Of a stretch of 64,000 nt of DNA, positions 1-64,000 are shown piece by piece. The notes below the pieces were generated by a model. That model was not told the origin of the DNA and made no database searches. It was given only the letters and a program-made list of their open reading frames with translations. This stretch comes from Malikia granosa. GTDB lineage: Bacteria > Pseudomonadota > Gammaproteobacteria > Burkholderiales > Burkholderiaceae_C. Position numbers and translations under genes: made by a program. The number at the start of each line of letters is the position of its first letter. Position 1 is the first letter of the stretch. The stretch lies in contig NZ_PVLQ01000012.1 in NCBI RefSeq assembly GCF_002980595.1, positions 186,001 through 250,000 of the forward strand. Direction: 5' to 3'.

Positions 1-323
1 TGCTGGGACAGGTGCGGCCTCCTGCCGACTGGTCGGCCGGGCCGCCGCCGGTGCTGAGCCTGCTCGCCGTCACGATCAAGACCGGCCGCACGCACCAGAT
101 CCGCGTCCACCTGGCGAGCGCCGGCCATCCGATTGCCGGCGATGACAAGTATGGCGACTTCGATTTGAATCGTGCCTTGCAAAGGAACGGGCTCAAGCGC
201 ATGTTTCTGCACGCCTGGCAATTGGGAGTGACCCATCCGGTGTCGCAGTCTGCTCTTCAATTGCAGGCCGATTTGCCGCCCGAATTGAAGGATTGGGGCA
301 GCGTGGCCGATTTCTTCGTATAA
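1..323 (+). CDS. rluC: 23S rRNA pseudouridine synthase RluC, C-terminal part
   Basis: This is the C-terminal end of an RluA-family pseudouridine synthase; the gene begins before the window and the stop TAA is at 321-323. The visible part contains the family signature [25 protein letters not shown] followed by the FLHAW and HPVS segments that close the catalytic domain, matching RluC, which modifies uridines 955, 2504 and 2580 of 23S rRNA. The RluD/RluA catalytic HRLD motif would lie upstream and is not visible, so assignment to RluC rather than RluD rests on similarity of this tail. Confidence 0.8.
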
Positions 324-324
324 T
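293..324 (+). promoter_or_regulatory. Probable promoter of the H-NS gene, perfect -10 box
   Basis: A perfect TATAAT lies at 319-324 and overlaps the rluC stop codon. The best -35 is weak (TTGGGG at 293-298, 20-bp spacer). Transcription from here would give a leader of about 30 nt before the H-NS ATG at 360, which has an AAGGAC ribosome site at 346-351. Confidence 0.45.
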
Positions 325-359
325 CGCGGCGTTAAATCTCTTAAAGCAAGGACGTCGAC

Positions 360-671
360 ATGGCAACTTATTCCGAATTGGTTTCGCAAGCCCAGGCTCT
401 GATGGCGCAGGCCGAGCAGGTGCGCAAGCACGAACTCGCCAACGTGATCGCCGATATCAAGGCCAAGATGAAGGAATACGGCATCACGGTTGAAGACCTG
501 GGTGCGGCATCCTCCGGCCGCAAGGGCGGCGCTGGCAAATCCAAGGCCCCGGCCAAATACCAGGGTCCGAATGGCGAGCTGTGGTCGGGCGGCCCGGGCC
601 GCAAGCCCGAATGGGTCAAGGCTGCACTGGCAGCCGGCCAGAGCCTGGACCAATTCCTGATCAATTCCTGA
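360..671 (+). CDS. H-NS family nucleoid-associated protein
   Basis: Small (103 aa) nucleoid protein of the H-NS/StpA/BpH3 type, expected to bind AT-rich DNA and silence genes. The N-terminal 45 residues are helical and suited to oligomerisation. A lysine/glycine/alanine-rich linker (about 55-66) leads to the C-terminal DNA-binding domain, with the family core KYQGPNGELWSGGPGRKPEW near residues 67-86. Start chosen at ATG 360 because of the AAGGAC site 8 nt upstream. It is monocistronic: a strong -10 box before it and a rho-independent terminator after it. Burkholderiales usually encode several such paralogues, so the particular paralogue cannot be named. Confidence 0.9.
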   Translation: MATYSELVSQAQALMAQAEQVRKHELANVIADIKAKMKEYGITVEDLGAASSGRKGGAGKSKAPAKYQGPNGELWSGGPGRKPEWVKAALAAGQSLDQFLINS

Positions 672-702
672 TCCTTGGCGGGCTTGTCGTTTCCCGTGTA
701 AG

Positions 703-726
703 AGGGCGCTTTTGCGCCCTTTTTTC
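703..726 (+). terminator. Rho-independent terminator after H-NS gene
   Basis: Perfect 7-bp stem AGGGCGC/GCGCCCT with a TTTT loop, followed immediately by TTTTTC. It separates the H-NS gene from the HAD phosphatase. Confidence 0.9.
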
Positions 727-743
727 TTTTTGAGATTTTCATC

Positions 744-1403
744 ATGCGTCCACGCCGTTTCGACCTGATCGCCTTCGACTGGGATGGCACCCTGTTCGAC
801 TCCACCCGCCTGATCACGCTCAGCATCCAGCAGGCCGTGCGCGATGTCGGCGGCCGCGTGCCCAGCGATGCCCAGGCCTCCTACGTCATCGGCATGGGGC
901 TGATGCAGGCCCTGGCCCATGCCGCGCCCGATGTGCCGGTCGAGCAGTACGAGCGCCTGGGCGAACGCTACCGCCATCATTACCTTGCGCGCCAGCATGA
1001 CATCAGCCTGTTCGACGGGGTCCTGCCCATGCTGGCCGATCTCAAGTCGCGCCACCACTGGCTGGCGGTGGCCACGGGAAAAAGCCGGCGCGGCCTCGAT
1101 GAGACGCTGCGCCATGTCGAGCTGCAAGGCGTGTTCGATGGCTCCCGCACCGCCGACGAGACCGCCGGCAAGCCCAGTCCGCAGATGCTGTTCGAGCTGA
1201 TGCGCGAATTCGGCGTCGAGCCCGAGCGCACCTTGATGATCGGCGATACCACCCATGACCTGCAGATGGCGCTCAATGCCGGCTGCGCCAGCCTGGGCGT
1301 CAGCTATGGCGCCCATGATCCGGCCGGCTTTGCGGCCCTGCAGCCGCTGCATGTCGCGCATTCGGTGCGCGAGCTGCACGACTGGCTCACGGCCAGCGCC
1401 TGA
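744..1403 (+). CDS. HAD-IA family phosphatase (phosphoglycolate phosphatase-like)
   Basis: 219-aa soluble HAD-superfamily phosphatase. All four motifs are visible: motif I FDWDGTLFDS with the nucleophilic Asp near residue 11, motif II VATGKS, the motif III lysine in KPSPQML, and motif IV IGDTTHDLQMALNAG. The cap insertion after motif I places it in subfamily IA with Gph-like enzymes. A gene of this family commonly follows rluC in Burkholderiales, as here apart from the interposed H-NS gene. The substrate cannot be set from sequence; 2-phosphoglycolate is the usual annotation, and nucleoside monophosphates or other small phosphates are alternatives. Confidence 0.85.
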   Translation: MRPRRFDLIAFDWDGTLFDSTRLITLSIQQAVRDVGGRVPSDAQASYVIGMGLMQALAHAAPDVPVEQYERLGERYRHHYLARQHDISLFDGVLPMLADLKSRHHWLAVATGKSRRGLDETLRHVELQGVFDGSRTADETAGKPSPQMLFELMREFGVEPERTLMIGDTTHDLQMALNAGCASLGVSYGAHDPAGFAALQPLHVAHSVRELHDWLTASA

Positions 1404-1509
1404 ACCGCGGCGACAGCGCGAGGCCCGCGAGCCTGCCGGCAGGGCGGGCACAATCGAGCCGATCCCAGGCCTGTCGCAGAACGGGCTTCATTTCCCCAGA
1501 GAGAACAAG

Positions 1510-2457
1510 ATGTCGGTCCAATGGTTTCCCGGTCACATGCACGCCACCAGGAAGGCGATCCTCGAGCGCGTCAAGGAGCTCGATGTCGTGGTCGAGCTGC
1601 TCGATGCGCGCCTGCCTGGCTCCAGTGCCAACCCCCTGCTCGCCGAGCTGACGGCGGGCAAGCCCACGCTCAAGGTGCTCAACAAGCAGGACCTGGCCGA
1701 TCCGGTCCGCACCGAGCAATGGCTGGCGCATTACAACGCCCGTCCCGGCACCCGGGCCATCGCGCTCGATGCCAGCGAGACCTCGCCGGCCAAGGCCATC
1801 ATCGCGGCCTGCCGCGAGCTCGCGCCGCTGCGTGGCGGCATGGCCAAGCCGCTGCGCGTGCTGATCGGCGGCATTCCCAACGTCGGCAAGTCGACCCTGG
1901 TCAATACCCTGAAAGGCAAGCGCGCGACCAAGACCGGCGACGAGGCCGGCGTGACCAAGGTCGAGCAGCGCATCGTGCTGGCCGACGACTTCTACCTCTA
2001 TGACACGCCCGGCATGCTCTGGCCCAAGATCGTCGTGCCCGAGAGCGGCTATCACCTCGCCGCCAGCGGCGCCGTCGGACGCAATGCCTACGACGAGGAG
2101 CTGGTCGCGCTGGAGCTGCTCAAGGTGCTGCAAGGCCCTTACGCGGCGCTGCTCGAGGCGCGCTACAAATGGGGCAGTGCGCCCGAGGCGATCGCGGCCA
2201 TGAAGGACGAGGAGCTGCTGTTCGCGATCGGCAAGAAGCGTGGCGCGCTGCTGCCGGGCGGCAAGCTCAACGCGCAGAAGGCGGCCGAGACCCTGCTGAC
2301 CGACTTCCGCAGCGGCGCGCTGGGCCGGATCACGCTCGAGACCCCGGAGCAGTTCGCGCGCTGGCTGGCCGCCGGTCTCGAGGCCGAGGCCAGGCTCGCG
2401 GCCGAGCGCCAGAAGAAGCTGGCCCAGCGCCGCGGCCAGCCGCGCAACGCGCCCTGA
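1510..2457 (+). CDS. ylqF: Ribosome biogenesis GTPase YlqF (RbgA type)
   Basis: 315-aa circularly permuted GTPase that helps late assembly of the 50S subunit. The permuted order is plain: G4 NKQD near residue 60, then the P-loop GGIPNVGKSTLVNTL near 120-134, then G3 DTPG near 165. The N-terminal VQWFPGHMHATRK is the family hallmark. Although the reading frame stays open upstream to 1255, ATG 1510 is the true start because it opens exactly at this hallmark and is preceded by AGAGAGAA. The C-terminal 45 residues are basic and helical, as expected for rRNA contact. Confidence 0.92.
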   Translation: MSVQWFPGHMHATRKAILERVKELDVVVELLDARLPGSSANPLLAELTAGKPTLKVLNKQDLADPVRTEQWLAHYNARPGTRAIALDASETSPAKAIIAACRELAPLRGGMAKPLRVLIGGIPNVGKSTLVNTLKGKRATKTGDEAGVTKVEQRIVLADDFYLYDTPGMLWPKIVVPESGYHLAASGAVGRNAYDEELVALELLKVLQGPYAALLEARYKWGSAPEAIAAMKDEELLFAIGKKRGALLPGGKLNAQKAAETLLTDFRSGALGRITLETPEQFARWLAAGLEAEARLAAERQKKLAQRRGQPRNAP

Positions 2458-2462
2458 GCCGG

Positions 2463-2536
2463 TTTTCCACAGCTGCCGATCGCCAGTGGACAAGATCCGA
2501 CTTGTTCAGCGATTGCCTGAACAAGCCTGTGCACAA
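2463..2536. repeat. Inverted repeat flanked by DnaA-box-like sequences
   Basis: In the 225-bp spacer between ylqF and tRNA-Leu there is a perfect 9-bp inverted repeat, CTTGTTCAG (2501-2509) and CTGAACAAG (2517-2525), with a 7-nt loop. It is flanked by TTTTCCACA (2463-2471, fits the relaxed DnaA consensus TTWTNCACA) and by two weaker relatives on the minus strand at 2485-2493 and 2528-2536. There is no T-run, so it is not a classical terminator. The role is unknown. Confidence 0.5.
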
Positions 2537-2682
2537 ATCGGGGGAATTCCGGTATCGAGGGTCTAAGTCATTGTCCTGCAACGACAAGGCTTGCGCTGCC
2601 TGTTTCTTGTGCAGCCGGGACTGGCTTGCTGTCGGGCGCCTCCGGGCAGTGGCTGCGGCGTCTGGGGTAAACTAGAGAATTG

Positions 2683-2771
2683 GCCCCGGTGGTGAAATTG
2701 GTAGACACATCGGACTTAAAATCCGCCGCCTCTAATCGGGCGTACCGGTTCGATTCCGGTCCGGGGCACCA
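2683..2771 (+). tRNA. tRNA-Leu (anticodon UAA), CCA encoded
   Basis: Full cloverleaf with a 7-bp acceptor stem GCCCCGG (2683-2689) pairing with CCGGGGC (2761-2767), discriminator A and encoded CCA. The anticodon loop CTTAAAA has TAA at 2717-2719. The long variable arm identifies a class II leucine tRNA, and the T-arm GGTTCGATTCC is canonical. It reads codons UUA/UUG. Confidence 0.97.
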
Positions 2772-2954
2772 GGCAGCGCCGCAGCAGCGCCTGCCATCAT
2801 CTCGAGCCGCCCAGCCGGCCTGTCCTATCTGGCCCGCCGGCTCCCGCTGCGGCCCTCACTCCATCCCCATTTGCGCTGGCACCCAGGCCCTACAATCTTG
2901 TCGACAGCCGAAGGCAGGACCCGCGCCGACCAGCGCACAACCGCGAGCAACACC

Positions 2955-3581
2955 ATGACCTCATTCAACCCGCCTTTCGAGATCCACGTCCATGGTGACA
3001 TCCTCCTGCGCGACGAGGTGGACTACAAGAGCCTGCAGGAGGCGCTCAAGCCCCTGTGGAAGTACACCGGCGCCAAGACCCTGCTCGAGGCAGCACCGAG
3101 CTTCTACGAGGACGAGCCCGGCATCCGCTTCGACCCCAAGGAACATCTGCTGCAGATCTGCTGGAGCGTCGAGGGTGACGAGGACTTCCGCCATGCGCTC
3201 GACGAGGTCTGCATGGGCATCAACGAGATCGCTGCCGCTGGCGCCGCGCTCGAGGTGTCCTTCTACGACCTTGAGTTCGACGAGGAGGAGGCTCCGCCCG
3301 AGGCCGAGGCGCGCGACGATTTCCTGCTGCTCTTCGTCGGCCCGAATCCGGCCGCCATCATGCAGGTCCAGCGCGACCTGCTGGTGCAGGACGTGGTACA
3401 CCTGATGGAGCGCCATTTCGACGGCTCCGAGCTCGGCGGCGTGGTGGCCGAGATCGACAAGCTGTTCACCGGCCGCTTCGATGCGTTGATCAGTTCGATG
3501 CAGCTGGGCCGGCCGCCGCGCGGCGGCAATGGCCCTGCCGGTGGCCATGGCGGCCCGCGCAAGCCGCGCCACCTGCACTGA
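2955..3581 (+). CDS. Conserved Burkholderiales protein (DUF6806-like)
   Basis: 208-aa soluble, acidic protein without signal peptide or membrane segment. It opens with FEIHVHGDILLRDEV, has an acidic patch FDEEEAPPEAEARDD near residues 115-130 and a highly ordered stretch VGPNPAAIMQVQRDLL. The C-terminus is a Gly/Arg/Pro/His-rich tail. I recognise this as a protein conserved in Burkholderiales and annotated, as far as I recall, as DUF6806; no function is known to me. ATG 2955 was chosen because homologues begin at this point. It is followed by a strong bidirectional terminator and so is likely monocistronic. Confidence 0.75.
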   Translation: MTSFNPPFEIHVHGDILLRDEVDYKSLQEALKPLWKYTGAKTLLEAAPSFYEDEPGIRFDPKEHLLQICWSVEGDEDFRHALDEVCMGINEIAAAGAALEVSFYDLEFDEEEAPPEAEARDDFLLLFVGPNPAAIMQVQRDLLVQDVVHLMERHFDGSELGGVVAEIDKLFTGRFDALISSMQLGRPPRGGNGPAGGHGGPRKPRHLH

Positions 3582-3626
3582 GTTCGCTTCCAGCGCACAG
3601 GCTTGAGCCAGCCTGTGACTCGGAAA

Positions 3627-3664
3627 GCAAAAAGCCCCTGCCGGCAGCGACAGGGGCTTTTTGC
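3627..3664. terminator. Bidirectional rho-independent terminator
   Basis: A 14-bp perfect stem, GCAAAAAGCCCCTG (3627-3640) with CAGGGGCTTTTTGC (3651-3664), and a 10-nt loop. The A-run and T-run let it work for the gene on the left (+) and for fumarase on the right (-), which converge here. Confidence 0.92.
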
Positions 3665-3694
3665 TGGCTGGCGCCCGCAGCGGGCGCCGGCGCA

Positions 3695-5245
3695 TCAGTT
3701 CGCCGAGATCGCGATGCCCTTGAACTCGCCGCTGGCGATGCGCTGCTTCCATTCGGTCGGGCCGTTCTCGTGCACGTTGGCGCCGCTCGAGTCGACCGCC
3801 ACCGTCACCGGCATGTCCTGCACCTCAAACTCGTAGATCGCTTCCATGCCGAGGTCGGCAAAGCCCACCACCTTGGCCGACTTGATCGCCTTGGCGACCA
3901 GGTAGGCGGCGCCGCCCACCGCCATCAGGTAGGCGCTCTGGTTGTCCTTGATCGCTTGGATCGCGACCGGGCCGCGCTCGGACTTGCCGATCATCGAGAT
4001 CAGGCCGGTCTGCTCGAGCATGGTGCGGGTGAACTTGTCCATGCGGGTGGCAGTGGTCGGGCCGGCCGGGCCGACGACCTCGTCGCGCACCGGGTCGACC
4101 GGGCCGACGTAGTAAATGACGCGGTTGGTGAAGTCGACCGGCAGCTGCTCGCCCTTGGCCAGCATGTCGGCGATGCGCTTGTGCGCGGCGTCGCGGCCGG
4201 TCAGGATCTTGCCGTTGAGCAGCAGCTTCTGGCCGACCTTCCAGGAGGCGACTTCTTCCTTGCTCAGGCTGTCGAGGTTGACGCGGGTGGCCGACTTGAC
4301 GTCGGGCGTCCAGGTCACGGCCGGCCAGTCCTCGAGCTTGGGCGGCTCGATCTTGGCCGGGCCCGTGCCGTCGAGGTGGAAATGGCAGTGGCGGGTCGCG
4401 GCGCAGTTGGGCACCAGGGCCACCGGCAGGTTGGCCGCGTGGCAGGGGTAGTCCAGCACCTTGACGTCGAGCACCGTGGTCAGGCCGCCCAGGCCCTGGG
4501 CGCCGACGCCCAGCGCGTTGACCTTCTCGTACAGTTCTAGGCGCAGCTGCTCGGGCCGGCTCAGGGTCGCGCCGGTCTTGGCCTTGGCGATCAGCTCATG
4601 GATGTCGACCGGGGCCATGATCGATTCCTTGGCCAGCAGCATGGCCTTCTCGGGCGTGCCGCCGATGCCGATGCCGATGATGCCGGGCGGGCACCAGCCG
4701 GCGCCCATCTCGGGGATCTTCTTGAGCACCCAGTCGACCAGGTCGTCGGACGGGTTGAGCATCGCGAACTTGGCCTTGGCTTCCGAGCCGCCGCCCTTGG
4801 CGGCGCAGATCACTTCGACATGGTCGCCCGGGACGATCTCGAAGTGCACCACGGCCGGCGTGTTGTCCTTGGTGTTCTTGCGGGCGCCGGCCGGGTCGGC
4901 CAGCACCGAGGCGCGCAGCGGGTTGTCCGGGTTGGCGTAGGCGCGGCGCACGCCCTCGTCGATCATCTGCTGCACGCTCATGGTCGCGTCGGGCCAGCTG
5001 ACGTTCATGCCGACCTTGATGAAGACCATGCCGATGCCGGTGTCCTGGCAGATCGGGCGGTGGCCTTCGGCGGCCATGCGGCTGTTGGTCAGGATCTGCG
5101 CGATCGCGTCCTTGGCGGCCGGGCTCTGCTCGCGCTCGTAGGCTTCGCCCAGCGCCTTGATGTAGTCCAGCGGGTGGTAGTAGCTGATGTACTGGAAGGC
5201 GTCCGCGATGGACTGGATCAGGTCTTCCTGTTTGATGGCGGTCAT
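3695..5245 (-). CDS. fumA: Fumarate hydratase, class I (iron-sulfur)
   Basis: 516-aa single-chain class I fumarase that hydrates fumarate to L-malate in the TCA cycle with an oxygen-labile [4Fe-4S] cluster. Cluster ligands are visible: Cys66 in GHRPICQDTG, and cysteines in VPNCAATRHCHFHLDG about residues 280-290. The N-terminal alpha-domain and C-terminal beta-domain (from about residue 385, GPAGPTTATRMDKFT) are fused, as in FumA/FumB. It lies 37 nt downstream of the yqhA-like gene and probably shares its transcript. The symbol fumA is by family; the paralogue cannot be distinguished. Confidence 0.93.
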   Translation of the reverse strand: MTAIKQEDLIQSIADAFQYISYYHPLDYIKALGEAYEREQSPAAKDAIAQILTNSRMAAEGHRPICQDTGIGMVFIKVGMNVSWPDATMSVQQMIDEGVRRAYANPDNPLRASVLADPAGARKNTKDNTPAVVHFEIVPGDHVEVICAAKGGGSEAKAKFAMLNPSDDLVDWVLKKIPEMGAGWCPPGIIGIGIGGTPEKAMLLAKESIMAPVDIHELIAKAKTGATLSRPEQLRLELYEKVNALGVGAQGLGGLTTVLDVKVLDYPCHAANLPVALVPNCAATRHCHFHLDGTGPAKIEPPKLEDWPAVTWTPDVKSATRVNLDSLSKEEVASWKVGQKLLLNGKILTGRDAAHKRIADMLAKGEQLPVDFTNRVIYYVGPVDPVRDEVVGPAGPTTATRMDKFTRTMLEQTGLISMIGKSERGPVAIQAIKDNQSAYLMAVGGAAYLVAKAIKSAKVVGFADLGMEAIYEFEVQDMPVTVAVDSSGANVHENGPTEWKQRIASGEFKGIAISAN

Positions 5246-5282
5246 GTCAGGTCTTTCAGGGGTCGGGAAATGGGGGCTGGCT

Positions 5283-5885
5283 TCAGTGCTTGTCCGCGGC
5301 GGACAGGTTCAGCAGGCGGTCGGTGAAGGCGATCGCCATCGCGCTGAGCAGGAACACGGCATGGATGATGGTCTGCCACATCAGCACCTTCTCGTCGTAG
5401 TTGGCGGCGTTGATGAAGGTCTTGAGCAGGTGGATCGACGAGATGCCGATGATGGCGGTGGCCAGCTTGACCTTGAGCACCGAGGCATTGACATGGCTGA
5501 GCCATTCGGGCTGGTCGGGGTGGCTCTCGAGTCCCATGCGGCTGACGAAGGTCTCGTAGCCGCCGACGATCACCATGATCAGCAGGTTCGAGATCATCAC
5601 GACGTCGATCAGCGCGAGCACGACCAGCATGATGATGGTCTCGTTGAGCGCGGTCACTTCCGAGCCCGACTTGTAGCCCATGCTGGTGACCAGCGCGTTG
5701 AGCGCGTTCTGGTTGCCGAAGGCGGCCTCGATCAGGTGGATCAGCTCGATCCAGAAATGGTAGACATAGATGCCCTGGGCCGCGATCAGGCCGAGATAGA
5801 GCGGCAGCTGCAGCCAGCGACTGGCGAAGATCAGTTTCGGCAGCGGGCCGATCGGCTGGGTGGGGTCGGTCTTGGTGGAGCTCAT
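5283..5885 (-). CDS. yqhA: YqhA family inner-membrane protein (UPF0114/TIGR00645)
   Basis: 200-aa integral membrane protein. Four hydrophobic segments can be seen: about residues 25-45, 88-110, 138-158 and 168-185. The stretch [21 protein letters not shown] is the family signature. Function is unknown; relatives of UPF0114 have been suggested to be channel-like. The gene precedes class I fumarase in the same direction, an arrangement I associate with other betaproteobacteria. The start at 5885 lacks an obvious Shine-Dalgarno sequence. Confidence 0.85.
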
Positions 5886-6021
5886 TGGGTGGGTTCGGGT
5901 TGGCGGGTCAATTGTAGGGGGCGCGTGCCGGCTTGGCCGGCCTGCGGTGTAAGAGCCTCGTCAGAGAGCCCGCGCACATTCACGCCGATAGCCACCATCG
6001 AGCCATTACAGAGGAGACCCC

Positions 6022-8016
<1,995 letters not shown>

Positions 8017-8037
8017 GTCCGTTCCCGGTCCATTCAG

Positions 8038-8066
8038 CAGCCCGCCCCTGGCGGGCTGTTTTTTTT
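8038..8066 (+). terminator. Rho-independent terminator after acs
   Basis: Perfect 9-bp stem CAGCCCGCC/GGCGGGCTG with a 3-nt loop followed by eight T residues. Confidence 0.95.
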
Positions 8067-8128
8067 GCCGCTGCAGGGCTACCATGCCAAGCCATAACAA
8101 GCCGCTTTCGCGGCAGGGGGAGCTTGCG

Positions 8129-8371
8129 ATGTATCTGTTGCTGCTGGGGCTGGCACTGCTGTTGCTCAAGTACCTGCAAGTCGAGCCGGTCGCGGCCTGG
8201 GACTGGTGGTGGGTGCTGTCACCGCTAGGGGCTGCCGTGCTCTGGTGGTGGTGGGCCGACCATTTCGGCTACACCAAGCGCCAGACCATGGCCAAGATGG
8301 ACGAGCGCAAGCGCCGGCGCCTGGACGCGAGCCGGCGCCGCCTGGGCCTGCCGCCGCTGGACCGGCGCTGA
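8129..8371 (+). CDS. Small Trp-rich membrane protein (TIGR04438 type)
   Basis: 80-aa protein with one or two hydrophobic segments ([16 protein letters not shown] and [15 protein letters not shown]) rich in tryptophan, followed by a very basic tail ([18 protein letters not shown]). This matches the small Trp-rich family TIGR04438 of Burkholderiales, function unknown. An upstream ATG at 8084 is in frame, but ATG 8129 is preferred: it is preceded by GGGGGAG at 7-nt spacing and matches where the family starts. It sits between acs and lgt, 55 nt before lgt. Confidence 0.8.
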
Positions 8372-8426
8372 AGGGCTACCGCTGCGCCGGCCGGAGCGGA
8401 CTTGCCGCGCTGGCACAATGGGCCCC

Positions 8427-9236
8427 ATGTTGATCCATCCGCAAATCGATCCGGTGGCCCTGCGCCTGGGGCCCTTGTCTGTCCACTGGTACGGGCTGAC
8501 CTATCTGGCGGCCTTCCTGATGTTCGTCTGGCTGGGACGGCGCCGACTGCGCCATCCGTCCTTCGCGGCTATCCAGGGGCAGGGCGCCTGGAGCGCGCGC
8601 GATGTCGAGGACATCCTGTTCCTGGGCGTGCTCGGCGTCGTGCTCGGCGGGCGCATCGGCTATGTGCTGTTCTACAAGCCGCTCGAGTACCTGGCCCATC
8701 CGCTCAAGGTGTTCGCGGTCTGGGAAGGCGGCATGAGCTTCCATGGCGGCATGCTCGGCGTGCTGCTGGCGATGGCCTGGTTCGCCCATTCGCGCCACAG
8801 GCCCTGGCTGCAGGTGATGGACTTCATCGCCCCTTGCGTGCCGACCGGACTCGCGGCCGGTCGCATCGGCAACTTCATCAATGGCGAGCTCTGGGGCCGG
8901 GTGGCCGATCCCGCGCTGCCCTGGGCCATGCTGTTTCGCGGCGCGGGCGAGCTGCCGCGCCATCCCTCGCAGCTCTACCAGTTCGCGCTCGAGGGCCTGC
9001 TGCTGTTCGTCCTGCTCTGGCTCTACGCGCGCCGGCCGCGCCGTCGCGGCGAGGTCTCTGCCGTCTTCCTGGTCGGCTACGGCCTGATGCGCTTCATTGC
9101 CGAATATTTCCGCGAACCCGATGCCCACCTCGGCCTGCTGCAGATGGGCCTGAGCATGGGCCAGTGGCTGTCGCTGCCCATGGTCCTGGCCGGCTCCCTG
9201 CTCTGGCTGTGGGCGCGGCGCCAGCCTGCGGCCTGA
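8427..9236 (+). CDS. lgt: Prolipoprotein diacylglyceryl transferase
   Basis: 269-aa inner-membrane enzyme that transfers diacylglycerol from phosphatidylglycerol to the lipobox cysteine of prolipoproteins, the first step of lipoprotein maturation. About seven hydrophobic segments are visible. Key motifs are [11 protein letters not shown] near residue 105 (catalytic His region), the Lgt signature [16 protein letters not shown] near 138-153, and [13 protein letters not shown] near 180. Two in-frame ATGs exist, 8418 and 8427; the second gives [23 protein letters not shown], the usual Lgt start. The downstream ligase starts 23 nt after its stop. Confidence 0.95.
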
Positions 9237-9259
9237 TCGCTTCGACCGGCCTGCATCCC

Positions 9260-10810
<1,551 letters not shown>

Positions 10811-10847
10811 CGCCGAGGCCGGAGTCCCGGCCCCCGGCCCCCGGCCT

Positions 10848-11291
10848 TCAGCGCAGCACCAGCACCGGGATATGCGAGTGGGTCAGCACCTGCTGGGTCT
10901 CGCTGCCCAGCAGCAGGCGCTTGATGCCCTTGCGGCCGTGCGAGGCCATCACGATCAGGTCGCACTTGTTGCGCTTGGCCGCCGCTATGATGGCTTCCGA
11001 CACCAGGTCTGACTTGGCGGTCATGGCCTTGACCTTGACCTGGCGCTTCTGGCCCTCGGACTTGATCGCGTTGACCACCTGCAAGGCCTCGTCCTGCCAC
11101 TGCTGCTCGATGCGCTTGATCTCCTCGGCATCCACGCCCACGCCACCCTCGAAATAGGTCTGCGGGTAGAGCGGCACCACCTTGAGCGCCACGACCTCGG
11201 CGCCCGTGAGGTCGGCCAGGTTCAGGGCATGCGCGACGGCTGCTTCGGACAGTTTGGAGCCATCGGTGGCCACCAGGATGCGCTTGTACAT
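10848..11291 (-). CDS. Universal stress protein, UspA family (first copy)
   Basis: 147-aa single-domain Usp protein. It opens MYKRILVATDGS with the nucleotide-binding start, has the Walker-like core IVMASHGRKGIKRLLLGSETQQVLTHS (the G-2x-G-9x-G-S/T pattern of ATP-binding Usps) and ends PVLVLR. ATG 11291 is preceded by a perfect AAGGAGG at 7-nt spacing. The gene is divergent from ccoI, and an FNR-type box lies between them, 78 nt upstream of this start; control by low oxygen is therefore plausible, as known for Usp genes in the Anr regulon of Pseudomonas. Confidence 0.93.
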   Translation of the reverse strand: MYKRILVATDGSKLSEAAVAHALNLADLTGAEVVALKVVPLYPQTYFEGGVGVDAEEIKRIEQQWQDEALQVVNAIKSEGQKRQVKVKAMTAKSDLVSEAIIAAAKRNKCDLIVMASHGRKGIKRLLLGSETQQVLTHSHIPVLVLR

Positions 11292-11368
11292 GAAACCTCC
11301 TTGAAGGTGAATGAGAGAGAGCTGAATGCAGTTTATGCCCGTCGACTGTCTCTTGTACACAGACAGGC

Positions 11369-11382
11369 TTGACCCAGGTCAG
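11369..11382. promoter_or_regulatory. FNR-type box upstream of ccoI and uspA
   Basis: TTGACCCAGGTCAG: two TTGACC half-sites, the right one with a final mismatch. The centre at 11375.5 is about 41.5 bp before the ccoI ATG at 11417; with the -10-like GATAAT at 11403-11408 it fits a class II FNR promoter. The box is nearly symmetric and could also act on the divergent uspA gene. Confidence 0.8.
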
Positions 11383-11416
11383 GCAGCGTTGGAATACCCT
11401 GAGATAATGCGCGACT

Positions 11417-13768
11417 ATGGCAGACATCCAGGCTTTTGGCAGCAATCCAGCGCCCGTCGAGGGCGTGGGAGGATGGCTGCTGGGCCAGCATCGGGGGCCG
11501 CTGACCGTCACTGACGATTTCAGCGTGCTCGACGACCCGGTCGAGCAGCAGGACTTCACCCAGGATTGCGAGGTCAAGGGCCGGCCGGCCTGCGAATCGG
11601 TGCTGCTGGTGCAGGGCATGTACTGCGCGGCCTGCTCCGATGCGGTCGAGTCGGCCGTCGCCGGCAAGCCCGGCGTGCTGTCGGCCCAGGTCCATGCCGC
11701 CACCCGGCGCCTGATCCTGCGCTGGGACCCGGCGCTGGTCCGGATTTCCGACCTGGCGCGCGCGGTCGGCGACGCCGGCTACCGCCTGCTGCCGCTGCAG
11801 CAGGCACTCAGCGTCAGCGAGCGCCAGGCCGAGACGCGCAAGGCGCTCTGGCGCCTGTTCGTCGCGGGCTTCTGCATGATGCAGGTCATGATGTACACCA
11901 CGCCGATGTATGTCACTGCGCCGGGCGAGATCGAACCGGATCTGTTGCATCTGCTGCGCTGGGCCTGCTGGATATTGAGCGTTCCGGTGCTGCTGTTTGC
12001 CAGCGGCCCCTTCTTTGCCAATGCCTGGCGCGACCTCAGGCGTGGCCGCATCGGCATGGACACCCCGGTCTCGATCGGCATCCTGGTGACCTTCGTCGCC
12101 AGCAGCGGCGCCACCTTCGATCCGGCCGGCCCCTGGGGCAGCGAGATCTGGTACGACTCGCTGACCATGTTCGTCTTCTTCCTGCTCGGCGGACGCTACC
12201 TCGAGCTCAAGGCGCGCGACCGCACCGCCGGTGCCCTCGATGCGCTGATCAACCGCCTGCCCGAGCGCTGCGAGCGCCAGCAGGCCGACGGCAGCTTCGA
12301 GTCGATCTCGCTCAAGCGGCTGCAGCCGGGCGACGTGGTGCGGGTCCAGGCCGGCCAGGCCTTTCCGGGCGATGGCCTGCTGCTGAGTGCCGGCGCCACG
12401 GTCGACGAGGCCTTGCTGACCGGCGAATCCCATCCCGTCACGCGTCGCCAGGGCGAGTCGCTGGTGGCGGGCAGCTACAACCTCGCCGGCGCCGCGCTGA
12501 TGCGCATCGAGCGCCTCGGCCGCGACACCCGCTTCGCCCAGATCGTCCAGCTGATGGAGCGCGCCTCGACCGAGAAGCCGCGGCTGGCGCAGCTGGCCGA
12601 CCGCATCGCTGCGCCCTTCCTGGTCGTGGTGCTGCTGGCGGCGGCCCTGTCGGGCTGGTGGTGGTGGCAGATCAATCCGGACCAGGCGATCGCGGTCGCG
12701 GTCGCGGTGCTGATCGTGACCTGTCCCTGCGCCTTGTCGCTCGCGACCCCGGTCGCCATGCTGGCGGCCGCCGGTGCGCTCGCCAAGCGCGGCGTGCTGG
12801 TGCGGCGGCTGCAGGCCTTCGAGGTGCTCGCCGGCATCGACACCGTCGTCTTCGACAAGACCGGCACGCTGACGCGCGACCGCCTGGTGCTCGGCCAGGT
12901 CCTGGTCCGTCCCGGCCTGACCTCCAGGCAGGCGCTGGAGCTGGCAGCGCCGCTGGCCAGCGTCTCGCTGCATCCGGTCTCGCGCGCCGTCGCGCGCGCC
13001 GCCCAGGAGCAGGGCCTGTCGCTGCCGGCCTTCAGCGAGGTGCAGGAACTGCCCGGCCTGGGCTTGCAGGCGGGGCAGGGCGACGGCCTGCTCAAGCTGG
13101 GCTCGGCCCGCTTCTGCGCGCTCGACGAGGCCGGCCTGCTTGAGGCGGGCCGCACGGTCGCCGACCAGCCCTGCAGCTATCTGGTCGATGCCAGCGGCTG
13201 GCTCGCCACCTTCGTGCTCGACGAGGGCGTGCGCGAAGAGGCGCCTGCGGTGGTAGCCCAGCTGCATGACCTGGGACTCGAGACTCGCCTGCTGTCGGGC
13301 GACCAGGCGCAGGCCGCCGAGCGCGTGGCGCGCCAGCTCGGCATCCAGCAGGTGGTCGCGCAGGCCAGCCCCGAGCGCAAGCTCGCCGAGGTGCTCGCGC
13401 TGCAAGAGCAGGGGCATCGCCTGGCCATGGTCGGCGACGGCCTCAACGACGGCCCGGTGCTGGCGCGGGCCGACAGTTCCTTCGCGCTCGGCCATGGCGC
13501 GCCGCTGGCGCAGGCGCAATCCGATTTCGTGGTGCAAAGCGGCCAGCTCGACGAGCTGGTCGAGGCGATCCTGCTGGCGCGCAAGACCCTGGCGATCGTG
13601 CGCCAGAACCTGCTGTGGGCGGCGATCTACAACCTGGTGGCCGTGCCGCTGGCGCTGGCCGGCTGGATGCCGCCCTGGCTGGCCGGACTGGGCATGGCGG
13701 CCAGCTCGCTGCTGGTCATCGGCAATGCGCTGCGGCTGGCGCGTCCGCCACAATCCCGCCCTGTTTGA
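11417..13768 (+). CDS. ccoI: Copper-translocating P-type ATPase for cbb3 oxidase (CcoI/FixI)
   Basis: 783-aa P1B-type ATPase that exports copper needed for assembly of the CcoN copper centre. Visible elements in order: an N-terminal metal-binding domain with CAAC (Cys70, Cys73); TGES actuator motif near residue 335; CPC motif Cys436-Pro-Cys438 in the membrane; phosphorylation motif DKTGTL with Asp480; and GDGLNDGPVLARAD. The C-terminus spans two hydrophobic segments. It is followed after 14 nt by ccoS, the usual partner. The predicted FNR-dependent start site falls almost on the ATG, so the message may be leaderless or translation may begin slightly downstream. Confidence 0.92.
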   Translation: MADIQAFGSNPAPVEGVGGWLLGQHRGPLTVTDDFSVLDDPVEQQDFTQDCEVKGRPACESVLLVQGMYCAACSDAVESAVAGKPGVLSAQVHAATRRLILRWDPALVRISDLARAVGDAGYRLLPLQQALSVSERQAETRKALWRLFVAGFCMMQVMMYTTPMYVTAPGEIEPDLLHLLRWACWILSVPVLLFASGPFFANAWRDLRRGRIGMDTPVSIGILVTFVASSGATFDPAGPWGSEIWYDSLTMFVFFLLGGRYLELKARDRTAGALDALINRLPERCERQQADGSFESISLKRLQPGDVVRVQAGQAFPGDGLLLSAGATVDEALLTGESHPVTRRQGESLVAGSYNLAGAALMRIERLGRDTRFAQIVQLMERASTEKPRLAQLADRIAAPFLVVVLLAAALSGWWWWQINPDQAIAVAVAVLIVTCPCALSLATPVAMLAAAGALAKRGVLVRRLQAFEVLAGIDTVVFDKTGTLTRDRLVLGQVLVRPGLTSRQALELAAPLASVSLHPVSRAVARAAQEQGLSLPAFSEVQELPGLGLQAGQGDGLLKLGSARFCALDEAGLLEAGRTVADQPCSYLVDASGWLATFVLDEGVREEAPAVVAQLHDLGLETRLLSGDQAQAAERVARQLGIQQVVAQASPERKLAEVLALQEQGHRLAMVGDGLNDGPVLARADSSFALGHGAPLAQAQSDFVVQSGQLDELVEAILLARKTLAIVRQNLLWAAIYNLVAVPLALAGWMPPWLAGLGMAASSLLVIGNALRLARPPQSRPV

Positions 13769-13782
13769 TGGAGAGGTCAACG

Positions 13783-13920
13783 ATGGAATCCATGTATCTG
13801 CTCATTCCCTTGTCGGTCCTGTTGGTGCTGGGCATCATGGGACTGTTCTGGTGGGCCTTGCAAGGCGGACAATTCGACAACGTCGAGCGTGAAGGCCAGC
13901 GCATTTTTCATGGTGATTGA
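13783..13920 (+). CDS. ccoS: cbb3-type cytochrome oxidase assembly protein CcoS
   Basis: 45-aa membrane peptide needed for incorporation of cofactors into cbb3 oxidase. It has a single transmembrane helix (about residues 4-24) followed by [23 protein letters not shown], the CcoS signature. The ATG is preceded by GAGAGG. The gene lies 14 nt after ccoI, and its stop codon TGA (13918-13920) is embedded in the FNR box of the ccoN promoter. Confidence 0.95.
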
Positions 13921-13930
13921 CCCAGGTCAA
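13917..13930 (+). promoter_or_regulatory. FNR-type box upstream of ccoNOQP
   Basis: TTGACCCAGGTCAA, a palindrome of two TTGACC half-sites around CA, overlapping the ccoS stop. -10 candidates TTTAAT (13971-13976) or TAATAG (13973-13978) put the box about 60 bp upstream of the start site, a class I-like distance. The ccoN ATG follows at 13989. Confidence 0.88.
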
Positions 13931-13988
13931 TACCCATCTCGCGGTCAGGGTCGAAACTTCAAAGCAGTGTTTTAATAGGAGAGTTTTT

Positions 13989-15449
13989 ATGTCAGTGACA
14001 ACAAGGGATTCCCTAACGGGGGTCTATGACGACAAGGTCATCCGGCAGTTTGCCGTCATGTCCGTGGTCTGGGGGGTGGTCGGCATGCTGGTGGGCGTGA
14101 TCATCGCTGCCCAGCTGGCTTTCCCCGAGCTCAACCTGGGCTTGCCCTGGACTTCGTTCGGGCGCCTGCGTCCGCTGCACACCAATGCCGTGATCTTCGC
14201 CTTCGGCGGTTGCGGCCTGTTCGCCACCAGCTACTACGTGGTGCAGCGCACCTGCCAGACCCGCCTGTTCGCGGGCGGTCTCGCATCGTTCACCTTCTGG
14301 GGTTGGCAGCTGGTCATCCTGCTCGCCGTGATCACCCTGCCGCTGGGCTACACCCAGGGCAAGGAATACGCCGAGCTCGAGTGGCCGATCGACATCCTGA
14401 TCGCCGTGATCTGGGTCTCGTATGCCATCGTGTTCTTCGGCACCATCGGCCAGCGCAAGGTGCGCCACATCTACGTGGCCAACTGGTTCTTCGGCGCCTT
14501 CATCATCGCCGTCGCGATGCTGCACATCGTCAACAGCGCCGCGCTGCCGGTGTCGGGCGAGTGGTTCAAGTCCTACTCCGCCTACGCAGGTGCACAGGAT
14601 GCCATGGTGCAGTGGTGGTATGGCCACAACGCCGTCGGCTTCTTCCTGACCGCCGCCTTCCTGGGCATGATGTACTACTTCATCCCCAAGCAGGCCGAGC
14701 GTCCGGTCTACTCCTACCGCCTGTCCATCGTCCACTTCTGGGCGCTGATCTTCACCTACATGTGGGCGGGTCCGCACCACCTGCACTACACCGCGCTGCC
14801 GGACTGGACCCAGTCGGTCGGCATGATCTTCTCGCTGATCCTGCTGGCACCGTCCTGGGGCGGCATGATCAACGGCATCATGACCCTGTCGGGCGCCTGG
14901 CACAAGCTGCGTGACGATCCGATCCTGCGTTTCCTGATCGTCTCGCTGTCCTTCTACGGCATGTCGACCTTCGAAGGTCCGATGATGGCGATCAAGACCG
15001 TCAACGCCCTGTCGCACTACACCGACTGGACCGTGGGCCACGTGCACTCCGGCGCCCTGGGCTGGGTCGGCCTGGTGACCATGGGTTCGCTCTACTACCT
15101 GGTTCCGCGCCTGTTCGGCCAGAAGAAGATGTACTCGGTGCCCGCCATCGAGCTGCACTTCTGGGTTGCCACCATCGGCATCGTGCTCTACATCGCCGCA
15201 CTGTGGATCTCGGGCGTGACCCAGGGTCTGATGTGGCGTGCCCTCAACGACGACGGCACCCTGACCTACACCTTCATCCAGTCGGTCAAGGCTTCCTTCC
15301 CGTTCTACGTCATCCGTCTGGTCGGCGGTCTGCTGTATCTGTCCGGCATGTGCCTGATGCTGTGGAACGTCGTGATGACCGCGCGTCAGGGCCTCAAGGC
15401 CGGTGCCGTGCCCGTGGTGCAGATCCCTGCCGTTGCAGCCCACGCCTGA
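13989..15449 (+). CDS. ccoN: cbb3-type cytochrome c oxidase subunit I (CcoN)
   Basis: 486-aa heme-copper oxidase catalytic subunit that reduces oxygen at a heme b3-CuB centre and conserves energy at very low oxygen. About 12 hydrophobic segments are present. Heme and copper ligand regions are visible: [11 protein letters not shown] with His64, [17 protein letters not shown], the CuB pair in [13 protein letters not shown], and [12 protein letters not shown]. Length is normal. It is the first gene of ccoNOQP, preceded by an FNR box and the ribosome site AATAGGAGAG. The frame stays open upstream, but ATG 13989 gives the canonical start. Confidence 0.97.
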
Positions 15450-15462
15450 GGAGTAAAGATAA

Positions 15463-16086
15463 ATGGCTAACCACAACGCGCCCGTCAAGGGTCACGAGCG
15501 GATCGAGACCAGCAACTTCCTGATGATCGTCCTGGTCACGCTGGTGCTGTCGGTCGGCGGTCTGCTCGAGATCGTCCCGCTGTTCTTCCAGAAGTCGACC
15601 ACCCAGCCGGTCGAGGGCCTCAAGCCCTATACCGCGCTGCAGCTGGCCGGCCGCGACGTCTATCTGCGCGAGGGCTGCTACAACTGCCACTCGCAGATGA
15701 TCCGCCCCTTCCAGGCCGAGACGCTGCGCTACGGTCCCTATTCGCGCGCCGGCGAGTCGGTCTACGACCACCCCTTCCAGTGGGGCTCCAAGCGCACCGG
15801 TCCTGACCTGGCCCGCGTCGGCGGCCGCTACTCCGACGAGTGGCATCGTATCCACCTGATCAACCCGCGCGACGTCGTGCCCGAGTCCATCATGCCGGCC
15901 TACCCCTGGCTTGAGAAGGACTTGGTCAAGGCCGAAGGTCTCCCGCCCCGCATGAAGGCCATGCAAAAGCTGGGCGTGCCGTACAGCGACGAGGAAATCG
16001 CCAAGAGCGCAGAGGAAGTCAAGGGCAAGACCGAACTCGATGCCATGGTTGCCTACCTGCAGGTTCTCGGTACCGCCATCAAGTAA
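15463..16086 (+). CDS. ccoO: cbb3-type cytochrome c oxidase subunit II (CcoO)
   Basis: 207-aa membrane-anchored mono-heme cytochrome c subunit. One N-terminal transmembrane helix (about residues 18-42) is followed by a periplasmic domain with the heme motif CYNCH (Cys72, Cys75, His76) and the conserved SQMIRPF segment. The axial methionine is probably in the MPAYPWL segment near residue 145. Start ATG 15463 has a GAGGAG site. It passes electrons from CcoP to CcoN. Confidence 0.97.
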
Positions 16087-16099
16087 ACAGGAGGGGCAA

Positions 16100-16237
16100 A
16101 TGGACATCACCGACGTGCGCATCGGCGTGACTCTGATCAGCTTCGCTGCCTTCATCGGCATCATGGCCTGGACCTGGTCCAGGCGCAACAAGGCCGATTT
16201 CGACGAGGCGTCCGGTCTGCCCTTCCGCGACGAATAA
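16100..16237 (+). CDS. ccoQ: cbb3-type oxidase subunit CcoQ
   Basis: 45-aa single-helix subunit thought to stabilise the cbb3 complex in the presence of oxygen. One transmembrane segment (about residues 8-26) is followed by SRRNKADFDEASGLPFRDE, the typical CcoQ tail. ATG 16100 has a strong AGGAGGGG site; earlier in-frame codons belong to the ccoO end. Confidence 0.95.
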   Translation: MDITDVRIGVTLISFAAFIGIMAWTWSRRNKADFDEASGLPFRDE

Positions 16238-16254
16238 CGAGAAAGAAAACCATC

Positions 16255-17154
16255 ATGACTGACTTTGTCAACAGCTTCTGGGCGTGGTACGTGACCGTGA
16301 TTGTCATCGTCTCCATCATCTACTGCGTGTGGGTGTTGTGGAGCAACGGTAAGGTCAAGTTCAACCCGGGCAATACCACCGGCCATGTCTGGGACGGCAA
16401 CCTGCAGGAAATGAACAACCCCCTGCCCAAGTGGTGGGTCGGCCTGTTCTGGATCACGATCGTGTTTGCGATCGGCTATACCTTCCTGTACCCGACGATC
16501 GGCATCAGCAACGGCCAGCTCGGCTGGAGCTCGGCTGGCCAGCATGCCAAGGAAGGCGAGAAGCTGCGGGCGCTGATTGCACCGGTGTACGAGAAGTTCA
16601 AGGGCATGCCGGTCGAGGAGCTGGCCAAGGACCCCAAGGCCCAGCTGATCGGCGACCGCCTGTACCAGAACTTCTGCGCCCAGTGCCACGGTGCCGATGC
16701 GCGCGGCGGCAAGGGCTTCCCGAACCTGACCGACAGCGACTGGCTGGGTGACGGCACCGCTGCACACATCAAGAACACGATCGCCAACGGCCGCCAGGGC
16801 GTCATGCCCCCGATGGCCGCAGCGGTCGGCACGCCGGACGATGTGCGCAACGTGGCCGAGTATGTGCTGAGCCTGTCGGGCAGCGCGAGCGATCCGGTTC
16901 GTGCCGCCCTCGGCAAGGAGAAGTTCGTGGCTTGCGCCGCCTGCCACGGCGCGGACGGCAAGGGCAACCCGGCCGTGGGCGCCCCGAACCTGACCGACAA
17001 CATCTGGCTGCATGGCTTTGGTGCCGACTTCATCGTCAAGATGATTAATGAAGGCAAGACCAACGTGATGCCGGCCCAGCTGTCCAAGCTGACCGAAGAC
17101 CAGCTGCATGTGCTGACCGGCTACGTCTGGGGCCTGTCGCATCCGTCCAAGTAA
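16255..17154 (+). CDS. ccoP: cbb3-type cytochrome c oxidase subunit III (CcoP)
   Basis: 299-aa di-heme cytochrome c subunit that takes electrons from soluble cytochromes. Two N-terminal hydrophobic segments (about 8-30 and 60-82) precede two cytochrome c domains with CAQCH (Cys141, Cys144, His145) and CAACH (Cys227, Cys230, His231). Likely Met ligands are in GVMPPMAAA and TNVMPAQL. This completes ccoNOQP. In many relatives ccoG follows; here a 96-bp gap and a fixH-like gene follow instead. Confidence 0.96.
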   Translation: MTDFVNSFWAWYVTVIVIVSIIYCVWVLWSNGKVKFNPGNTTGHVWDGNLQEMNNPLPKWWVGLFWITIVFAIGYTFLYPTIGISNGQLGWSSAGQHAKEGEKLRALIAPVYEKFKGMPVEELAKDPKAQLIGDRLYQNFCAQCHGADARGGKGFPNLTDSDWLGDGTAAHIKNTIANGRQGVMPPMAAAVGTPDDVRNVAEYVLSLSGSASDPVRAALGKEKFVACAACHGADGKGNPAVGAPNLTDNIWLHGFGADFIVKMINEGKTNVMPAQLSKLTEDQLHVLTGYVWGLSHPSK

Positions 17155-17194
17155 TCCCTGAACGGGACCCGGGCCGCCAGCGGCTCGTCCGATC

Positions 17195-17225
17195 GCCCTG
17201 GATGGCTCGCAAGGGTCTCCAGGGC
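17195..17225 (+). other. Hairpin between ccoP and the fixH-like gene
   Basis: Perfect 8-bp inverted repeat GCCCTGGA (17195-17202) and TCCAGGGC (17218-17225) with a 15-nt loop, no T-run. It could stabilise the ccoNOQP mRNA or attenuate the downstream gene. Confidence 0.5.
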
Positions 17226-17250
17226 ATCTCCATTGATTGAGATTGCAAGC

Positions 17251-17517
17251 ATGGAACAGAAGAAACTGAAGGACCAGGCCTGGTATCGGGAGCCCATGAT
17301 GTGGCTGGTCGTGGGCGGCCCGCTGCTGGTCGTCTGCGCCTCGATCACCACCTACATGATTGCGACCAGCCGGCCCGACCCCGTGCTGGAACGGGATGCC
17401 GCGGCCGAGGCGCAGCGTGTCGGCAAGTCGCTGACACCGGAGCAGCGCGAGAGCCTGGAGCCGGCGCTCAAGGTGCGCAACCATGTCGCCTCGCCGCGGG
17501 TCCCGGCCGACAAGTGA
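17251..17517 (+). CDS. FixH-like small membrane protein (truncated relative)
   Basis: 88-aa protein with one hydrophobic segment (about residues 17-38: MWLVVGGPLLVVCASITTYMIA) and a charged C-terminal region. Position directly after ccoNOQP and the WYREPMMWLV start resemble FixH/CcoH, the cbb3 assembly partner of the CcoI copper pump, but full FixH proteins are larger (about 150-170 aa). It may be a shortened FixH or another small assembly factor. ATG 17251 is preferred over the in-frame TTG at 17233. The ribosome site is weak. Confidence 0.55.
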   Translation: MEQKKLKDQAWYREPMMWLVVGGPLLVVCASITTYMIATSRPDPVLERDAAAEAQRVGKSLTPEQRESLEPALKVRNHVASPRVPADK

Positions 17518-17523
17518 TCCCCG

Positions 17524-17544
17524 GGGTCCGCAGCCAGCGGACCC
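17524..17544. terminator. Hairpin between convergent fixH-like and fnr genes
   Basis: Perfect 8-bp stem GGGTCCGC/GCGGACCC with a 5-nt loop in the 57-bp convergent gap. No T-run on either strand, so it is a weak or rho-assisted terminator at best. Confidence 0.5.
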
Positions 17545-17574
17545 GTTCCTGGCAGCCTTTCCGGCTGACCCGGC

Positions 17575-18294
17575 TCAGTCGCTCGAGGGCGGATTGACCA
17601 GCCGGCGCAGCGCCTCGGTGTCCTTGATCTGGACATAGCGCTGCTTGACCTCGATGATGCCTTCCTCGACGAACTTCGAGAAGGTGCGGCTGACCGTCTC
17701 GAGCTTCATGCCCAGGTAGCTGCCGATCTCCTCGCGCGTCATGCGCAGCACCAGTTCGGACTGCGAGAAACCGCGCGAATGCAGGCGCTGCACCAGGTTG
17801 AGCAGGAAGGCGGCCAGTCTTTCCTCGGCCCGCATGCTGCCCAGCAGCAGCATGACGCCGTGATCGCGCACGATCTCGCGGCTCATGATCTTGTGCACAT
17901 GGTGCTGCAGCGCACTGAACTCGCGCGACAGCGATTCGATGCGGTCGAACGGCATCACGCAGACTTCGGCGTCCTCCAGCGCCACGGCGTCGCAGCTGTG
18001 GTAATCGTTGACGATGCCGTCCATGCCGAGGATCTCGCCCGTCATCTGGAAGCCCGTGACCTGGTCGCGCCCGTCGGCCGAGGTGACGCGGGTCTTGAAG
18101 AAGCCCGACCTGACCGCATACAGCGAGGAAAAGCGGTCACCGTGGTTGAACAGCGCCGCGCCACGCTTGACACGCTTGCGCGTGCTGATCACGCTATCGA
18201 GCCGGCTCATCTCGTCCGGGTTCAAGCCCACGGGCATGCAGAGCTCGCGCAGGTTGCAACTGGAACAGGCGACTTTGATGCTGTGTATATCCAT
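17575..18294 (-). CDS. fnr: Fnr-type oxygen-sensing transcription regulator
   Basis: 239-aa Crp/Fnr regulator. The cluster cysteines are all present: Cys10, Cys13, Cys19 (C-x2-C-x5-C) and Cys101, so it should bind an oxygen-labile [4Fe-4S] cluster. A cNMP-like beta-barrel and a long dimer helix lead to the helix-turn-helix REEIGSYLGMKLETVSRTF, with the E-x2-S-R contacts that read TTGA half-sites. ATG 18294 is chosen; an in-frame TTG at 18306 would add four residues. It is divergent from hemN and very likely acts on the FNR boxes described here before ccoI, ccoN, hemN and the second uspA. Confidence 0.95.
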   Translation of the reverse strand: MDIHSIKVACSSCNLRELCMPVGLNPDEMSRLDSVISTRKRVKRGAALFNHGDRFSSLYAVRSGFFKTRVTSADGRDQVTGFQMTGEILGMDGIVNDYHSCDAVALEDAEVCVMPFDRIESLSREFSALQHHVHKIMSREIVRDHGVMLLLGSMRAEERLAAFLLNLVQRLHSRGFSQSELVLRMTREEIGSYLGMKLETVSRTFSKFVEEGIIEVKQRYVQIKDTEALRRLVNPPSSD

Positions 18295-18340
18295 AATGAT
18301 GCTCAATCAAGTAGCATTCTAACGGGCGGGCCGATCCGCG

Positions 18341-18377
18341 CCCGGGCCGGAGCTTCCCGCCTGGCGCCGGGTTTTTT
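18341..18377 (+). terminator. Orphan terminator-like hairpin between fnr and hemN
   Basis: CCCGGGCC (18341-18348) can pair with GGCGCCGGG (18363-18371, one bulged G), followed by six T residues (18372-18377). It lies on the + strand between divergent genes, where no + strand gene is known to end. An adjoining direct repeat GGCGCCGG (18363-18370, 18378-18385) allows alternative folds. Confidence 0.4.
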
Positions 18378-18397
18378 GGCGCCGGCCGGAATCCTTG

Positions 18398-18411
18398 TTG
18401 ACCCAGGTCAA
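18398..18411 (+). promoter_or_regulatory. FNR-type box upstream of hemN
   Basis: TTGACCCAGGTCAA, identical to the ccoN box. With the -10-like CACAGT at 18434-18439 the predicted start is near 18446, placing the box centre at -41.5, the classical class II activator position. Confidence 0.9.
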
Positions 18412-18465
18412 GGGCTGCCGCGGCCATTTGCGGCACAGTCGCTTCCAACCTTGGAGAATCCGCCC

Positions 18466-19845
18466 GTGAGCCATGCCATCGACGAGCAACTTCTCCGGCG
18501 CTTCGATGTGCCGGGGCCGCGCTACACCTCTTACCCCACCGCCGACCGCTTCGTCGAGGCCTTTGGTTGCGACGACTACATCCAGGCGCTCGAGCAGCGC
18601 CGGGCCGGCTCGATGGCGCTGCCGCTCTCGCTCTACGTGCATGTCCCCTTCTGCGAATCGCTGTGCTACTACTGCGCCTGCAACAAGGTCATCACCAAGC
18701 ACCACAGCAAGTCGGCCGAATACCTGCGCTACCTCTCGCGCGAGCTCGAGCTGCAGGTCGAGCATTTCGGCCGTGGCCACAGCGTGTCGCAGCTGCACCT
18801 GGGCGGCGGCTCGCCGACCTTCCTGAGCGACGTCGAGCTCGCCGACCTGCTCGACATGATCAAGCGCCATTTCAACCTGACCCCGGGTGGCGAGTTCTCG
18901 ATCGAGGTCGATCCGCGCACCGTCACGCCCGAGCGGCTGCGGCATCTGCAGCAGCTCGGCTTTAACCGCCTGAGCTTCGGCGTGCAGGACTTCGACCCGA
19001 CGGTGCAGAAGGCGGTCCATCGCGTGCAGCCGGCCGAGCAGGTGTTCGCGCTGGTCCAGGCAGCGCGCGAGATCGGCTTCGAGTCGATCAACGTCGACCT
19101 GATCTACGGCCTGCCCAAGCAGACGCCCGAATCCTTCCGCCATACGCTGGAGCAGATCCAGCAGCTGCGGCCCGATCGCATCGCGCTCTATGCCTACGCT
19201 CACCTGCCGACCCGCTTCAAGCCGCAGCGCCGCATCCTGAGCGCCGAGCTGCCGAGCCCGTCCGAAAAGCTGTCCATGCTGGCCAACTCGCTCGCGATGC
19301 TGGGCGAGGCCGGCTACGACTATGTCGGCATGGACCATTTCGCGCTGCCCGAGGATGCGCTGGCGGTTGCCAAGCGCCAGGGCCGGCTGCACCGCAACTT
19401 CCAGGGCTACAGCACCCAGCCCGACTGCGACCTGATCGCGCTCGGCGTCTCGGCCATCGGCCGCATCGGCGCCACCTACAGCCAGAACGCCAAGACGCTG
19501 GACGAGTACTACGACGCGCTCGACCAGGGCCGGCTGCCCATCGTGCGCGGGCTGGCGCTGAGCCGCGACGACATCCTGCGCCGCTCGGTGATCATGGCCA
19601 TCATGTGCCAGGGCGAGCTCGACTTCGAGGCCATGGGCGATGCCCACTTGATCGATTTCAAGAACTATTTCGCGCGCGAGCTCGAGCGGCTCGGCGAGAT
19701 GGTGGCCATGGGGCTGGTCAAGCTGAACGATTCCAGCCTCGAGGTGACCGAGCAGGGCTGGTATTTCGTGCGCGCGATTGCCATGACCTTCGACAAGTAC
19801 CTGCAGAGCGACCAGGACCGCGCCCGCTTCTCCAAGATCATCTGA
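18466..19845 (+). CDS. hemN: Oxygen-independent coproporphyrinogen III oxidase
   Basis: 459-aa radical SAM enzyme that decarboxylates coproporphyrinogen III to protoporphyrinogen IX without oxygen, supplying heme in microaerobic growth. The radical SAM cluster motif is HVPFCESLCYYC with Cys63, Cys67 and Cys70; GPRYTSYPTA (18-27) and HLGGGSPTF are typical of true HemN rather than HemW. The start is GTG 18466, giving VSHAIDEQLL, since no ATG fits and the length then matches E. coli HemN. A class II-like FNR box lies in its promoter. Confidence 0.95.
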   Translation: MSHAIDEQLLRRFDVPGPRYTSYPTADRFVEAFGCDDYIQALEQRRAGSMALPLSLYVHVPFCESLCYYCACNKVITKHHSKSAEYLRYLSRELELQVEHFGRGHSVSQLHLGGGSPTFLSDVELADLLDMIKRHFNLTPGGEFSIEVDPRTVTPERLRHLQQLGFNRLSFGVQDFDPTVQKAVHRVQPAEQVFALVQAAREIGFESINVDLIYGLPKQTPESFRHTLEQIQQLRPDRIALYAYAHLPTRFKPQRRILSAELPSPSEKLSMLANSLAMLGEAGYDYVGMDHFALPEDALAVAKRQGRLHRNFQGYSTQPDCDLIALGVSAIGRIGATYSQNAKTLDEYYDALDQGRLPIVRGLALSRDDILRRSVIMAIMCQGELDFEAMGDAHLIDFKNYFARELERLGEMVAMGLVKLNDSSLEVTEQGWYFVRAIAMTFDKYLQSDQDRARFSKII

Positions 19846-19885
19846 GTCAGCCAAGGGGATAGCGGGGGGCTGCTACAGTTCGGCC

Positions 19886-20563
19886 ATGCTTTCGTCCATG
19901 ATGGTTTCCGCCCTGCTGATGGGGCTGGTGGGAGGGCCGCATTGCGTGGTCATGTGTGGCGCCGCCTGTGCCGGCATTGCGCGCGGCGCCGGCGATGGTC
20001 AGTCGGGCACGCTGGCGCTGTGGCGCTTCCAGTTCAGCCGCCTGCTCGGCTACAGCCTGCTCGGCGCGCTGGCCGGCGGCACCGTCGAGGGCTTGGCCTG
20101 GATGGGCACGCAGACTGCGGTGCTGCGCCCATTCTGGATCATGCTGCATGTCGCGGCGCTGCTGCTGGGCCTGCTGCTGCTGGTCCAGGGCCGTCAGCCG
20201 GCCTTCGTCGATGGCTGGGGCCAGGGCATCTGGCGTCGGACGCGGCCGGTGCTGGCCCGGCTAGGGCCAAGGGCGCCGGTCGTGCTCGGCCTGGGCTGGG
20301 CCTTGATGCCTTGCGGCCTGCTGTACTCGGCCTTGCTGGTGGCTTCGCTATCGGCCAGCGCGCTCAGCGGGGCCCTGCTGATGGCGGCCTTTGCCGTCGG
20401 CACCATGGTCTCGCTGGTGATCGGTCCCTGGCTGCTGCTGCGCCTGAAGGACGCCGGTTCCGGCCAGTGGGGCATGCGCCTGGCCGGCCTGGCCCTGGCG
20501 GCGACCTCGGGCTGGGCGCTCTGGATGGGAATCACCCAGCCGACCGGGCTCTGGTGCGCCTGA
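19886..20563 (+). CDS. SafE/UreH-like membrane protein next to the cbb3 cluster
   Basis: 225-aa inner-membrane protein with about six hydrophobic segments. Near the N-terminus is GGPHCVVMCGAACAG and in the second half GWALMPCGLLYS, the paired cysteine/proline motifs of the DsbD/CcdA-related UreH-TM (TauE/SafE-annotated) family. Members are often found beside cbb3 oxidase genes, where roles in copper or redox delivery have been proposed. It follows hemN by 40 bp and may be cotranscribed. Sulfite export, implied by the usual database name, is not supported by the context. Confidence 0.75.
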   Translation: MLSSMMVSALLMGLVGGPHCVVMCGAACAGIARGAGDGQSGTLALWRFQFSRLLGYSLLGALAGGTVEGLAWMGTQTAVLRPFWIMLHVAALLLGLLLLVQGRQPAFVDGWGQGIWRRTRPVLARLGPRAPVVLGLGWALMPCGLLYSALLVASLSASALSGALLMAAFAVGTMVSLVIGPWLLLRLKDAGSGQWGMRLAGLALAATSGWALWMGITQPTGLWCA

Positions 20564-20588
20564 ATCGTCGGCCGGGCTGCAGCGCCGC

Positions 20589-21035
20589 TCAGCGCACCTC
20601 GTCGACCAGGGTCTTGAAGTCGTCGATGTCCTCGAAGCTGCGGTAGACGCTGGCAAAGCGCACATAGGCGACCTTGTCGAGCTTCTTGAGCTCGCGCATC
20701 ACGAGCTCGCCGAGCTGGTGGGTCGGGACCTCGCGCGCGGCCAGGTTCAGCAGCTTTTCCTCGATGCGCTCGGTCGCGGCATCGACCTGCTCGGTGCTGA
20801 CCGGGCGCTTGCGCAGCGCCAGCGCCAGGCTGGCGCGCAGCTTGGCCGGGTCGTACTCGATCCGGCGGCCATCCTTCTTGACCACCATCGGAAAGCTGAC
20901 CTCGGGTCGCTCGTAGGTGGTGAAGCGCTTGTCGCAGGCGCTACAACGCCGGCGCCGGCGCACGAAACCACTGTCCTCGGACAGGCGGGTTTCGACGACC
21001 TGGGTTTCGGCATGGCCGCAGAAAGGGCATTTCAT
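20589..21035 (-). CDS. nrdR: Transcriptional repressor NrdR
   Basis: 148-aa repressor of ribonucleotide reductase genes. It has a zinc ribbon with Cys3, Cys6, Cys31 and Cys34 ([21 protein letters not shown]) and an ATP-cone domain from about residue 46 ([20 protein letters not shown]). ATG 21035 is the conserved start. It sits 48 bp downstream of glyA in the same direction; the gap holds a CCCCGGC/GCCGGGG hairpin (21053-21071) that on the minus strand is followed by TTTTCATTTC, a weak terminator or processing site. Confidence 0.96.
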
Positions 21036-21083
21036 CGGTTCTGAAATGAAAACCCCGGCGCCAGGCCGGGGCATTCAGTTCGA

Positions 21084-22328
<1,245 letters not shown>

Positions 22329-22378
22329 GGCAGTCCTTGGAAAAATACGCTTCCCTGCGCGGTCGTGGCGACGACAGG

Positions 22379-22484
22379 GGCTGCCCAGGCGAACGGCTGA
22401 AATGGCTGTGCGCTCCCCAGTGGTAATCCCACCTCGGCAGGGACGGCAAGGCCAGCCCCGACCTATCGCCAGTCGCGCACGGGC
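22379..22484 (-). ncRNA. ZTP riboswitch (pfl motif) upstream of glyA
   Basis: Read on the minus strand, the leader has the two conserved blocks of the pfl/ZTP aptamer: GCGACTGGCG near 22470-22479 and, after GAGGTGGGATTACCACTGGGG and AGCG, the second domain GCCGTTCGCCTGGGCA near 22384-22399. Both match the published consensus as I know it, including the GCCTGGGCA that pairs back with CTGGCG. Downstream a stem CCCTG...CAGGG with inner TCGT/ACGA is followed by TATTTTTCC, a plausible expression platform 50 nt before the glyA start. glyA is a known target class of this riboswitch. Confidence 0.88.
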
Positions 22485-22493
22485 GTGATTTTA

Positions 22494-23339
22494 TCAGGAG
22501 CTTTGCAGCTTGGCCGTCGCGGGGACGCCGGCGTCGGCTTCGAGCTCGCGCTTGTCGTCGGCCGACTTGGCCGGGGTGGCTCGCACCAGCACCGGGGCGC
22601 CGGCATTGATCGGCAGCTTGGCGCCGCGCGCCACGCTGCGCAGCCGCTGCTGCTCGGCCATCACCTTGGCGACATAGCCGTTGCCGTCGCTGTCGACCGC
22701 GCCGACATAGCGGCGCAGGCCGCCCTCGATCGAGCCTGCATTGCGGATGCAGTCCTGCAGCACCTGGACACCGACGCGCAGGTTGACCAGCGGGTCGAAG
22801 GCGGCCTGCTTGCCGCCGAAGTCCTCGTACTTGTCCGAATGCACGCGGGTGAGCACCTGCATCAGGCCCTGCGCGCCGACCGGACTCTGCGCAAACGGAT
22901 TGAAGCGCGACTCGATCGCCATCACGGCCAGGATCAGGGTCGGATCGAGCTTGATCCGGCTGCCGATGGCAAAAGCCTCGGCGACCAAGGCGCCGACCGG
23001 CTCGGGGGCGACGCGGTACCTGCGGCTGATCCAGCTCGCGACCTGGGCCTGTTCCTTGGGCAGGCTGGTGGCCAGCACGGCATCGGTGCGATCCTTGGAC
23101 TCGTCCTCGACCGTCGCTTCGCTGTTCTGGCGTTGTTGCAGCCAGCCCAGCAGCTTTTGCTCGGCATCGCCGCGCAGCTCCGGATTGGTCAGCAGGATCA
23201 CCGTGACCAGGGCCAGTCCCAGTCCGAGCAGGGCCATGCCACTGTGGGTGACGGCATACAGGACCTTGAACAGGCGATCTGCGGAGGAACGCAGGAAGCC
23301 GGGACAGGGGGTAGGCCAGGTGGAATTTTGCGCTGTCAT
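22494..23339 (-). CDS. Membrane-anchored lytic transglycosylase (SLT domain)
   Basis: 281-aa peptidoglycan lytic transglycosylase. An N-terminal transmembrane segment near residues 33-52 anchors it; the SLT fold follows with catalytic Glu143 in AVMAIESRFNPFA, then SPVGAQGLMQVL and a tail with VGAVDSDGNGYVAKVM. There is no lipobox, so it is a signal-anchor protein and not a lipoprotein. ATG 23339 is preferred because AAGGAG lies 7 nt upstream; the open frame continues to 23405. The upstream 560 bp hold no protein gene. Confidence 0.85.
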   Translation of the reverse strand: MTAQNSTWPTPCPGFLRSSADRLFKVLYAVTHSGMALLGLGLALVTVILLTNPELRGDAEQKLLGWLQQRQNSEATVEDESKDRTDAVLATSLPKEQAQVASWISRRYRVAPEPVGALVAEAFAIGSRIKLDPTLILAVMAIESRFNPFAQSPVGAQGLMQVLTRVHSDKYEDFGGKQAAFDPLVNLRVGVQVLQDCIRNAGSIEGGLRRYVGAVDSDGNGYVAKVMAEQQRLRSVARGAKLPINAGAPVLVRATPAKSADDKRELEADAGVPATAKLQSS

Positions 23340-23484
23340 AGCACACTCCTTTCTACGCAGCACCCTGGCCTGGGCTCGGGTGTGCCTTGATTGGGGGGTC
23401 GCCATTGAATGCCCTTTCGGGTCATCAACTTAGCCGGGTTCGGCAGCGTCTCAAATGCCTCCCGCAAGGGCAGGCGAGGCGAAT

Positions 23485-23560
23485 ATTAGGGATCTTTAAA
23501 TAAGTAGTCAATACTTACAAATCAAATTTATATATCTAAAGGAAATATAAAGAGCCGAAT
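23485..23560. other. AT-rich intergenic stretch
   Basis: About 75 bp of strikingly AT-rich sequence (runs such as TTTATATATC and GGAAATATAAAG) inside an otherwise GC-rich region. It lies between the transglycosylase start and the candidate RNA below, within a 559-bp interval (23340-23898) that contains no convincing protein gene. It could be an H-NS target or a promoter region. Confidence 0.6.
23501..23517. promoter_or_regulatory. Operator-like inverted repeat
   Basis: TAAGTA (23501-23506) and TACTTA (23512-23517) form a perfect 6-bp inverted repeat around GTCAA inside the AT-rich stretch, the size expected for a dimeric MarR/TetR-type regulator. The regulator is unknown. Confidence 0.4.
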
Positions 23561-23666
23561 CGTCATGGCTTCAGCCCTGGCAACGCCAGAAAAAACGACT
23601 ATCGAAATGGGGTGGCAAATTGAAAAAAACTGCTTGCCGACCGCGCTCCGAGGCCTTAACCTGAGC

Positions 23667-23850
23667 TTGCCTGTGAGCCACAGGTGTTCCGCCCGCACCG
23701 AGGTCCGTCCTCCCTGCCAGGCGTAAAGGATGGGGGCAATCCCTTGCTCCCACGGTCGTCAGGACAGCAAACTCCGGCGGCCGCCTTGGCATCTGCAGCC
23801 CGCAGATGCGAAGACCCCGGCGGGTTCAGCCTGCCGGGGTCTTTCTGTCT
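23667..23850 (+). ncRNA. Candidate structured small RNA with own terminator
   Basis: An interval of about 185 nt with three clean stem-loops and a terminator: CCTGTG/CACAGG with a 3-nt loop (23670-23684), GGGGGCAA/TTGCTCCC with loop TCCC and one G-U pair (23732-23751), GCATCTGC/GCAGATGC with a 5-nt loop (23789-23809), then GACCCCGGC/GCCGGGGTC (23813-23841) followed by TTTCTGTCT. A possible promoter is TTGCCG (23634-23639), 16 bp, TTAACC (23656-23661). No protein frame fits. I could not match it to 6S, tmRNA, SRP, RNase P or a riboswitch class I know. Confidence 0.45.
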
Positions 23851-23898
23851 GGGTTCTGTGTGCCTGGTGGCTGGCTCATGCCAGCGCGGGAGCGGGCT

Positions 23899-24333
23899 TC
23901 AGCGGCTGGTTGCCTTGCGCCTGATCTCGGCGATATAGGCCTGGCCGTCCGGCGGACGACCGGCGCGCTGGCTCTCCCAGATCATGCGGCCGAGCGACTC
24001 CATGACTTCGTGGTGCGCCTCGTGCAGCGAGTCGCGCCGGGCGGCCAGCAGCTCGACCGCCTGCCGGATGCCGGGTGGCTGGTCGATCGAGCATTGCTCG
24101 CTGATGCTCAGGTGCATCGACAGGTGCAGGAAGGGGTTTTCGCGGGTGTCGCTGGGCTGCTGCATCTGGCGCAGTGCTTCGTCGACATCGGCCAGGTCGG
24201 CGTGGTACTCGGGGTGGCGCTGGATCCATTCGCTGGCCAGCAACTCGATCGCTTCCATCGGCTGGCCTTGCTGGTGCTTGGCATGGACGGCGCAGAAGAA
24301 GCGCCGCACGTCGGCTTGAGAGGGTGTGAACAT
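23899..24333 (-). CDS. DUF1841 family protein
   Basis: 144-aa soluble protein of a family widespread in beta- and gammaproteobacteria and of unknown function. Landmarks are the start MFTPSQADVRRFFCAV, the core NPFLHLSMHLSISEQCSIDQPPGIR near residues 66-91, and HEVMESLGRMIWESQR near 107-122. Many His and Glu residues (HLSMHL, HEAHHEVME) would suit metal binding, but this is only an inference. ATG 24333 is the family start; the gene is divergent from a TauE gene with a 60-bp spacer. Confidence 0.9.
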   Translation of the reverse strand: MFTPSQADVRRFFCAVHAKHQQGQPMEAIELLASEWIQRHPEYHADLADVDEALRQMQQPSDTRENPFLHLSMHLSISEQCSIDQPPGIRQAVELLAARRDSLHEAHHEVMESLGRMIWESQRAGRPPDGQAYIAEIRRKATSR

Positions 24334-24393
24334 GGGGCGATTTTGAACCAAGCCCGGATCTGGCGCTGTGTACAGTGCGGGCTGGAGAAACAC

Positions 24394-25143
24394 ATGACCC
24401 CTATCACAGATCCCTGGTTCTACCTGGTCGCCGTGCCGGCGGTGCTGCTGCTCGGCATCAGCAAGAGTGGCTTTGGCGCCGGTTTCGGTTCGCTCGCGGT
24501 ACCGATGATGGCGCTCGCGATCAGCGTGCCGCAGGCCGCCGCCATCTGCATGCCCCTGCTGCTGGTGATGGACCTGCTCGGCATGGCGGCCTTCCGCAAG
24601 GATGTCGACTGGCGCCTGCTGCGCTTCCTGCTGCCGCCGGCGCTGCTCGGGATCGTGATCGGTGCCTTGTCGTTTCGCGCGCTCGACGCCCGGCTGGTGG
24701 CCGGCGTGGTCGGCGTACTCACGCTGCTGTTCCTGGCCCAGCGCCTGCTGTTTCCGCCGCGCGCCGGCGACCGGCCGGCGCCGCGCTGGCTCGGTTGGTT
24801 GCTGAGCGCGACCTCGGGCTTCACGAGCTTCGTCGCCCATGCGGGCGGCCCGCCGCTCAATGCCTACGTGATTCCGCTCAGGCTCAAGCCGGTGGTGTTC
24901 ACCGGCACCATGGCCTTCCTGTTCTTCGTCGTCAACCTGAGCAAATGGCTGCCCTATGCCTGGCTGGGCCTGCTGGACTGGCGCAACCTGGCGACCTCCC
25001 TGCTGCTGTTGCCGCTGGCGCCGCTCGGGGTCTGGATCGGCGTGCGCATGGCGCGCCGCATCTCGCCCGAGCTGTTCTACCGCGTGGTCTATATCGGCAT
25101 GTTCCTGACCGGGATCAAGCTGGTCTGGGACGGCTGGTTCTGA
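24394..25143 (+). CDS. TauE/SafE family sulfite/organosulfur permease-like protein
   Basis: 249-aa inner-membrane permease with about eight hydrophobic segments and the TauE/SafE duplicated signature: ISKSGFGAGFGSLAVPMMAL near residues 18-37 and TSGFTSFVAHAGGPPLNAYV near 138-157. Members move sulfite, sulfoacetate or other anions across the membrane; the substrate here is unknown. The frame is open from 23806, but ATG 24394 gives the family start and follows GGAGAAAC. Confidence 0.88.
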   Translation: MTPITDPWFYLVAVPAVLLLGISKSGFGAGFGSLAVPMMALAISVPQAAAICMPLLLVMDLLGMAAFRKDVDWRLLRFLLPPALLGIVIGALSFRALDARLVAGVVGVLTLLFLAQRLLFPPRAGDRPAPRWLGWLLSATSGFTSFVAHAGGPPLNAYVIPLRLKPVVFTGTMAFLFFVVNLSKWLPYAWLGLLDWRNLATSLLLLPLAPLGVWIGVRMARRISPELFYRVVYIGMFLTGIKLVWDGWF

Positions 25144-25173
25144 GTCGCCGCCGGCCATGGCGCCTGGCGGCGT

Positions 25174-25644
25174 TCAGGCGCCGCCGGCGAAGCCGTTCTG
25201 GCGCCAGGCCTCGAAGGCGATCACCGCGACGGCGTTCGACAGGTTGAGGCTGCGCTGGCCGGGCCGCATCGGCAGGCGCAGGCGTTGCTCCGGGGCAAAG
25301 CTGTCGCGCAGCTCGGCCGGCAGGCCGGCGGTCTCGGAGCCGAACACCAGCCAGTCGCCGGGCTGGAAGGCGATCTCGTGCGCCGGGCGCGAGCCCCGGG
25401 TCGTGAGCGCGAACATGCGGCTGGGGTCGGGTTGCATGGCCTGCAGGAAGCTGTCCCAGTCGGCATGGCGCCGCAGTTCGGCGTATTCGTGGTAGTCGAG
25501 TCCGGCGCGTCGCAGCAGCTTGTCGTCCATCGAGAAGCCCAGCGGCTCGATCAGGTGCAGCTGGCAGCCGGTGTTGGCGCAAAGCCGGATCACGTTGCCG
25601 GTGTTGGGCGGGATTTCGGGGTGGACGAGGACGATGTGGAACAT
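25174..25644 (-). CDS. trmL: tRNA (cytidine/uridine-34-2'-O)-methyltransferase TrmL
   Basis: 156-aa SPOUT-class methyltransferase that 2'-O-methylates the wobble base of tRNA-Leu(CAA) and tRNA-Leu(UAA), both of which are encoded in this window. The hallmarks are [26 protein letters not shown] at the start and the knot segments [11 protein letters not shown] and [23 protein letters not shown]. It starts 4 nt after the stop of comF and is likely translated from the same message. Confidence 0.95.
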
Positions 25645-25648
25645 GGAT

Positions 25649-26368
25649 TCAGTCTAGGGTGGGAGCCGGGGTGCGCGCGAACACGAGCGCGCTGACCTGG
25701 GCGGCGCCGGCGGCCAGCAGCAGGGTGGCGGCGGACTGCAGCGTGGCGCCGGTGGTCATGACATCGTCGACCAGCAGGATGCGGCGACCGCGCAGCCGTG
25801 CCAGCGCCGCCGGATCGACGGCATAGGCCTGCAGCGCATTGTCGAAGCGCTGCTCGCGCGTCAGTTCATGCTGGGTCGCGGCCTGGGGCTTGCGCTGCAG
25901 CAGTCCGGGCAGGGCCGCTGGCGCATCGGGCAGCTGGCGGCGCAGCGCCTTGCTCAGTTCCCAGGCCTGGTTGTAGCCGCGCGTGCGCAGCTTGTCCGGG
26001 CTCAGCGGAATCGGCAGCATCAGGTCGGTGGCCTGCAGCAGGGCCGGCAGGCCGGGGGTATCGGCCAGCAGGCTCGCCAGCGGCGCGGCCCAGGCCGGGT
26101 CGCGCTTGAGCCTGGCGACCAGGGCCGACCAGGGGTGGGCGTAGTCGACCCGGGCCAGGCATTGCTGCAAGGGGCCGGGCCCGGCTTGGCTGCAGCTTGT
26201 GCAGCGCTCCAGGCCAGGTGCGAGCGCGAGCGCGCAGCCCGGACAGCGGGGCAGGGGCCGGCCCTGGCGCTCGAGGCAGTCCTGGCACACCGGGCGGGCT
26301 GGCCAGCCGGCGCAGACGGCACAACTGGCCGGCCAGGCTGACAGCCAGCGGCGCAGCAGATCTTTCAT
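25649..26368 (-). CDS. comF: ComF family protein (phosphoribosyltransferase-like)
   Basis: 239-aa protein with an N-terminal zinc-finger-like region (cysteine pairs at 16/19, 28/31, 42/45 and 56/59) and a C-terminal phosphoribosyltransferase fold with the PRPP loop [13 protein letters not shown] near residue 200. ComF/GntX proteins are tied to uptake of DNA for transformation or use as a nutrient, but the biochemical role is unclear. ATG 26368 starts MKDLLRRWL. trmL follows 4 nt later; a methyltransferase-like gene is divergent. Confidence 0.9.
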
Positions 26369-26438
26369 GCGGCGAATATACTGCGGCGCCGGCGGACCTG
26401 TGGTCCGCTTCCTTCTTTTCTTGATTCGATCGCCCACC

Positions 26439-27359
26439 ATGCAAGCAGTCCCCCCTGGCCAGGAAAAGCCCGTGCCCGGCCTCGACCCCGTCGCGGCGCG
26501 CCGCTGGCGCGAGCGCCGCCGCAGCGAGAGTCCCTGGTTGCACGAGGAGATCGGCGCGCGCATGGCCGAGCGGCTGGGCTGGATCAAGCAGGCGCCCGCG
26601 CAGTGGCTGGACTGGGCGCCGCTCAATGGCGGACTGCAGGCGCACCGGCTGGTGGCCGAGCGCTATCCCGAGGCCCGGGTCGAGCTGCTGGGCCCGGGCG
26701 CCGCAGCGGCGGCCGATAGCCTGCGCCGTCTGTCGCCGCGCGGCTGGAATCCGCTCAAGTGGCTGGCGTCCGGGCCCGCCCTGCATGACGAGTCGGCGGC
26801 CACGGCCGGAGCGGCCGGCCTGCTCTGGGCCAACATGGCCCTGCACCAGGAGCCGCTGCCGCGCGCCTTGCTGAGCCGCTGGCTGGACCGGCTGGCGGTC
26901 AACGGTTTCCTGATGTTCTCCTGCTTGGGGCCGGACAGCCTGCGCGAGCTGCGCGCCGTCTATGCCGCGCAGGGCTGGCCCGCGCCCTGCCACGACTTCA
27001 CCGACATGCACGACTGGGGCGACATGCTGATCGAGGTCGGCTTTGCCGAGCCGGTGATGGACATGGAGCGCATCACCCTGGCCTACCCCGATGCCAGGCG
27101 CCTGCTGCGCGATCTGCGCGACTGGGGCCGCAATCTGAACCAGGCGCGTTTTGCCGGCCTGCGCGGCCGCGGCTGGGCGCAGGCACAGGAGCGCGCGCTC
27201 GAGGCCGGCCTGCCGCGCAACGAGCAGGGCCAGCTGCTGCTGAGCTTCGAGGTCAACTATGGCCATGCGGTCAAGCCCACACCCCGGGTCAGGCTCGAGT
27301 CGACCAGCCAGGTGTCGGTCGACCAGATGCGCGCGATGCTGCGCCAGCCACGGGCCTGA
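26439..27359 (+). CDS. Degenerate class I methyltransferase-like protein (BioC relative)
   Basis: 306-aa soluble protein. Genes divergent from comF in betaproteobacteria usually encode a BioC-like SAM methyltransferase. The C-terminal half fits that family (GFLMFSCLGPDSLREL, HDFTDMHDWGDMLIEVGFAEPVMDMERITLAY). The SAM-binding motif I region, however, reads WLDWAPLNGGLQAHRL, without the E/D-x-G-x-G-x-G loop. It may have lost catalysis or use a changed cofactor loop. The biotin link is only by family. ATG 26439 was chosen as the first ATG in the non-coding spacer. Confidence 0.7.
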   Translation: MQAVPPGQEKPVPGLDPVAARRWRERRRSESPWLHEEIGARMAERLGWIKQAPAQWLDWAPLNGGLQAHRLVAERYPEARVELLGPGAAAAADSLRRLSPRGWNPLKWLASGPALHDESAATAGAAGLLWANMALHQEPLPRALLSRWLDRLAVNGFLMFSCLGPDSLRELRAVYAAQGWPAPCHDFTDMHDWGDMLIEVGFAEPVMDMERITLAYPDARRLLRDLRDWGRNLNQARFAGLRGRGWAQAQERALEAGLPRNEQGQLLLSFEVNYGHAVKPTPRVRLESTSQVSVDQMRAMLRQPRA

Positions 27360-27403
27360 CATCGATCAAGCGACCAGGCTTGCAAGGGATGGACAATCCA
27401 GCC

Positions 27404-28027
27404 ATGACCATTGAATCCATTTCAAGCCGGGCGACTCCGCGCCGCCGGCTGCTGCTCGCCGCCGCCCTGGCCAGCGCCTGCTGGCTGGCGGGCTGCGGCG
27501 ACAAGCCCGCCTTCAAGGGGGTGGACATCACGGGCGCCGACTACGGCCAGCAGCTGAGCCTGCCCGACCAGGAAGGCCGGCAGCGCCAGCTGAGCGACTT
27601 CAAGGGCCGGGTGGTGGTGCTGTTCTTCGGCTACACCCAGTGCCCCGATGTCTGCCCGACCTCGCTGTCCGAGCTGGCACAGGCCAGGCGGCTGCTCGGC
27701 AGCGATGGCGAGCGCCTGCAGGGCCTGTTCGTCAGCGTCGATCCGCAGCGCGACACGCCCGAGATCATGCGCGCCTACATGGCGAGCTTCGATGCCGGCT
27801 TCCTGGCGCTGTTGCCGACGCCGGCCGAGTTGCCCGCGCTGGCCAAGTCGTTCAAGGTCTACTACAAGCAGGTCCAGGGGGCGACGCCGACCAGCTACAC
27901 CATGGACCATTCGGCCGGCAGCTATGTCTACGACACCCAGGGCCGATTGCGCGTCTACCACCGCTACGGCAGCGGCGCCGAGGCGCTGGCGGCCGATGTC
28001 AGGCTGCTGCTGGCCGAGGCGCGCTGA
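27404..28027 (+). CDS. SCO1/SenC family copper chaperone lipoprotein
   Basis: 207-aa periplasmic thioredoxin-fold copper chaperone for assembly of the CuA or CuB centre of cytochrome oxidases. A signal peptide ends in the lipobox LAGC (Cys31), so it should be a lipoprotein. The copper site is complete: CPDVC (Cys80, Cys84) and His169 in YTMDHSAGSY. Alternative in-frame starts are ATG 27389 and TTG 27380. It stands alone, 8 kb from the cbb3 cluster, and converges with the iron-sulfur reductase gene. Confidence 0.9.
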   Translation: MTIESISSRATPRRRLLLAAALASACWLAGCGDKPAFKGVDITGADYGQQLSLPDQEGRQRQLSDFKGRVVVLFFGYTQCPDVCPTSLSELAQARRLLGSDGERLQGLFVSVDPQRDTPEIMRAYMASFDAGFLALLPTPAELPALAKSFKVYYKQVQGATPTSYTMDHSAGSYVYDTQGRLRVYHRYGSGAEALAADVRLLLAEAR

Positions 28028-28057
28028 AGGCTGACGGGCCAGGCGGGCCAAAAGGCT

Positions 28058-29092
28058 TCAGGCGCCCAGCTTGTCGCGCTCGGAGGTGAAGGCGTCGGCG
28101 TAGAACTCGTCGGCCGGCAGTCCGGCGGCGAGGTAGTCGCGTTGCGCCGACTCGACCACGATCGGCGCGCCGCAGGCATAGACCTGATGGCCCGACAGGT
28201 CGGGAAAGTCCTGCAGCACGGCCTGGTGCACGAAGCCGGTGCGTCCGCTCCAGCCATCCTCGGGCTGGGCGTCCGACACCACCGGCACATATTTCAGATT
28301 GGGCAGGGCGGCGCATTGCTGCTCGATCCAGTCGGACTGGTAGAGGTCGGCCGGGCGGCGGCCACCCCAGTACAGCGTGGCGGGCCGGCGGCTGCCTTGC
28401 TCGCGCATCTGCTCGATGATGGCCTTGATCGGAGCGAAGCCGGTGCCCGAGGCCAGCAGCACGATGGGCTTGTCCGAGTCCTCGCGCAGGAAGAAGCTGC
28501 CGAACGGGCCCTCGATGCGCAGGATCTCCTTTTCCTTCATGCCACCGAACACATGGTCGGTGAACTTGCCGCCCGGCAGGTGGCGGATATGCAGTTCCAG
28601 CCCGGGCTTGACGGCCTGCTGGTGTGGCGCGGTCGCCATCGAGTAGGCGCGGCGCGCGCCATCCTTGAGCAGGAACTCGATGTACTGGCCGGCGTGATAG
28701 CGGAAGCTGTCGTTGGCGGGCAGCTGCAGCTTGACGATCATGACGTCATGCGAGGCGCGCTCGAGGCTGCTGACGCGCACCGGCAGCTTCTTGATCGGCA
28801 GCGCATCGGCGGCGGTGACCTGGCGCGACTCGAGCACGAGGTCGCTGGTCGCCGTGGCGCAGCAGGTCAGCACGAAGCCGGCGGCTTCCTCGTCGGCGCT
28901 CAGGGCCTTGGCCTGGTGCGCACCATGGATCACGCTGCCGGAGAGCTTCTTGCACTTGCAGGAGCCGCAGGCACCGTCCTTGCAGCCATAGGGCAGGCCT
29001 ATGCCCTGGCGGATGCCGGCGGCCAGCAGGGTTTCATCGGGGGAGGCGGAGAAGACGCGGCCGCTGGGCTCGACGCTGATCTGGAATGTCAT
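28058..29092 (-). CDS. 2Fe-2S/FAD/NAD(P) oxidoreductase (AscD-like)
   Basis: 344-aa electron-transfer flavoprotein. An N-terminal plant-type ferredoxin domain binds 2Fe-2S (Cys37, Cys42, Cys45, then Cys77 or Cys78), followed by an FAD domain (RRAYSMATAP) and an NAD domain (IVLLASGTGFAPIKAIIEQ, YACGAPIVVESAQRD). This layout is that of CDP-6-deoxy-3,4-glucoseen reductase and of oxygenase reductases. No oxygenase subunit is nearby, so the partner is unknown. ATG 29092 is the family start. Confidence 0.88.
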   Translation of the reverse strand: MTFQISVEPSGRVFSASPDETLLAAGIRQGIGLPYGCKDGACGSCKCKKLSGSVIHGAHQAKALSADEEAAGFVLTCCATATSDLVLESRQVTAADALPIKKLPVRVSSLERASHDVMIVKLQLPANDSFRYHAGQYIEFLLKDGARRAYSMATAPHQQAVKPGLELHIRHLPGGKFTDHVFGGMKEKEILRIEGPFGSFFLREDSDKPIVLLASGTGFAPIKAIIEQMREQGSRRPATLYWGGRRPADLYQSDWIEQQCAALPNLKYVPVVSDAQPEDGWSGRTGFVHQAVLQDFPDLSGHQVYACGAPIVVESAQRDYLAAGLPADEFYADAFTSERDKLGA

Positions 29093-29162
29093 ACAGTCTC
29101 GAAAGGGGTTGTGGGCGCGGTGGCGCTGGCAGCCGGTGATTTTCTCAAATTTGGATCTGGAC

Positions 29163-30164
29163 ATGGCTTTTCTCGGTGCCTTGCCCGCGCGCTTCCGGCG
29201 CGAGCGGGTGTTGATCGTGGGTTGCGGCGACGTCGGGCTGCGCAGCGCGCGCGCGCTCGGCGCGCGGGCCCAGGCCGTGGTCGCGCCTGGGGCGAGCGAT
29301 GCCAAAGCAGCGGCCAGCCAGGGTGCGCCTGGCCGCGTCCGCTTGCTGGCGCTGACCTCGACGCCGGCGCGCCAGGCTGAACTGCGCCAGGCCGGCATCA
29401 CGCCGCTGGCGGGCAATCTCGACGATCCGGCCAGCCTGCGTCGCCTGGCGGGACTGGCCACGCGGGTGCTGCATCTGGCGCCGCCGCCGGGCACCGGACT
29501 GGATGACCCGCGCAGCCTGGCGCTGGCGCGCGCGCTGGCGCGGCGTTCGCTGCCGCGGGCGCTGGCGCGGCGTTCGCTGCCGCGGGCGCTGGTCTATGGT
29601 TCGACCAGCGGCGTCTACGGCGACTGCCAGGGCGAATGGGTCAGTGAGACCCGGCCGGTGAACCCGGCGACGCCGCGCGCGCGCCGCCGCGTCGCGGCCG
29701 AGGCGGTGCTGCGCTGGTGGGGTCGGGCGTCTGGCGTACCGGTGTCGGTGCTGCGCATTCCCGGCATCTATGCCTGCGACCGCGAGGGTGGCACCCCGCG
29801 CGAGCGCCTGCTGCGCGGCACGCCGGTGCTGCGGCGCGAGGACGATGTCCACACCAACCACATCCATGCCGACGATCTGGCGCGCGCCTGCGTGCGCGCG
29901 CTCTGGCGCCAGCCGGCCCAGCGCGTCTTCAACGTCAGCGACGACAGCGAACTGCTGATGGGCGACTACTACGAGCAGGCGGCCGCCCTGTACGGCCTGC
30001 CCGTGCCCGGGCGGGTGGCGCGCGCCGAGGCGCAGCAGCACCTGTCGCCGATGACGCTGAGCTTCATGGGGGAGTCGCGCCGGCTGCGCAACGGGCGGAT
30101 CAAGCGCGAGCTGGGCCTGAGGCTGCGCTACCCGGACGTCATGCAGGGCTTGCGGGCCGGCTGA
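29163..30164 (+). CDS. NAD(P)-dependent epimerase/dehydratase-like SDR protein
   Basis: 333-aa Rossmann protein of the extended SDR type. The dinucleotide loop is VLIVGCGDVGLRSA near residues 16-29, with YGSTSGVYGDCQGEWVSE near 144-161, HTNHIHADDLARACV near 230, and NVSDDSELLMGDYY near 257. The active Tyr-x3-Lys is replaced by an Arg-rich ATPRARRRVAAEAVL segment, as in some YeeZ-like proteins. Substrate unknown. A 27-bp tandem duplication (29532-29585) adds nine residues between beta-strands. ATG 29163 starts MAFLGALP and overlaps no other gene. Confidence 0.8.
   Translation: MAFLGALPARFRRERVLIVGCGDVGLRSARALGARAQAVVAPGASDAKAAASQGAPGRVRLLALTSTPARQAELRQAGITPLAGNLDDPASLRRLAGLATRVLHLAPPPGTGLDDPRSLALARALARRSLPRALARRSLPRALVYGSTSGVYGDCQGEWVSETRPVNPATPRARRRVAAEAVLRWWGRASGVPVSVLRIPGIYACDREGGTPRERLLRGTPVLRREDDVHTNHIHADDLARACVRALWRQPAQRVFNVSDDSELLMGDYYEQAAALYGLPVPGRVARAEAQQHLSPMTLSFMGESRRLRNGRIKRELGLRLRYPDVMQGLRAG
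29532..29585 (+). repeat. 27-bp perfect tandem duplication inside the SDR gene
   Basis: Two identical 27-bp copies (29532-29558 and 29559-29585), with the first 7 bp repeated a third time. They encode the nine-residue unit ALARRSLPR twice and keep the frame. Confidence 0.9.
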
Positions 30165-30208
30165 CGAGCGGCAGGTACCAGACGCCTGCTTGCCTTTGGC
30201 GGACCCTG

Positions 30209-31144
30209 TCAGGCGCTTGGCGGGGCTGGCCGCTGATGAATGGGGCTGCCCGCCACGTCCATCCTGGCCATCAGGATCTCGCCATGGGTGGAGTCGGTGC
30301 AGAACAAGGTCTTGCGGTCCGGGCCGCCGAAGGCCAGATTGGTGATGGAGGCGCCCGTGGGTCCGGTCAGGATCTGCTCGGGTTGCGCGCGCGGGTCCAG
30401 CACCCAGACATAAGCCAGGCCGGGGTTGGCCACCAGCAGGCGTCCGCTGGCGTCCATCGCCAGTCCATCCGGACCGCTGGGGCCGTAGGAGGTGAAGAAC
30501 TGCCCGGCCTTGGAGACGCTTCCGTCGGCCAGCAGCGGCATGCGCCAGACGCAGTTGCCGCGTGTGGCGGCCACGAACAGGAAGCGTTCGTCGTTGGACA
30601 GGACGATCCCGTTCGGGCTCGGAACATTGTTCAGCAACAGGTCCAGGCGTCCGTCCAGGCCCAGGCGATAGACCCGGCCCGTGGGGTCGTGCAGGCCGGT
30701 CTGGCCCTGGTCCGTGAAGTACAGGTTGCCTCGTGAGTCGAACACCAGATCGTTGACGCCCTTGAAGCGTTCGCTGTTGCGCCGCTCCAGGAAGGGCCGG
30801 ACCTGTCCGCTGCCCGTGTCCACCAGCATGAGGCCATTGCGGTAATCCGTGACCAGCAGCCGGGTCGCGTCGAGGAATTTCATGCCATTGGGCTCACCCT
30901 CCCACTGCGCGACCAGATCCCAGTCGCCCTCGGGGCTGATGCGGAAGATCCGGCCGAACGGGATGTCGGTGACGAACAGGTTGCCAAGGGCGTCAAAGAC
31001 CGGCCCCTCCAGGAAGGAGTCGGCCAGACGCCCTCCCTGGTTGACATCGGCCCAGTGGCTTCTGACTCCGGTCTGGCGGTACTTGCCGGGCATGGAGGTG
31101 AATGGCTCCAGGCAGCGAACGGTGGGCGGGTGCAGGAGGAACAT
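30209..31144 (-). CDS. SMP-30/gluconolactonase family lactonase
   Basis: 311-aa six-bladed beta-propeller lactonase. Metal-ligand landmarks are visible: EGPVFDALGNLFVTD near residues 47-61 (Glu ligand), GEPNGMKF near 83, and SPNGIVLSNDERFLFVA near 181 and GPDGLAMDASGRLLVAN near 222 (Asn and Asp ligands). No signal peptide, so it should act in the cytoplasm. It is the last gene of the nine-gene operon, 8 nt after a Bug receptor, which suggests that a sugar-acid or other lactone is a pathway intermediate. Confidence 0.85.
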   Translation of the reverse strand: MFLLHPPTVRCLEPFTSMPGKYRQTGVRSHWADVNQGGRLADSFLEGPVFDALGNLFVTDIPFGRIFRISPEGDWDLVAQWEGEPNGMKFLDATRLLVTDYRNGLMLVDTGSGQVRPFLERRNSERFKGVNDLVFDSRGNLYFTDQGQTGLHDPTGRVYRLGLDGRLDLLLNNVPSPNGIVLSNDERFLFVAATRGNCVWRMPLLADGSVSKAGQFFTSYGPSGPDGLAMDASGRLLVANPGLAYVWVLDPRAQPEQILTGPTGASITNLAFGGPDRKTLFCTDSTHGEILMARMDVAGSPIHQRPAPPSA

Positions 31145-31152
31145 GGTGCGGC

Positions 31153-32139
31153 TTATTGGCGTTCGAAGGCCGTGTTGGCTGCAATCTTGCCCCAGGTCTC
31201 GGTGCTGTCCTTGAGCAGGCGGGAGAAGGCCTCCGTTCCAACCTGGCGTGGCTCGGCCCCCATGCCCTCGGCGAAGGTTCTCAGGTCCGGGGTGGCCATG
31301 GCGACCGCAATCTCCTTTTGCAGCCGTTCCAGCACCGCTGGCGGTGTGCCCTTGGGAGCCCAGAGGCCGGTCCAGTTGAGGACGCCACCCCAGGCGACGC
31401 CGGCTTCGGTGAAGGTGGGGACATCGGGCAGCACGGCCAGGCGCTTGTCGCCGCTGACCGCCAGCAGGCGCAACTTGCCGCCGCGCACATTCGACATCAC
31501 GCCGGTGGTGGACGCGATCTGCATGTCGATGGTGCCCGACAGCAAGGCCTGCGTGGCTTCGGCTGCGCCCTTGAACGGGACATGCATCAGGTTGGTGCCG
31601 GAGGCAATGCCCAGGGCCTCGCTGGCGAAATGCGGCGTGGTGCCGGTGCCGCCGGTGCCATAGGTCACCTTGTTGGGCTGAGCCTTGGCGTCGGACAGCA
31701 GCTCGCGCAGGTTCCGGTATTTCGACTGCACATTGACGGCCAGCGCCATCGGGGTGAACACATAGGCGCTCACGGGCTGCAGGTCGGTGTCGTGGTTGAA
31801 GGGCAGCTTCTTGAAGATATGCGGCAGCAGCGAGAACGTGGTGTCGTTGGCCATCAGCGTGTAGCCGTCCGGGGCGGCCTTGGCCACCACCTGGGCGCCG
31901 ATCGTCCCCGTGCCGCCGGGCCGGTTTTCAATGAAGAAGCTCTGGCCGGTCTGTTCGGTGAGCTTTTGCGCCATCTTCCGGGTCACCATGTCCACCGCGC
32001 CGCCAGGGGCATAGGGCACGATGATCTTGACCGGCTTGCTGGGCCAGCTGTCGGCGAGCGCCGTGGTGGCATGTCCGGTGAGCCAGGCAGCGGCCGAAAC
32101 GGCGAGCAGCAGGCGGCGGGTAATGGCGTGGTGTGTCAT
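31153..32139 (-). CDS. Bug/TctC family periplasmic solute receptor 1
   Basis: 328-aa extracytoplasmic receptor of the tripartite tricarboxylate transporter family. A signal peptide (HHAITRRLLLAVSAAAWLTG, cleavage probably after ALA near residue 29) precedes the Bug fold, with WPSKPVKIIVPYAPGGAVDMVTR and NRPGGTGTIGAQVVAKAAPDGYT. Such receptors bind carboxylates. ATG 32139 has a GGAG site; an in-frame TTG lies further upstream. It shares the operon with three other, clearly different Bug proteins and has no membrane permease partner here. Confidence 0.92.
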   Translation of the reverse strand: MTHHAITRRLLLAVSAAAWLTGHATTALADSWPSKPVKIIVPYAPGGAVDMVTRKMAQKLTEQTGQSFFIENRPGGTGTIGAQVVAKAAPDGYTLMANDTTFSLLPHIFKKLPFNHDTDLQPVSAYVFTPMALAVNVQSKYRNLRELLSDAKAQPNKVTYGTGGTGTTPHFASEALGIASGTNLMHVPFKGAAEATQALLSGTIDMQIASTTGVMSNVRGGKLRLLAVSGDKRLAVLPDVPTFTEAGVAWGGVLNWTGLWAPKGTPPAVLERLQKEIAVAMATPDLRTFAEGMGAEPRQVGTEAFSRLLKDSTETWGKIAANTAFERQ

Positions 32140-32214
32140 GTTGTCTCCAATAATTTTCAATGAGTCGGGGTGGCAAAGGTGTTTCGGTGCCGGGGTGCTT
32201 GGCTGGGGCGCCCG

Positions 32215-33213
32215 TCACTCCAGCTGGATGCCGGCCGTCTTGATGACGCGGCTCCAGCGCTGGTTTTCCTGGGTCAGGAAACGGCTGAACTCGGCCGCGT
32301 TCGTACCCATGCCCTGCACCCCCATTTCGGTCCAGCGGCGCGACAGCACGGGGCCCGTGGCGAGCGCGCGTATTTCGGACTCAAGCCGGGCCAGGATTGG
32401 CGTCGGGGTGGCGGCGGGGGCCAGCAGGCCGTTCCATTCCGCCACCTCGACGTCGGCGTAGCCTTGTTCGGCGAGCGTCGGCACTTGCGCATAAGCTTCT
32501 GCACGCTGGGTCGCGGCGATGGCCAGGGCCCGCAGTTTGCCGGCACGCACGAGCGGACCGCTGGCGGAGATGGCGCTGAACATGAGGTCGACCTGAGCTG
32601 CGATCAGGTCGGTCAGCGCGGGTGCTCCGCCGCGATAGGGAATATGGGTGATCGAGACCTTGGCCGTCTGCTTGAACAGTTCCCCCGCCAGGTGCTGGGC
32701 ACCACCATTGCCCGCCGAGGCGTAGGAAAGCTTGCCGGGGTTTGCTTTGGCGAAGCGGACCAGGTCGGCCACGCTGCGGAAGGGGGAGTTGACCGGCACC
32801 ACCAGCAGCAGGGGCGCTCGGGTGAGCAGGGAAAGCGGCGCGAAGTCGGCCGGGCCACGGTACGTCAGCTTGGGCATCAGAATCGGGTTGACGGCGAAGG
32901 CCGTGGCGTCGAGCAGCAGGGTGTAGCCATCGGCGGATGCCTTGGCCACTGCCGCTGCGCCGATGGAGCCGCTGGCGCCAGGCCGGTTGTCCACCAGCAC
33001 GGGCTGGCCCAGTTTCTCGGCCAGCTGGCTGGCCAGGGCGCGTGCGGTCGCATCCGCGTTGCCGCCCGCGGCATAGGGCACGATCAGGCGCAGCGGGCGT
33101 GATGGCCAGGCATCCGGCGATTCCGTGGCCCAGACCCGCTGGACTGTCAGCAGGCAGCCCAGGCTAGCCAGGCGCACGACGGTGCGGCGGGGAATAGAGG
33201 CTTGGAAGTTCAT
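32215..33213 (-). CDS. Bug/TctC family periplasmic solute receptor 2
   Basis: 332-aa Bug receptor. A signal peptide with arginines (MNFQASIPRRTVVRLASLGC) is followed by WPSRPLRLIVPYAAGGNADATARALA and NRPGASGSIGAAAVAKASADGYTLL. It diverges strongly from the other three copies, so it is not a recent duplicate. ATG 33213 has a GAGGAG site at 6 nt. The end of the cyclase gene is 121 bp upstream, the largest gap in the operon, and may hold an internal promoter. Confidence 0.92.
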   Translation of the reverse strand: MNFQASIPRRTVVRLASLGCLLTVQRVWATESPDAWPSRPLRLIVPYAAGGNADATARALASQLAEKLGQPVLVDNRPGASGSIGAAAVAKASADGYTLLLDATAFAVNPILMPKLTYRGPADFAPLSLLTRAPLLLVVPVNSPFRSVADLVRFAKANPGKLSYASAGNGGAQHLAGELFKQTAKVSITHIPYRGGAPALTDLIAAQVDLMFSAISASGPLVRAGKLRALAIAATQRAEAYAQVPTLAEQGYADVEVAEWNGLLAPAATPTPILARLESEIRALATGPVLSRRWTEMGVQGMGTNAAEFSRFLTQENQRWSRVIKTAGIQLE

Positions 33214-33334
33214 GTGTGTCTCCTCGGTGTATTCGAAGTTCATTCGGCCTTGAGGTTCAACGCGCGGGCCAGCCTGGCGTAGTCTTTGGTTTCGCTTGGA
33301 ATTCATCGATGTATCCAGTTCTCGCCCTCGGTCC

Positions 33335-34402
33335 TCAGACCGTGGCGATGGGCGTGACCGGCGAGCCGGCGGCGCCAGGCAGGCGCAGCGGCGGGGCCGT
33401 CAACAGGAAGCGCGAGCGGCCGGCTTGGCGCAGCCACTGTGCCAGAGGCGTGAGCCACCAGAGCTCCCCCAGATGGATGCCGTTCTTGAACAGGCAGTGC
33501 TCGTGCAGCGGCAGGCGCGGGCGGCGCATCGGGCTGCCATGGGTCAGCGAGGCCGAGGGCACGAGTTCGACCGCCGGGTTGTCGGCCATCAGGCAGGCCA
33601 GGCGCACGTCGGTGATCCAGTTCAGGAGTTTTGCGTCGGTGCCGTCGAGGCCGCTGCCGGTCTCGTGCAGGCGCTTCACGTCGGGCTGGCGCTGCATCGT
33701 CAGCAGGGTGTCGGCGAAGCCGGTGTGCAGGCAGACCATGTCGCCGGCCTCGATCTCGACGCCGTCGGCTTCGAGTATCCGCATCAGCCGGTCGTAGCCC
33801 ACCGCCTCGCGCTGGCGGCCGACGTGGTGCTCGAGGTCGACGAGGACGCCGCGGCCCTGCACGCCATGCGCGGCGAGGTTGGCCACGCCCAGCGCATTGG
33901 CGTCGGGATCGGGGTAGCGGGCCCAGTCCGCGCCGGCCCTAGGGTCGGTAGCGCCAGGGTGGATCTCCACGCCGGCGCGAAAGCCGTTGTAGAACACCGC
34001 CTCGGCCACGCCGTCGCCGTCGGCATCGAAGCGGCTGCCGATGTGGGCCAGGCTGTCCCACTGGGTCGAATACTGGGTGTTCATCAGCATGACCTCGTCG
34101 CAGACCACGTCCGTGAGGTTGGGGTCCTCCGAGGCATACGACCAGCAGAATCCCTGCACGCCGGCGCTGGCGCCATCGCGCAGGGTGCCGAACAGGCGCG
34201 GCGGCATGCGCCGGCCATTGAGGGCGAGACCGCCCGGCACGTCCAGCGGCAGCGACAGGCAGAAGGTACGGCCTTCGCGCACCTCCTGCATGCCTTGGCG
34301 CACCTTGGCGGCGGTGACCAGGTTCATCCGGCCGAGGCGGTCATCCGGGCCGAACTCGCCCCAGTGGCTGCCCTGCGGCGCGTGCTTCCAGCGTTGCGGC
34401 AT
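33335..34402 (-). CDS. Cyclase family protein (kynurenine formamidase-like fold)
   Basis: 355-aa metal-dependent hydrolase of the Cyclase family (PF04199). The typical metal motif H-x-G-T-H-x-D is modified to STQWDSLAHIG near residues 112-122; further conserved parts are GVLVDLEHHVG, GDMVCLHTGFAD and the C-terminal LHEHCLFKNGIHLGE. Relatives open amide or lactone rings, or act in aromatic and polyol pathways. It lies 16 nt after the dehydrogenase gene, so it belongs to the same message. The exact substrate is unknown. Confidence 0.82.
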   Translation of the reverse strand: MPQRWKHAPQGSHWGEFGPDDRLGRMNLVTAAKVRQGMQEVREGRTFCLSLPLDVPGGLALNGRRMPPRLFGTLRDGASAGVQGFCWSYASEDPNLTDVVCDEVMLMNTQYSTQWDSLAHIGSRFDADGDGVAEAVFYNGFRAGVEIHPGATDPRAGADWARYPDPDANALGVANLAAHGVQGRGVLVDLEHHVGRQREAVGYDRLMRILEADGVEIEAGDMVCLHTGFADTLLTMQRQPDVKRLHETGSGLDGTDAKLLNWITDVRLACLMADNPAVELVPSASLTHGSPMRRPRLPLHEHCLFKNGIHLGELWWLTPLAQWLRQAGRSRFLLTAPPLRLPGAAGSPVTPIATV

Positions 34403-34418
34403 GGCTTGGGCTCTCTCG

Positions 34419-35348
34419 TCAGGCGTGGACGGCTTGGGCCAGCACGTCGAGCACGTTGCGCGCGGCTCCCACGCCCATGTTCACATAGGCATCGCCCGTG
34501 ACGCCGCCGATGTGCGGGCTCAGCAGGATGTTGGCCACGCCGTGGAACGGGTGCGGCACGGTCATGGGCTCGACCGCGAAGCTGTCCAGGGCGGCCATCG
34601 CCACCTGGCCACTGTTGACGGCTTGCAGCAGGTCGGCTTCGTTGATCAGGCCGCCGCGGGCGGTGTTGACCACGATCACGCCCTTCTTGCAGGCGGCCAG
34701 CGAGCTGGCGTTGAGCATGCCGCGGTTGTCGTCGGTCAGCGGGCAGTGCAGCGAGATCGCGTCGGACTCGCGCCAGATCGTCTCGAGGTCGACCACGCGG
34801 ATGTAGTCGGGCAGGTTCTTGGCAAACGGGTCGAAGCCGATCACCTTCATGCCCATGGCGTCGCACATGCGGGCAAAGCGCTGGCCGATGGCGCCCAGGC
34901 CGACCAGGCCGATGGTGCGGCCATGCAGCTCCAGGCTCTTGTGCGTGGCCTTGTCCCAGAAGCCGGCGTGCATGCGTTCGTTGAGCCGGACCACTGACTT
35001 GGCGCAGGCCAGCAGACCCGCCAGGGCCTGTTCGGCCACGGCCGCCGCGTTGGCGCCGACGGCCGCGCGCACCGCGATGCCGCGCGCCTGGGCCGCCGCC
35101 TTGTCGATGGTGTCGGTGCCGCTGCCGTGCTTGGAGATCACGCGCAGCGAAGGCGCCGCATCCATCACCGCGGCACCGACGGCGCCGTAGCGCACGATGA
35201 TGGCCACCGGGTCATGCCGCTGGCACAGGGCGACCATGTCGGCCGGGGTCGGGGCCTTGCCGGCGTAAATGACATTGAAGCCTTCGAGCAGGGCAAGGGC
35301 CTGGGGCGCCAGGTCGGCGCCGGTCACGATGACGACGGGCGCGTTCAC
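34419..35348 (-). CDS. D-isomer-specific 2-hydroxyacid dehydrogenase
   Basis: 309-aa NAD(P)-dependent dehydrogenase. It has the catalytic domain, then the Rossmann loop GLVGLGAIGQRFAR near residues 147-160. The catalytic triad sits in its usual contexts: Arg in NTARGGLI, a Glu after it, and His in SPHIGGVTGDAY. It interconverts a 2-keto acid and a D-2-hydroxy acid. The start is GTG 35348, overlapping the stop of the RraA-like gene (GTGA), so the two are translationally coupled. Confidence 0.9.
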   Translation of the reverse strand: MNAPVVIVTGADLAPQALALLEGFNVIYAGKAPTPADMVALCQRHDPVAIIVRYGAVGAAVMDAAPSLRVISKHGSGTDTIDKAAAQARGIAVRAAVGANAAAVAEQALAGLLACAKSVVRLNERMHAGFWDKATHKSLELHGRTIGLVGLGAIGQRFARMCDAMGMKVIGFDPFAKNLPDYIRVVDLETIWRESDAISLHCPLTDDNRGMLNASSLAACKKGVIVVNTARGGLINEADLLQAVNSGQVAMAALDSFAVEPMTVPHPFHGVANILLSPHIGGVTGDAYVNMGVGAARNVLDVLAQAVHA

Positions 35349-36025
35349 AGGCTCTCTCCTTCCTTCAGCACGCCGGCGGCGCGCAGTGAGGCCTGCAGCC
35401 AGGAGGCGGCGGTGTTGCCCTGCTTGATCTGGGCGATGCGCTTGGCCTCGTCCTCCACCTTCTTGTGACAGCCGGGGATCAGTCCGGCCAGCCTGGCGCG
35501 CTCGACCACCACGATGCCGTCGGCATCGGCCAGCACGAGGTCGCCGGCGTTCACGGTCACGCCGCCGCAGCTGACCGGGTGGCCGATGCGCCCGCCGATG
35601 TTCTTGGTCGGGCCGTTGGGGTTGGTGCCGACCGAGAAGACCGGGTAGTCCATCTCGTCGATCTCCAGGCTGTCACGCACGGCACCGTCCATGATCACGC
35701 CCGCGATGCCGCGCTGCTGGCAGGCGGTCATCATGATGGTGCCCATCAGGGCCGAGGTCTGGTCGCCCTTGCCGTCGATCACCAGCACGTCGCCCGGCTG
35801 GGCCAGGGCGATGGCGGCGTGGATCATGAGGTTGTCGCCGGGGCGCACTTCCACGGTGAAGGCCGGGCCCGCCACCTTCATGCGCGGGCGCAGGGCGTGG
35901 ATGCGGCCGTGCATGGCGCCGCGGCGGCCTGCCACGTCGGAAAAGATGGCGGCCTGGAACTGCGCGGCCTCGGCGACCAGTTCGGGGGAGACGCGCTCGA
36001 AGTCGCGCACGATGTCTTGGCTCAT
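35345..36025 (-). CDS. RraA-like protein, probable class II 4-hydroxy-2-oxoacid (HMG/CHA-type) aldolase
   Basis: 226-aa RraA-fold protein. It keeps the aldolase features: QPGDVLVIDGKGDQTSALMG near residues 83-102 and GVIMDGAVRDSLEI near 112-125, with the Arg-Asp pair needed for HMG/CHA aldolase activity, so it is more likely a pyruvate-releasing aldolase than an RNase E inhibitor. It is encoded in a catabolic operon and coupled to a hydroxyacid dehydrogenase. ATG 36025 has AGAGGAA upstream. The substrate (for example 4-carboxy-4-hydroxy-2-oxoadipate or oxaloacetate) is inferred only. Confidence 0.85.
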   Translation of the reverse strand: MSQDIVRDFERVSPELVAEAAQFQAAIFSDVAGRRGAMHGRIHALRPRMKVAGPAFTVEVRPGDNLMIHAAIALAQPGDVLVIDGKGDQTSALMGTIMMTACQQRGIAGVIMDGAVRDSLEIDEMDYPVFSVGTNPNGPTKNIGGRIGHPVSCGGVTVNAGDLVLADADGIVVVERARLAGLIPGCHKKVEDEAKRIAQIKQGNTAASWLQASLRAAGVLKEGESL

Positions 36026-36066
36026 GGTGGGTTCCTCTGGGGTTGGAAAAAATGGGGGAGGGGGAA

Positions 36067-37071
36067 TCAGTCGATCTGGAGGTTGCCGCTGCTGATCACG
36101 CGGGCCCAGGTGGCCGAGTCGGCCCGCTGGACAGCGGCCAGCTGCTGCGGCGTGCCGCCGACCAGCGTGATTCCCAGCTGGTCGGCCAGCTCGATCACGG
36201 CCGGCTCGCGCAGGGCCTTGTTGATCTCGGTGTTCAGGCGCTGCACCACCGGTGCCGGCGTGCCGGCCGGCAGGTAGACCGCCTGCCACTGCTCGACCAC
36301 GAAGTCCTTCTGGCCGGCCTCGGCCATGGTCGGCACGTCGGGCAGGGACTTCAGGCGTGCGGCCGAGGTCACGGCCAGCGCGCGCAGCTTGCCGCTCTTG
36401 ACATGGGGCAGCGCGGCGGCCAGCGGCGCGAACATGAATTGCACCTGGCCGCCCAGGGTGTCCTGCAGCGCCGGGGTGTCGCCCCGGTACGGAACGTGGA
36501 TGAACTTCACGCCGGTGCGCTGCGCCAGCAGTTCCGCCTGCATCTGCAAGATGGTGCCGTTGCCGCCAGAGGCGTAGGCCATCTGGCCGGGCCTGGCCTT
36601 GGCGGCGGCGATCAGCTCGGCCACCGACCTGAATGGCTGCGAGGGCGCCACCACCACCAGCTGCGGGAAGGTGCCCACCAAGGCCACCGGCTCCAGGTCC
36701 TGCAGCGGGTCGTAGGGCAGCTTGCCCATGAGGTGTGGCGCGATGGCCTGGGCGCCGATGGTGGTGTGCAGCACGGTGAAGCCGTCCTTCGGGGCCTTGA
36801 CCACGAGCGCGCCGCCGATCGTGCCGGTGGCTCCGGCCCGGTTGTCCACCACCACGGGAGTGCCCAGGGCTGCGCCCAGGCGTTGCGCAATGTGGCGTCC
36901 CAACACGTCGGTGCTGCCGGCGGCCGGATAAGGCACCACCCAGGTGATGGGGCGGGCCGTCGGCCAGCTGCCCTGGGCCAGGGCGGTGGGGCCAAGTGCT
37001 GCTGCCAGCGTGGCAGCCAGCAAGGCGCTGACGGCGCGGCGCCGCAGCAGGGTCAGGCGTGGATTGGTCAT
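36067..37071 (-). CDS. Bug/TctC family periplasmic solute receptor 3
   Basis: 334-aa Bug receptor. The signal peptide (LLRRRAVSALLAATLAAALG, cleavage likely after ALA near residue 32) is followed by WPTARPITWVVPYPAAGSTDVLGRHIAQ and NRAGATGTIGGALVVKAPKDGFTV. The sequence differs from the other Bug proteins in the binding loops, so it could recognise another carboxylate. It starts 10 nt after the amidohydrolase stop and lies 41 nt before the RraA-like gene. Confidence 0.92.
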   Translation of the reverse strand: MTNPRLTLLRRRAVSALLAATLAAALGPTALAQGSWPTARPITWVVPYPAAGSTDVLGRHIAQRLGAALGTPVVVDNRAGATGTIGGALVVKAPKDGFTVLHTTIGAQAIAPHLMGKLPYDPLQDLEPVALVGTFPQLVVVAPSQPFRSVAELIAAAKARPGQMAYASGGNGTILQMQAELLAQRTGVKFIHVPYRGDTPALQDTLGGQVQFMFAPLAAALPHVKSGKLRALAVTSAARLKSLPDVPTMAEAGQKDFVVEQWQAVYLPAGTPAPVVQRLNTEINKALREPAVIELADQLGITLVGGTPQQLAAVQRADSATWARVISSGNLQID

Positions 37072-37081
37072 TTCAGTGCTG

Positions 37082-37954
37082 TTACGGGGTTGGAAAGTCG
37101 TACAGGCGCGCGGGATTGGTCACGAGGATCTGCTGCAGTGGCTGCTCATCCCCGGCCCAGTCGGCGAGGCGATCGATTTGCCGCGCGTCGTCGGGCATCG
37201 CTTGCAGTCCGGCCGATGCCGTGGCGTGGGGCCAGTCGCTGCCCCAGACGATGCGTTCGGGGGCGGCGTCGATGAAGCTGCGAGCCAGGCGGTCGAGGCC
37301 CGGGTCCTCGACCGAGCCGCTGGCGCTGACCAGGTAGGCGCCCGAGAGCTTGATCCAGGCCTGCCCGCCTGCCAGCAGATTCAGCAGCAGGTCGTGCGCC
37401 GGGTGGGCCGCGCACTGGGCGGGATTGACGCGCCCGAAGTGGTCGAACACCAGCGGCGTGGGCAGTCGGCGCAGGAGCGGACCCAGCGCCACCAGCTGCT
37501 CGACCGGCATCAGCAGTTGCAGGTGCCAGCCCAGCGGCGCGATCTGGTGCGCAATCGCCTCGATCGAGTCGACGGCGTGGAGCGCCGCGCCGAGCGAGAG
37601 GTTGACACGCGCCCCGCGCACGCCCTGTTCGTGCAGTTGCCGCAGGTGGGCGGCGCTTTCCGTGCCGCTGATGACGGCCACTCCGCGCCCGTGCGGGCCC
37701 AGTTGCGCCAGCGCTGCCAGCATCAGCCTGTTGTCCAATCCATAGGTCGACGGGGTGACCACCACGGCCCGCGTGGTGCCCATGCGCGTCTGGATCTGCC
37801 GGTAGTCGTCGATCGACGCGCTGGGCGGGCGCAGCCTGGCGCCTGCCAGGGCGGCCACGCGGCTGTCATAGACGTGGATATGGCAATCGCACGCCAGTGA
37901 TGGCAGCCGGGTCCGGGCCACCGAGTCGCCAGCAGAGAAGGGGTAGCAGCTCAT
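37082..37954 (-). CDS. Amidohydrolase family protein (PDC lactonase/galactarolactone isomerase type)
   Basis: 290-aa TIM-barrel metal-type hydrolase of COG3618. Landmarks are CDCHIHVYDSR near residues 22-32 (first His pair), TYGLDNRLMLAAL, VFDHFGRVNP near 169 and ERIVWGSDWPH near 234-244 (catalytic Asp). This family includes 2-pyrone-4,6-dicarboxylate lactonase and D-galactarolactone isomerase; both act on lactones, which fits the SMP-30 lactonase in the same operon. The two cannot be separated by inspection. Confidence 0.82.
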   Translation of the reverse strand: MSCYPFSAGDSVARTRLPSLACDCHIHVYDSRVAALAGARLRPPSASIDDYRQIQTRMGTTRAVVVTPSTYGLDNRLMLAALAQLGPHGRGVAVISGTESAAHLRQLHEQGVRGARVNLSLGAALHAVDSIEAIAHQIAPLGWHLQLLMPVEQLVALGPLLRRLPTPLVFDHFGRVNPAQCAAHPAHDLLLNLLAGGQAWIKLSGAYLVSASGSVEDPGLDRLARSFIDAAPERIVWGSDWPHATASAGLQAMPDDARQIDRLADWAGDEQPLQQILVTNPARLYDFPTP

Positions 37955-37979
37955 TGCCGTGGAAACCAGCGAGCTGTCG

Positions 37980-38957
37980 TCAGTCCAGCTTGGCGCCGAC
38001 TTCCTTGACCACGCGTCCCCACCTGCCGATGTCGGCGCGGATCAACTGGGCAAATTGCTCGGGCGAACCGGTCGTGACGTCCAGGCCCTGGTCTTCGAGC
38101 TTCTTGCGCAGTTCGGGCGATGCCAGCGCCTTGTTCAGCTCCGAGTTCACCGCCGCCACGATGCCGGGCGGCAGGTGGGCCGGGCCCAGCACGCCAAACC
38201 AGGTCACGACCTCGAAGTCCTTGTAGCCGGACTCGGCCACGGTGGGCACCTGCGGCAGGTCGTCGGTGCGCTTCAACGCGGTCACGGCCAGGGGACGCAG
38301 CTTGCCGCTCTTGATCTGGCCCAGCAAGGTGGGCACCGACGAGACGTAGAGCTGGACCAGGCCACCCATGACGTCGTTGAGACCCTGGGTCGCACCCTTG
38401 TAGGGTACGTGGGTGAGCTTGATGCCCGCCGCGCGCTGGAGCATTTCGATGCCCAGGTGCGACACCGTGCCATTGCCCGAGGTGGCGTAGTTGAGCGCTC
38501 CAGGGCGGGCCTTGGCGGCGGCCACGACGTCGGCCAGGCTGCGGTAGGGCGAGTCGGCCGCCACCACCAGCACCTGCGGGGCATTGCCGATCAGCCCGAT
38601 CGGGCTCAGGTCCTTGACCGGGTCGTAGGGCAGCTTGTTGTAGAGCGTGGGGTTGATGGCCAGGTTGCTGGTCTGGCCGATGACCAGGCTGTAGCCGTCG
38701 GCAGCCGACTTGGCCACCGTGTCGATGCCCAGGTTGCCGCCCGAGCCGGGCTTGTTGTCAACGACGAAGCTCCATTTCGTCGTCGTCGTGAGCCGGTTGA
38801 CCAGTTCGCGGGCCACGATGTCGGTGCCACCGCCGGGGGGGAAGGGCACCACCATCCGGATTGGCTTGCCTGGCCAGCTGTCGGCCAGGCCGAGCAGGGG
38901 GGTGCAGGCCAGCAGGGTAGCCAAGGTGACGTGACGGCGCGTGAGGTGGGCTCGCAT
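37980..38957 (-). CDS. Bug/TctC family periplasmic solute receptor 4
   Basis: 325-aa Bug receptor and first gene of the operon. A signal peptide (HLTRRHVTLATLLACTPLLG) precedes WPGKPIRMVVPFPPGGGTDIVARELV and NKPGSGGNLGIDTVAKSAADGYS. It is divergent from the IclR regulator; the 101-bp spacer holds a paired inverted repeat. As promoter-proximal receptor it is the best candidate for the main uptake or sensing partner of the pathway. Confidence 0.92.
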   Translation of the reverse strand: MRAHLTRRHVTLATLLACTPLLGLADSWPGKPIRMVVPFPPGGGTDIVARELVNRLTTTTKWSFVVDNKPGSGGNLGIDTVAKSAADGYSLVIGQTSNLAINPTLYNKLPYDPVKDLSPIGLIGNAPQVLVVAADSPYRSLADVVAAAKARPGALNYATSGNGTVSHLGIEMLQRAAGIKLTHVPYKGATQGLNDVMGGLVQLYVSSVPTLLGQIKSGKLRPLAVTALKRTDDLPQVPTVAESGYKDFEVVTWFGVLGPAHLPPGIVAAVNSELNKALASPELRKKLEDQGLDVTTGSPEQFAQLIRADIGRWGRVVKEVGAKLD

Positions 38958-39000
38958 GGGGTGGGCTTTCGTGTTCCGGGCAGGTGTTTGCGAATGGCCG

Positions 39001-39060
39001 CACTGTAGGCAAGTGTTTCATTCAATACAATGCATGTTCGTACAGTGAAAGGTGTTTCAT
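39001..39060. promoter_or_regulatory. Operator/promoter region between Bug4 and the IclR gene
   Basis: CACTGTA (39001-39007) and TACAGTG (39041-39047) form an inverted repeat with centres 40 bp apart. GTGTTTCAT occurs twice as a direct repeat (39013-39021 and 39052-39060, 39-bp period), the second copy reaching the IclR start codon. A -10-like TACAAT is at 39026-39031. The 40-bp spacing would place two bound dimers on one face of DNA, as IclR-type tetramers do. Confidence 0.55.
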
Positions 39061-39826
39061 GGAGCGACATGTCAAGACCGCCTGCGAGGCGGAGCCCAAG
39101 TCCGCCGACGGCGGCGTCATAGCCGTCACCCGCGCGCTGCAGATCATGGAAGCGTTCCGCATCGGCGAGCGGCAGCTGCCGCTGGCGGAACTGAGCCGGC
39201 GCACGGGCTTGCACAACACGACGGTGCTGCGCCTGGCCCGGACGCTGGCGCTGTCGGACTTCATGGTCCAGAACGAGGATGGACAGTGGCGGCTCGGGCC
39301 CGCGGCGGGTTGGCTGGGGGCCCGCTACCAGGCGGGCTTCGACATCAACAACGTGGTCGAGCCCATGCTGCGCACCTTGTCGCAGGAAACGCGTGAGAGC
39401 GCGTCGTTCTACGTGCGCGAGGGTCAAGAACGGGTGTGCATGTCCCGGGTCGAGGGGATGCAGTCGGTGCGCCACCACGTGCGCATCGGCATGCGGCTGC
39501 CTCTGCAGTTGGGAGCGCCGGGGCGTGTGATCCTGGCTTTTTCAGGCGAGCCGGGTGCGGTCTATGAAGAAATCCGCCGTCGGGGCTATCACGTCTCGAT
39601 GGGTGAACGGGAAGAGCAGGTATCGAGCGTGGCAGCACCGGTCTTTGGACTCAACTGGAGGCTGCTGGGTTCGATGTGCATATCGGGGCCCACGTCCCGT
39701 CTGGATCGAGAAAAATTGGAAGCTTTCGCGCAAACCGTGATGGATGCGGCCAACCGGCTGTCCTATGCCCTGGCGGGTGCGCGCTCCGAAGAGACCCCCA
39801 AGGTGGTGTCGACCTGGCACCCTTAG
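39059..39826 (+). CDS. IclR family transcription regulator
   Basis: 255-aa regulator with an N-terminal winged helix (ITVTRALQIMEAF region and LPLAELSRRTGLHNTTVLRLARTL near residues 40-63) and a C-terminal effector domain (ESASFYVREGQERVCMSRVEG, LPLQLGAPGRVILAFSG). It is divergent from the nine-gene catabolic operon and is the obvious candidate to control it in response to the pathway substrate. ATG 39059 has AAAGG upstream; this start overlaps the second GTGTTTCAT repeat, so autoregulation is likely. Confidence 0.93.
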   Translation: MERHVKTACEAEPKSADGGVIAVTRALQIMEAFRIGERQLPLAELSRRTGLHNTTVLRLARTLALSDFMVQNEDGQWRLGPAAGWLGARYQAGFDINNVVEPMLRTLSQETRESASFYVREGQERVCMSRVEGMQSVRHHVRIGMRLPLQLGAPGRVILAFSGEPGAVYEEIRRRGYHVSMGEREEQVSSVAAPVFGLNWRLLGSMCISGPTSRLDREKLEAFAQTVMDAANRLSYALAGARSEETPKVVSTWHP

Positions 39827-39923
39827 GCCGGCAGACCGTCGCGACCGATCGGCGAGCGGGCGGGTAGATGGCGTCGGTCCAGCCGGGCTGACCGTGGTCC
39901 GCTGCGGCTGCCTTTGACCATGC

Positions 39924-39953
39924 ACCCGCAACTTGCCAATCGGTACCCGCAAC
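39924..39953 (+). repeat. Direct repeat ACCCGCAAC in the iclR-tRNA gap
   Basis: ACCCGCAAC occurs at 39924-39932 and 39945-39953, a 21-bp period equal to two helix turns. The surrounding gap from 39827 to 40017 holds no gene; the repeat may be an operator or a remnant of a mobile element end. Confidence 0.4.
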
Positions 39954-40017
39954 GACTGTCCGCCTCATGCACACCACGGCGCATCTGCACGGAAGCGAAA
40001 CTGGCATTTCCAGGGAG

Positions 40018-40061
40018 GAAAAAGAAAAAGGTCCGAAAGCTGGCGGAGCTTCGCGGACCTT
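40018..40061 (-). terminator. Rho-independent terminator after tRNA-Leu(CAA)
   Basis: Inverted repeat AAGGTCCG (40028-40035) with CGGACCTT (40054-40061), with an inner pair AAGCT/AGCTT. On the minus strand it is followed by TTTTTCTTTTT. Confidence 0.92.
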
Positions 40062-40065
40062 GATC

Positions 40066-40150
40066 TGGTGCCCGAGGTCGGACTCGAACCGACACACCTT
40101 GCGGCGGGGGATTTTGAATCCCCTGCGTCTACCGATTTCGCCACCCGGGC
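40066..40150 (-). tRNA. tRNA-Leu (anticodon CAA), CCA encoded
   Basis: Class II cloverleaf on the minus strand: acceptor GCCCGGG with CTCGGGC (one G-U), anticodon stem GGGGA/TCCCC with loop TTCAAAA, so anticodon CAA, long variable arm, T-arm GGTTCGAGTCC and encoded CCA at 40066-40068. Its terminator follows directly. Its 3' end faces the catabolic operon. Confidence 0.97.
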
Positions 40151-40216
40151 AGGAATGAGAAGGAAATTATGGCACAGTGATGGCACTGTCCCTAGCATCC
40201 CAGAGAAAAAAGTCCC

Positions 40217-41155
40217 ATGACACGCGCGACCGCCCGCAGCCGGAAGAAACCCGTCATTTACCCCTCCCTGGAGGACACCATCGGCAACACGCCGCTGATC
40301 GCGCTGCAGCGCATCGGGGCCGAGTCCAACCGCGAACGCGGCAATGTGGTGCTGGCCAAGCTCGAGGGCAACAACCCGGCCGGTTCGGTCAAGGACCGGC
40401 CCGCGCTGTCGATGATCCGGCGCGCCGAGGAGCGCGGCGAGATCAAGCCTGGCGACACGCTGATCGAGGCGACCTCGGGCAACACCGGCATCGCGTTGGC
40501 GATGGCCGCCGCCTTGCGCGGCTACCGCATGGTGCTGATCATGCCCGAGGACCTCAGCATTGAGCGCGCCCAGACCATGAAGGCCTTCGGTGCCGAGCTG
40601 ATCCTCACCCCCAAGAGCGGCGGCATGGAATGCGCGCGCGACCTGGCCGACCAGATGGTCGCGCAGGGCAAGGGCAAGGTGCTCGACCAGTTCGCCAACC
40701 CCGACAACCCGCGCATCCACTACGAAACCACCGGCCCCGAGCTGTGGAAGCAGACGCGCGGGCGCATCACGCATTTCGTCAGCGCGATGGGTACCACCGG
40801 CACCATCACCGGGGTGTCGCGCTTCCTGAAGGAGCAGAACCCGGAGATCCGCATCATCGGCGCCCAGCCGAGCGAGGGTTCGCGCATTCCCGGCATCCGC
40901 AAGTGGCCGCAGGAATACCTGCCCAGGATCTACGACCCGAAGGCGGTCGACGAGCTGGTCTATGTCAGCCAGGTCGATGCCGAGGAGATGTGCCGCCGGC
41001 TCGCGCGCGAGGAGGGCATCTTCGCGGGCATCTCGGCCGCTGGCGCCTGCTGGGTCGCGCAGCAGATCGCGGCCCGGGAGCAGGATGCAACGATCGCCTT
41101 CATCGTCTGCGACCGTGGCGACCGCTACCTGTCGACCGGCGTGTTTCCGGCCTGA
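40217..41155 (+). CDS. cysM: Cysteine synthase B (O-acetylserine sulfhydrylase)
   Basis: 312-aa PLP enzyme making cysteine from O-acetylserine and sulfide or thiosulfate. The PLP lysine is Lys59 in NNPAGSVKDRPA. ATSGNTGIALAMAAALRGYRM is the PLP phosphate and substrate loop, and MGTTGTITGVSRFLKE holds the phosphate. CysM rather than CysK is indicated by KWPQEYLPRIYD and by the arginine-rich context. A TusA-like sulfur carrier gene follows after 36 nt, which fits a sulfur operon. Confidence 0.94.
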   Translation: MTRATARSRKKPVIYPSLEDTIGNTPLIALQRIGAESNRERGNVVLAKLEGNNPAGSVKDRPALSMIRRAEERGEIKPGDTLIEATSGNTGIALAMAAALRGYRMVLIMPEDLSIERAQTMKAFGAELILTPKSGGMECARDLADQMVAQGKGKVLDQFANPDNPRIHYETTGPELWKQTRGRITHFVSAMGTTGTITGVSRFLKEQNPEIRIIGAQPSEGSRIPGIRKWPQEYLPRIYDPKAVDELVYVSQVDAEEMCRRLAREEGIFAGISAAGACWVAQQIAAREQDATIAFIVCDRGDRYLSTGVFPA

Positions 41156-41191
41156 AGCCTGGCCCAGGAATTGATGATGTCAGGACAAGCG

Positions 41192-41419
41192 ATGAACGCG
41201 GATCTGGAACTCGACGCGCGCGGACTGAACTGTCCGCTGCCCATCCTCAAGGCCAAGAAGGCGCTGGCCGGCATGGCCAGCGGCCAGGTGCTGAAGGTGA
41301 TCTGCACCGATGCCGGTTCGGTGCGCGATTTCCAGGCCTTTGCCAAGCAGACCGGCAACGAGTTGCTGCAGCAGGATCTGGGCGGGCCGGACTTCGTGAC
41401 CTGGCTCAAGCGGCGCTGA
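41192..41419 (+). CDS. TusA family sulfur carrier protein
   Basis: 75-aa sulfurtransferase of the TusA/SirA fold. The key motif DARGLNCPLPILKAKKAL carries the persulfide Cys14 followed by the Pro-Leu-Pro loop. The C-terminal KRR is typical of betaproteobacterial members. Three earlier in-frame starts exist (TTG 41171, ATG 41174 and 41177); ATG 41192 fits the AGGAC site and the usual length. It lies behind cysM, so sulfur transfer to tRNA thiolation or to cofactors is likely. Confidence 0.85.
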   Translation: MNADLELDARGLNCPLPILKAKKALAGMASGQVLKVICTDAGSVRDFQAFAKQTGNELLQQDLGGPDFVTWLKRR

Positions 41420-41440
41420 GCGGCTGCACGGGAGCGGGCG

Positions 41441-41800
41441 ATGATCCAGGGCTTGAGCTGGCTGCTGCTGTTCCAGCTGGCTGGCGAATTGCTGGTGCTG
41501 CTGCTGGACTGGCCAGTACCCGGGCCGGTGGCCGGCATGGCCTTGCTGTTCCTGGCCTTGCTCTGGCGCGGCGGGCCAGGGCGCCGGCTGGCCCAGGCCT
41601 CGAGCCAGTTGCTGCTGCATCTGTCGCTGCTGTTCGTGCCGGCGGGCGCCGGCGTCGTGCTCTACGGCGCGCTGCTGGCGCGCGACTGGTGGCCGCTGTC
41701 GGTGGCGCTGGTGGCCAGCACGCTGCTGGCGATGGCCGTGGCGGCGCTGCTGCTACGCGCCCTGTTGCGCCGTTCCCGCCGCGACCCGGAGCAGCGCTGA
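41441..41800 (+). CDS. lrgA: Holin-like membrane protein, CidA/LrgA family
   Basis: 119-aa protein with four hydrophobic segments and the CidA/LrgA pattern (GLSWLLLFQLAGELLVLLL, PVPGPVAGMALLFLALL, LLHLSLLFVPAGAGVVLYG). CidA/LrgA are proposed to act as holin-like or transport proteins with their B partner. lrgB starts one base after its stop, so both are one unit. It has a GGAGCGGG ribosome site. Confidence 0.9.
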   Translation: MIQGLSWLLLFQLAGELLVLLLDWPVPGPVAGMALLFLALLWRGGPGRRLAQASSQLLLHLSLLFVPAGAGVVLYGALLARDWWPLSVALVASTLLAMAVAALLLRALLRRSRRDPEQR

Positions 41801-41801
41801 G

Positions 41802-42536
41802 ATGCTCGAGCGTGCCACCCTGGTCTGGGAGCGCCTGGCCGGCTCGCCGCTGCTGTGGCTGACGCTGACGCTGCTGGCCTACCAGTTCGGACTCTGGCTG
41901 CAGCGGCGCCTGCGCGGCCATGCGCTGGCCAATCCGGTGCTGGTCGCGGTCGCGCTGCTGTCCGCCCTGCTGCTGCTGACGGGAACCCCTTATGCCAGCT
42001 ATATGCAGGGCGGCGGGCTGATCCATTTCCTGCTCGGGCCGGCGACGGTGGCGCTGGCGATCCCGCTGCATGCCAACTGGCCCCGGCTCAAGCGCATGGC
42101 CGCTCCGCTGCTGATCGTGCTGCTGGTCGCGTCCCTGGTGGCGGCGGTCTCGGCCTGGGGATTGGGCGCCTGGCTGGGCGCCGGCCCCGAGTCGCGCCTC
42201 TCGCTCGCGATCAAGAGCATCACGACGCCGATCGCGATGGCGGTCACCGAGCGCCTGGGCGGCCTGCCCGCGCTGACCGCGGTGCTGGTGATCGTGACCG
42301 GCATCGTCGGCGGACTGTGCGCCGAAGCGCTCTACCGCCGGCTGCGCATCGACGACGACGCGGTGCGCGGCTTCGCGCTCGGGCTGGCCGCCCATGGCCT
42401 GGGCACGGCGCGCGCCTTCCAGTTCAGCGAGCAGGCCGGCGCCTTTGCCGCGCTGGGCATGGGACTCAACGGCCTGCTGACCTCGTTTGCCTTGCCCTGG
42501 CTGCTGCCTTGGCTCGAGCGCCTGCTGGCGCGCTGA
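41802..42536 (+). CDS. lrgB: LrgB/CidB family membrane protein
   Basis: 244-aa integral membrane protein of the LrgB family, with YASYMQGGGLIHFLLGPATVALAIPL near residues 64-89 and SIKSITTPIAMAV and GLAAHGLGTARAFQFSEQAGAFAALGMGLNG near 190-220. In other bacteria LrgAB/PlgAB-type pairs export pyruvate or side products of metabolism and affect lysis. It follows lrgA by one base. Confidence 0.92.
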   Translation: MLERATLVWERLAGSPLLWLTLTLLAYQFGLWLQRRLRGHALANPVLVAVALLSALLLLTGTPYASYMQGGGLIHFLLGPATVALAIPLHANWPRLKRMAAPLLIVLLVASLVAAVSAWGLGAWLGAGPESRLSLAIKSITTPIAMAVTERLGGLPALTAVLVIVTGIVGGLCAEALYRRLRIDDDAVRGFALGLAAHGLGTARAFQFSEQAGAFAALGMGLNGLLTSFALPWLLPWLERLLAR

Positions 42537-42605
42537 AAGCCCGGACCGGGCTGGCGCCATGGCTGCCTGCCGCCGGGATGCCGGGCAGGTTCCGGCCGGT
42601 CCGGC

Positions 42606-43589
42606 TCAGGCGCAGGCCAGCACAGGGCCGGGCTGGGCTGACTGCTGTTCGTCCAGCCAGGCTTCGAGCACGCGCGTGTCGTTGACGGTGCGCAGCGCCT
42701 GGTAGGCGGCCTCGGCCTCGGGGTGGCGGCGGCGCAGGTAGTTGAGCCATTGCTTGAGCCGGCCGTGGCGCGCTCGCGGCTCGATCCGCTCCACCACGCG
42801 CTGCCAGAAAAGCACCAGCAGCGGGCGCAATTCGTCCCAGCCGGTTTCCGGCCTGCCGCCTGCCCGGCCCTGGTCGGCCAGGATGGCCAGCGCCAGCCCG
42901 GGGTCGGCGACCATGCCGCGGCCCAGCATCAGGTCGGCGCAGCCCGACTCCCGCAGGCAGCGGCGCGCGTCCGCCACGCTCCAGACCTCGCCATTGGCCA
43001 CCACCGGCAGCCGCACGGCCTGGCAGATGTCGGCGATCCGGTCCCAGTAGGCCGGGGGACGGTAGCCCTGGGCCCGGGTGCGGGCATGGACCACCAGCTG
43101 GTTGGCGCCGCCGGCCTCGATCGCCTGGGCGCAGGCCTCGGCGCGGCGGTCGTCGTCGAAGCCGAGCCGCATCTTGGCCGAGACCGGCATCGCTGCCGGC
43201 ACCGCCCGTCGCACCGCCGACACGATGCGCTGCAGCAGCTCGGGGTCCTGCAGCAGCGCGGCGCCGCCACCATGGCGGTTGACGACCTTGGCCGGACAGC
43301 CGAAGTTCAGGTCGATGCCGGCCGGGCCGAGTCCGGCCAGCCGCGCCGCGTTCTCGGCCAGGCAGGCCGGGTCCGAACCCATCAGCTGCGCGCGCACCGG
43401 CACGCCGGCGGCGGTGCGGCCGCCCTGCTCGAGCTCGGGCAGCACGCGGTAGAAGACCCGCTCGGGCAGCAGGGTGCCGGTGACGCGGATGAACTCGGAA
43501 ACGCAGAGGTCGATGCCGCCGACCCGCGTGAGCGTGTCGCGCAGCGCGTAGTCGAGCAGCCCTTCCATGGGCGCGAGCAGGATGGCCAT
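42606..43589 (-). CDS. dusC: tRNA-dihydrouridine(16) synthase DusC
   Basis: 327-aa FMN enzyme that reduces uridine in the D-loop of tRNA. The start MAILLAPMEGLLDYALR holds the FMN-binding PMEG; the catalytic cysteine is Cys98 in IDLNFGCPAKVVNRHGGGA; AKMRLGF and HARTRAQGY also match DusC. ATG 43589 is preferred over the in-frame ATG at 43628 because homologues begin at M-x-LLAPMEG. It is downstream of the LysR gene, 49 nt away. Confidence 0.92.
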   Translation of the reverse strand: MAILLAPMEGLLDYALRDTLTRVGGIDLCVSEFIRVTGTLLPERVFYRVLPELEQGGRTAAGVPVRAQLMGSDPACLAENAARLAGLGPAGIDLNFGCPAKVVNRHGGGAALLQDPELLQRIVSAVRRAVPAAMPVSAKMRLGFDDDRRAEACAQAIEAGGANQLVVHARTRAQGYRPPAYWDRIADICQAVRLPVVANGEVWSVADARRCLRESGCADLMLGRGMVADPGLALAILADQGRAGGRPETGWDELRPLLVLFWQRVVERIEPRARHGRLKQWLNYLRRRHPEAEAAYQALRTVNDTRVLEAWLDEQQSAQPGPVLACA

Positions 43590-43638
43590 GATGTCGCAGT
43601 AGATCGGGGGACAGCGATTGTCCGCCATCGGCGGCTTT

Positions 43639-44553
43639 TCAGCCGGCGAGCCGCTCCGGCGCGCGCGCGAACAGGGCACCGGCCCAGTCGATGAAGGCGC
43701 GCAGCCGGGCCGTCGCCTGGCGATTCGGCGGATAGAGCAGGTGCAGCGGCATGGCCGGCGGGCGGTGCGCGGGCAGGATTTCCTCCAGCTCGCCGCTGGC
43801 GAGCTGGTGCGCGACATGGAACAGCGGCACCTGGATCAGTCCCAGGCCGGCGCAGCAGGCCGCGACATAGCCGCCGCCGTCGTTGACCGCGACGCTGGCC
43901 GGCAGGTTCAGCCGCTCGACCTGGTCCGCGCACATGAACTCGAAGGCAAAGGCCTTGCCGGTGGTGGCCGACAGGTTGTCGACCGCGTGATGGCCCTGCA
44001 GCTCTGCCAGGCCCTGCGGGCGGCCATGGCGCTCCAGGTAGGTGCGGCTGGCGCAGGTCACCAGCGGCAGCACGGCGAGCCGCCGCGCGACCAGCGGCAG
44101 GTCCTCGTCGAGCGCGCCGATGCGCAGCACGCAGTCCACCCCCTCGCGCAGCGGGTCGATCTGGCGGTCGCTGATGCTGAACTCGATCCGGATCTCGGGG
44201 TAGCGGCGGCAGAAGTCGGGCAGCGCCGGCATCAGCACCAGCCGGCACAACGAGCCCGGCAGGTCGACCCGCAGCCGGCCGCGCGGCGAGCGGCCCGCCT
44301 GCGAGAACGCCGCCTCGGCCTCGTCGAGGTCGGCCAGGATCGCGCTGCAGCGCTGGTAGTAGTCGCTGCCGTCGAGCGTCGGCGTGACCTGGCGCGTCGT
44401 GCGCGCGAGCAGGCGCACGCCCAGCCTGGCCTCGAGCTGCTGGATGGCCTGGGTCGCGCCCGCGCGCGTGATGCCGAGCTGCTCGGCGGCGCGGCTGAAG
44501 CTGCCGAGCTCGACGATGCGGGTGAAGAGACGGATGGCCTCGAAGCGGTCCAT
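43639..44553 (-). CDS. LysR family transcription regulator
   Basis: 304-aa LysR-type regulator. The N-terminal helix-turn-helix (FTRIVELGSFSRAAEQLGITRAGATQAIQQLEARLG) is followed by a substrate domain with the RVDLPGSLCRLVLMPALPDF start. It is divergent from the benE-like transporter, with the operator-like repeat at 44592-44607 between them, so control of benE is probable. The effector is unknown. Confidence 0.92.
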   Translation of the reverse strand: MDRFEAIRLFTRIVELGSFSRAAEQLGITRAGATQAIQQLEARLGVRLLARTTRQVTPTLDGSDYYQRCSAILADLDEAEAAFSQAGRSPRGRLRVDLPGSLCRLVLMPALPDFCRRYPEIRIEFSISDRQIDPLREGVDCVLRIGALDEDLPLVARRLAVLPLVTCASRTYLERHGRPQGLAELQGHHAVDNLSATTGKAFAFEFMCADQVERLNLPASVAVNDGGGYVAACCAGLGLIQVPLFHVAHQLASGELEEILPAHRPPAMPLHLLYPPNRQATARLRAFIDWAGALFARAPERLAG

Positions 44554-44591
44554 GGGATTGTTATTTCAGGCTGAATGGTGTGTTGTCCTGT

Positions 44592-44607
44592 GGCTAATTA
44601 TTAAGCC
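44592..44607. promoter_or_regulatory. Imperfect palindrome in the LysR/benE spacer
   Basis: GGCTAATTATTAAGCC matches its reverse complement in 6 of 8 pairs. It is AT-rich in the centre and lies 39 bp upstream of the LysR start and 105 bp before benE, a fitting position for a LysR operator. Confidence 0.4.
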
Positions 44608-44712
44608 TCGGGAAACAGTGATACTGCTGGGCAGAGGCTGCCGCGCGTCCGCACCGGTTTTCCGGGCCGGCGCCGGCTGCCGTTCCCCCGAGATGCAGAA
44701 GAGACGTCCCCG

Positions 44713-45951
44713 ATGCTGAGCCACCTTGAGATTCCCGCCGCCCGCAGTCCCGGACTGCGCCAGATCCGTTCCGACTTCGGCCTGGCCTATTTCGCCAACG
44801 GCCTGATCGGCTTCATCTTCTCGGCCACCGGGCCGGTGGCGATCGTGCTGTCGGTCGGCACCGGCGGCGGCCTGAGCCAGGCGCAGATGGCCTCCTGGGT
44901 CTTCGGCATGTTCTTCGTCAATGCGCTGATCACGATCGCGATGAGCTGGCGCTACCACATGCCGCTGGGCTTTGCCTGGACCATTCCCGGCACCGTGCTG
45001 GTCGGCCCCGCGCTGCAGCACCTGAACTTCGCCGAGGTGATCGGCGCCTTCTACGCGACCAGCGCGTTGATCCTGCTGCTCGGATTCAGCGGCTGGGTCA
45101 AGCGGCTGATGTCGGCCTTGCCGATGCCGATCGTGATGGGCATGGTCGCCGGCGTCTTCCTGCGCTTCGGCCTCGACCTGGTGCGCGCGCTGCACAGCGA
45201 CGTGGCGATTGCCGCGCCGATGGTGATCGCCTTCATCGCGCTGTCGGTGCTGCCGGTCTGGGGCAAGCGGCTGCCGCCGCTGATCGGTGCGCTGATCGCA
45301 GGCGCCATCGCCATCCTGCTGCTCGGCCGCGGCGAGAGCGCGACCGTCGGCGCCTTTGCGCTGGCGCAGCCGGTGTTCACCGCGCCGCAATGGTCGATCG
45401 CCGCGCTGGTCGAGCTGGTGGTGCCGCTCGCGATCACGGTGCTGGTGGTGCAGAACGGGCAGGGCGTCGCGGTGCTGCGCGCGGCCAAGCACGAGCCGCC
45501 GGTCAACGCGATCGCCGTCGCCTGTGGCATAGGCGCGGCGCTGTGCGCCTCGGTCGGCGCGGTCAGCACCTGCCTGACCGGGCCGACCAACGCGCTGATG
45601 ACCTCCTCGGGCGAGCGCCGCCGCCATTACACCGCCGCGCTGACCTTCGGCAGCTTCGGCCTGCTGTTCGGGCTGATGGCGCCGATCTTCACCGGTCTGA
45701 TGCTGGCCACGCCCAAGTCCTACATCATGGTGCTGGGCGGACTGGCCATGCTGCGCGTGCTGCAGGGCGCCTTCGTCGCTTCCTTTGGTGGTGGCCGCTT
45801 CACGCTCGGCGCGCTGATCAGCCTGCTGGTGACGGTGTCCGACATCAGCCTGCTCAATATCGGCGCGGCGTTCTGGGGCCTGCTGGCGGGCTTTGCCTTT
45901 TCCTGGCTGATGGAGAAGGCCGATTTCCAGCCACTGGCCAAGGGCAGCTGA
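44713..45951 (+). CDS. benE: Benzoate/H+ symporter, BenE family
   Basis: 412-aa membrane transporter with about 12 hydrophobic segments and BenE features: SATGPVAIVLSVGTGGGLSQ near residues 38-57, LGFAWTIPGTVLVGPAL near 86, and NGQGVAVLRAAKHEPPVNAIAVACG near 252. The family imports benzoate by proton symport; aromatic substrates other than benzoate are possible since no benzoate degradation genes are in the window. It is divergent from a LysR regulator. Confidence 0.88.
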   Translation: MLSHLEIPAARSPGLRQIRSDFGLAYFANGLIGFIFSATGPVAIVLSVGTGGGLSQAQMASWVFGMFFVNALITIAMSWRYHMPLGFAWTIPGTVLVGPALQHLNFAEVIGAFYATSALILLLGFSGWVKRLMSALPMPIVMGMVAGVFLRFGLDLVRALHSDVAIAAPMVIAFIALSVLPVWGKRLPPLIGALIAGAIAILLLGRGESATVGAFALAQPVFTAPQWSIAALVELVVPLAITVLVVQNGQGVAVLRAAKHEPPVNAIAVACGIGAALCASVGAVSTCLTGPTNALMTSSGERRRHYTAALTFGSFGLLFGLMAPIFTGLMLATPKSYIMVLGGLAMLRVLQGAFVASFGGGRFTLGALISLLVTVSDISLLNIGAAFWGLLAGFAFSWLMEKADFQPLAKGS

Positions 45952-45956
45952 AGATT

Positions 45957-46016
45957 TTGACCCAGCTCAAGGTCGTAGTAGTACGGATCCGGAGCTGGGG
46001 CAGGCTTCTATAGAAT
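45957..46016 (+). promoter_or_regulatory. FNR-type box and promoter of the second uspA gene
   Basis: TTGACCCAGCTCAA at 45957-45970 matches the other FNR boxes with one change in the right half. A -10-like TATAGAAT lies at 46009-46016, placing the box centre roughly 58-60 bp before the start, a class I-like distance. Confidence 0.7.
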
Positions 46017-46068
46017 GGGTTTATACCTATCAGTTTGACTCCATCCATCCCAATCAGAGGACATCACC

Positions 46069-46512
46069 ATGTATCAGCACCTGTTCGTCCCCGTCGACGG
46101 TTCCGAGTTGTCGCAGCGCGCCATCGACGGCAGCATCGCGCTGGCCAAGCAGCTCGGCGCCCGCATCACGGGCTTCGTCGCCGAGCCCGAGCTGGCGCTG
46201 TCGGAGACTTCGCACAACCCGCAGCTGTTCGCCCAGCATATCCAGGAGCATGATGCCCGCAACGAGGCCCATGCCAAGACGCTGCTGGGACGCTTCGAGG
46301 CCAGCTGCGCCGCGGCCGGCGTCCCCTTCCAGGGCCAGCATGCCACCAACAGCAATGTCGATGACGCCATCATCGACGAGGCCGACAAGGCCGGCTGCGA
46401 CATGATCGTGATGGTCACCCATGGCCGCGGTCCGGTCGGCGAGTTCCTGTTCGGCTCGCACACCAAGAAGATCATCGCGCGCAGCAAGCTGCCGGTGTTC
46501 GTGCTGCACTGA
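46069..46512 (+). CDS. Universal stress protein, UspA family (second copy)
   Basis: 147-aa single-domain Usp protein, not a duplicate of the copy at 10848. It has the opening MYQHLFVPVDGSELSQRA, and the nucleotide motif IVMVTHGRGPVGEFLFGSHTKKIIARSKLPVFVLH with the G-2x-G-9x-G-S/T pattern. It has an AGAGGA ribosome site and an FNR-type box about 100 bp upstream, which suggests induction under low oxygen. A bidirectional terminator separates it from valS. Confidence 0.92.
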   Translation: MYQHLFVPVDGSELSQRAIDGSIALAKQLGARITGFVAEPELALSETSHNPQLFAQHIQEHDARNEAHAKTLLGRFEASCAAAGVPFQGQHATNSNVDDAIIDEADKAGCDMIVMVTHGRGPVGEFLFGSHTKKIIARSKLPVFVLH

Positions 46513-46543
46513 AAAAACCCGCCCCGGCCAGCCTGCCGGAGGC

Positions 46544-46581
46544 AAAAAAGGGACGCGGGTCCAGGCCCGGCGTCCCTTTTT
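46544..46581. terminator. Bidirectional terminator between uspA and valS
   Basis: Stem AAAAAGGGACGC (46545-46556) with GCGTCCCTTTTT (46570-46581), with additional GGG/CCC pairs inside the loop. A- and T-runs serve the two converging genes. Confidence 0.92.
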
Positions 46582-46633
46582 GCTGTGCGCTCGATCCGCC
46601 GCCCAGGCCCCGCGGGGCTGGCGGTGCCGTCGA

Positions 46634-49552
46634 TCAGCCCAGTCGCTGCAACTGCTGCTCGATCTTGGCCAGGGTGGCGCCGAAGTCGGCCAGGCGCTTC
46701 TGCTCCTGCTCGATCACGGCCGGCGGCGCCTTGGCGACGAAGGCCTCGTTGGACAGCTTGCCCTTGGCCTTGGCGATCTCGCCCGACAGGCGCGCGGCTT
46801 CCTTGGACAGGCGGGCCTTCTCGGCTGCCACGTCGATCTCCATGAACAGGCACAGGCGCGATTCGCCGACCACGGCGACCGGCGCGGCCTGGGCCGCCTC
46901 GGTCCAGCTGGCCTCGTCGGCAAACACCTTGACCTCGCTGAGCTTGGCCAGCGACTGCAGCACCGGCGCGATGCTGGTCAGGAACTCGGCGTCGCCGACC
47001 GCGTACAGCGGCAGGCGCTGTGCGGGCGAGACGTTCATCTCGCCGCGCAGGTTGCGGCAGGCATCGACCATGGACTTGAGCTTGGCGACATGGGCTTCCG
47101 CCGCCGCGTCGATGCGCTCAGGAGCGGCCACGGGGTAGGCCGCGACGCTGACCGACGCGCCCGCGCGACCGGCGACCGGCGCTACCTTCTGCCACAGCTC
47201 CTCGGTGATGAAGGGGATGATCGGGTGCGCCAGGCGCAGGATGGTCTCGAGCGTGCGGATCAGCGTGCGACGCGTGGCGCGCTGCTGCTCCGGGCTGCCG
47301 GTGTTGATCTGCACCTTGGCGATCTCGAGGTACCAGTCGCAGAACTCGTTCCAGACGAAATCGTAGATCGCGTTGGCGACGTTGTCGAGGCGGTAGTCGG
47401 CAAAGCCCTTGGCGACCTCGGCCTCGACGCGCTGCAGGCCCGAGACGATCCAGCGGTCGCAGGCGCTGAAGTCGAGGTAGCCGCCGATGGCGCACTGGTC
47501 GGCGCTGTGTTCGTTCAGGCCGCAGTCCTGGCCCTCGCAGTTCATCAGCACGAAGCGGGTCGCGTTCCAGAGCTTGTTGCAGAAGTTGCGGTAGCCCTCG
47601 CAGCGCTTGCTGTCGAAGTTGATCGAGCGGCCCAGCGAGGCCAGCGCCGCGAAGGTGAAGCGCAGCGCGTCGGCGCCGTAGGCCGGGATGCCGTCGGGGA
47701 ATTCCTTCTCGGTCTGCTTGCGCACCTTGGGTGCGGTCTCGGGCTTGCGCAGGCCGGTGGTGCGCTTAGTCAAAAGGGGCGCCAGTTCGATGCCGTCGAT
47801 CAGGTCGACCGGGTCGAGCACGTTGCCCTCGGACTTGCTCATCTTCTTGCCCTGCGCGTCGCGCACCAGGCCGTGGATGTAGACATGCTTGAACGGCACC
47901 TTGCCGGTGAAATGGGTCGTCATCATGATCATCCGGGCGACCCAGAAGAAGATGATGTCGTAGCCGGTGACCAGCACGCTGCTGGGCAGGTAGAGGTCGT
48001 AGTCCTGGGTCTTTTCCGGCCAGCCCATGGTGCTGAACGGCACCAGCGCGGACGAGTACCAGGTGTCGAGCACGTCGGCGTCGCGCGTCAGGCCGGCGGC
48101 CAGCAGCGCGGCGCGCTGCGACTCGCTAAAGTTTGCGATGCGGGCCTCGAACTGGGCCTGGGCGTCGGCCTCGTGGCGCGCGACATAGACCTGGCCCTCG
48201 GCGTCATACCAGGCCGGGATCTGGTGGCCCCACCAGAGCTGGCGGCTGATGCACCAGTCCTGGATGTTGTTCATCCACTGGTTGTAGGTGTTGACCCAGT
48301 TCTCGGGCACGAAGGACACCTGGCCGCTCTGCACCGCGTCGATCGCCTTCTGCGCGATGGACTTGCCGGTCGGGTCCTGCTCGGACACCTTGGTCATGGC
48401 GACGAACCACTGGTCGGTCAGCATCGGCTCGACCACCTGGCCGGTGCGGGCGCAGCGCGGCACCATCAGCTTGTGCTTCTTGACCTCGACCAGCAGGCCG
48501 GCGGCTTCCAGGTCGGCGACTACTGCCTTGCGCGCGTCGAAGCGGTCCAGGCCGCGGTAGGCCTCGGGGCCGTGGTCGTTGATCTTGGCGTCGAGCGTCA
48601 GCACGCCGATGATCGGCAGCTGATGCCGCTGGCCGACCGCGTAGTCGTTGGCGTCATGCGCGGGCGTGACCTTGACCACGCCGGTGCCGAACTCGCGGTC
48701 GACGTACTCGTCGGCGATGACCGGGATCTCGCGCTCGCACAGCGGCAGGCGCACATACTGGCCGATCAGGTGCGCGTAGCGCTCGTCTTCCGGGTGGACC
48801 ATGACGGCGACGTCGCCGAGCAGGGTCTCGGGGCGGGTGGTCGCGACCACCAGCTGGCCTTCGCCGCTGGCGAGCGGGTAGGCGATATGCCACAGGCTGC
48901 CTTCCTCTTCCTCGCTCTCGACCTCGAGGTCGGACACCGCGCTCATCAGCACCGGGTCCCAGTTGACCAGGCGCTTGCCGCGGTAGATCAGGCCCTGCTG
49001 GTACAGCTGGACGAAGGTCTCGGTCACGACCTTGGACAGCTTGTCGTCCATCGTGAAGTATTCGCGGCTCCAGTCCACGCTGTCGCCCATGCGGCGCATC
49101 TGGGTCGTGATGGTGTTGCCGGACTGCTCCTTCCACTCCCAGACCTTGGCGACGAAGTTCTTGCGCGCCTCGGCCGGGGTCGGGCCCATGTCGTGGCGGC
49201 TGATGCCCTGACCCTGCAGCTGGCGCTCGACCACGATCTGGGTCGCGATGCCGGCATGGTCGGTGCCCGGGATCCAGGCCGTGTTGAAGCCAGCCATGCG
49301 GTGGTAGCGCGTCAGGCTGTCCATGATGGTCTGGTTGAAGGCGTGGCCCATGTGCAGCGTGCCGGTCACGTTGGGCGGCGGCAGCTGGATCGCGAAGCTG
49401 GGCGCATCAAGCTGGGCCGCACCGGTGCCGCGGAAGCCGGCGGCGCCGTAGCCGCGCTGCTCCCACTCGGGGCCCCAATGGGCTTCCAGGGCCGCGGGCT
49501 CGAAGGACTTGGACAGGGATTGCAGGCCGGGTTGGGCGATGGCGTCGGTCAT
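46634..49552 (-). CDS. valS: Valyl-tRNA synthetase
   Basis: 972-aa class I aminoacyl-tRNA synthetase that charges tRNA-Val. Signatures: [15 protein letters not shown] with the HIGH-type HMGH (67-70), the editing CP1 insertion with [19 protein letters not shown] near residue 285, and KMSKS in [13 protein letters not shown] near 558. The C-terminal 65 residues ([25 protein letters not shown]) form the usual coiled-coil arm. Length fits. No T-box leader is visible. Confidence 0.97.
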
Positions 49553-49639
49553 GGGTTCAGGAGGTTCTGGGAATCTGGGAGGCCCGGCGTGGCGGCGGCA
49601 TGACGCGGGCGGCAGCGGTGCCTCTGTGAGCTGGGGATT

Positions 49640-50395
49640 TTACGGGTTGGCGCTCGGTCTGGCGTCGCCTGCAGCAGCTTGGCCCGAATCGGGCCAGGCG
49701 CCAGCCACAAGCGCCCAGCGCGCCCATTCCTCTCCCAGCCCGGCTTCGATCACCAGCAGCTGGCCCGTGACCGGATGCGCCAGCTCCAGCCGGCCCGCAT
49801 GGAGCCACAGTCGCTGCAGCCCCAGCAGCTCGGCCAGCGCCCGGTTCAGCGGTCCCTTGCCGTGGGTCGCGTCGCCGATGATCGGGTGGGCGATATGCTT
49901 CATGTGGCGGCGCAGCTGATGCCGGCGGCCCGTGACGGGCTGCAGCTCGACCAGCGCGCAGCGCGTGCTGGCAAACTGGCCTTGCGCCAAGGGCAGCTCG
50001 TAATGTTCCAGCGTGCGGTAGTGGGTGAGGGCGTGCTGGATTTCCTCGCGCTCGGTGCGCATGTCGTCGGGCATGCGCCTGAGCGGGTGGTCGATCACGC
50101 CCGATTCCGGCGGCCAGCCGCGCACCACCGCGCGGTAGCTCTTGCGCATGGCTTCGCCGCGCTCGAAGGCCTGGCCCAGCGCGCGCGCGGTGGCGGCGTC
50201 GAGCGCGAACAGCAGCACGCCGCTGGTGCCCTTGTCGAGCCGGTGCACCGGCCAGACCGGCCGGCCGATCTGGTCGCGCAGCAGCTGCAGCGCGAAGCGG
50301 GTCTCGCCGGCATCGAGTCCGGTGCGGTGCACCAGCAGTCCCGGCGGCTTGGCCACCGATACCAGATAATCGTCGCGATAAAGGATGGTCAGCAT
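49640..50395 (-). CDS. truC: tRNA pseudouridine(65) synthase TruC
   Basis: 251-aa RluA-family pseudouridine synthase acting on tRNA position 65. The start is MLTILYRDDYLVSVAKPPGLLVHR; the catalytic aspartate is in PVHRLDKGTSGVLLFA near residue 54, and TGRRHQLRRHMKHIAHPIIGD is the second family motif. ATG 50395 is chosen because a ribosome site AGGA lies 6 nt upstream; a TTG at 50419 is the alternative. Its start codon overlaps that of yaaA on the other strand. Confidence 0.9.
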   Translation of the reverse strand: MLTILYRDDYLVSVAKPPGLLVHRTGLDAGETRFALQLLRDQIGRPVWPVHRLDKGTSGVLLFALDAATARALGQAFERGEAMRKSYRAVVRGWPPESGVIDHPLRRMPDDMRTEREEIQHALTHYRTLEHYELPLAQGQFASTRCALVELQPVTGRRHQLRRHMKHIAHPIIGDATHGKGPLNRALAELLGLQRLWLHAGRLELAHPVTGQLLVIEAGLGEEWARWALVAGAWPDSGQAAAGDARPSANP

Positions 50396-51170
50396 GTTGT
50401 TCCTATTGTCCCCGGCCAAGGCGCTGGATTACGAAACCCCGCCCGTCACCGCCACCCATACCCAGCCGCTGTTCGTGCCGCAGGCGGCCGAACTGATCGA
50501 GGTCTTGCGCGAGCGGTCGCCGCAGCAGATCGCCGAGCTGATGGACCTCAGCGATGCGCTCGCTGGCCTCAACGTCGCGCGCTACCAGGCCTGGAGCCCT
50601 GAGTTCACGACCGCCAACGCCAAGCAGGCGGTGCTGGCCTTCAACGGCGATGTCTACGAGGGCCTGGAGGCCAAGACCCTGGACGAGGCCGATCTGGGCT
50701 GGCTGCAGGACCATGTCTGCATCCTGAGCGGCCTCTACGGCGTGCTGCGCCCGCTCGACCTGATGCAGCCCTACCGGCTCGAGATGGGCACAAGGCTGGC
50801 GACGCCCAAGGGCAAGAACCTGTACCAGTTCTGGGGCACCCGAATAGCGGATTACCTGAACCAGCGCGCCGCCGCCGACCAGACACCGCTGATCGTCAAC
50901 CTCGCCAGCGAGGAATACTTCAAGTCGGTCGACAAGAAGGCCTTGAAGCCGCGTATCGTCACCTGCGTGTTCGAGGAATTCAAGGGGGATAAGTACAAGG
51001 TGATCAGCTTCGCGGCCAAGCGCGCGCGCGGCCTGATGGTGCGTTATGCCGTCGCGCAACGCGCACTCTCGGTCGAGCAGCTCAAGGGCTTCGACCTCGA
51101 GGGCTACCAGTATGTGCCGGCGGCTTCCGAGCCGGACCGCCTCGTGTTCCGCCGCGACGCGCGCCCCTGA
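50394..51170 (+). CDS. yaaA: YaaA family protein (peroxide stress, DUF328)
   Basis: 258-aa protein of the YaaA family, which in E. coli lowers free iron under peroxide stress and binds DNA. The hallmarks are MLFLLSPAKALDYETPP at the start, and YGVLRPLDLMQPYRLEMGTRL near residue 115, LIVNLASEEYFKSVD near 164 and FKGDKYKVISFAAKRARGLM near 192. ATG 50394 is the conserved start with AAGGA 9 nt upstream; ATG 50385 is in frame but less likely. It is divergent from truC with overlapping start codons. Confidence 0.93.
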   Translation: MLFLLSPAKALDYETPPVTATHTQPLFVPQAAELIEVLRERSPQQIAELMDLSDALAGLNVARYQAWSPEFTTANAKQAVLAFNGDVYEGLEAKTLDEADLGWLQDHVCILSGLYGVLRPLDLMQPYRLEMGTRLATPKGKNLYQFWGTRIADYLNQRAAADQTPLIVNLASEEYFKSVDKKALKPRIVTCVFEEFKGDKYKVISFAAKRARGLMVRYAVAQRALSVEQLKGFDLEGYQYVPAASEPDRLVFRRDARP

Positions 51171-51212
51171 GGCCGCTGCCCGTTCACTGAACGCACAACC
51201 CGGATCGACTTC

Positions 51213-52082
51213 ATGAGCGAACCCCTGCACCCCAGCCAGCACCAGCCCGAGCAGTCCCAGCTCGGCAAGACCTCCAGCTACGCCGACCAGTACGACCCGA
51301 GCCTGCTGTTTCCGCTGCCGCGCCAGCCTAAGCGCGACGAGATCGGCATCAGCGGTCAGCCGCCTTTCCTGGGCGCCGACCTTTGGACCGCCTACGAGCT
51401 GAGCTGGCTTAACCCGCGCGGTAAGCCGCAGGTGGCGATCGCGCATTTCACCGTGCCCTGCGAGTCGCCCAACATCATCGAGAGCAAGTCGTTCAAGCTC
51501 TACCTCAACAGCTTCAACAACAGCCGCTTCGACGATGGTCAGCAGGTGCTGGATCGTCTGAAGGCCGACCTGTCGGAGGCGGCCTGGCGCGGGGCTGAGC
51601 GCCAGGGATCGGTCGGCGTCAGGCTGCTGGCGCCGGCACAGTTCGCCCAGGAGCAGATCCACGAGCTCGACGGCCTGAGCCTGGACCGGCTCGATGTCGA
51701 GTGCACGCAATACCAGCCCGATCCTGAGCTGCTGCGCGCCGACCACGAGCAGCCGCCCGTGACCGAGACCCTGGTCAGCGACCTGCTGAAAAGCAACTGC
51801 CTGGTCACGGGCCAGCCCGACTGGGCCAGCGTGCGCATCAGCTATACCGGTGCGCCGATCGACCAGGAGCGGCTGCTGCAGTACCTGGTGAGCTTTCGCA
51901 ACCACAACGAGTTCCACGAGCAATGCGTCGAGCGCATCTTCATGGACCTCTGGGCCCGCTGCAAGCCGGTCAAGCTCAGCGTCTATGCGCGCTACACCCG
52001 GCGCGGCGGTCTCGACATCAACCCCTGGCGCAGCAGCCAGCCGCAGCAGCCGCCGGCCAACATCCGCACCGCGCGGCAGTGA
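51213..52082 (+). CDS. queF: NADPH-dependent 7-cyano-7-deazaguanine reductase (two-domain QueF)
   Basis: 289-aa reductase converting preQ0 to preQ1 in queuosine biosynthesis. It is the long, two-domain type: [23 protein letters not shown] near residues 81-103 is the first tunnel-fold domain and [20 protein letters not shown] holds the catalytic Cys196, which forms the thioimide. No preQ1 riboswitch is visible upstream. It follows yaaA after 42 bp. Confidence 0.95.
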
Positions 52083-52168
52083 GGGGCGAATCCGTGTAAT
52101 TCCGGATGGCATCTGCTGCCGGTTGCTGCGATCATGAAGGCGACCGAATCCGTTGAGGAACTCGCTCC

Positions 52169-52915
52169 ATGGCCCTTTGCACCGCGCTGCCGCCGGCTGG
52201 GGATCCGTTCTGGACCCAGTCTCCGCTGGAAATCCGCCAGATCATGTGCGATCTGACCCGGCGCGGTACGAGCGTCGAGTGTTGCGCCGGGGTCGTGGGT
52301 CCTCTGGGCGCAGCCATCACCGAGGTCCGGGATTCTGGTGACATCGTCCTGGGTTTTCTGCCGGGCCATCGGCCGGAGCAGTTGCTGCGGACGGGCCTGC
52401 CGGCCGTGGCCTGGGCTAATCTTGGCAGTGTGCGGGTGGGCTTCCTGCTGGACGGCTTGCAGTTGGACAGGGCAGGTGCTGTTCCGGCTTGCATGGCCAG
52501 AATGCCGCTGGCGGTGCACCGGCTGCAGCGGCGTGAGTTTTTCCGGCTGCCCAGCCCTGCGTCGCTGCTGTGCGAACTGTCCTTGCCCCGTGTCGCAGCC
52601 GGGGCTCGTCCAGCTCAATCTGGTCGGTGCCTTGTACCCATGGTGGACCTTTCCGAGGGAGGGGTCTGTCTCGCCTGGCCGGTCGGGCGCGAGCTCTCGA
52701 TCCAGCTGGGCGATGTGCTGGAGCCGTGCTGGCTTGATCTGCCCGATTTCGGCCCTATCCGTTTCGGCCTGCAGTTCATGAACCGCCTGGATGATTTCCG
52801 CCAGACGGGAGGGCAGTTGCTTGGCGCACGCTTCGTTGGCATGGAGCTCGAGCACCAGAGGCTGTTGCGGCGTTTCCTCTACCAGTTGCAGGCTGGCGTG
52901 CACCACCACCATTGA
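52169..52915 (+). CDS. YcgR-like PilZ-domain protein (c-di-GMP binding)
   Basis: 248-aa protein with the YcgR layout: an N-terminal domain (FWTQSPLEIRQIMCDLTRRGTSV) and a C-terminal PilZ domain with c-di-GMP contacts QRREFFRL (Arg122, Arg126) and VDLSEGGVCL (Asp160, Ser162, Gly165). The family binds c-di-GMP and brakes the flagellar motor. No flagellar or c-di-GMP enzyme genes are nearby in this window. The C-terminus ends in several histidines. The start is the only ATG that fits. Confidence 0.85.
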   Translation: MALCTALPPAGDPFWTQSPLEIRQIMCDLTRRGTSVECCAGVVGPLGAAITEVRDSGDIVLGFLPGHRPEQLLRTGLPAVAWANLGSVRVGFLLDGLQLDRAGAVPACMARMPLAVHRLQRREFFRLPSPASLLCELSLPRVAAGARPAQSGRCLVPMVDLSEGGVCLAWPVGRELSIQLGDVLEPCWLDLPDFGPIRFGLQFMNRLDDFRQTGGQLLGARFVGMELEHQRLLRRFLYQLQAGVHHHH

Positions 52916-53080
52916 TTGCCGGCATCGAGCGTCTGGGCGCTGACCAGCACGCTGACTTCTTCCCTTGCACTCGGCCCATGTCAGTCTGTCTGCCGCGTGA
53001 GGGAATGCCCATCCAGCGTTCATTGTGGGTTCAGCTGGCCAGGGCTAACATCCGCCTGATAGAGGCCACCCTTGCGAGAA

Positions 53081-54412
53081 ATGAAACACCTCAAGACCAC
53101 CCTGGCCGGCTTGCTGCTCGGTCTGACCCTCCTGTGGCTGCTGGCCGAGTCGGCCGCGCTGCCGGCAACCCAGGGCCTGTTTCCCTGGCGCACCCTGCTG
53201 GTCCAGTACTCGGGCCTGCTCGGCATGGGCGTCATGAGCGCCGCGATGCTGCTCGCGGTGCGCCCGGCCTGGCTCGAGCGCCGGCTGCACGGCCTCGACA
53301 AGATGTACCGGCTGCACAAGTGGCTCGGCATCTCGGGGCTGGTGCTGTCCATCCTGCACTGGCTGATTTCGCAAGGGCCCAAGTGGCTGATCGGGGCCGG
53401 GTTGCTCGAGCGGCCGGTGCGCGGGCCGCGCCCGGTCCAGACCGATCCGGTGCTGGCTTTCCTGCAGAGCCAGCGCGGCCTGGCCGAGGACCTGGGCGAG
53501 AAGGCCTTCTATGTCGCAGTGGCGCTGATCGCGCTGGCCTTGCTCAAGCGCTTTCCCTACCGGCATTTCTTCCGCACCCACCGCTGGATCGCGCTGGCCT
53601 ACCTGGTGCTGGTCTGGCACTCGATCGTGCTGACCAGCTTTGGCTACTGGCTGCAGCCGGTCGGCATCGTGCATGGCCTGCTGCTGGCGGGCGGCACGGT
53701 CGCGGCAGTCATCAGCCTGACGCGGCGCATCGGCGTGCGGCGCAAGGCCGTCGGCGAGGTCGAGCAGGTCGAGTACCTGGAGGGCGTCAAGGTCAGCGCG
53801 GTCTCGATCCGGCTGCGCAGTCCTTGGGCCGGCCACGAGCCGGGCCAGTTCGCCTTCGTGACCTTCGACGAGCGCGAGGGACCGCATCCGTTCACGATCT
53901 CCTCGGCCTGGCAGGACGATGGCCGGCTGATGTTCCTGATCAAGGCGCTGGGCGACTACACGCGCACCCTGGCCGGCAGCCTCAAGGCCGGCGATACCGT
54001 CACGGTCGAGGGGCCTTACGGCCGCTTCCAGTTCGAGGGCCAGGCCAGGCGGCAGATCTGGATCGGTGGCGGCATCGGCATCTCGCCCTTCGTCGCGCGC
54101 CTCAAGCAGCTGGCGCAGCAGCCCGACGGCCGCGAGATCGACCTGTTCCATTCGACCGCCGAGGTCGACCAGACCGCGCTGCAGCGGTTGCAGGAACATG
54201 CCCAGGCGGCTGGCGTGCGCCTGCACCTGCTGGTCAGCGGCCGCGACGGCCGGCTGACGGGTGAACGGCTGCGTGAACTGGTGCCGCAATGGCGCGCGGC
54301 CGAGGTCTGGTTCTGCGGCCCGGCGGCCTTCGGCGACGCGATCCGCACCGACCTCTGTGGCCAGGGCCTGCCAGCGGCAAATTTCCACCAGGAACTGTTC
54401 GAGATGCGCTGA
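53081..54412 (+). CDS. Ferric-reductase-like membrane flavin/NAD oxidoreductase
   Basis: 443-aa protein with a ferric-reductase-like transmembrane domain (about six hydrophobic segments; His residues in LHKWLGISGLVLSILHW and HRWIALAYLVLVWHS probably bind two hemes), then an FAD-binding domain (HPFTISSAW near residue 268) and an NAD(P) domain (IWIGGGIGISPFVARLKQL, VWFCGPAAFGDAIR). It may pass electrons across the membrane to iron, heme or oxygen, but the acceptor is unknown. ATG 53081 is preferred over TTG 53072. Confidence 0.88.
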   Translation: MKHLKTTLAGLLLGLTLLWLLAESAALPATQGLFPWRTLLVQYSGLLGMGVMSAAMLLAVRPAWLERRLHGLDKMYRLHKWLGISGLVLSILHWLISQGPKWLIGAGLLERPVRGPRPVQTDPVLAFLQSQRGLAEDLGEKAFYVAVALIALALLKRFPYRHFFRTHRWIALAYLVLVWHSIVLTSFGYWLQPVGIVHGLLLAGGTVAAVISLTRRIGVRRKAVGEVEQVEYLEGVKVSAVSIRLRSPWAGHEPGQFAFVTFDEREGPHPFTISSAWQDDGRLMFLIKALGDYTRTLAGSLKAGDTVTVEGPYGRFQFEGQARRQIWIGGGIGISPFVARLKQLAQQPDGREIDLFHSTAEVDQTALQRLQEHAQAAGVRLHLLVSGRDGRLTGERLRELVPQWRAAEVWFCGPAAFGDAIRTDLCGQGLPAANFHQELFEMR

Positions 54413-54496
54413 GCGCCGCCCCGGTCAGCCAGCCGTGGCTGGCGCCAGGCGCCGCCGCCGCTGGCTTCGGGCAGGGCGCCAGCGCTGCAGCGCTGG

Positions 54497-57040
54497 CTAG
54501 TCCTGGCGGGCCGCGCTGCCGTTCGTGTCCTTGGCTGCCTCGATCGCTGCCAGCACCCTGTTGAGTTCCTGCACGAACTCGGCCTGCAATCCGCTGTCCT
54601 GCTGCTGCAGGCCCTGCTCGAAGCGCACCGCGAGCTGGTGCAGGGTCCCGGCGCCCAGCGTGGGTGCGAGCCCCTTGAGCGTGTGCACCAGCCGGATGGC
54701 GACATCGAGCTGCTGCTGGCCCAGGGCCTCGCGCAGTTGTTCGGGCGCCTGCACGAAGTCCTGGTGGAAGCGCTGCAGCACCTGCAGCAGCAACTCCTGG
54801 TCGCCGCCCAGCGCTTCGGCGGCTTGTTCCAGGTCCAGTGGCCCGCTGCCGGAAGCAGGCTCGATCGCTGCGACAGGCAGGATCGGATCGACGCTGGCCG
54901 GAGCCGGAGCCGGAGCCGGAGCCGCCTGTGGCTGCTCGGGAATCCACTGGCCCAGCACGGCGGCCAGCTCCATCGGGTCGATGGGCTTGGCGATATGGTC
55001 GTCCATGCCGGCTTCCTCGGCGGCCTGCCGGTCCTTGTCCATGGCGGCGGCGGTCAGCGCGATGATGGGGGTACGGTTGCCGCTGGCGCGGATGGCACGG
55101 GTCGCGGCAAAGCCGTCCATGCCAGGCATCTGCAGGTCCATCAGGATGGCGGCAAAGGCCGATCGCGTGGCCTTGTCGACCGCGGACTGCCCGTTGTCGG
55201 CCGTCTCGACTTCCAGCCCCAGGCGGCTCAGGTAGGCCTTGGCCACCAGCAGGTTGGTCGGGCTGTCATCGACCAGCAGCACGCGCGCCTGGCCGAAGTC
55301 CCGCTTGACCGGTGCGACCACCGGCGCGGGCATCGGCGTGGCGGCACTTGCCGTCTGCGACAGTCCCAGCCGGGCGGTGAAGCAGAACACGCTGCCCTGG
55401 CCGGCCACGCTGGTGGCCCAGATCTTGCCGCCCATCAGCTCGACCAGGCGCTTCGAGATGCTCAGCCCGAGGCCGGTGCCACCGTAGCGGCGGGTCGTCG
55501 ACAGGTCGGCCTGGGTGAAGGCTTCGAACAGATGGTCGAGCTGCTCCGGATCGAGTCCGATGCCGCTGTCGCGCACCGAAACCTGGATCAGCGCGCCCTG
55601 TCCGTCCTGCTCGATCGCCTCCGCCTTGACCTCGATGCCGCCTGCCTGCGTGAACTTCAGCGCGTTGCCGATCAGGTTGTTGATGACCTGCAGCAGCCGC
55701 AAGGGGTCGCCCAGCAGCAAGGCCGGGATCTGGGGCGAGACCTCGAAGCGCAGCGCCAGCTGCTTTTCCTCGGCCTGGATCTCGAACAGGGCGCGCGACT
55801 TCTCGAAGACCTCGACCAGGTTCAGCGGCACCGATTCGAGCATCATGTGGCCGGCCTCGATCTTGGAGTAGTCGAGAATGTCGTTGAGCACGCCGAGCAA
55901 GGCGGTGCCGGCCAGGTGGATCTTGGTCAGGTGATCGCGCTGGTGCGGGGTCAGGTCGGTCTCGAGCAGCAGATTGGTCAGGCCGATCACCGCGTTCATG
56001 GGGGTGCGGATCTCGTGGCTCATATTGGCCAGGAACAGGCTCTTGGCCTCGTTGGCGCTGACGGCCTGCTCCTTGATGCCCTGGAGTTCACGCGTGACCT
56101 GGCTCACCTTGACCAGCCGTTTCTGCGAGCGCCGCAGCAGCACGAAGAAGAACAGGATCGCCGCGCTCGTCAGGCAGGTCACGCCGATGACGATATTGCG
56201 GTAGATCCGGTAGGGCGCCAGCACATCCTCTTCCGCTTCCGAGCTGACCAGGGTCATGCCGTAGTCGCCCAGCTTGTAGTAGCCGCTGATCTCTTCCGTC
56301 TGGGTGGCCGGGTTGTAGGACCGGAAGTTGCCGGTCTGCGGCGCAGCCGGGTCCAGATAGGGCGCTTGCACCTGCTGGTTGTACATCGATTCCGAGGTCG
56401 GGCTGATGGCCATGATCTCGCCGCTGTTGCGGACGATTTTCAGCTTGCTGCGGTTTTCGGTGAACAGCCGGTCGGAGAATTTCGAGAAGAATTCCGGCGC
56501 GATCGACAGCACCAGCACGCCGTCGAATGTGCCCTGCTTGAGGATGGGGCGCGTCAGCTGGATCGACCATTTGCCCGAGACCTTGCCCTTGAGGGGCTTG
56601 CTGATGAACAGGATGTCCTGTTCCGGCGCGTCGGCATGGACGCGGAAATGCTCGCGCTGGCTCAGGTCGACCACCGTCTGGGGCTTGCTGAGGTTGGAGA
56701 ACTGCATCATCCCCTGGCTGTCGATGACGGCGATCTGGAATACCAGGTCGTCGATCATGTTCTGGTGGTGCTGCACATAGTCCGCAAACTGCTCCCAGTC
56801 GCCCTGCCATTCCTCCCGGGCATCCAGAATGAACGAGTTCAGCCGCTTGATGGTGGATTGGCTGTATTCGGAAAAGATATGCGCGTTCTTCGCGGTGCGC
56901 AAATTGGCTTCCTGGATATAGGTTTGCCTGCTGCGCTGTATTTCATAGATGGCCGCCGCCCATGTTGTCAATATGATAACTATCGCCACGAAGGTCGTTT
57001 GCCGACGCAGTTTCAGGTTTGACGAGTAGATGGCCTTCAT
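54497..57040 (-). CDS. Hybrid sensor histidine kinase with receiver and HPt domains
   Basis: 847-aa membrane sensor kinase. Two membrane segments (about residues 17-33 and 284-302) flank a periplasmic sensor resembling Cache domains. Then come HisKA with His342 in [11 protein letters not shown], HATPase with [11 protein letters not shown] and [15 protein letters not shown], a receiver with phospho-Asp635 in [11 protein letters not shown], a Pro-Ala linker and a C-terminal HPt domain with His786 in [11 protein letters not shown]. This gives a complete phosphorelay in one protein. No output regulator is encoded next to it. Confidence 0.93.
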
Positions 57041-57370
57041 GAGGGGGTTGCTGATATTAATATATTTATTGTTTTTTGGGGTGCGGTGGGTTTCAGGTGG
57101 GTTCCGAGAGTGCGAACAGCTAGAGCGCTACCGGGCTGCCCTTGCTGGGCCGCGGGTTCATCGGGCGTTTCGTTGCAGGATGCAACTGGCTCTGTCGCTC
57201 ATTGCAGCAGGTTGCGGTAACAAGGAAAGTGCGCTTTCCAATAGAGCAATCATTGTACCCGCTAGCAGGATTCAAACCCTTGAATTCAAAGAATTTCGGG
57301 TATTTCCATGCTAAGCGGCGAGCCTGGATCGCCGGCTTGCCATTCGCCGGTGCTGGAGCACTGGGGGAGG
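57041..57370. other. 330-bp intergenic region without a gene
   Basis: Gap between the hybrid kinase start and the dinB end, both on the minus strand. It holds an AT-rich run near 57052-57075, likely the kinase promoter, a perfect palindrome GGAAAG-TGCG-CTTTCC near 57223-57241, and near 57263-57280 a minus-strand GGGTTTGAATCCTGC that resembles a tRNA T-arm with one changed base. No coding frame convinces me. Confidence 0.6.
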
Positions 57371-58588
57371 CTAGAACAGCGGCAAGGACAGGCCCGCTTG
57401 CAGCCCTGGCGCCGGTCCGGGGCTGGCGGCGAGCAGGTCCGGCCTGGCCAGCGTGCCTACCCGCACGCCGAGCAGGCGCAGGCGGCGCGTCAGGTCGACC
57501 CGCTTGAGGCACTGGCCCGCGATGCGGCGGATCTCGCGCGCGTCGGCGCTGTACTGCTCGACGGTCAGCTCGCGCGTGACCGACTGGAAATCGTCGTAGC
57601 GCAGCTTGATGCCTATGGTGCGGCCGACATAGCCCTTGGCCCTGAGGTCGGCTGCCACCTGCTCGCACAGCCGGGTGAAGATGGCGCCGAGCTCGGCCTT
57701 GTCGCGCACCGGATGCAGGTCGCGCTCGAAGGTGGTCTCGCGGCTGACGCTGACAGGCTCGCTGTGGGTGACGACCGGGCTGTCGTCGCGGCCCCAGGCG
57801 GCCTCGTGCAGCCAGGCGCCATGGCTGGGGCCGAACTGCCGCAGCAGCGCCTGCAGCGGCTGGGCGGCCAGCTCGCCGATGGTGTGGATGCCCAGCGCCT
57901 GCAGCTTCTGGTCGGTCTTCGGGCCGATGCCGTTGATCTTGCGGCAGGGCAGGGGCCAGATCAGGCGCTGCAGGTCGGACTCGTGGATGACCGAGATCCC
58001 GGCCGGCTTGTTGAATTCGCTGGCCATCTTGGCCAGCAGCTTGTTGGGTGCGACGCCGATCGAGCAGCTCAGCCCGGTGGCGTCCAGGATGCCGCGCTGG
58101 ATCAGCCGCGCCAGCACCCGCCCGCCCTCGCGCTGGCCGCCCGGTACCTCGGTGAAGTCGATGTAGACCTCGTCGATCCCGCGGTCCTCCAGCAGTGGCG
58201 CGATCTCGCGGATCACGGCCTTGAAGGCGCGCGAGCAGCGCCTGATCTCGTCGAAGTCGACCGGCAGCAGGATGGCATCCGGGCACAGCCTGGCGGCCTT
58301 CATCAGCCCCATCGCCGAGCCGATGCCGAACTGGCGCGCGGCATAGGTCGCGGTGGTGATGACGCCGCGCCCGGCATAGTCGCGCAGGCGCGGGAAGTCG
58401 GCGACAGGGATCTCGGACAGCGGCAGGCCGGCACGGGAGGCCTGCAGCGCATCGTCCGCGCGCCGGCGCCCGCCGCCGATGACCAGCGGCAGGCCCTTGA
58501 GCTGCGGATAGCGCAGCAGCTCGACCGACGCGAAGAAGGCGTCCATGTCGAGATGGGCGATGCGGCGGATCGGGGCAGTCGGACTCAC
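57371..58588 (-). CDS. dinB: DNA polymerase IV (Y-family)
   Basis: 405-aa translesion polymerase. The palm motifs are AHLDMDAFFASVE near residues 8-20 and GIDEVYIDFTEV near 112-123, with the metal-binding Asp/Glu residues; the helix-hairpin-helix KINGIGPKTDQKLQALGIHTIGELA lies near 197-221, then the little-finger domain. The start is GTG 58588 (VSPTAPIRRIAH), matching the family; the frame stays open to 58642. No clear LexA box is visible upstream. Confidence 0.93.
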   Translation of the reverse strand: MSPTAPIRRIAHLDMDAFFASVELLRYPQLKGLPLVIGGGRRRADDALQASRAGLPLSEIPVADFPRLRDYAGRGVITTATYAARQFGIGSAMGLMKAARLCPDAILLPVDFDEIRRCSRAFKAVIREIAPLLEDRGIDEVYIDFTEVPGGQREGGRVLARLIQRGILDATGLSCSIGVAPNKLLAKMASEFNKPAGISVIHESDLQRLIWPLPCRKINGIGPKTDQKLQALGIHTIGELAAQPLQALLRQFGPSHGAWLHEAAWGRDDSPVVTHSEPVSVSRETTFERDLHPVRDKAELGAIFTRLCEQVAADLRAKGYVGRTIGIKLRYDDFQSVTRELTVEQYSADAREIRRIAGQCLKRVDLTRRLRLLGVRVGTLARPDLLAASPGPAPGLQAGLSLPLF

Positions 58589-58705
58589 GGCAGGATTGTC
58601 GCGCGGACGCCCGCCGCCCGTCCGATCCGGGTGGCTTCTCAAAGCCGTGATAAATGAGCAAGATGGAGTCTGAGTGAAGACATAACAGGGACAGGGAGAT
58701 AAGGC

Positions 58706-61435
58706 ATGTCAGATCCGATGGCGTACCCGCGTCAGCTGCAGCGGCCCGATGGCGACCTGCTGTTCAGTTCGCTGCCGATAGGCATCGTGATGCTGGACCC
58801 GCTCGGCGCGCTGATGGCCGCCAATCCGGCTGCCGAAGCCATCCTGGGGCCGGGCGTGCAGTGCTTGTGCGACTGGCAGGCCGCCGATCCGCGCTGGGAG
58901 GCGGTGCACGAGGACGGCACGCCCTTCCTGCCCGCCGAGTATCCTGCCCGGCTGGCGCTCCAGACCGGCCAGATCATCCACCCGGCCGTCATGGGCCTGC
59001 GCGACCGCCAGCAGGACCGGCTGTGCTGGCTCCGGCTGCAGGCGGTGCCGATCCGGGATCGGCAGGGTGGCGGCTTGCAAGGGGTCTATGCGCTGTTCGA
59101 GGACATCACCGAGCAGCGGCAGGCCCGCATCGAGCTCAACGCGGCCCGCGCGGCAGCCGCCCGGCGCGAGATGGCCGAGCGGCTCGAGATGGCCGCCGAA
59201 GCCGCCAAGTTCGGCGTCTACGAGAGGAATTACGAGAGCCGGACCTGCTACTGGTCGCGCGAGCTCAAGGCGATTGCCGGCCTGCCGGAGACGGCCGAGC
59301 CCGAATCCTGCGAGGCGCTGTTCGACTTCATTCACCCCGACGACCGCGACGCCATGCAGCAGGCCTTCGCGCGCGCGCTCGACCCGCGGGGCGAGGGCTT
59401 GCTCGATCAGGTCAGCCGCCTGGTCCGGCCCGATGGCCGCTTGCGCTGGATCCACTGGGTCGGCCAGACCCGCTTCGATGGCGAGGCCGGCCAGCGCCAT
59501 CCCAAGCTGTTCAGCGGCATGGCGCTCGACATCTCGCAGTACAAGGCGGTCGAGTCCGAGCGCGAGCGCTATTTCCGCTTCTTCAATGCCGCTCCGGTCC
59601 TGATGGCTATCCTGGGCGAGGATGGCAGCTTCAAGCTCGTCAATCCGGCCGTCAAGCGCATGCTGGGCTACGCAGCGGCCGACTTCATCGGCCGTTGCTA
59701 TCCCGACCTGATCCACCCGGACGACCGGCTGGTCTCGCAGCAGGCCCTCGAGGCGGTGCACGCGGGCAGCACGAGCGCGGATGGCTTCGTCAACCGCTAT
59801 CTGTGCCAGGACGGCAGCCCGCGCTGGCTGGCCTGGAACGCGGTCTTCAGCCCGCAGGAGAAGCTGTTCTATGCGGTGGCGCGCGACATCACCGAGAGCC
59901 GGCAGGCCGAAGAGGCGCTTCATGCAGCCTCTAACTATGCCCGCAGCCTGCTCGAGGCCAGCCTCGATCCGCTGGTCACGATCAGCCCGCAGGGCAAGAT
60001 CACCGACGTCAACCGGGCCACCGAGGCCGCCATCGGCCTGGACCGCGAGGCGCTGATCGGCAGCGATTTCTCGGACTACTTCACCGATCCCGACAAGGCC
60101 CGCGCCGGCTACGAGCAGGCCTTCGAGCAGGGGCAGGTCAGCGACTATCCGCTGGTGCTGCGCCATGTCGACGGCCGCGAGACCGAGGTGCTCTACAACG
60201 CGAGCGTCTACCGCGACGAGGGCCAGCGGATCTGCGGCGTCTTTGCCGCGGCGCGCGATGTCACGCGGATCAACGCGATCGCCAAGGACCTGGCCCGGCA
60301 CCGCGAGCATCTCGAGGAACTGGTGCGCCAGCGCACTCGCGAGCTCGAGGCCGCCAAGCTGGCCGCCGAGGCCGCCAACCAGGCCAAGACTGCCTTTCTC
60401 TCCAACATCAGCCACGAGCTGCGCACGCCGATGAACGCGATCATGGGCCAGGGCTATCTGCTGCAGCAGGGTGACCTGGGGGCGCAGCAGCAGGAGCAGC
60501 TCAAGGCGCTGCAGCTGGCCAGCCGGCAGCTGCAGGCGCTGATCGAGGACATCCTGAACTACACCCGGGTCGACAGCGGCGTCCTGCACGCCGGCCAGCA
60601 GGAGTTCGAGCTCGAGGCCGTGCTCGCGGCCATTGCCGATCGCCTGCGCGAGCGCCTCGTCGCCAAGGGGCTGGAGCTGGTGCTCGAGGTCGCACCCGAT
60701 GTCCCGCCTCGGCTGACCGGCGATCCGGTCCAGATCGGCCAGGTGCTGCACAAGCTGGCGGACAACGCGGTCAAGTTCACCGAGGCCGGCCGGGTCAGGC
60801 TGGCCGTCCTGCGCGAGCCCCACGAGCAGCAGCAGGGGGCGGCGGCTCGGTGCATCTGGTTGCGTTTCGAGGTCAGCGACACCGGCATCGGGCTCGGGCC
60901 GGACGATCAATGCCATCTGTTCGAGAGCTTCCAGCAGGTCGATGACGGCCTGACGCGGCGCTACGGCGGCACCGGCCTGGGGCTGGCGATCGCGCGCAAG
61001 CTGGTCAAGCTGATGGGCGGGCAGATCGGCGTCGAGAGCCGCAAGGGCCAGGGCAGCCGCTTCTGGTTCAGCTTGCCGCTCGGGCTGGCCGATCCTGTCG
61101 CCTGTCCGCCGGGAAGCGGGGCCTGTGCTCCGGTGTTGCCGCCCGCGCTTGCCGGCGCGGCCGCGCCGGTGCGGGCTCATGAAGCCAATGAGTCCGACGC
61201 CCTGGTTGACGGCGCGGCGATCGCTTCCCTGGACCGGATGTCATGGCCCCAGCTGCAGCAACGGCTGCTGCAGCTGCTGCGCGAGGACGATGCGGGCTCG
61301 GTACCGCTGTGCGAACAGCACGCCGCCTTGCTGCAGCAGGCGCTCGGGGAGCGCTACGGTCCGCTGATGCAGGCGGTGCGGGGCTTCGACTTCGAGGCGG
61401 CATTGACCCAGCTCGGCGGGCCTGGCGCCGCCTGA
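58706..61435 (+). CDS. Multi-PAS sensor histidine kinase (soluble)
   Basis: 909-aa kinase without membrane segments. Four PAS/PAC units can be drawn (about 20-140, 160-280, 287-400 and 408-520), followed by a coiled coil (RQRTRELEAAKLAAEAANQ), HisKA with His570 in NISHELRTPMN, and HATPase ([26 protein letters not shown]). A Pro/Ala-rich linker leads to a helical tail of about 80 residues (MSWPQLQQRLLQLLREDD). No receiver domain is present and no regulator is adjacent. Its ligand is unknown; PAS units may sense oxygen or redox state. Confidence 0.88.
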   Translation: MSDPMAYPRQLQRPDGDLLFSSLPIGIVMLDPLGALMAANPAAEAILGPGVQCLCDWQAADPRWEAVHEDGTPFLPAEYPARLALQTGQIIHPAVMGLRDRQQDRLCWLRLQAVPIRDRQGGGLQGVYALFEDITEQRQARIELNAARAAAARREMAERLEMAAEAAKFGVYERNYESRTCYWSRELKAIAGLPETAEPESCEALFDFIHPDDRDAMQQAFARALDPRGEGLLDQVSRLVRPDGRLRWIHWVGQTRFDGEAGQRHPKLFSGMALDISQYKAVESERERYFRFFNAAPVLMAILGEDGSFKLVNPAVKRMLGYAAADFIGRCYPDLIHPDDRLVSQQALEAVHAGSTSADGFVNRYLCQDGSPRWLAWNAVFSPQEKLFYAVARDITESRQAEEALHAASNYARSLLEASLDPLVTISPQGKITDVNRATEAAIGLDREALIGSDFSDYFTDPDKARAGYEQAFEQGQVSDYPLVLRHVDGRETEVLYNASVYRDEGQRICGVFAAARDVTRINAIAKDLARHREHLEELVRQRTRELEAAKLAAEAANQAKTAFLSNISHELRTPMNAIMGQGYLLQQGDLGAQQQEQLKALQLASRQLQALIEDILNYTRVDSGVLHAGQQEFELEAVLAAIADRLRERLVAKGLELVLEVAPDVPPRLTGDPVQIGQVLHKLADNAVKFTEAGRVRLAVLREPHEQQQGAAARCIWLRFEVSDTGIGLGPDDQCHLFESFQQVDDGLTRRYGGTGLGLAIARKLVKLMGGQIGVESRKGQGSRFWFSLPLGLADPVACPPGSGACAPVLPPALAGAAAPVRAHEANESDALVDGAAIASLDRMSWPQLQQRLLQLLREDDAGSVPLCEQHAALLQQALGERYGPLMQAVRGFDFEAALTQLGGPGAA

Positions 61436-61441
61436 GCCACC

Positions 61442-61461
61442 GGCCTGAGCAGGCTCAGGCC
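61442..61461. terminator. Hairpin between convergent kinase and panE genes
   Basis: Perfect 9-bp inverted repeat GGCCTGAGC and GCTCAGGCC with a 2-nt loop, overlapping the panE stop. It lacks T-runs, so it is a weak terminator. Confidence 0.5.
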
Positions 61462-62366
61462 AGGGGCGGCTCGCCGGGTGGGTCTTCGAGCAGCTTGACC
61501 AGACCGTGCAGCGTGCGGTTGACCGGCGTCGGCACGCCGAGCGCCTCGCCACGGCGCACCAGCCAGCCATTGAGCTGGTCGATCTCGCTGCGCCGCCCGC
61601 GCGCCAGGTCCTGCGCGGTCGAGGATTGCTGGGTCGGCATCGCGTCGGCCAGTGCGCGCACCTGCTGCCACAGGTCGGCGGGCAGGGTCACGCCTTCGGC
61701 GCTGGCGACCGCCAGGCATTCGGCCACCGCCTCGCGCATCGTGGCCTCGATGCCCGGTCCCCGGATCATGCGGCCGTAGGGCAGGCGCGAGATCGCCGAC
61801 AGCGCGTTGTAGGCGCAGTTGACGACCAGCTTGGACCATTGCGCCGCGCGCAGGTCGGGCAGCACCTGCACCGGCACGCCGGCAGCGGCGAAGAGACTGG
61901 CGGTGGCCGCGCTGTCGGGACCGGCGCCGAGCACGAGCTCGCCGCGGCCGTGATGGCGCAGATGGCCGGGGCCGGCGAGCTCGACCGCCGCATAGACCAG
62001 CACCGGCCGCACCCGCTGCTGCGGCAGCAGGGCCTGCAGCCGGTCGGCGTTGTCCATGCCGTTCTGCAGGCTCAGCAGCAGCACGCCCGGCGCCAGATGC
62101 GGCCGCAGCGCGGCAGCGGCGGCCTCGGTGTCGCCGGACTTGACGCAGCACAACACCCAGTCGGCACCGGCCACGGCTGCCGGGTCGACGCTGGCGTGCA
62201 TGGGCACCGATTCGTCGAAGGCCAACGTCTGCAGGCGCAGTCCGTCGCGCAAGACGGCGGCGACATGGGGTGCGCGCCCGATCAGCGTGACGGCGTGGCC
62301 GGCGCGCGCGAGCAGGCCGCCGTAATAGCTGCCCACGGCGCCCGCGCCCATGATGGCGATCCTCAT
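61455..62366 (-). CDS. panE: 2-dehydropantoate 2-reductase family protein
   Basis: 303-aa NADPH-dependent ketopantoate reductase that makes D-pantoate for coenzyme A. The dinucleotide loop is MRIAIMGAGAVGSYYGG at the start; CCVKSGDTEAAAAAL near residue 75, LSLQNGMDN near 97, and KLVVNCAYNALSAISR (catalytic Lys) near 179 match PanE. The ATG overlaps the stop of the MFS gene by 4 nt, so both form one transcript. Because Burkholderiales often have several PanE paralogues, the pathway assignment is moderate. Confidence 0.88.
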   Translation of the reverse strand: MRIAIMGAGAVGSYYGGLLARAGHAVTLIGRAPHVAAVLRDGLRLQTLAFDESVPMHASVDPAAVAGADWVLCCVKSGDTEAAAAALRPHLAPGVLLLSLQNGMDNADRLQALLPQQRVRPVLVYAAVELAGPGHLRHHGRGELVLGAGPDSAATASLFAAAGVPVQVLPDLRAAQWSKLVVNCAYNALSAISRLPYGRMIRGPGIEATMREAVAECLAVASAEGVTLPADLWQQVRALADAMPTQQSSTAQDLARGRRSEIDQLNGWLVRRGEALGVPTPVNRTLHGLVKLLEDPPGEPPLA

Positions 62367-63949
62367 TTGACGCTGGTCTCCATCAGGCAGCGGGTGACGC
62401 GCGGCGGCTCGGGGCCGAGGTGGAAGGCCAGCTTGCGCGCATGCAGCTCGGCATCGGCGGCGGTGACGCGCTCGAAGCGGCGCAGGTGGTCGGTCCAGGA
62501 CTCGTCGGTGACCAGCTCGATGAAGCGGCCCGGGTCCTCGAGGTCGTGCAGCAGCTCCCAGGACAGCGCGCCCTGGCGCAGCCGGCTTGGTCGGCTCTCG
62601 TCCATCATCAGGGTCCGGAATGCCGCGGCCTGCGCCGGGTCGATCCGGTACTCGATCATCACGCTGACCCGGCCCGCGCTCGCCGGCCCGGGATGCTGCG
62701 GCGCCTGGAAGATGCGCCTGGGCGTCAGGTCGCCGGCCTGGCCGCTGTCGGGCAGCAGGCGGTTGGTCAGCCACATCGTCAGCGCGCCGGTGCCGGCGGC
62801 AATCATCAGGCTGGTCGGCACGCTGGTCCAGGTCGCGATCTGGCCCCAGAGCGCGGCCCCGCTGGCGCTGGCGCCCATGATGGCCATCTGGTACATCGAC
62901 ATGCCGCGCGCGCGCACCCAGTCGGGCAAGCCGAGCTGGATCGACACGCTCAGGCTGTTGGCAGTGGTGATCCAGGCCGCGCCGCCGAGCAGCATGGCCG
63001 GCACCGCGATCCAGAGCTGGTCGGTCCAGGCCATCACGGCCATGCTGCCGGCCTGCAGCCAGGCGCCGCGCAGCACCAGCGCGTCGCGCGGGTAGCGTTG
63101 CCGCAGCCGGGGCAGCAGGGCGGTCGAGCCGATCGCGCCGGCACCCATGGCCGCCAGCAGCAGGGTGAAGGTCGCGGCGTCGCCACCCTGCATGCCATGG
63201 GCCACCAGCGGCAGCAGCGCCATCAGCCCGGTCGAGTGGAAGAAGAAGATCCAGATCCGCAGCAGCACGCCCTTGAGCTGGCGCGACTGGGCGATGTATT
63301 GCAGCCCGACCCGCATCGCGGTGCCCAGGCGCTCGCGCCCGAGCGGGTGCGGCTTGTGCTCGCGCTGCCAGCGGCTGATCACGACCGCCGCCAGCAGCGA
63401 CAGCAGCGCGTTGAGCGCGAACACCCAGGCGCTGCCCGCCGCGGCGATGATCGCGCCGGCAATCAGCGGGCCCAGGATGCGCGACGCATTCATCGACACC
63501 CCGTTGAGCGCCAGTGCCGCCGGCAGCTGCGGTCGCGGCACCAGTTCGGGCACGATGGCGGCGAATACCGGCCAGCGCATCGCCAGCCCGATGCCGTTGG
63601 CGAACACCAGCGCCAGCAGCAGCGGCGGCGTCATCGCGCCGAGGAAGACGACCGTGCTCAGCAGCGCCGCGACGACGGCGATCCAGAGCTGGGTCGTCAG
63701 GAAGTATTTCTTGCGGTCCAGGCTGTCGGCCAGCGCGCCGCTGGGCAGGCCGAGCAGGAACACCGGCAGCGTGGCGGCGGTCTGCACCAGCGCGACCCAG
63801 ATCGGCTTGCTGGTCAGCGAGGTCATCATCCAGGCGGCGGCGACATCGTTCATCCACATGCAGAGATTGGCCACCAGCCAGGTGGACCAGAGCATGCGGA
63901 AGACGGGCTGGCGGAACGGTGCCAGCGGGGACAGTTCGTCGGGCTTCAA
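62363..63949 (-). CDS. MFS transporter with C-terminal ABM-like domain
   Basis: At least 528 aa. A 12-helix MFS_3 (EntS-type) exporter: FRMLWSTWLVANLCMWMNDVAAAWMM near residues 18-43 and SGALADSLDRKKYFLTTQLW. A soluble domain of about 100 residues follows (from VSVMIEYRIDPAQAAAF), resembling antibiotic-biosynthesis monooxygenase folds, which is typical of this subfamily. The first codon seen is TTG at 63949; the frame remains open to the window edge, so the true start may lie upstream and outside. It is coupled to panE by a 4-nt overlap. Confidence 0.82.
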   Translation of the reverse strand: MKPDELSPLAPFRQPVFRMLWSTWLVANLCMWMNDVAAAWMMTSLTSKPIWVALVQTAATLPVFLLGLPSGALADSLDRKKYFLTTQLWIAVVAALLSTVVFLGAMTPPLLLALVFANGIGLAMRWPVFAAIVPELVPRPQLPAALALNGVSMNASRILGPLIAGAIIAAAGSAWVFALNALLSLLAAVVISRWQREHKPHPLGRERLGTAMRVGLQYIAQSRQLKGVLLRIWIFFFHSTGLMALLPLVAHGMQGGDAATFTLLLAAMGAGAIGSTALLPRLRQRYPRDALVLRGAWLQAGSMAVMAWTDQLWIAVPAMLLGGAAWITTANSLSVSIQLGLPDWVRARGMSMYQMAIMGASASGAALWGQIATWTSVPTSLMIAAGTGALTMWLTNRLLPDSGQAGDLTPRRIFQAPQHPGPASAGRVSVMIEYRIDPAQAAAFRTLMMDESRPSRLRQGALSWELLHDLEDPGRFIELVTDESWTDHLRRFERVTAADAELHARKLAFHLGPEPPRVTRCLMETSVK

Positions 63950-64000
63950 GGCTGGCCGGACGCCTTCCTGGCCTGGCCCGGCCTCGCCATCATCACAGTT

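Follow-up and report, generated by a model that had tools for sequence, protein, structure and literature searches.

Introduction

The motif Burkholderiales-1 (Weinberg et al. 2010, PMC2864571) comes from the same order as the DNA analysed here and has no Rfam accession, and in the table of that paper its classification carries question marks. A repeated DNA element, the BRE repeat of Bordetella, also occurs in Comamonadaceae; PMC3110155 gives 1-29 repeats per genome and a length of 75-91 bp in Bordetella. In the open PMC literature we recognised no description of a Comamonadaceae small RNA, or of an RNA matching the one presented below.

In the window (the whole stretch of 64,000 nucleotides of Malikia granosa DNA that was analysed), a gene-free interval, already reported by an initial annotation, separates a lytic transglycosylase (SLT) gene from a DUF1841 gene. 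Comparison of genome sequences indicates that this interval almost certainly holds the gene of an independent small structured RNA which is kept across the family of the window. The most likely reading is that positions 23668-23849 of the plus strand encode an RNA of ~175 nt.

Results

The RNA gene (23668-23849, plus strand) is predicted to give a transcript of about 175-181 nt, consisting of five hairpins, P1 to P5, and a terminator hairpin. Its usual 5' neighbour is the divergent SLT gene (22494-23339, minus strand; PF01464, E 2.7e-14), whose start, judged by eye from a Shine-Dalgarno sequence, is at 23339, the longest open reading frame beginning at 23405. The 3' neighbour in the window, but not everywhere, is the convergent DUF1841 gene (23899-24333, minus strand; PF08897, E 1.3e-51). 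The predicted transcript 23669-23849 folds with -100.8 kcal/mol, compared with -74.0 +/- 4.4 for 200 dinucleotide shuffles, none of which folded as well (z -6.05); the z score is -5.09 for the stretch 23625-23850, and folding of the minus strand, taken over the longer interval 23406-23870, is weaker (z -2.77). The initial annotation had described three stem-loops at this place: stem-loops are indeed there, but three was too low a count, five hairpins being predicted on the plus strand in addition to the terminator hairpin.

Two covariance models were used, R1 built from five same-genus copies and R2 from 31 homologues, namely those with E <= 1e-5 among 35 matches. Of 92 loci, 87 passed an E of 0.002, with L167, L151, L194, L197 and L169 dropped; the 87 rows include close relatives and one identical pair (L030, L076), amount to an effective number of ~61 at 80% identity, and contain weak members, such as L193, L158 and L152, that may be false homologues. 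Seven duplicate rows were removed before the homologue listing was read by eye. Across the 87 homologues, 90.9% of the cells of P1-P4 pair, double changes are present in 34 of 38 pairs, and covariation is 0.527, where column shuffles give 0.169 +/- 0.006 and slid controls 0.053-0.081 (for 31 homologues it is 0.563, and 0.160 when shuffled); both A7 and A9 are alignments made by fitting to the model, a procedure that favours the model's structure, and A9 includes 30 rows, of its 87, that trained R2. The structure of the fitted alignments agrees with the slid controls, with a five-copy MAFFT alignment made with no structure fitting, where 4 pairs out of the 63 predicted, located in P1, P3 and P4, carry double changes, and with a scan of all column pairs of the 87-row alignment, in which 11 model pairs rank before the first non-model pair. 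Compensatory changes, which the initial annotation had proposed to look for in the stems of homologous intergenic regions, are therefore present.

The 5' hairpin P1 (23668-23686, like all the following on the plus strand) shows double changes in all 8 of its pairs, with 86.2% of cells paired in the 87 homologues. Hairpin P2 (23690-23723), the length of which differs among genera, has double changes in 11 of 11 pairs and 86.9-97.2% of cells paired (helices 2-4). The same proportion of changed pairs, 11 of 11, is found in P4 (23753-23783; 85.0-90.7% paired in helices 6-7), which carries an apical GGAC-loop-CUCC in which the two C's flanking the loop are 95-97% conserved. The most conserved element is P3 (23732-23751; GGGGGCAA UCCC UUGCUCCC), with 99.6% of cells paired and double changes in 4 of 8 pairs: its base varies by compensation and the sequence of its tip is near-invariant, the apical GCAAU..UUGC positions being 98-100% conserved. 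Tallied by alignment columns, the P3 loop reads UCUC, UCUG or UCCC in 53 of the 87 homologues, and its last two letters vary. A search for P3-like sequence elsewhere in the own genome gave a single match, inside accA, and hence no second site that would reveal a partner. The weakest part of the structure is P5 (23789-23809), predicted in the window and in the five Malikia-type copies, where it shows no double changes; a consensus fold of 86 aligned 3' flanks recovered the terminator stem and not P5, and other genera have, as judged by eye, hairpins of different sequence at its place.

A scan of all column pairs for pseudoknots returned one isolated extra pair (A9 columns 185-248) and no helix. 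This pair, which lies outside the model and brings together the 3' side of P2 and the P4 loop, covaries at 0.81, as strongly as model pairs do, and might reflect either a tertiary contact or an effect of lineage.

The promoter predicted for the RNA consists of a -35 element TTGCCG (23634-23639) and a -10 element TAACCT (23657-23662) on the plus strand, placing the start of transcription at about 23669. For the initial annotation's possible upstream promoter, with elements 16-17 bp apart, a promoter-like pair is present, the one assigned here having 17-bp spacing, and it has counterparts in the same place in homologues: of 87, 72 (73 in a tie-affected listing) have their best promoter-like pair placed so that the -10 element starts 11-12 nt before the model, a count that averaged 3.85 and never exceeded 10 in 100 mononucleotide shuffles. 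This position supports the prediction that the transcript begins at the foot of P1. In the window the promoter is a weak match to the consensus (4 + 3 of 12), and it went unlisted in a generic scan because TAACCT keeps only T1, A2 and T6; the simple rule of the scan likewise gave no terminator, because the T's lie partly inside the stem. The strong hairpin with a T-rich tail that had been noted at the 3' end is an intrinsic terminator (23810-23849, plus strand), formed by a 16-pair hairpin at 23810-23844 and the tail TCTTTCTGTC. In the lower stem of the terminator each of eight pairs is formed in 82-86 of 86 homologues, and a T-rich tail follows in many of them as read by eye. Under a stricter rule, demanding a perfect stem and a T tail, the terminator is found in 63 of 87 homologues, and the RNAs so delimited are 163-224 nt long, with a median of 173 nt.

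Upstream of the promoter, at 23619-23625 of the plus strand and -49 from the start of the RNA model, stands the motif ATTGAAA, a candidate activator or UP-type site. Between -38 and -130, 39 of the 87 homologues have this word, and in 50 mononucleotide-shuffled sets no 7-mer exceeded a count of 7. The starts of ATTGA[AG]A cluster at -48/-49 (22) and at -69 to -71 (17), places about two helical turns apart, and 10 of the 17 records in the latter cluster are named Hydrogenophaga, so that the two-place clustering may be one single shift. Both the count of ATTGAAA and this clustering of ATTGA[AG]A at -48/-49 or about -70 suggest a bound activator. In L146, L049, L148 and other homologues a CAATC word was also seen by eye, ~20 bp upstream of CATTGAAA, and the two look like an inverted pair of sites.

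In a BLAST search of 100 genomes (the own one included), long matches occurred in all four other genomes of the genus, at 78-87% identity, and short matches in 7 further genomes, all at the P4-to-terminator end. The own genome contains one full BLAST match, the second being the terminator's own reverse strand, and one R1 match. With R1, 36 of 299 family genomes, from 18 genera by our count, match at E <= 0.001, where ~0.3 genomes would be expected (the E-values being rough), and the best match outside the genus has an E of 1.6e-10. Relaxing the limit to E <= 1, a level at which chance matches are expected, raises the total to 88 genomes (57 of 141 genera), and 8 of these genomes give extra weak matches. 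Since the family search is restricted to 12 first-look candidates in each genome, these counts are no evidence of absence. A pattern scan of named genomes yielded 56 loci, 36 of which R2 confirms, together with 3 of 4 loci from an order-wide R2 search. The confirmed records that bear a genus name are from Hydrogenophaga, Malikia, Caenimonas, Ramlibacter, Rhodoferax and Comamonas, plus one metagenome-assembled genome (MAG) that bears the label Chitinophaga. The first six genera belong to the Comamonadaceae, and all genus-named confirmed matches bar that MAG are from this family. The MAG in question (L094, CALPRQ020000017.1), labelled Chitinophaga pinensis, carries a Malikia-type RNA with a core equal to that of L021, and its label looks wrong.

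Of 299 family genomes, 59 contain the exact P3 pattern and 3 a reversed-pattern control; of 300 genomes drawn from the order, 10 contain the P3 pattern, 4 in the family and 6 outside, where the control gave none. The six genomes of other families (L211, L212, L217-L220) have the P3-type pattern without the rest of the RNA, and around it R2 gave only E >= 0.04 in 18 kb; this small excess is unexplained and may consist of chance or unrelated hairpins. The order-wide R2 search gave matches at E <= 0.1 in 6 of 300 genomes, of which one, with E 0.06, lies outside the family; this search too is restricted to 12 first-look candidates per genome and gives no evidence of absence. The best 30 of 68 DUF1841 loci, all of them from other families of the order, had no R2 match at E <= 1. 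Among these DUF1841 loci, the P3-pattern loci and the order-wide genomes, R2 thus revealed no convincing homologue outside the family.

The SLT gene adjoins the RNA in 27 of 31 loci. Approached from the other side, 70 of 143 SLT matches were examined, the best 30 and 40 chosen by hand. The RNA lies divergent to the SLT orthologue in 23 of the best 30 loci (7 of these had trained R2) and in 14 of the 40 hand-chosen ones, which is not a prevalence as several genomes already matching R1 had been left out. In 33 of the 70 (7 of 30 and 26 of 40) there is no RNA match at E 0.01, and at these loci the RNA is lost, moved or too diverged. Four loci (L041, L042, L043 and L045) carry the RNA with no detectable SLT gene within about 1.5 kb on either side. 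The gene downstream varies: it is the convergent DUF1841 gene in the window, a gene on the RNA's strand for DUF748 (L059, L046) or DUF349 (L068), and in L041 a cytochrome c gene on the strand opposite to the RNA. By eye, the downstream open reading frame of L042 resembles that of L041; the one in L030 has no Pfam match.

When 4227 Rfam families were searched at their gathering cut-offs, none matched the RNA, and the window gave only a ZTP riboswitch and two tRNAs; 40 homologous loci, among which L027/L028 and L034/L107 carry the same RNA, yielded nothing beyond ZTP riboswitches and a single tRNA. With permissive settings 12 hits below threshold were obtained in 23400-24000: 11 fall on the stretch of P5 and the terminator, and the twelfth, a minus-strand hit of 13.6 bits to a CRISPR repeat model, lies elsewhere in that region. 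Permissive scans of two homologues produced one and five weak hits, and in none of these three stretches did a hit come near a cut-off. The initial annotation had put forward a candidate undescribed structured RNA of no known class. As far as Rfam goes, this Infernal-type search bears the claim out, for the RNA is without a family match in the window and in the 40 loci, and its stems are conserved with compensatory changes. The ZMP/ZTP riboswitch of the window (22376-22486, minus strand, 63.1 bits) is situated just upstream of glyA, and ZTP riboswitches recur in the stretches analysed around homologues of the RNA, at 9 loci in one set of 20 and at 7 in a second set of 20.

Discussion

The comparison of homologues supports the strand of the predicted RNA, its hairpins P1-P4, a sigma-70-type promoter, an intrinsic terminator and a usual place divergent to the SLT gene. 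We regard as probable the overall explanation that this is an independent, family-wide small RNA, acting in trans via a protein at P3/P4. According to this model the RNA would be transcribed, perhaps with the help of a factor at ATTGAAA, and would accumulate as a compact, end-protected molecule of ~175 nt that acts in trans as a structured RNA. The tips of P3 (GCAA-UC-NN-UUGC) and P4 (GGAC..CUCC) would be bound by an RNA-binding protein, which the RNA may in turn titrate or scaffold. The near-invariant letters in the tip of P3 are paired, and they therefore point to recognition of a folded tip rather than to a pairing seed; the tip of P4 keeps GGAC..CUCC. Taken by itself, protein recognition through P3/P4 is a tentative proposal, to which we give somewhat less than an even chance on these sequence comparisons, and yet we favour a protein-binding RNA over a base-pairing one. 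One may speculate further that the molecule is a housekeeping-like RNP RNA found throughout the Comamonadaceae, whose near-invariant P3 tip docks a dedicated protein, although this extended form of the model is rather doubtful.

The alternative that survives best, although we consider it unlikely, is a trans-acting antisense sRNA, assisted by Hfq or ProQ, that pairs with mRNAs via pyrimidine-rich tips, perhaps at Shine-Dalgarno sites. The intrinsic terminator with its T-rich tail in many homologues would suit such an RNA, as would the mostly UCNN loop of P3 and the CUCC at the 3' side of the P4 tip. However, the model contains no long unpaired conserved stretch, and in P3 it is the last two loop letters that vary and the stem letters that do not. 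Exposed anti-Shine-Dalgarno words are, moreover, rarer than in shuffled sequence: fully unpaired CTCC, CCTC or TCCT is found in 13 of 87 RNAs compared with 38 of 87 shuffled ones, each RNA being folded alone and compared with one mononucleotide shuffle of itself. The same counts bear on a second alternative, an RNA that titrates CsrA/RsmA. Several hairpins within a short RNA would be in keeping with such titration, but unpaired GGA is not enriched (11 of 87 folds against 14 of 87 shuffled, counted in the same way), no repeated loop GGA was found, and the one conserved GGA, in P4, is base-paired in the consensus. The rarity of anti-Shine-Dalgarno words and the lack of GGA enrichment lower both readings, and CsrA/RsmA titration is left as highly improbable.

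A similarly slight probability attaches to a cis-acting role, in which the structure would be a leader, an attenuator or a 3' UTR fold, or else the leader of the SLT gene on the minus strand. The RNA does adjoin SLT in many genomes, and a separate promoter-like pair for SLT stands at 23511-23483 on the minus strand. Yet a transcript from this minus-strand promoter would start after the RNA and exclude it from the SLT mRNA, the minus strand folds less well, and the promoter of the RNA itself is on the plus strand and fixed in place. The SLT pair (TTGACT-17-TAATAT), which would serve the SLT gene, occurs in two overlapping versions in 23300-24000, compared with 0.2 expected. As for a gene downstream, an open reading frame follows on the RNA's strand in 12 of the 16 loci that have one, which makes a leader role unlikely rather than excluded; the terminator stem nevertheless comes before a gene of differing kind and strand, and in the loci checked no single conserved same-strand gene, such as a riboswitch or leader would have, lies downstream of the RNA. 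The initial annotation had left the choice between a regulatory RNA and an unusual leader, and of the two it is the regulatory RNA that fits better, in view of the terminator stem and the varying next gene.

A divergent or duplicated 6S RNA is less probable still. The length is similar and some 6S-like words can be picked out by eye, but the consensus is a row of local hairpins with no long closing stem around a central bulge, and the best match of the own genome to the 6S model RF00013 lies on another contig (C79; all 187 positions, E 6.9e-6). This C79 match, at 37.5 bits below the cut-off of 46.4, is the genome's probable 6S RNA; at E <= 0.1 the model finds matches in 51 of 60 genomes (the own one included), 27 of them over the cut-off. 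In 23400-24000 RF00013 gave no match at E <= 10, and 6S identity was rejected for the RNA. A repeated DNA palindrome of the REP/BRE type, finally, would account for the palindromic arms, but it is barely credible beside the fixed promoter of the homologues, and it was rejected on the single full match, with no dispersed copies, in the own genome.

We thus return to a trans-acting structured RNA, for which a new small RNA family of a known general kind is a promising assignment, as judged from Rfam and from literature in which Burkholderiales-1 is known to us by its table listing alone. Strong selection is likely to act on a structured RNA that dozens of genera have retained with compensatory changes and with its promoter fixed in place, and the unvarying tip of its hairpin points towards a partner that binds RNA. 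Genome annotation would gain a new covariance model. Among the families of Rfam, the best sub-threshold hit is sX11 (RF02230), of whose model two stems are fitted by P5 and the terminator hairpin; the score of 25.6 bits (22.4 in L030) is, however, below the cut-off of 70, and only the P5/terminator stretch matches. With trans-encoded sRNAs the RNA shares a sigma-70-type promoter, an intrinsic terminator, an intergenic location, a single full match in its own genome and a size of ~175 nt, but it differs from them in being almost fully base-paired and in having its highest conservation in a hairpin tip, not in an unpaired seed. With 6S RNA (RF00013) it shares the length class and the status of an independent gene, whereas the Rfam match and the closing stem are absent. 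If the proposed docking of a dedicated protein at the P3 tip is true, the RNA would be a housekeeping-like RNA comparable in kind to 6S or CsrB, acting on a protein and not on mRNAs.
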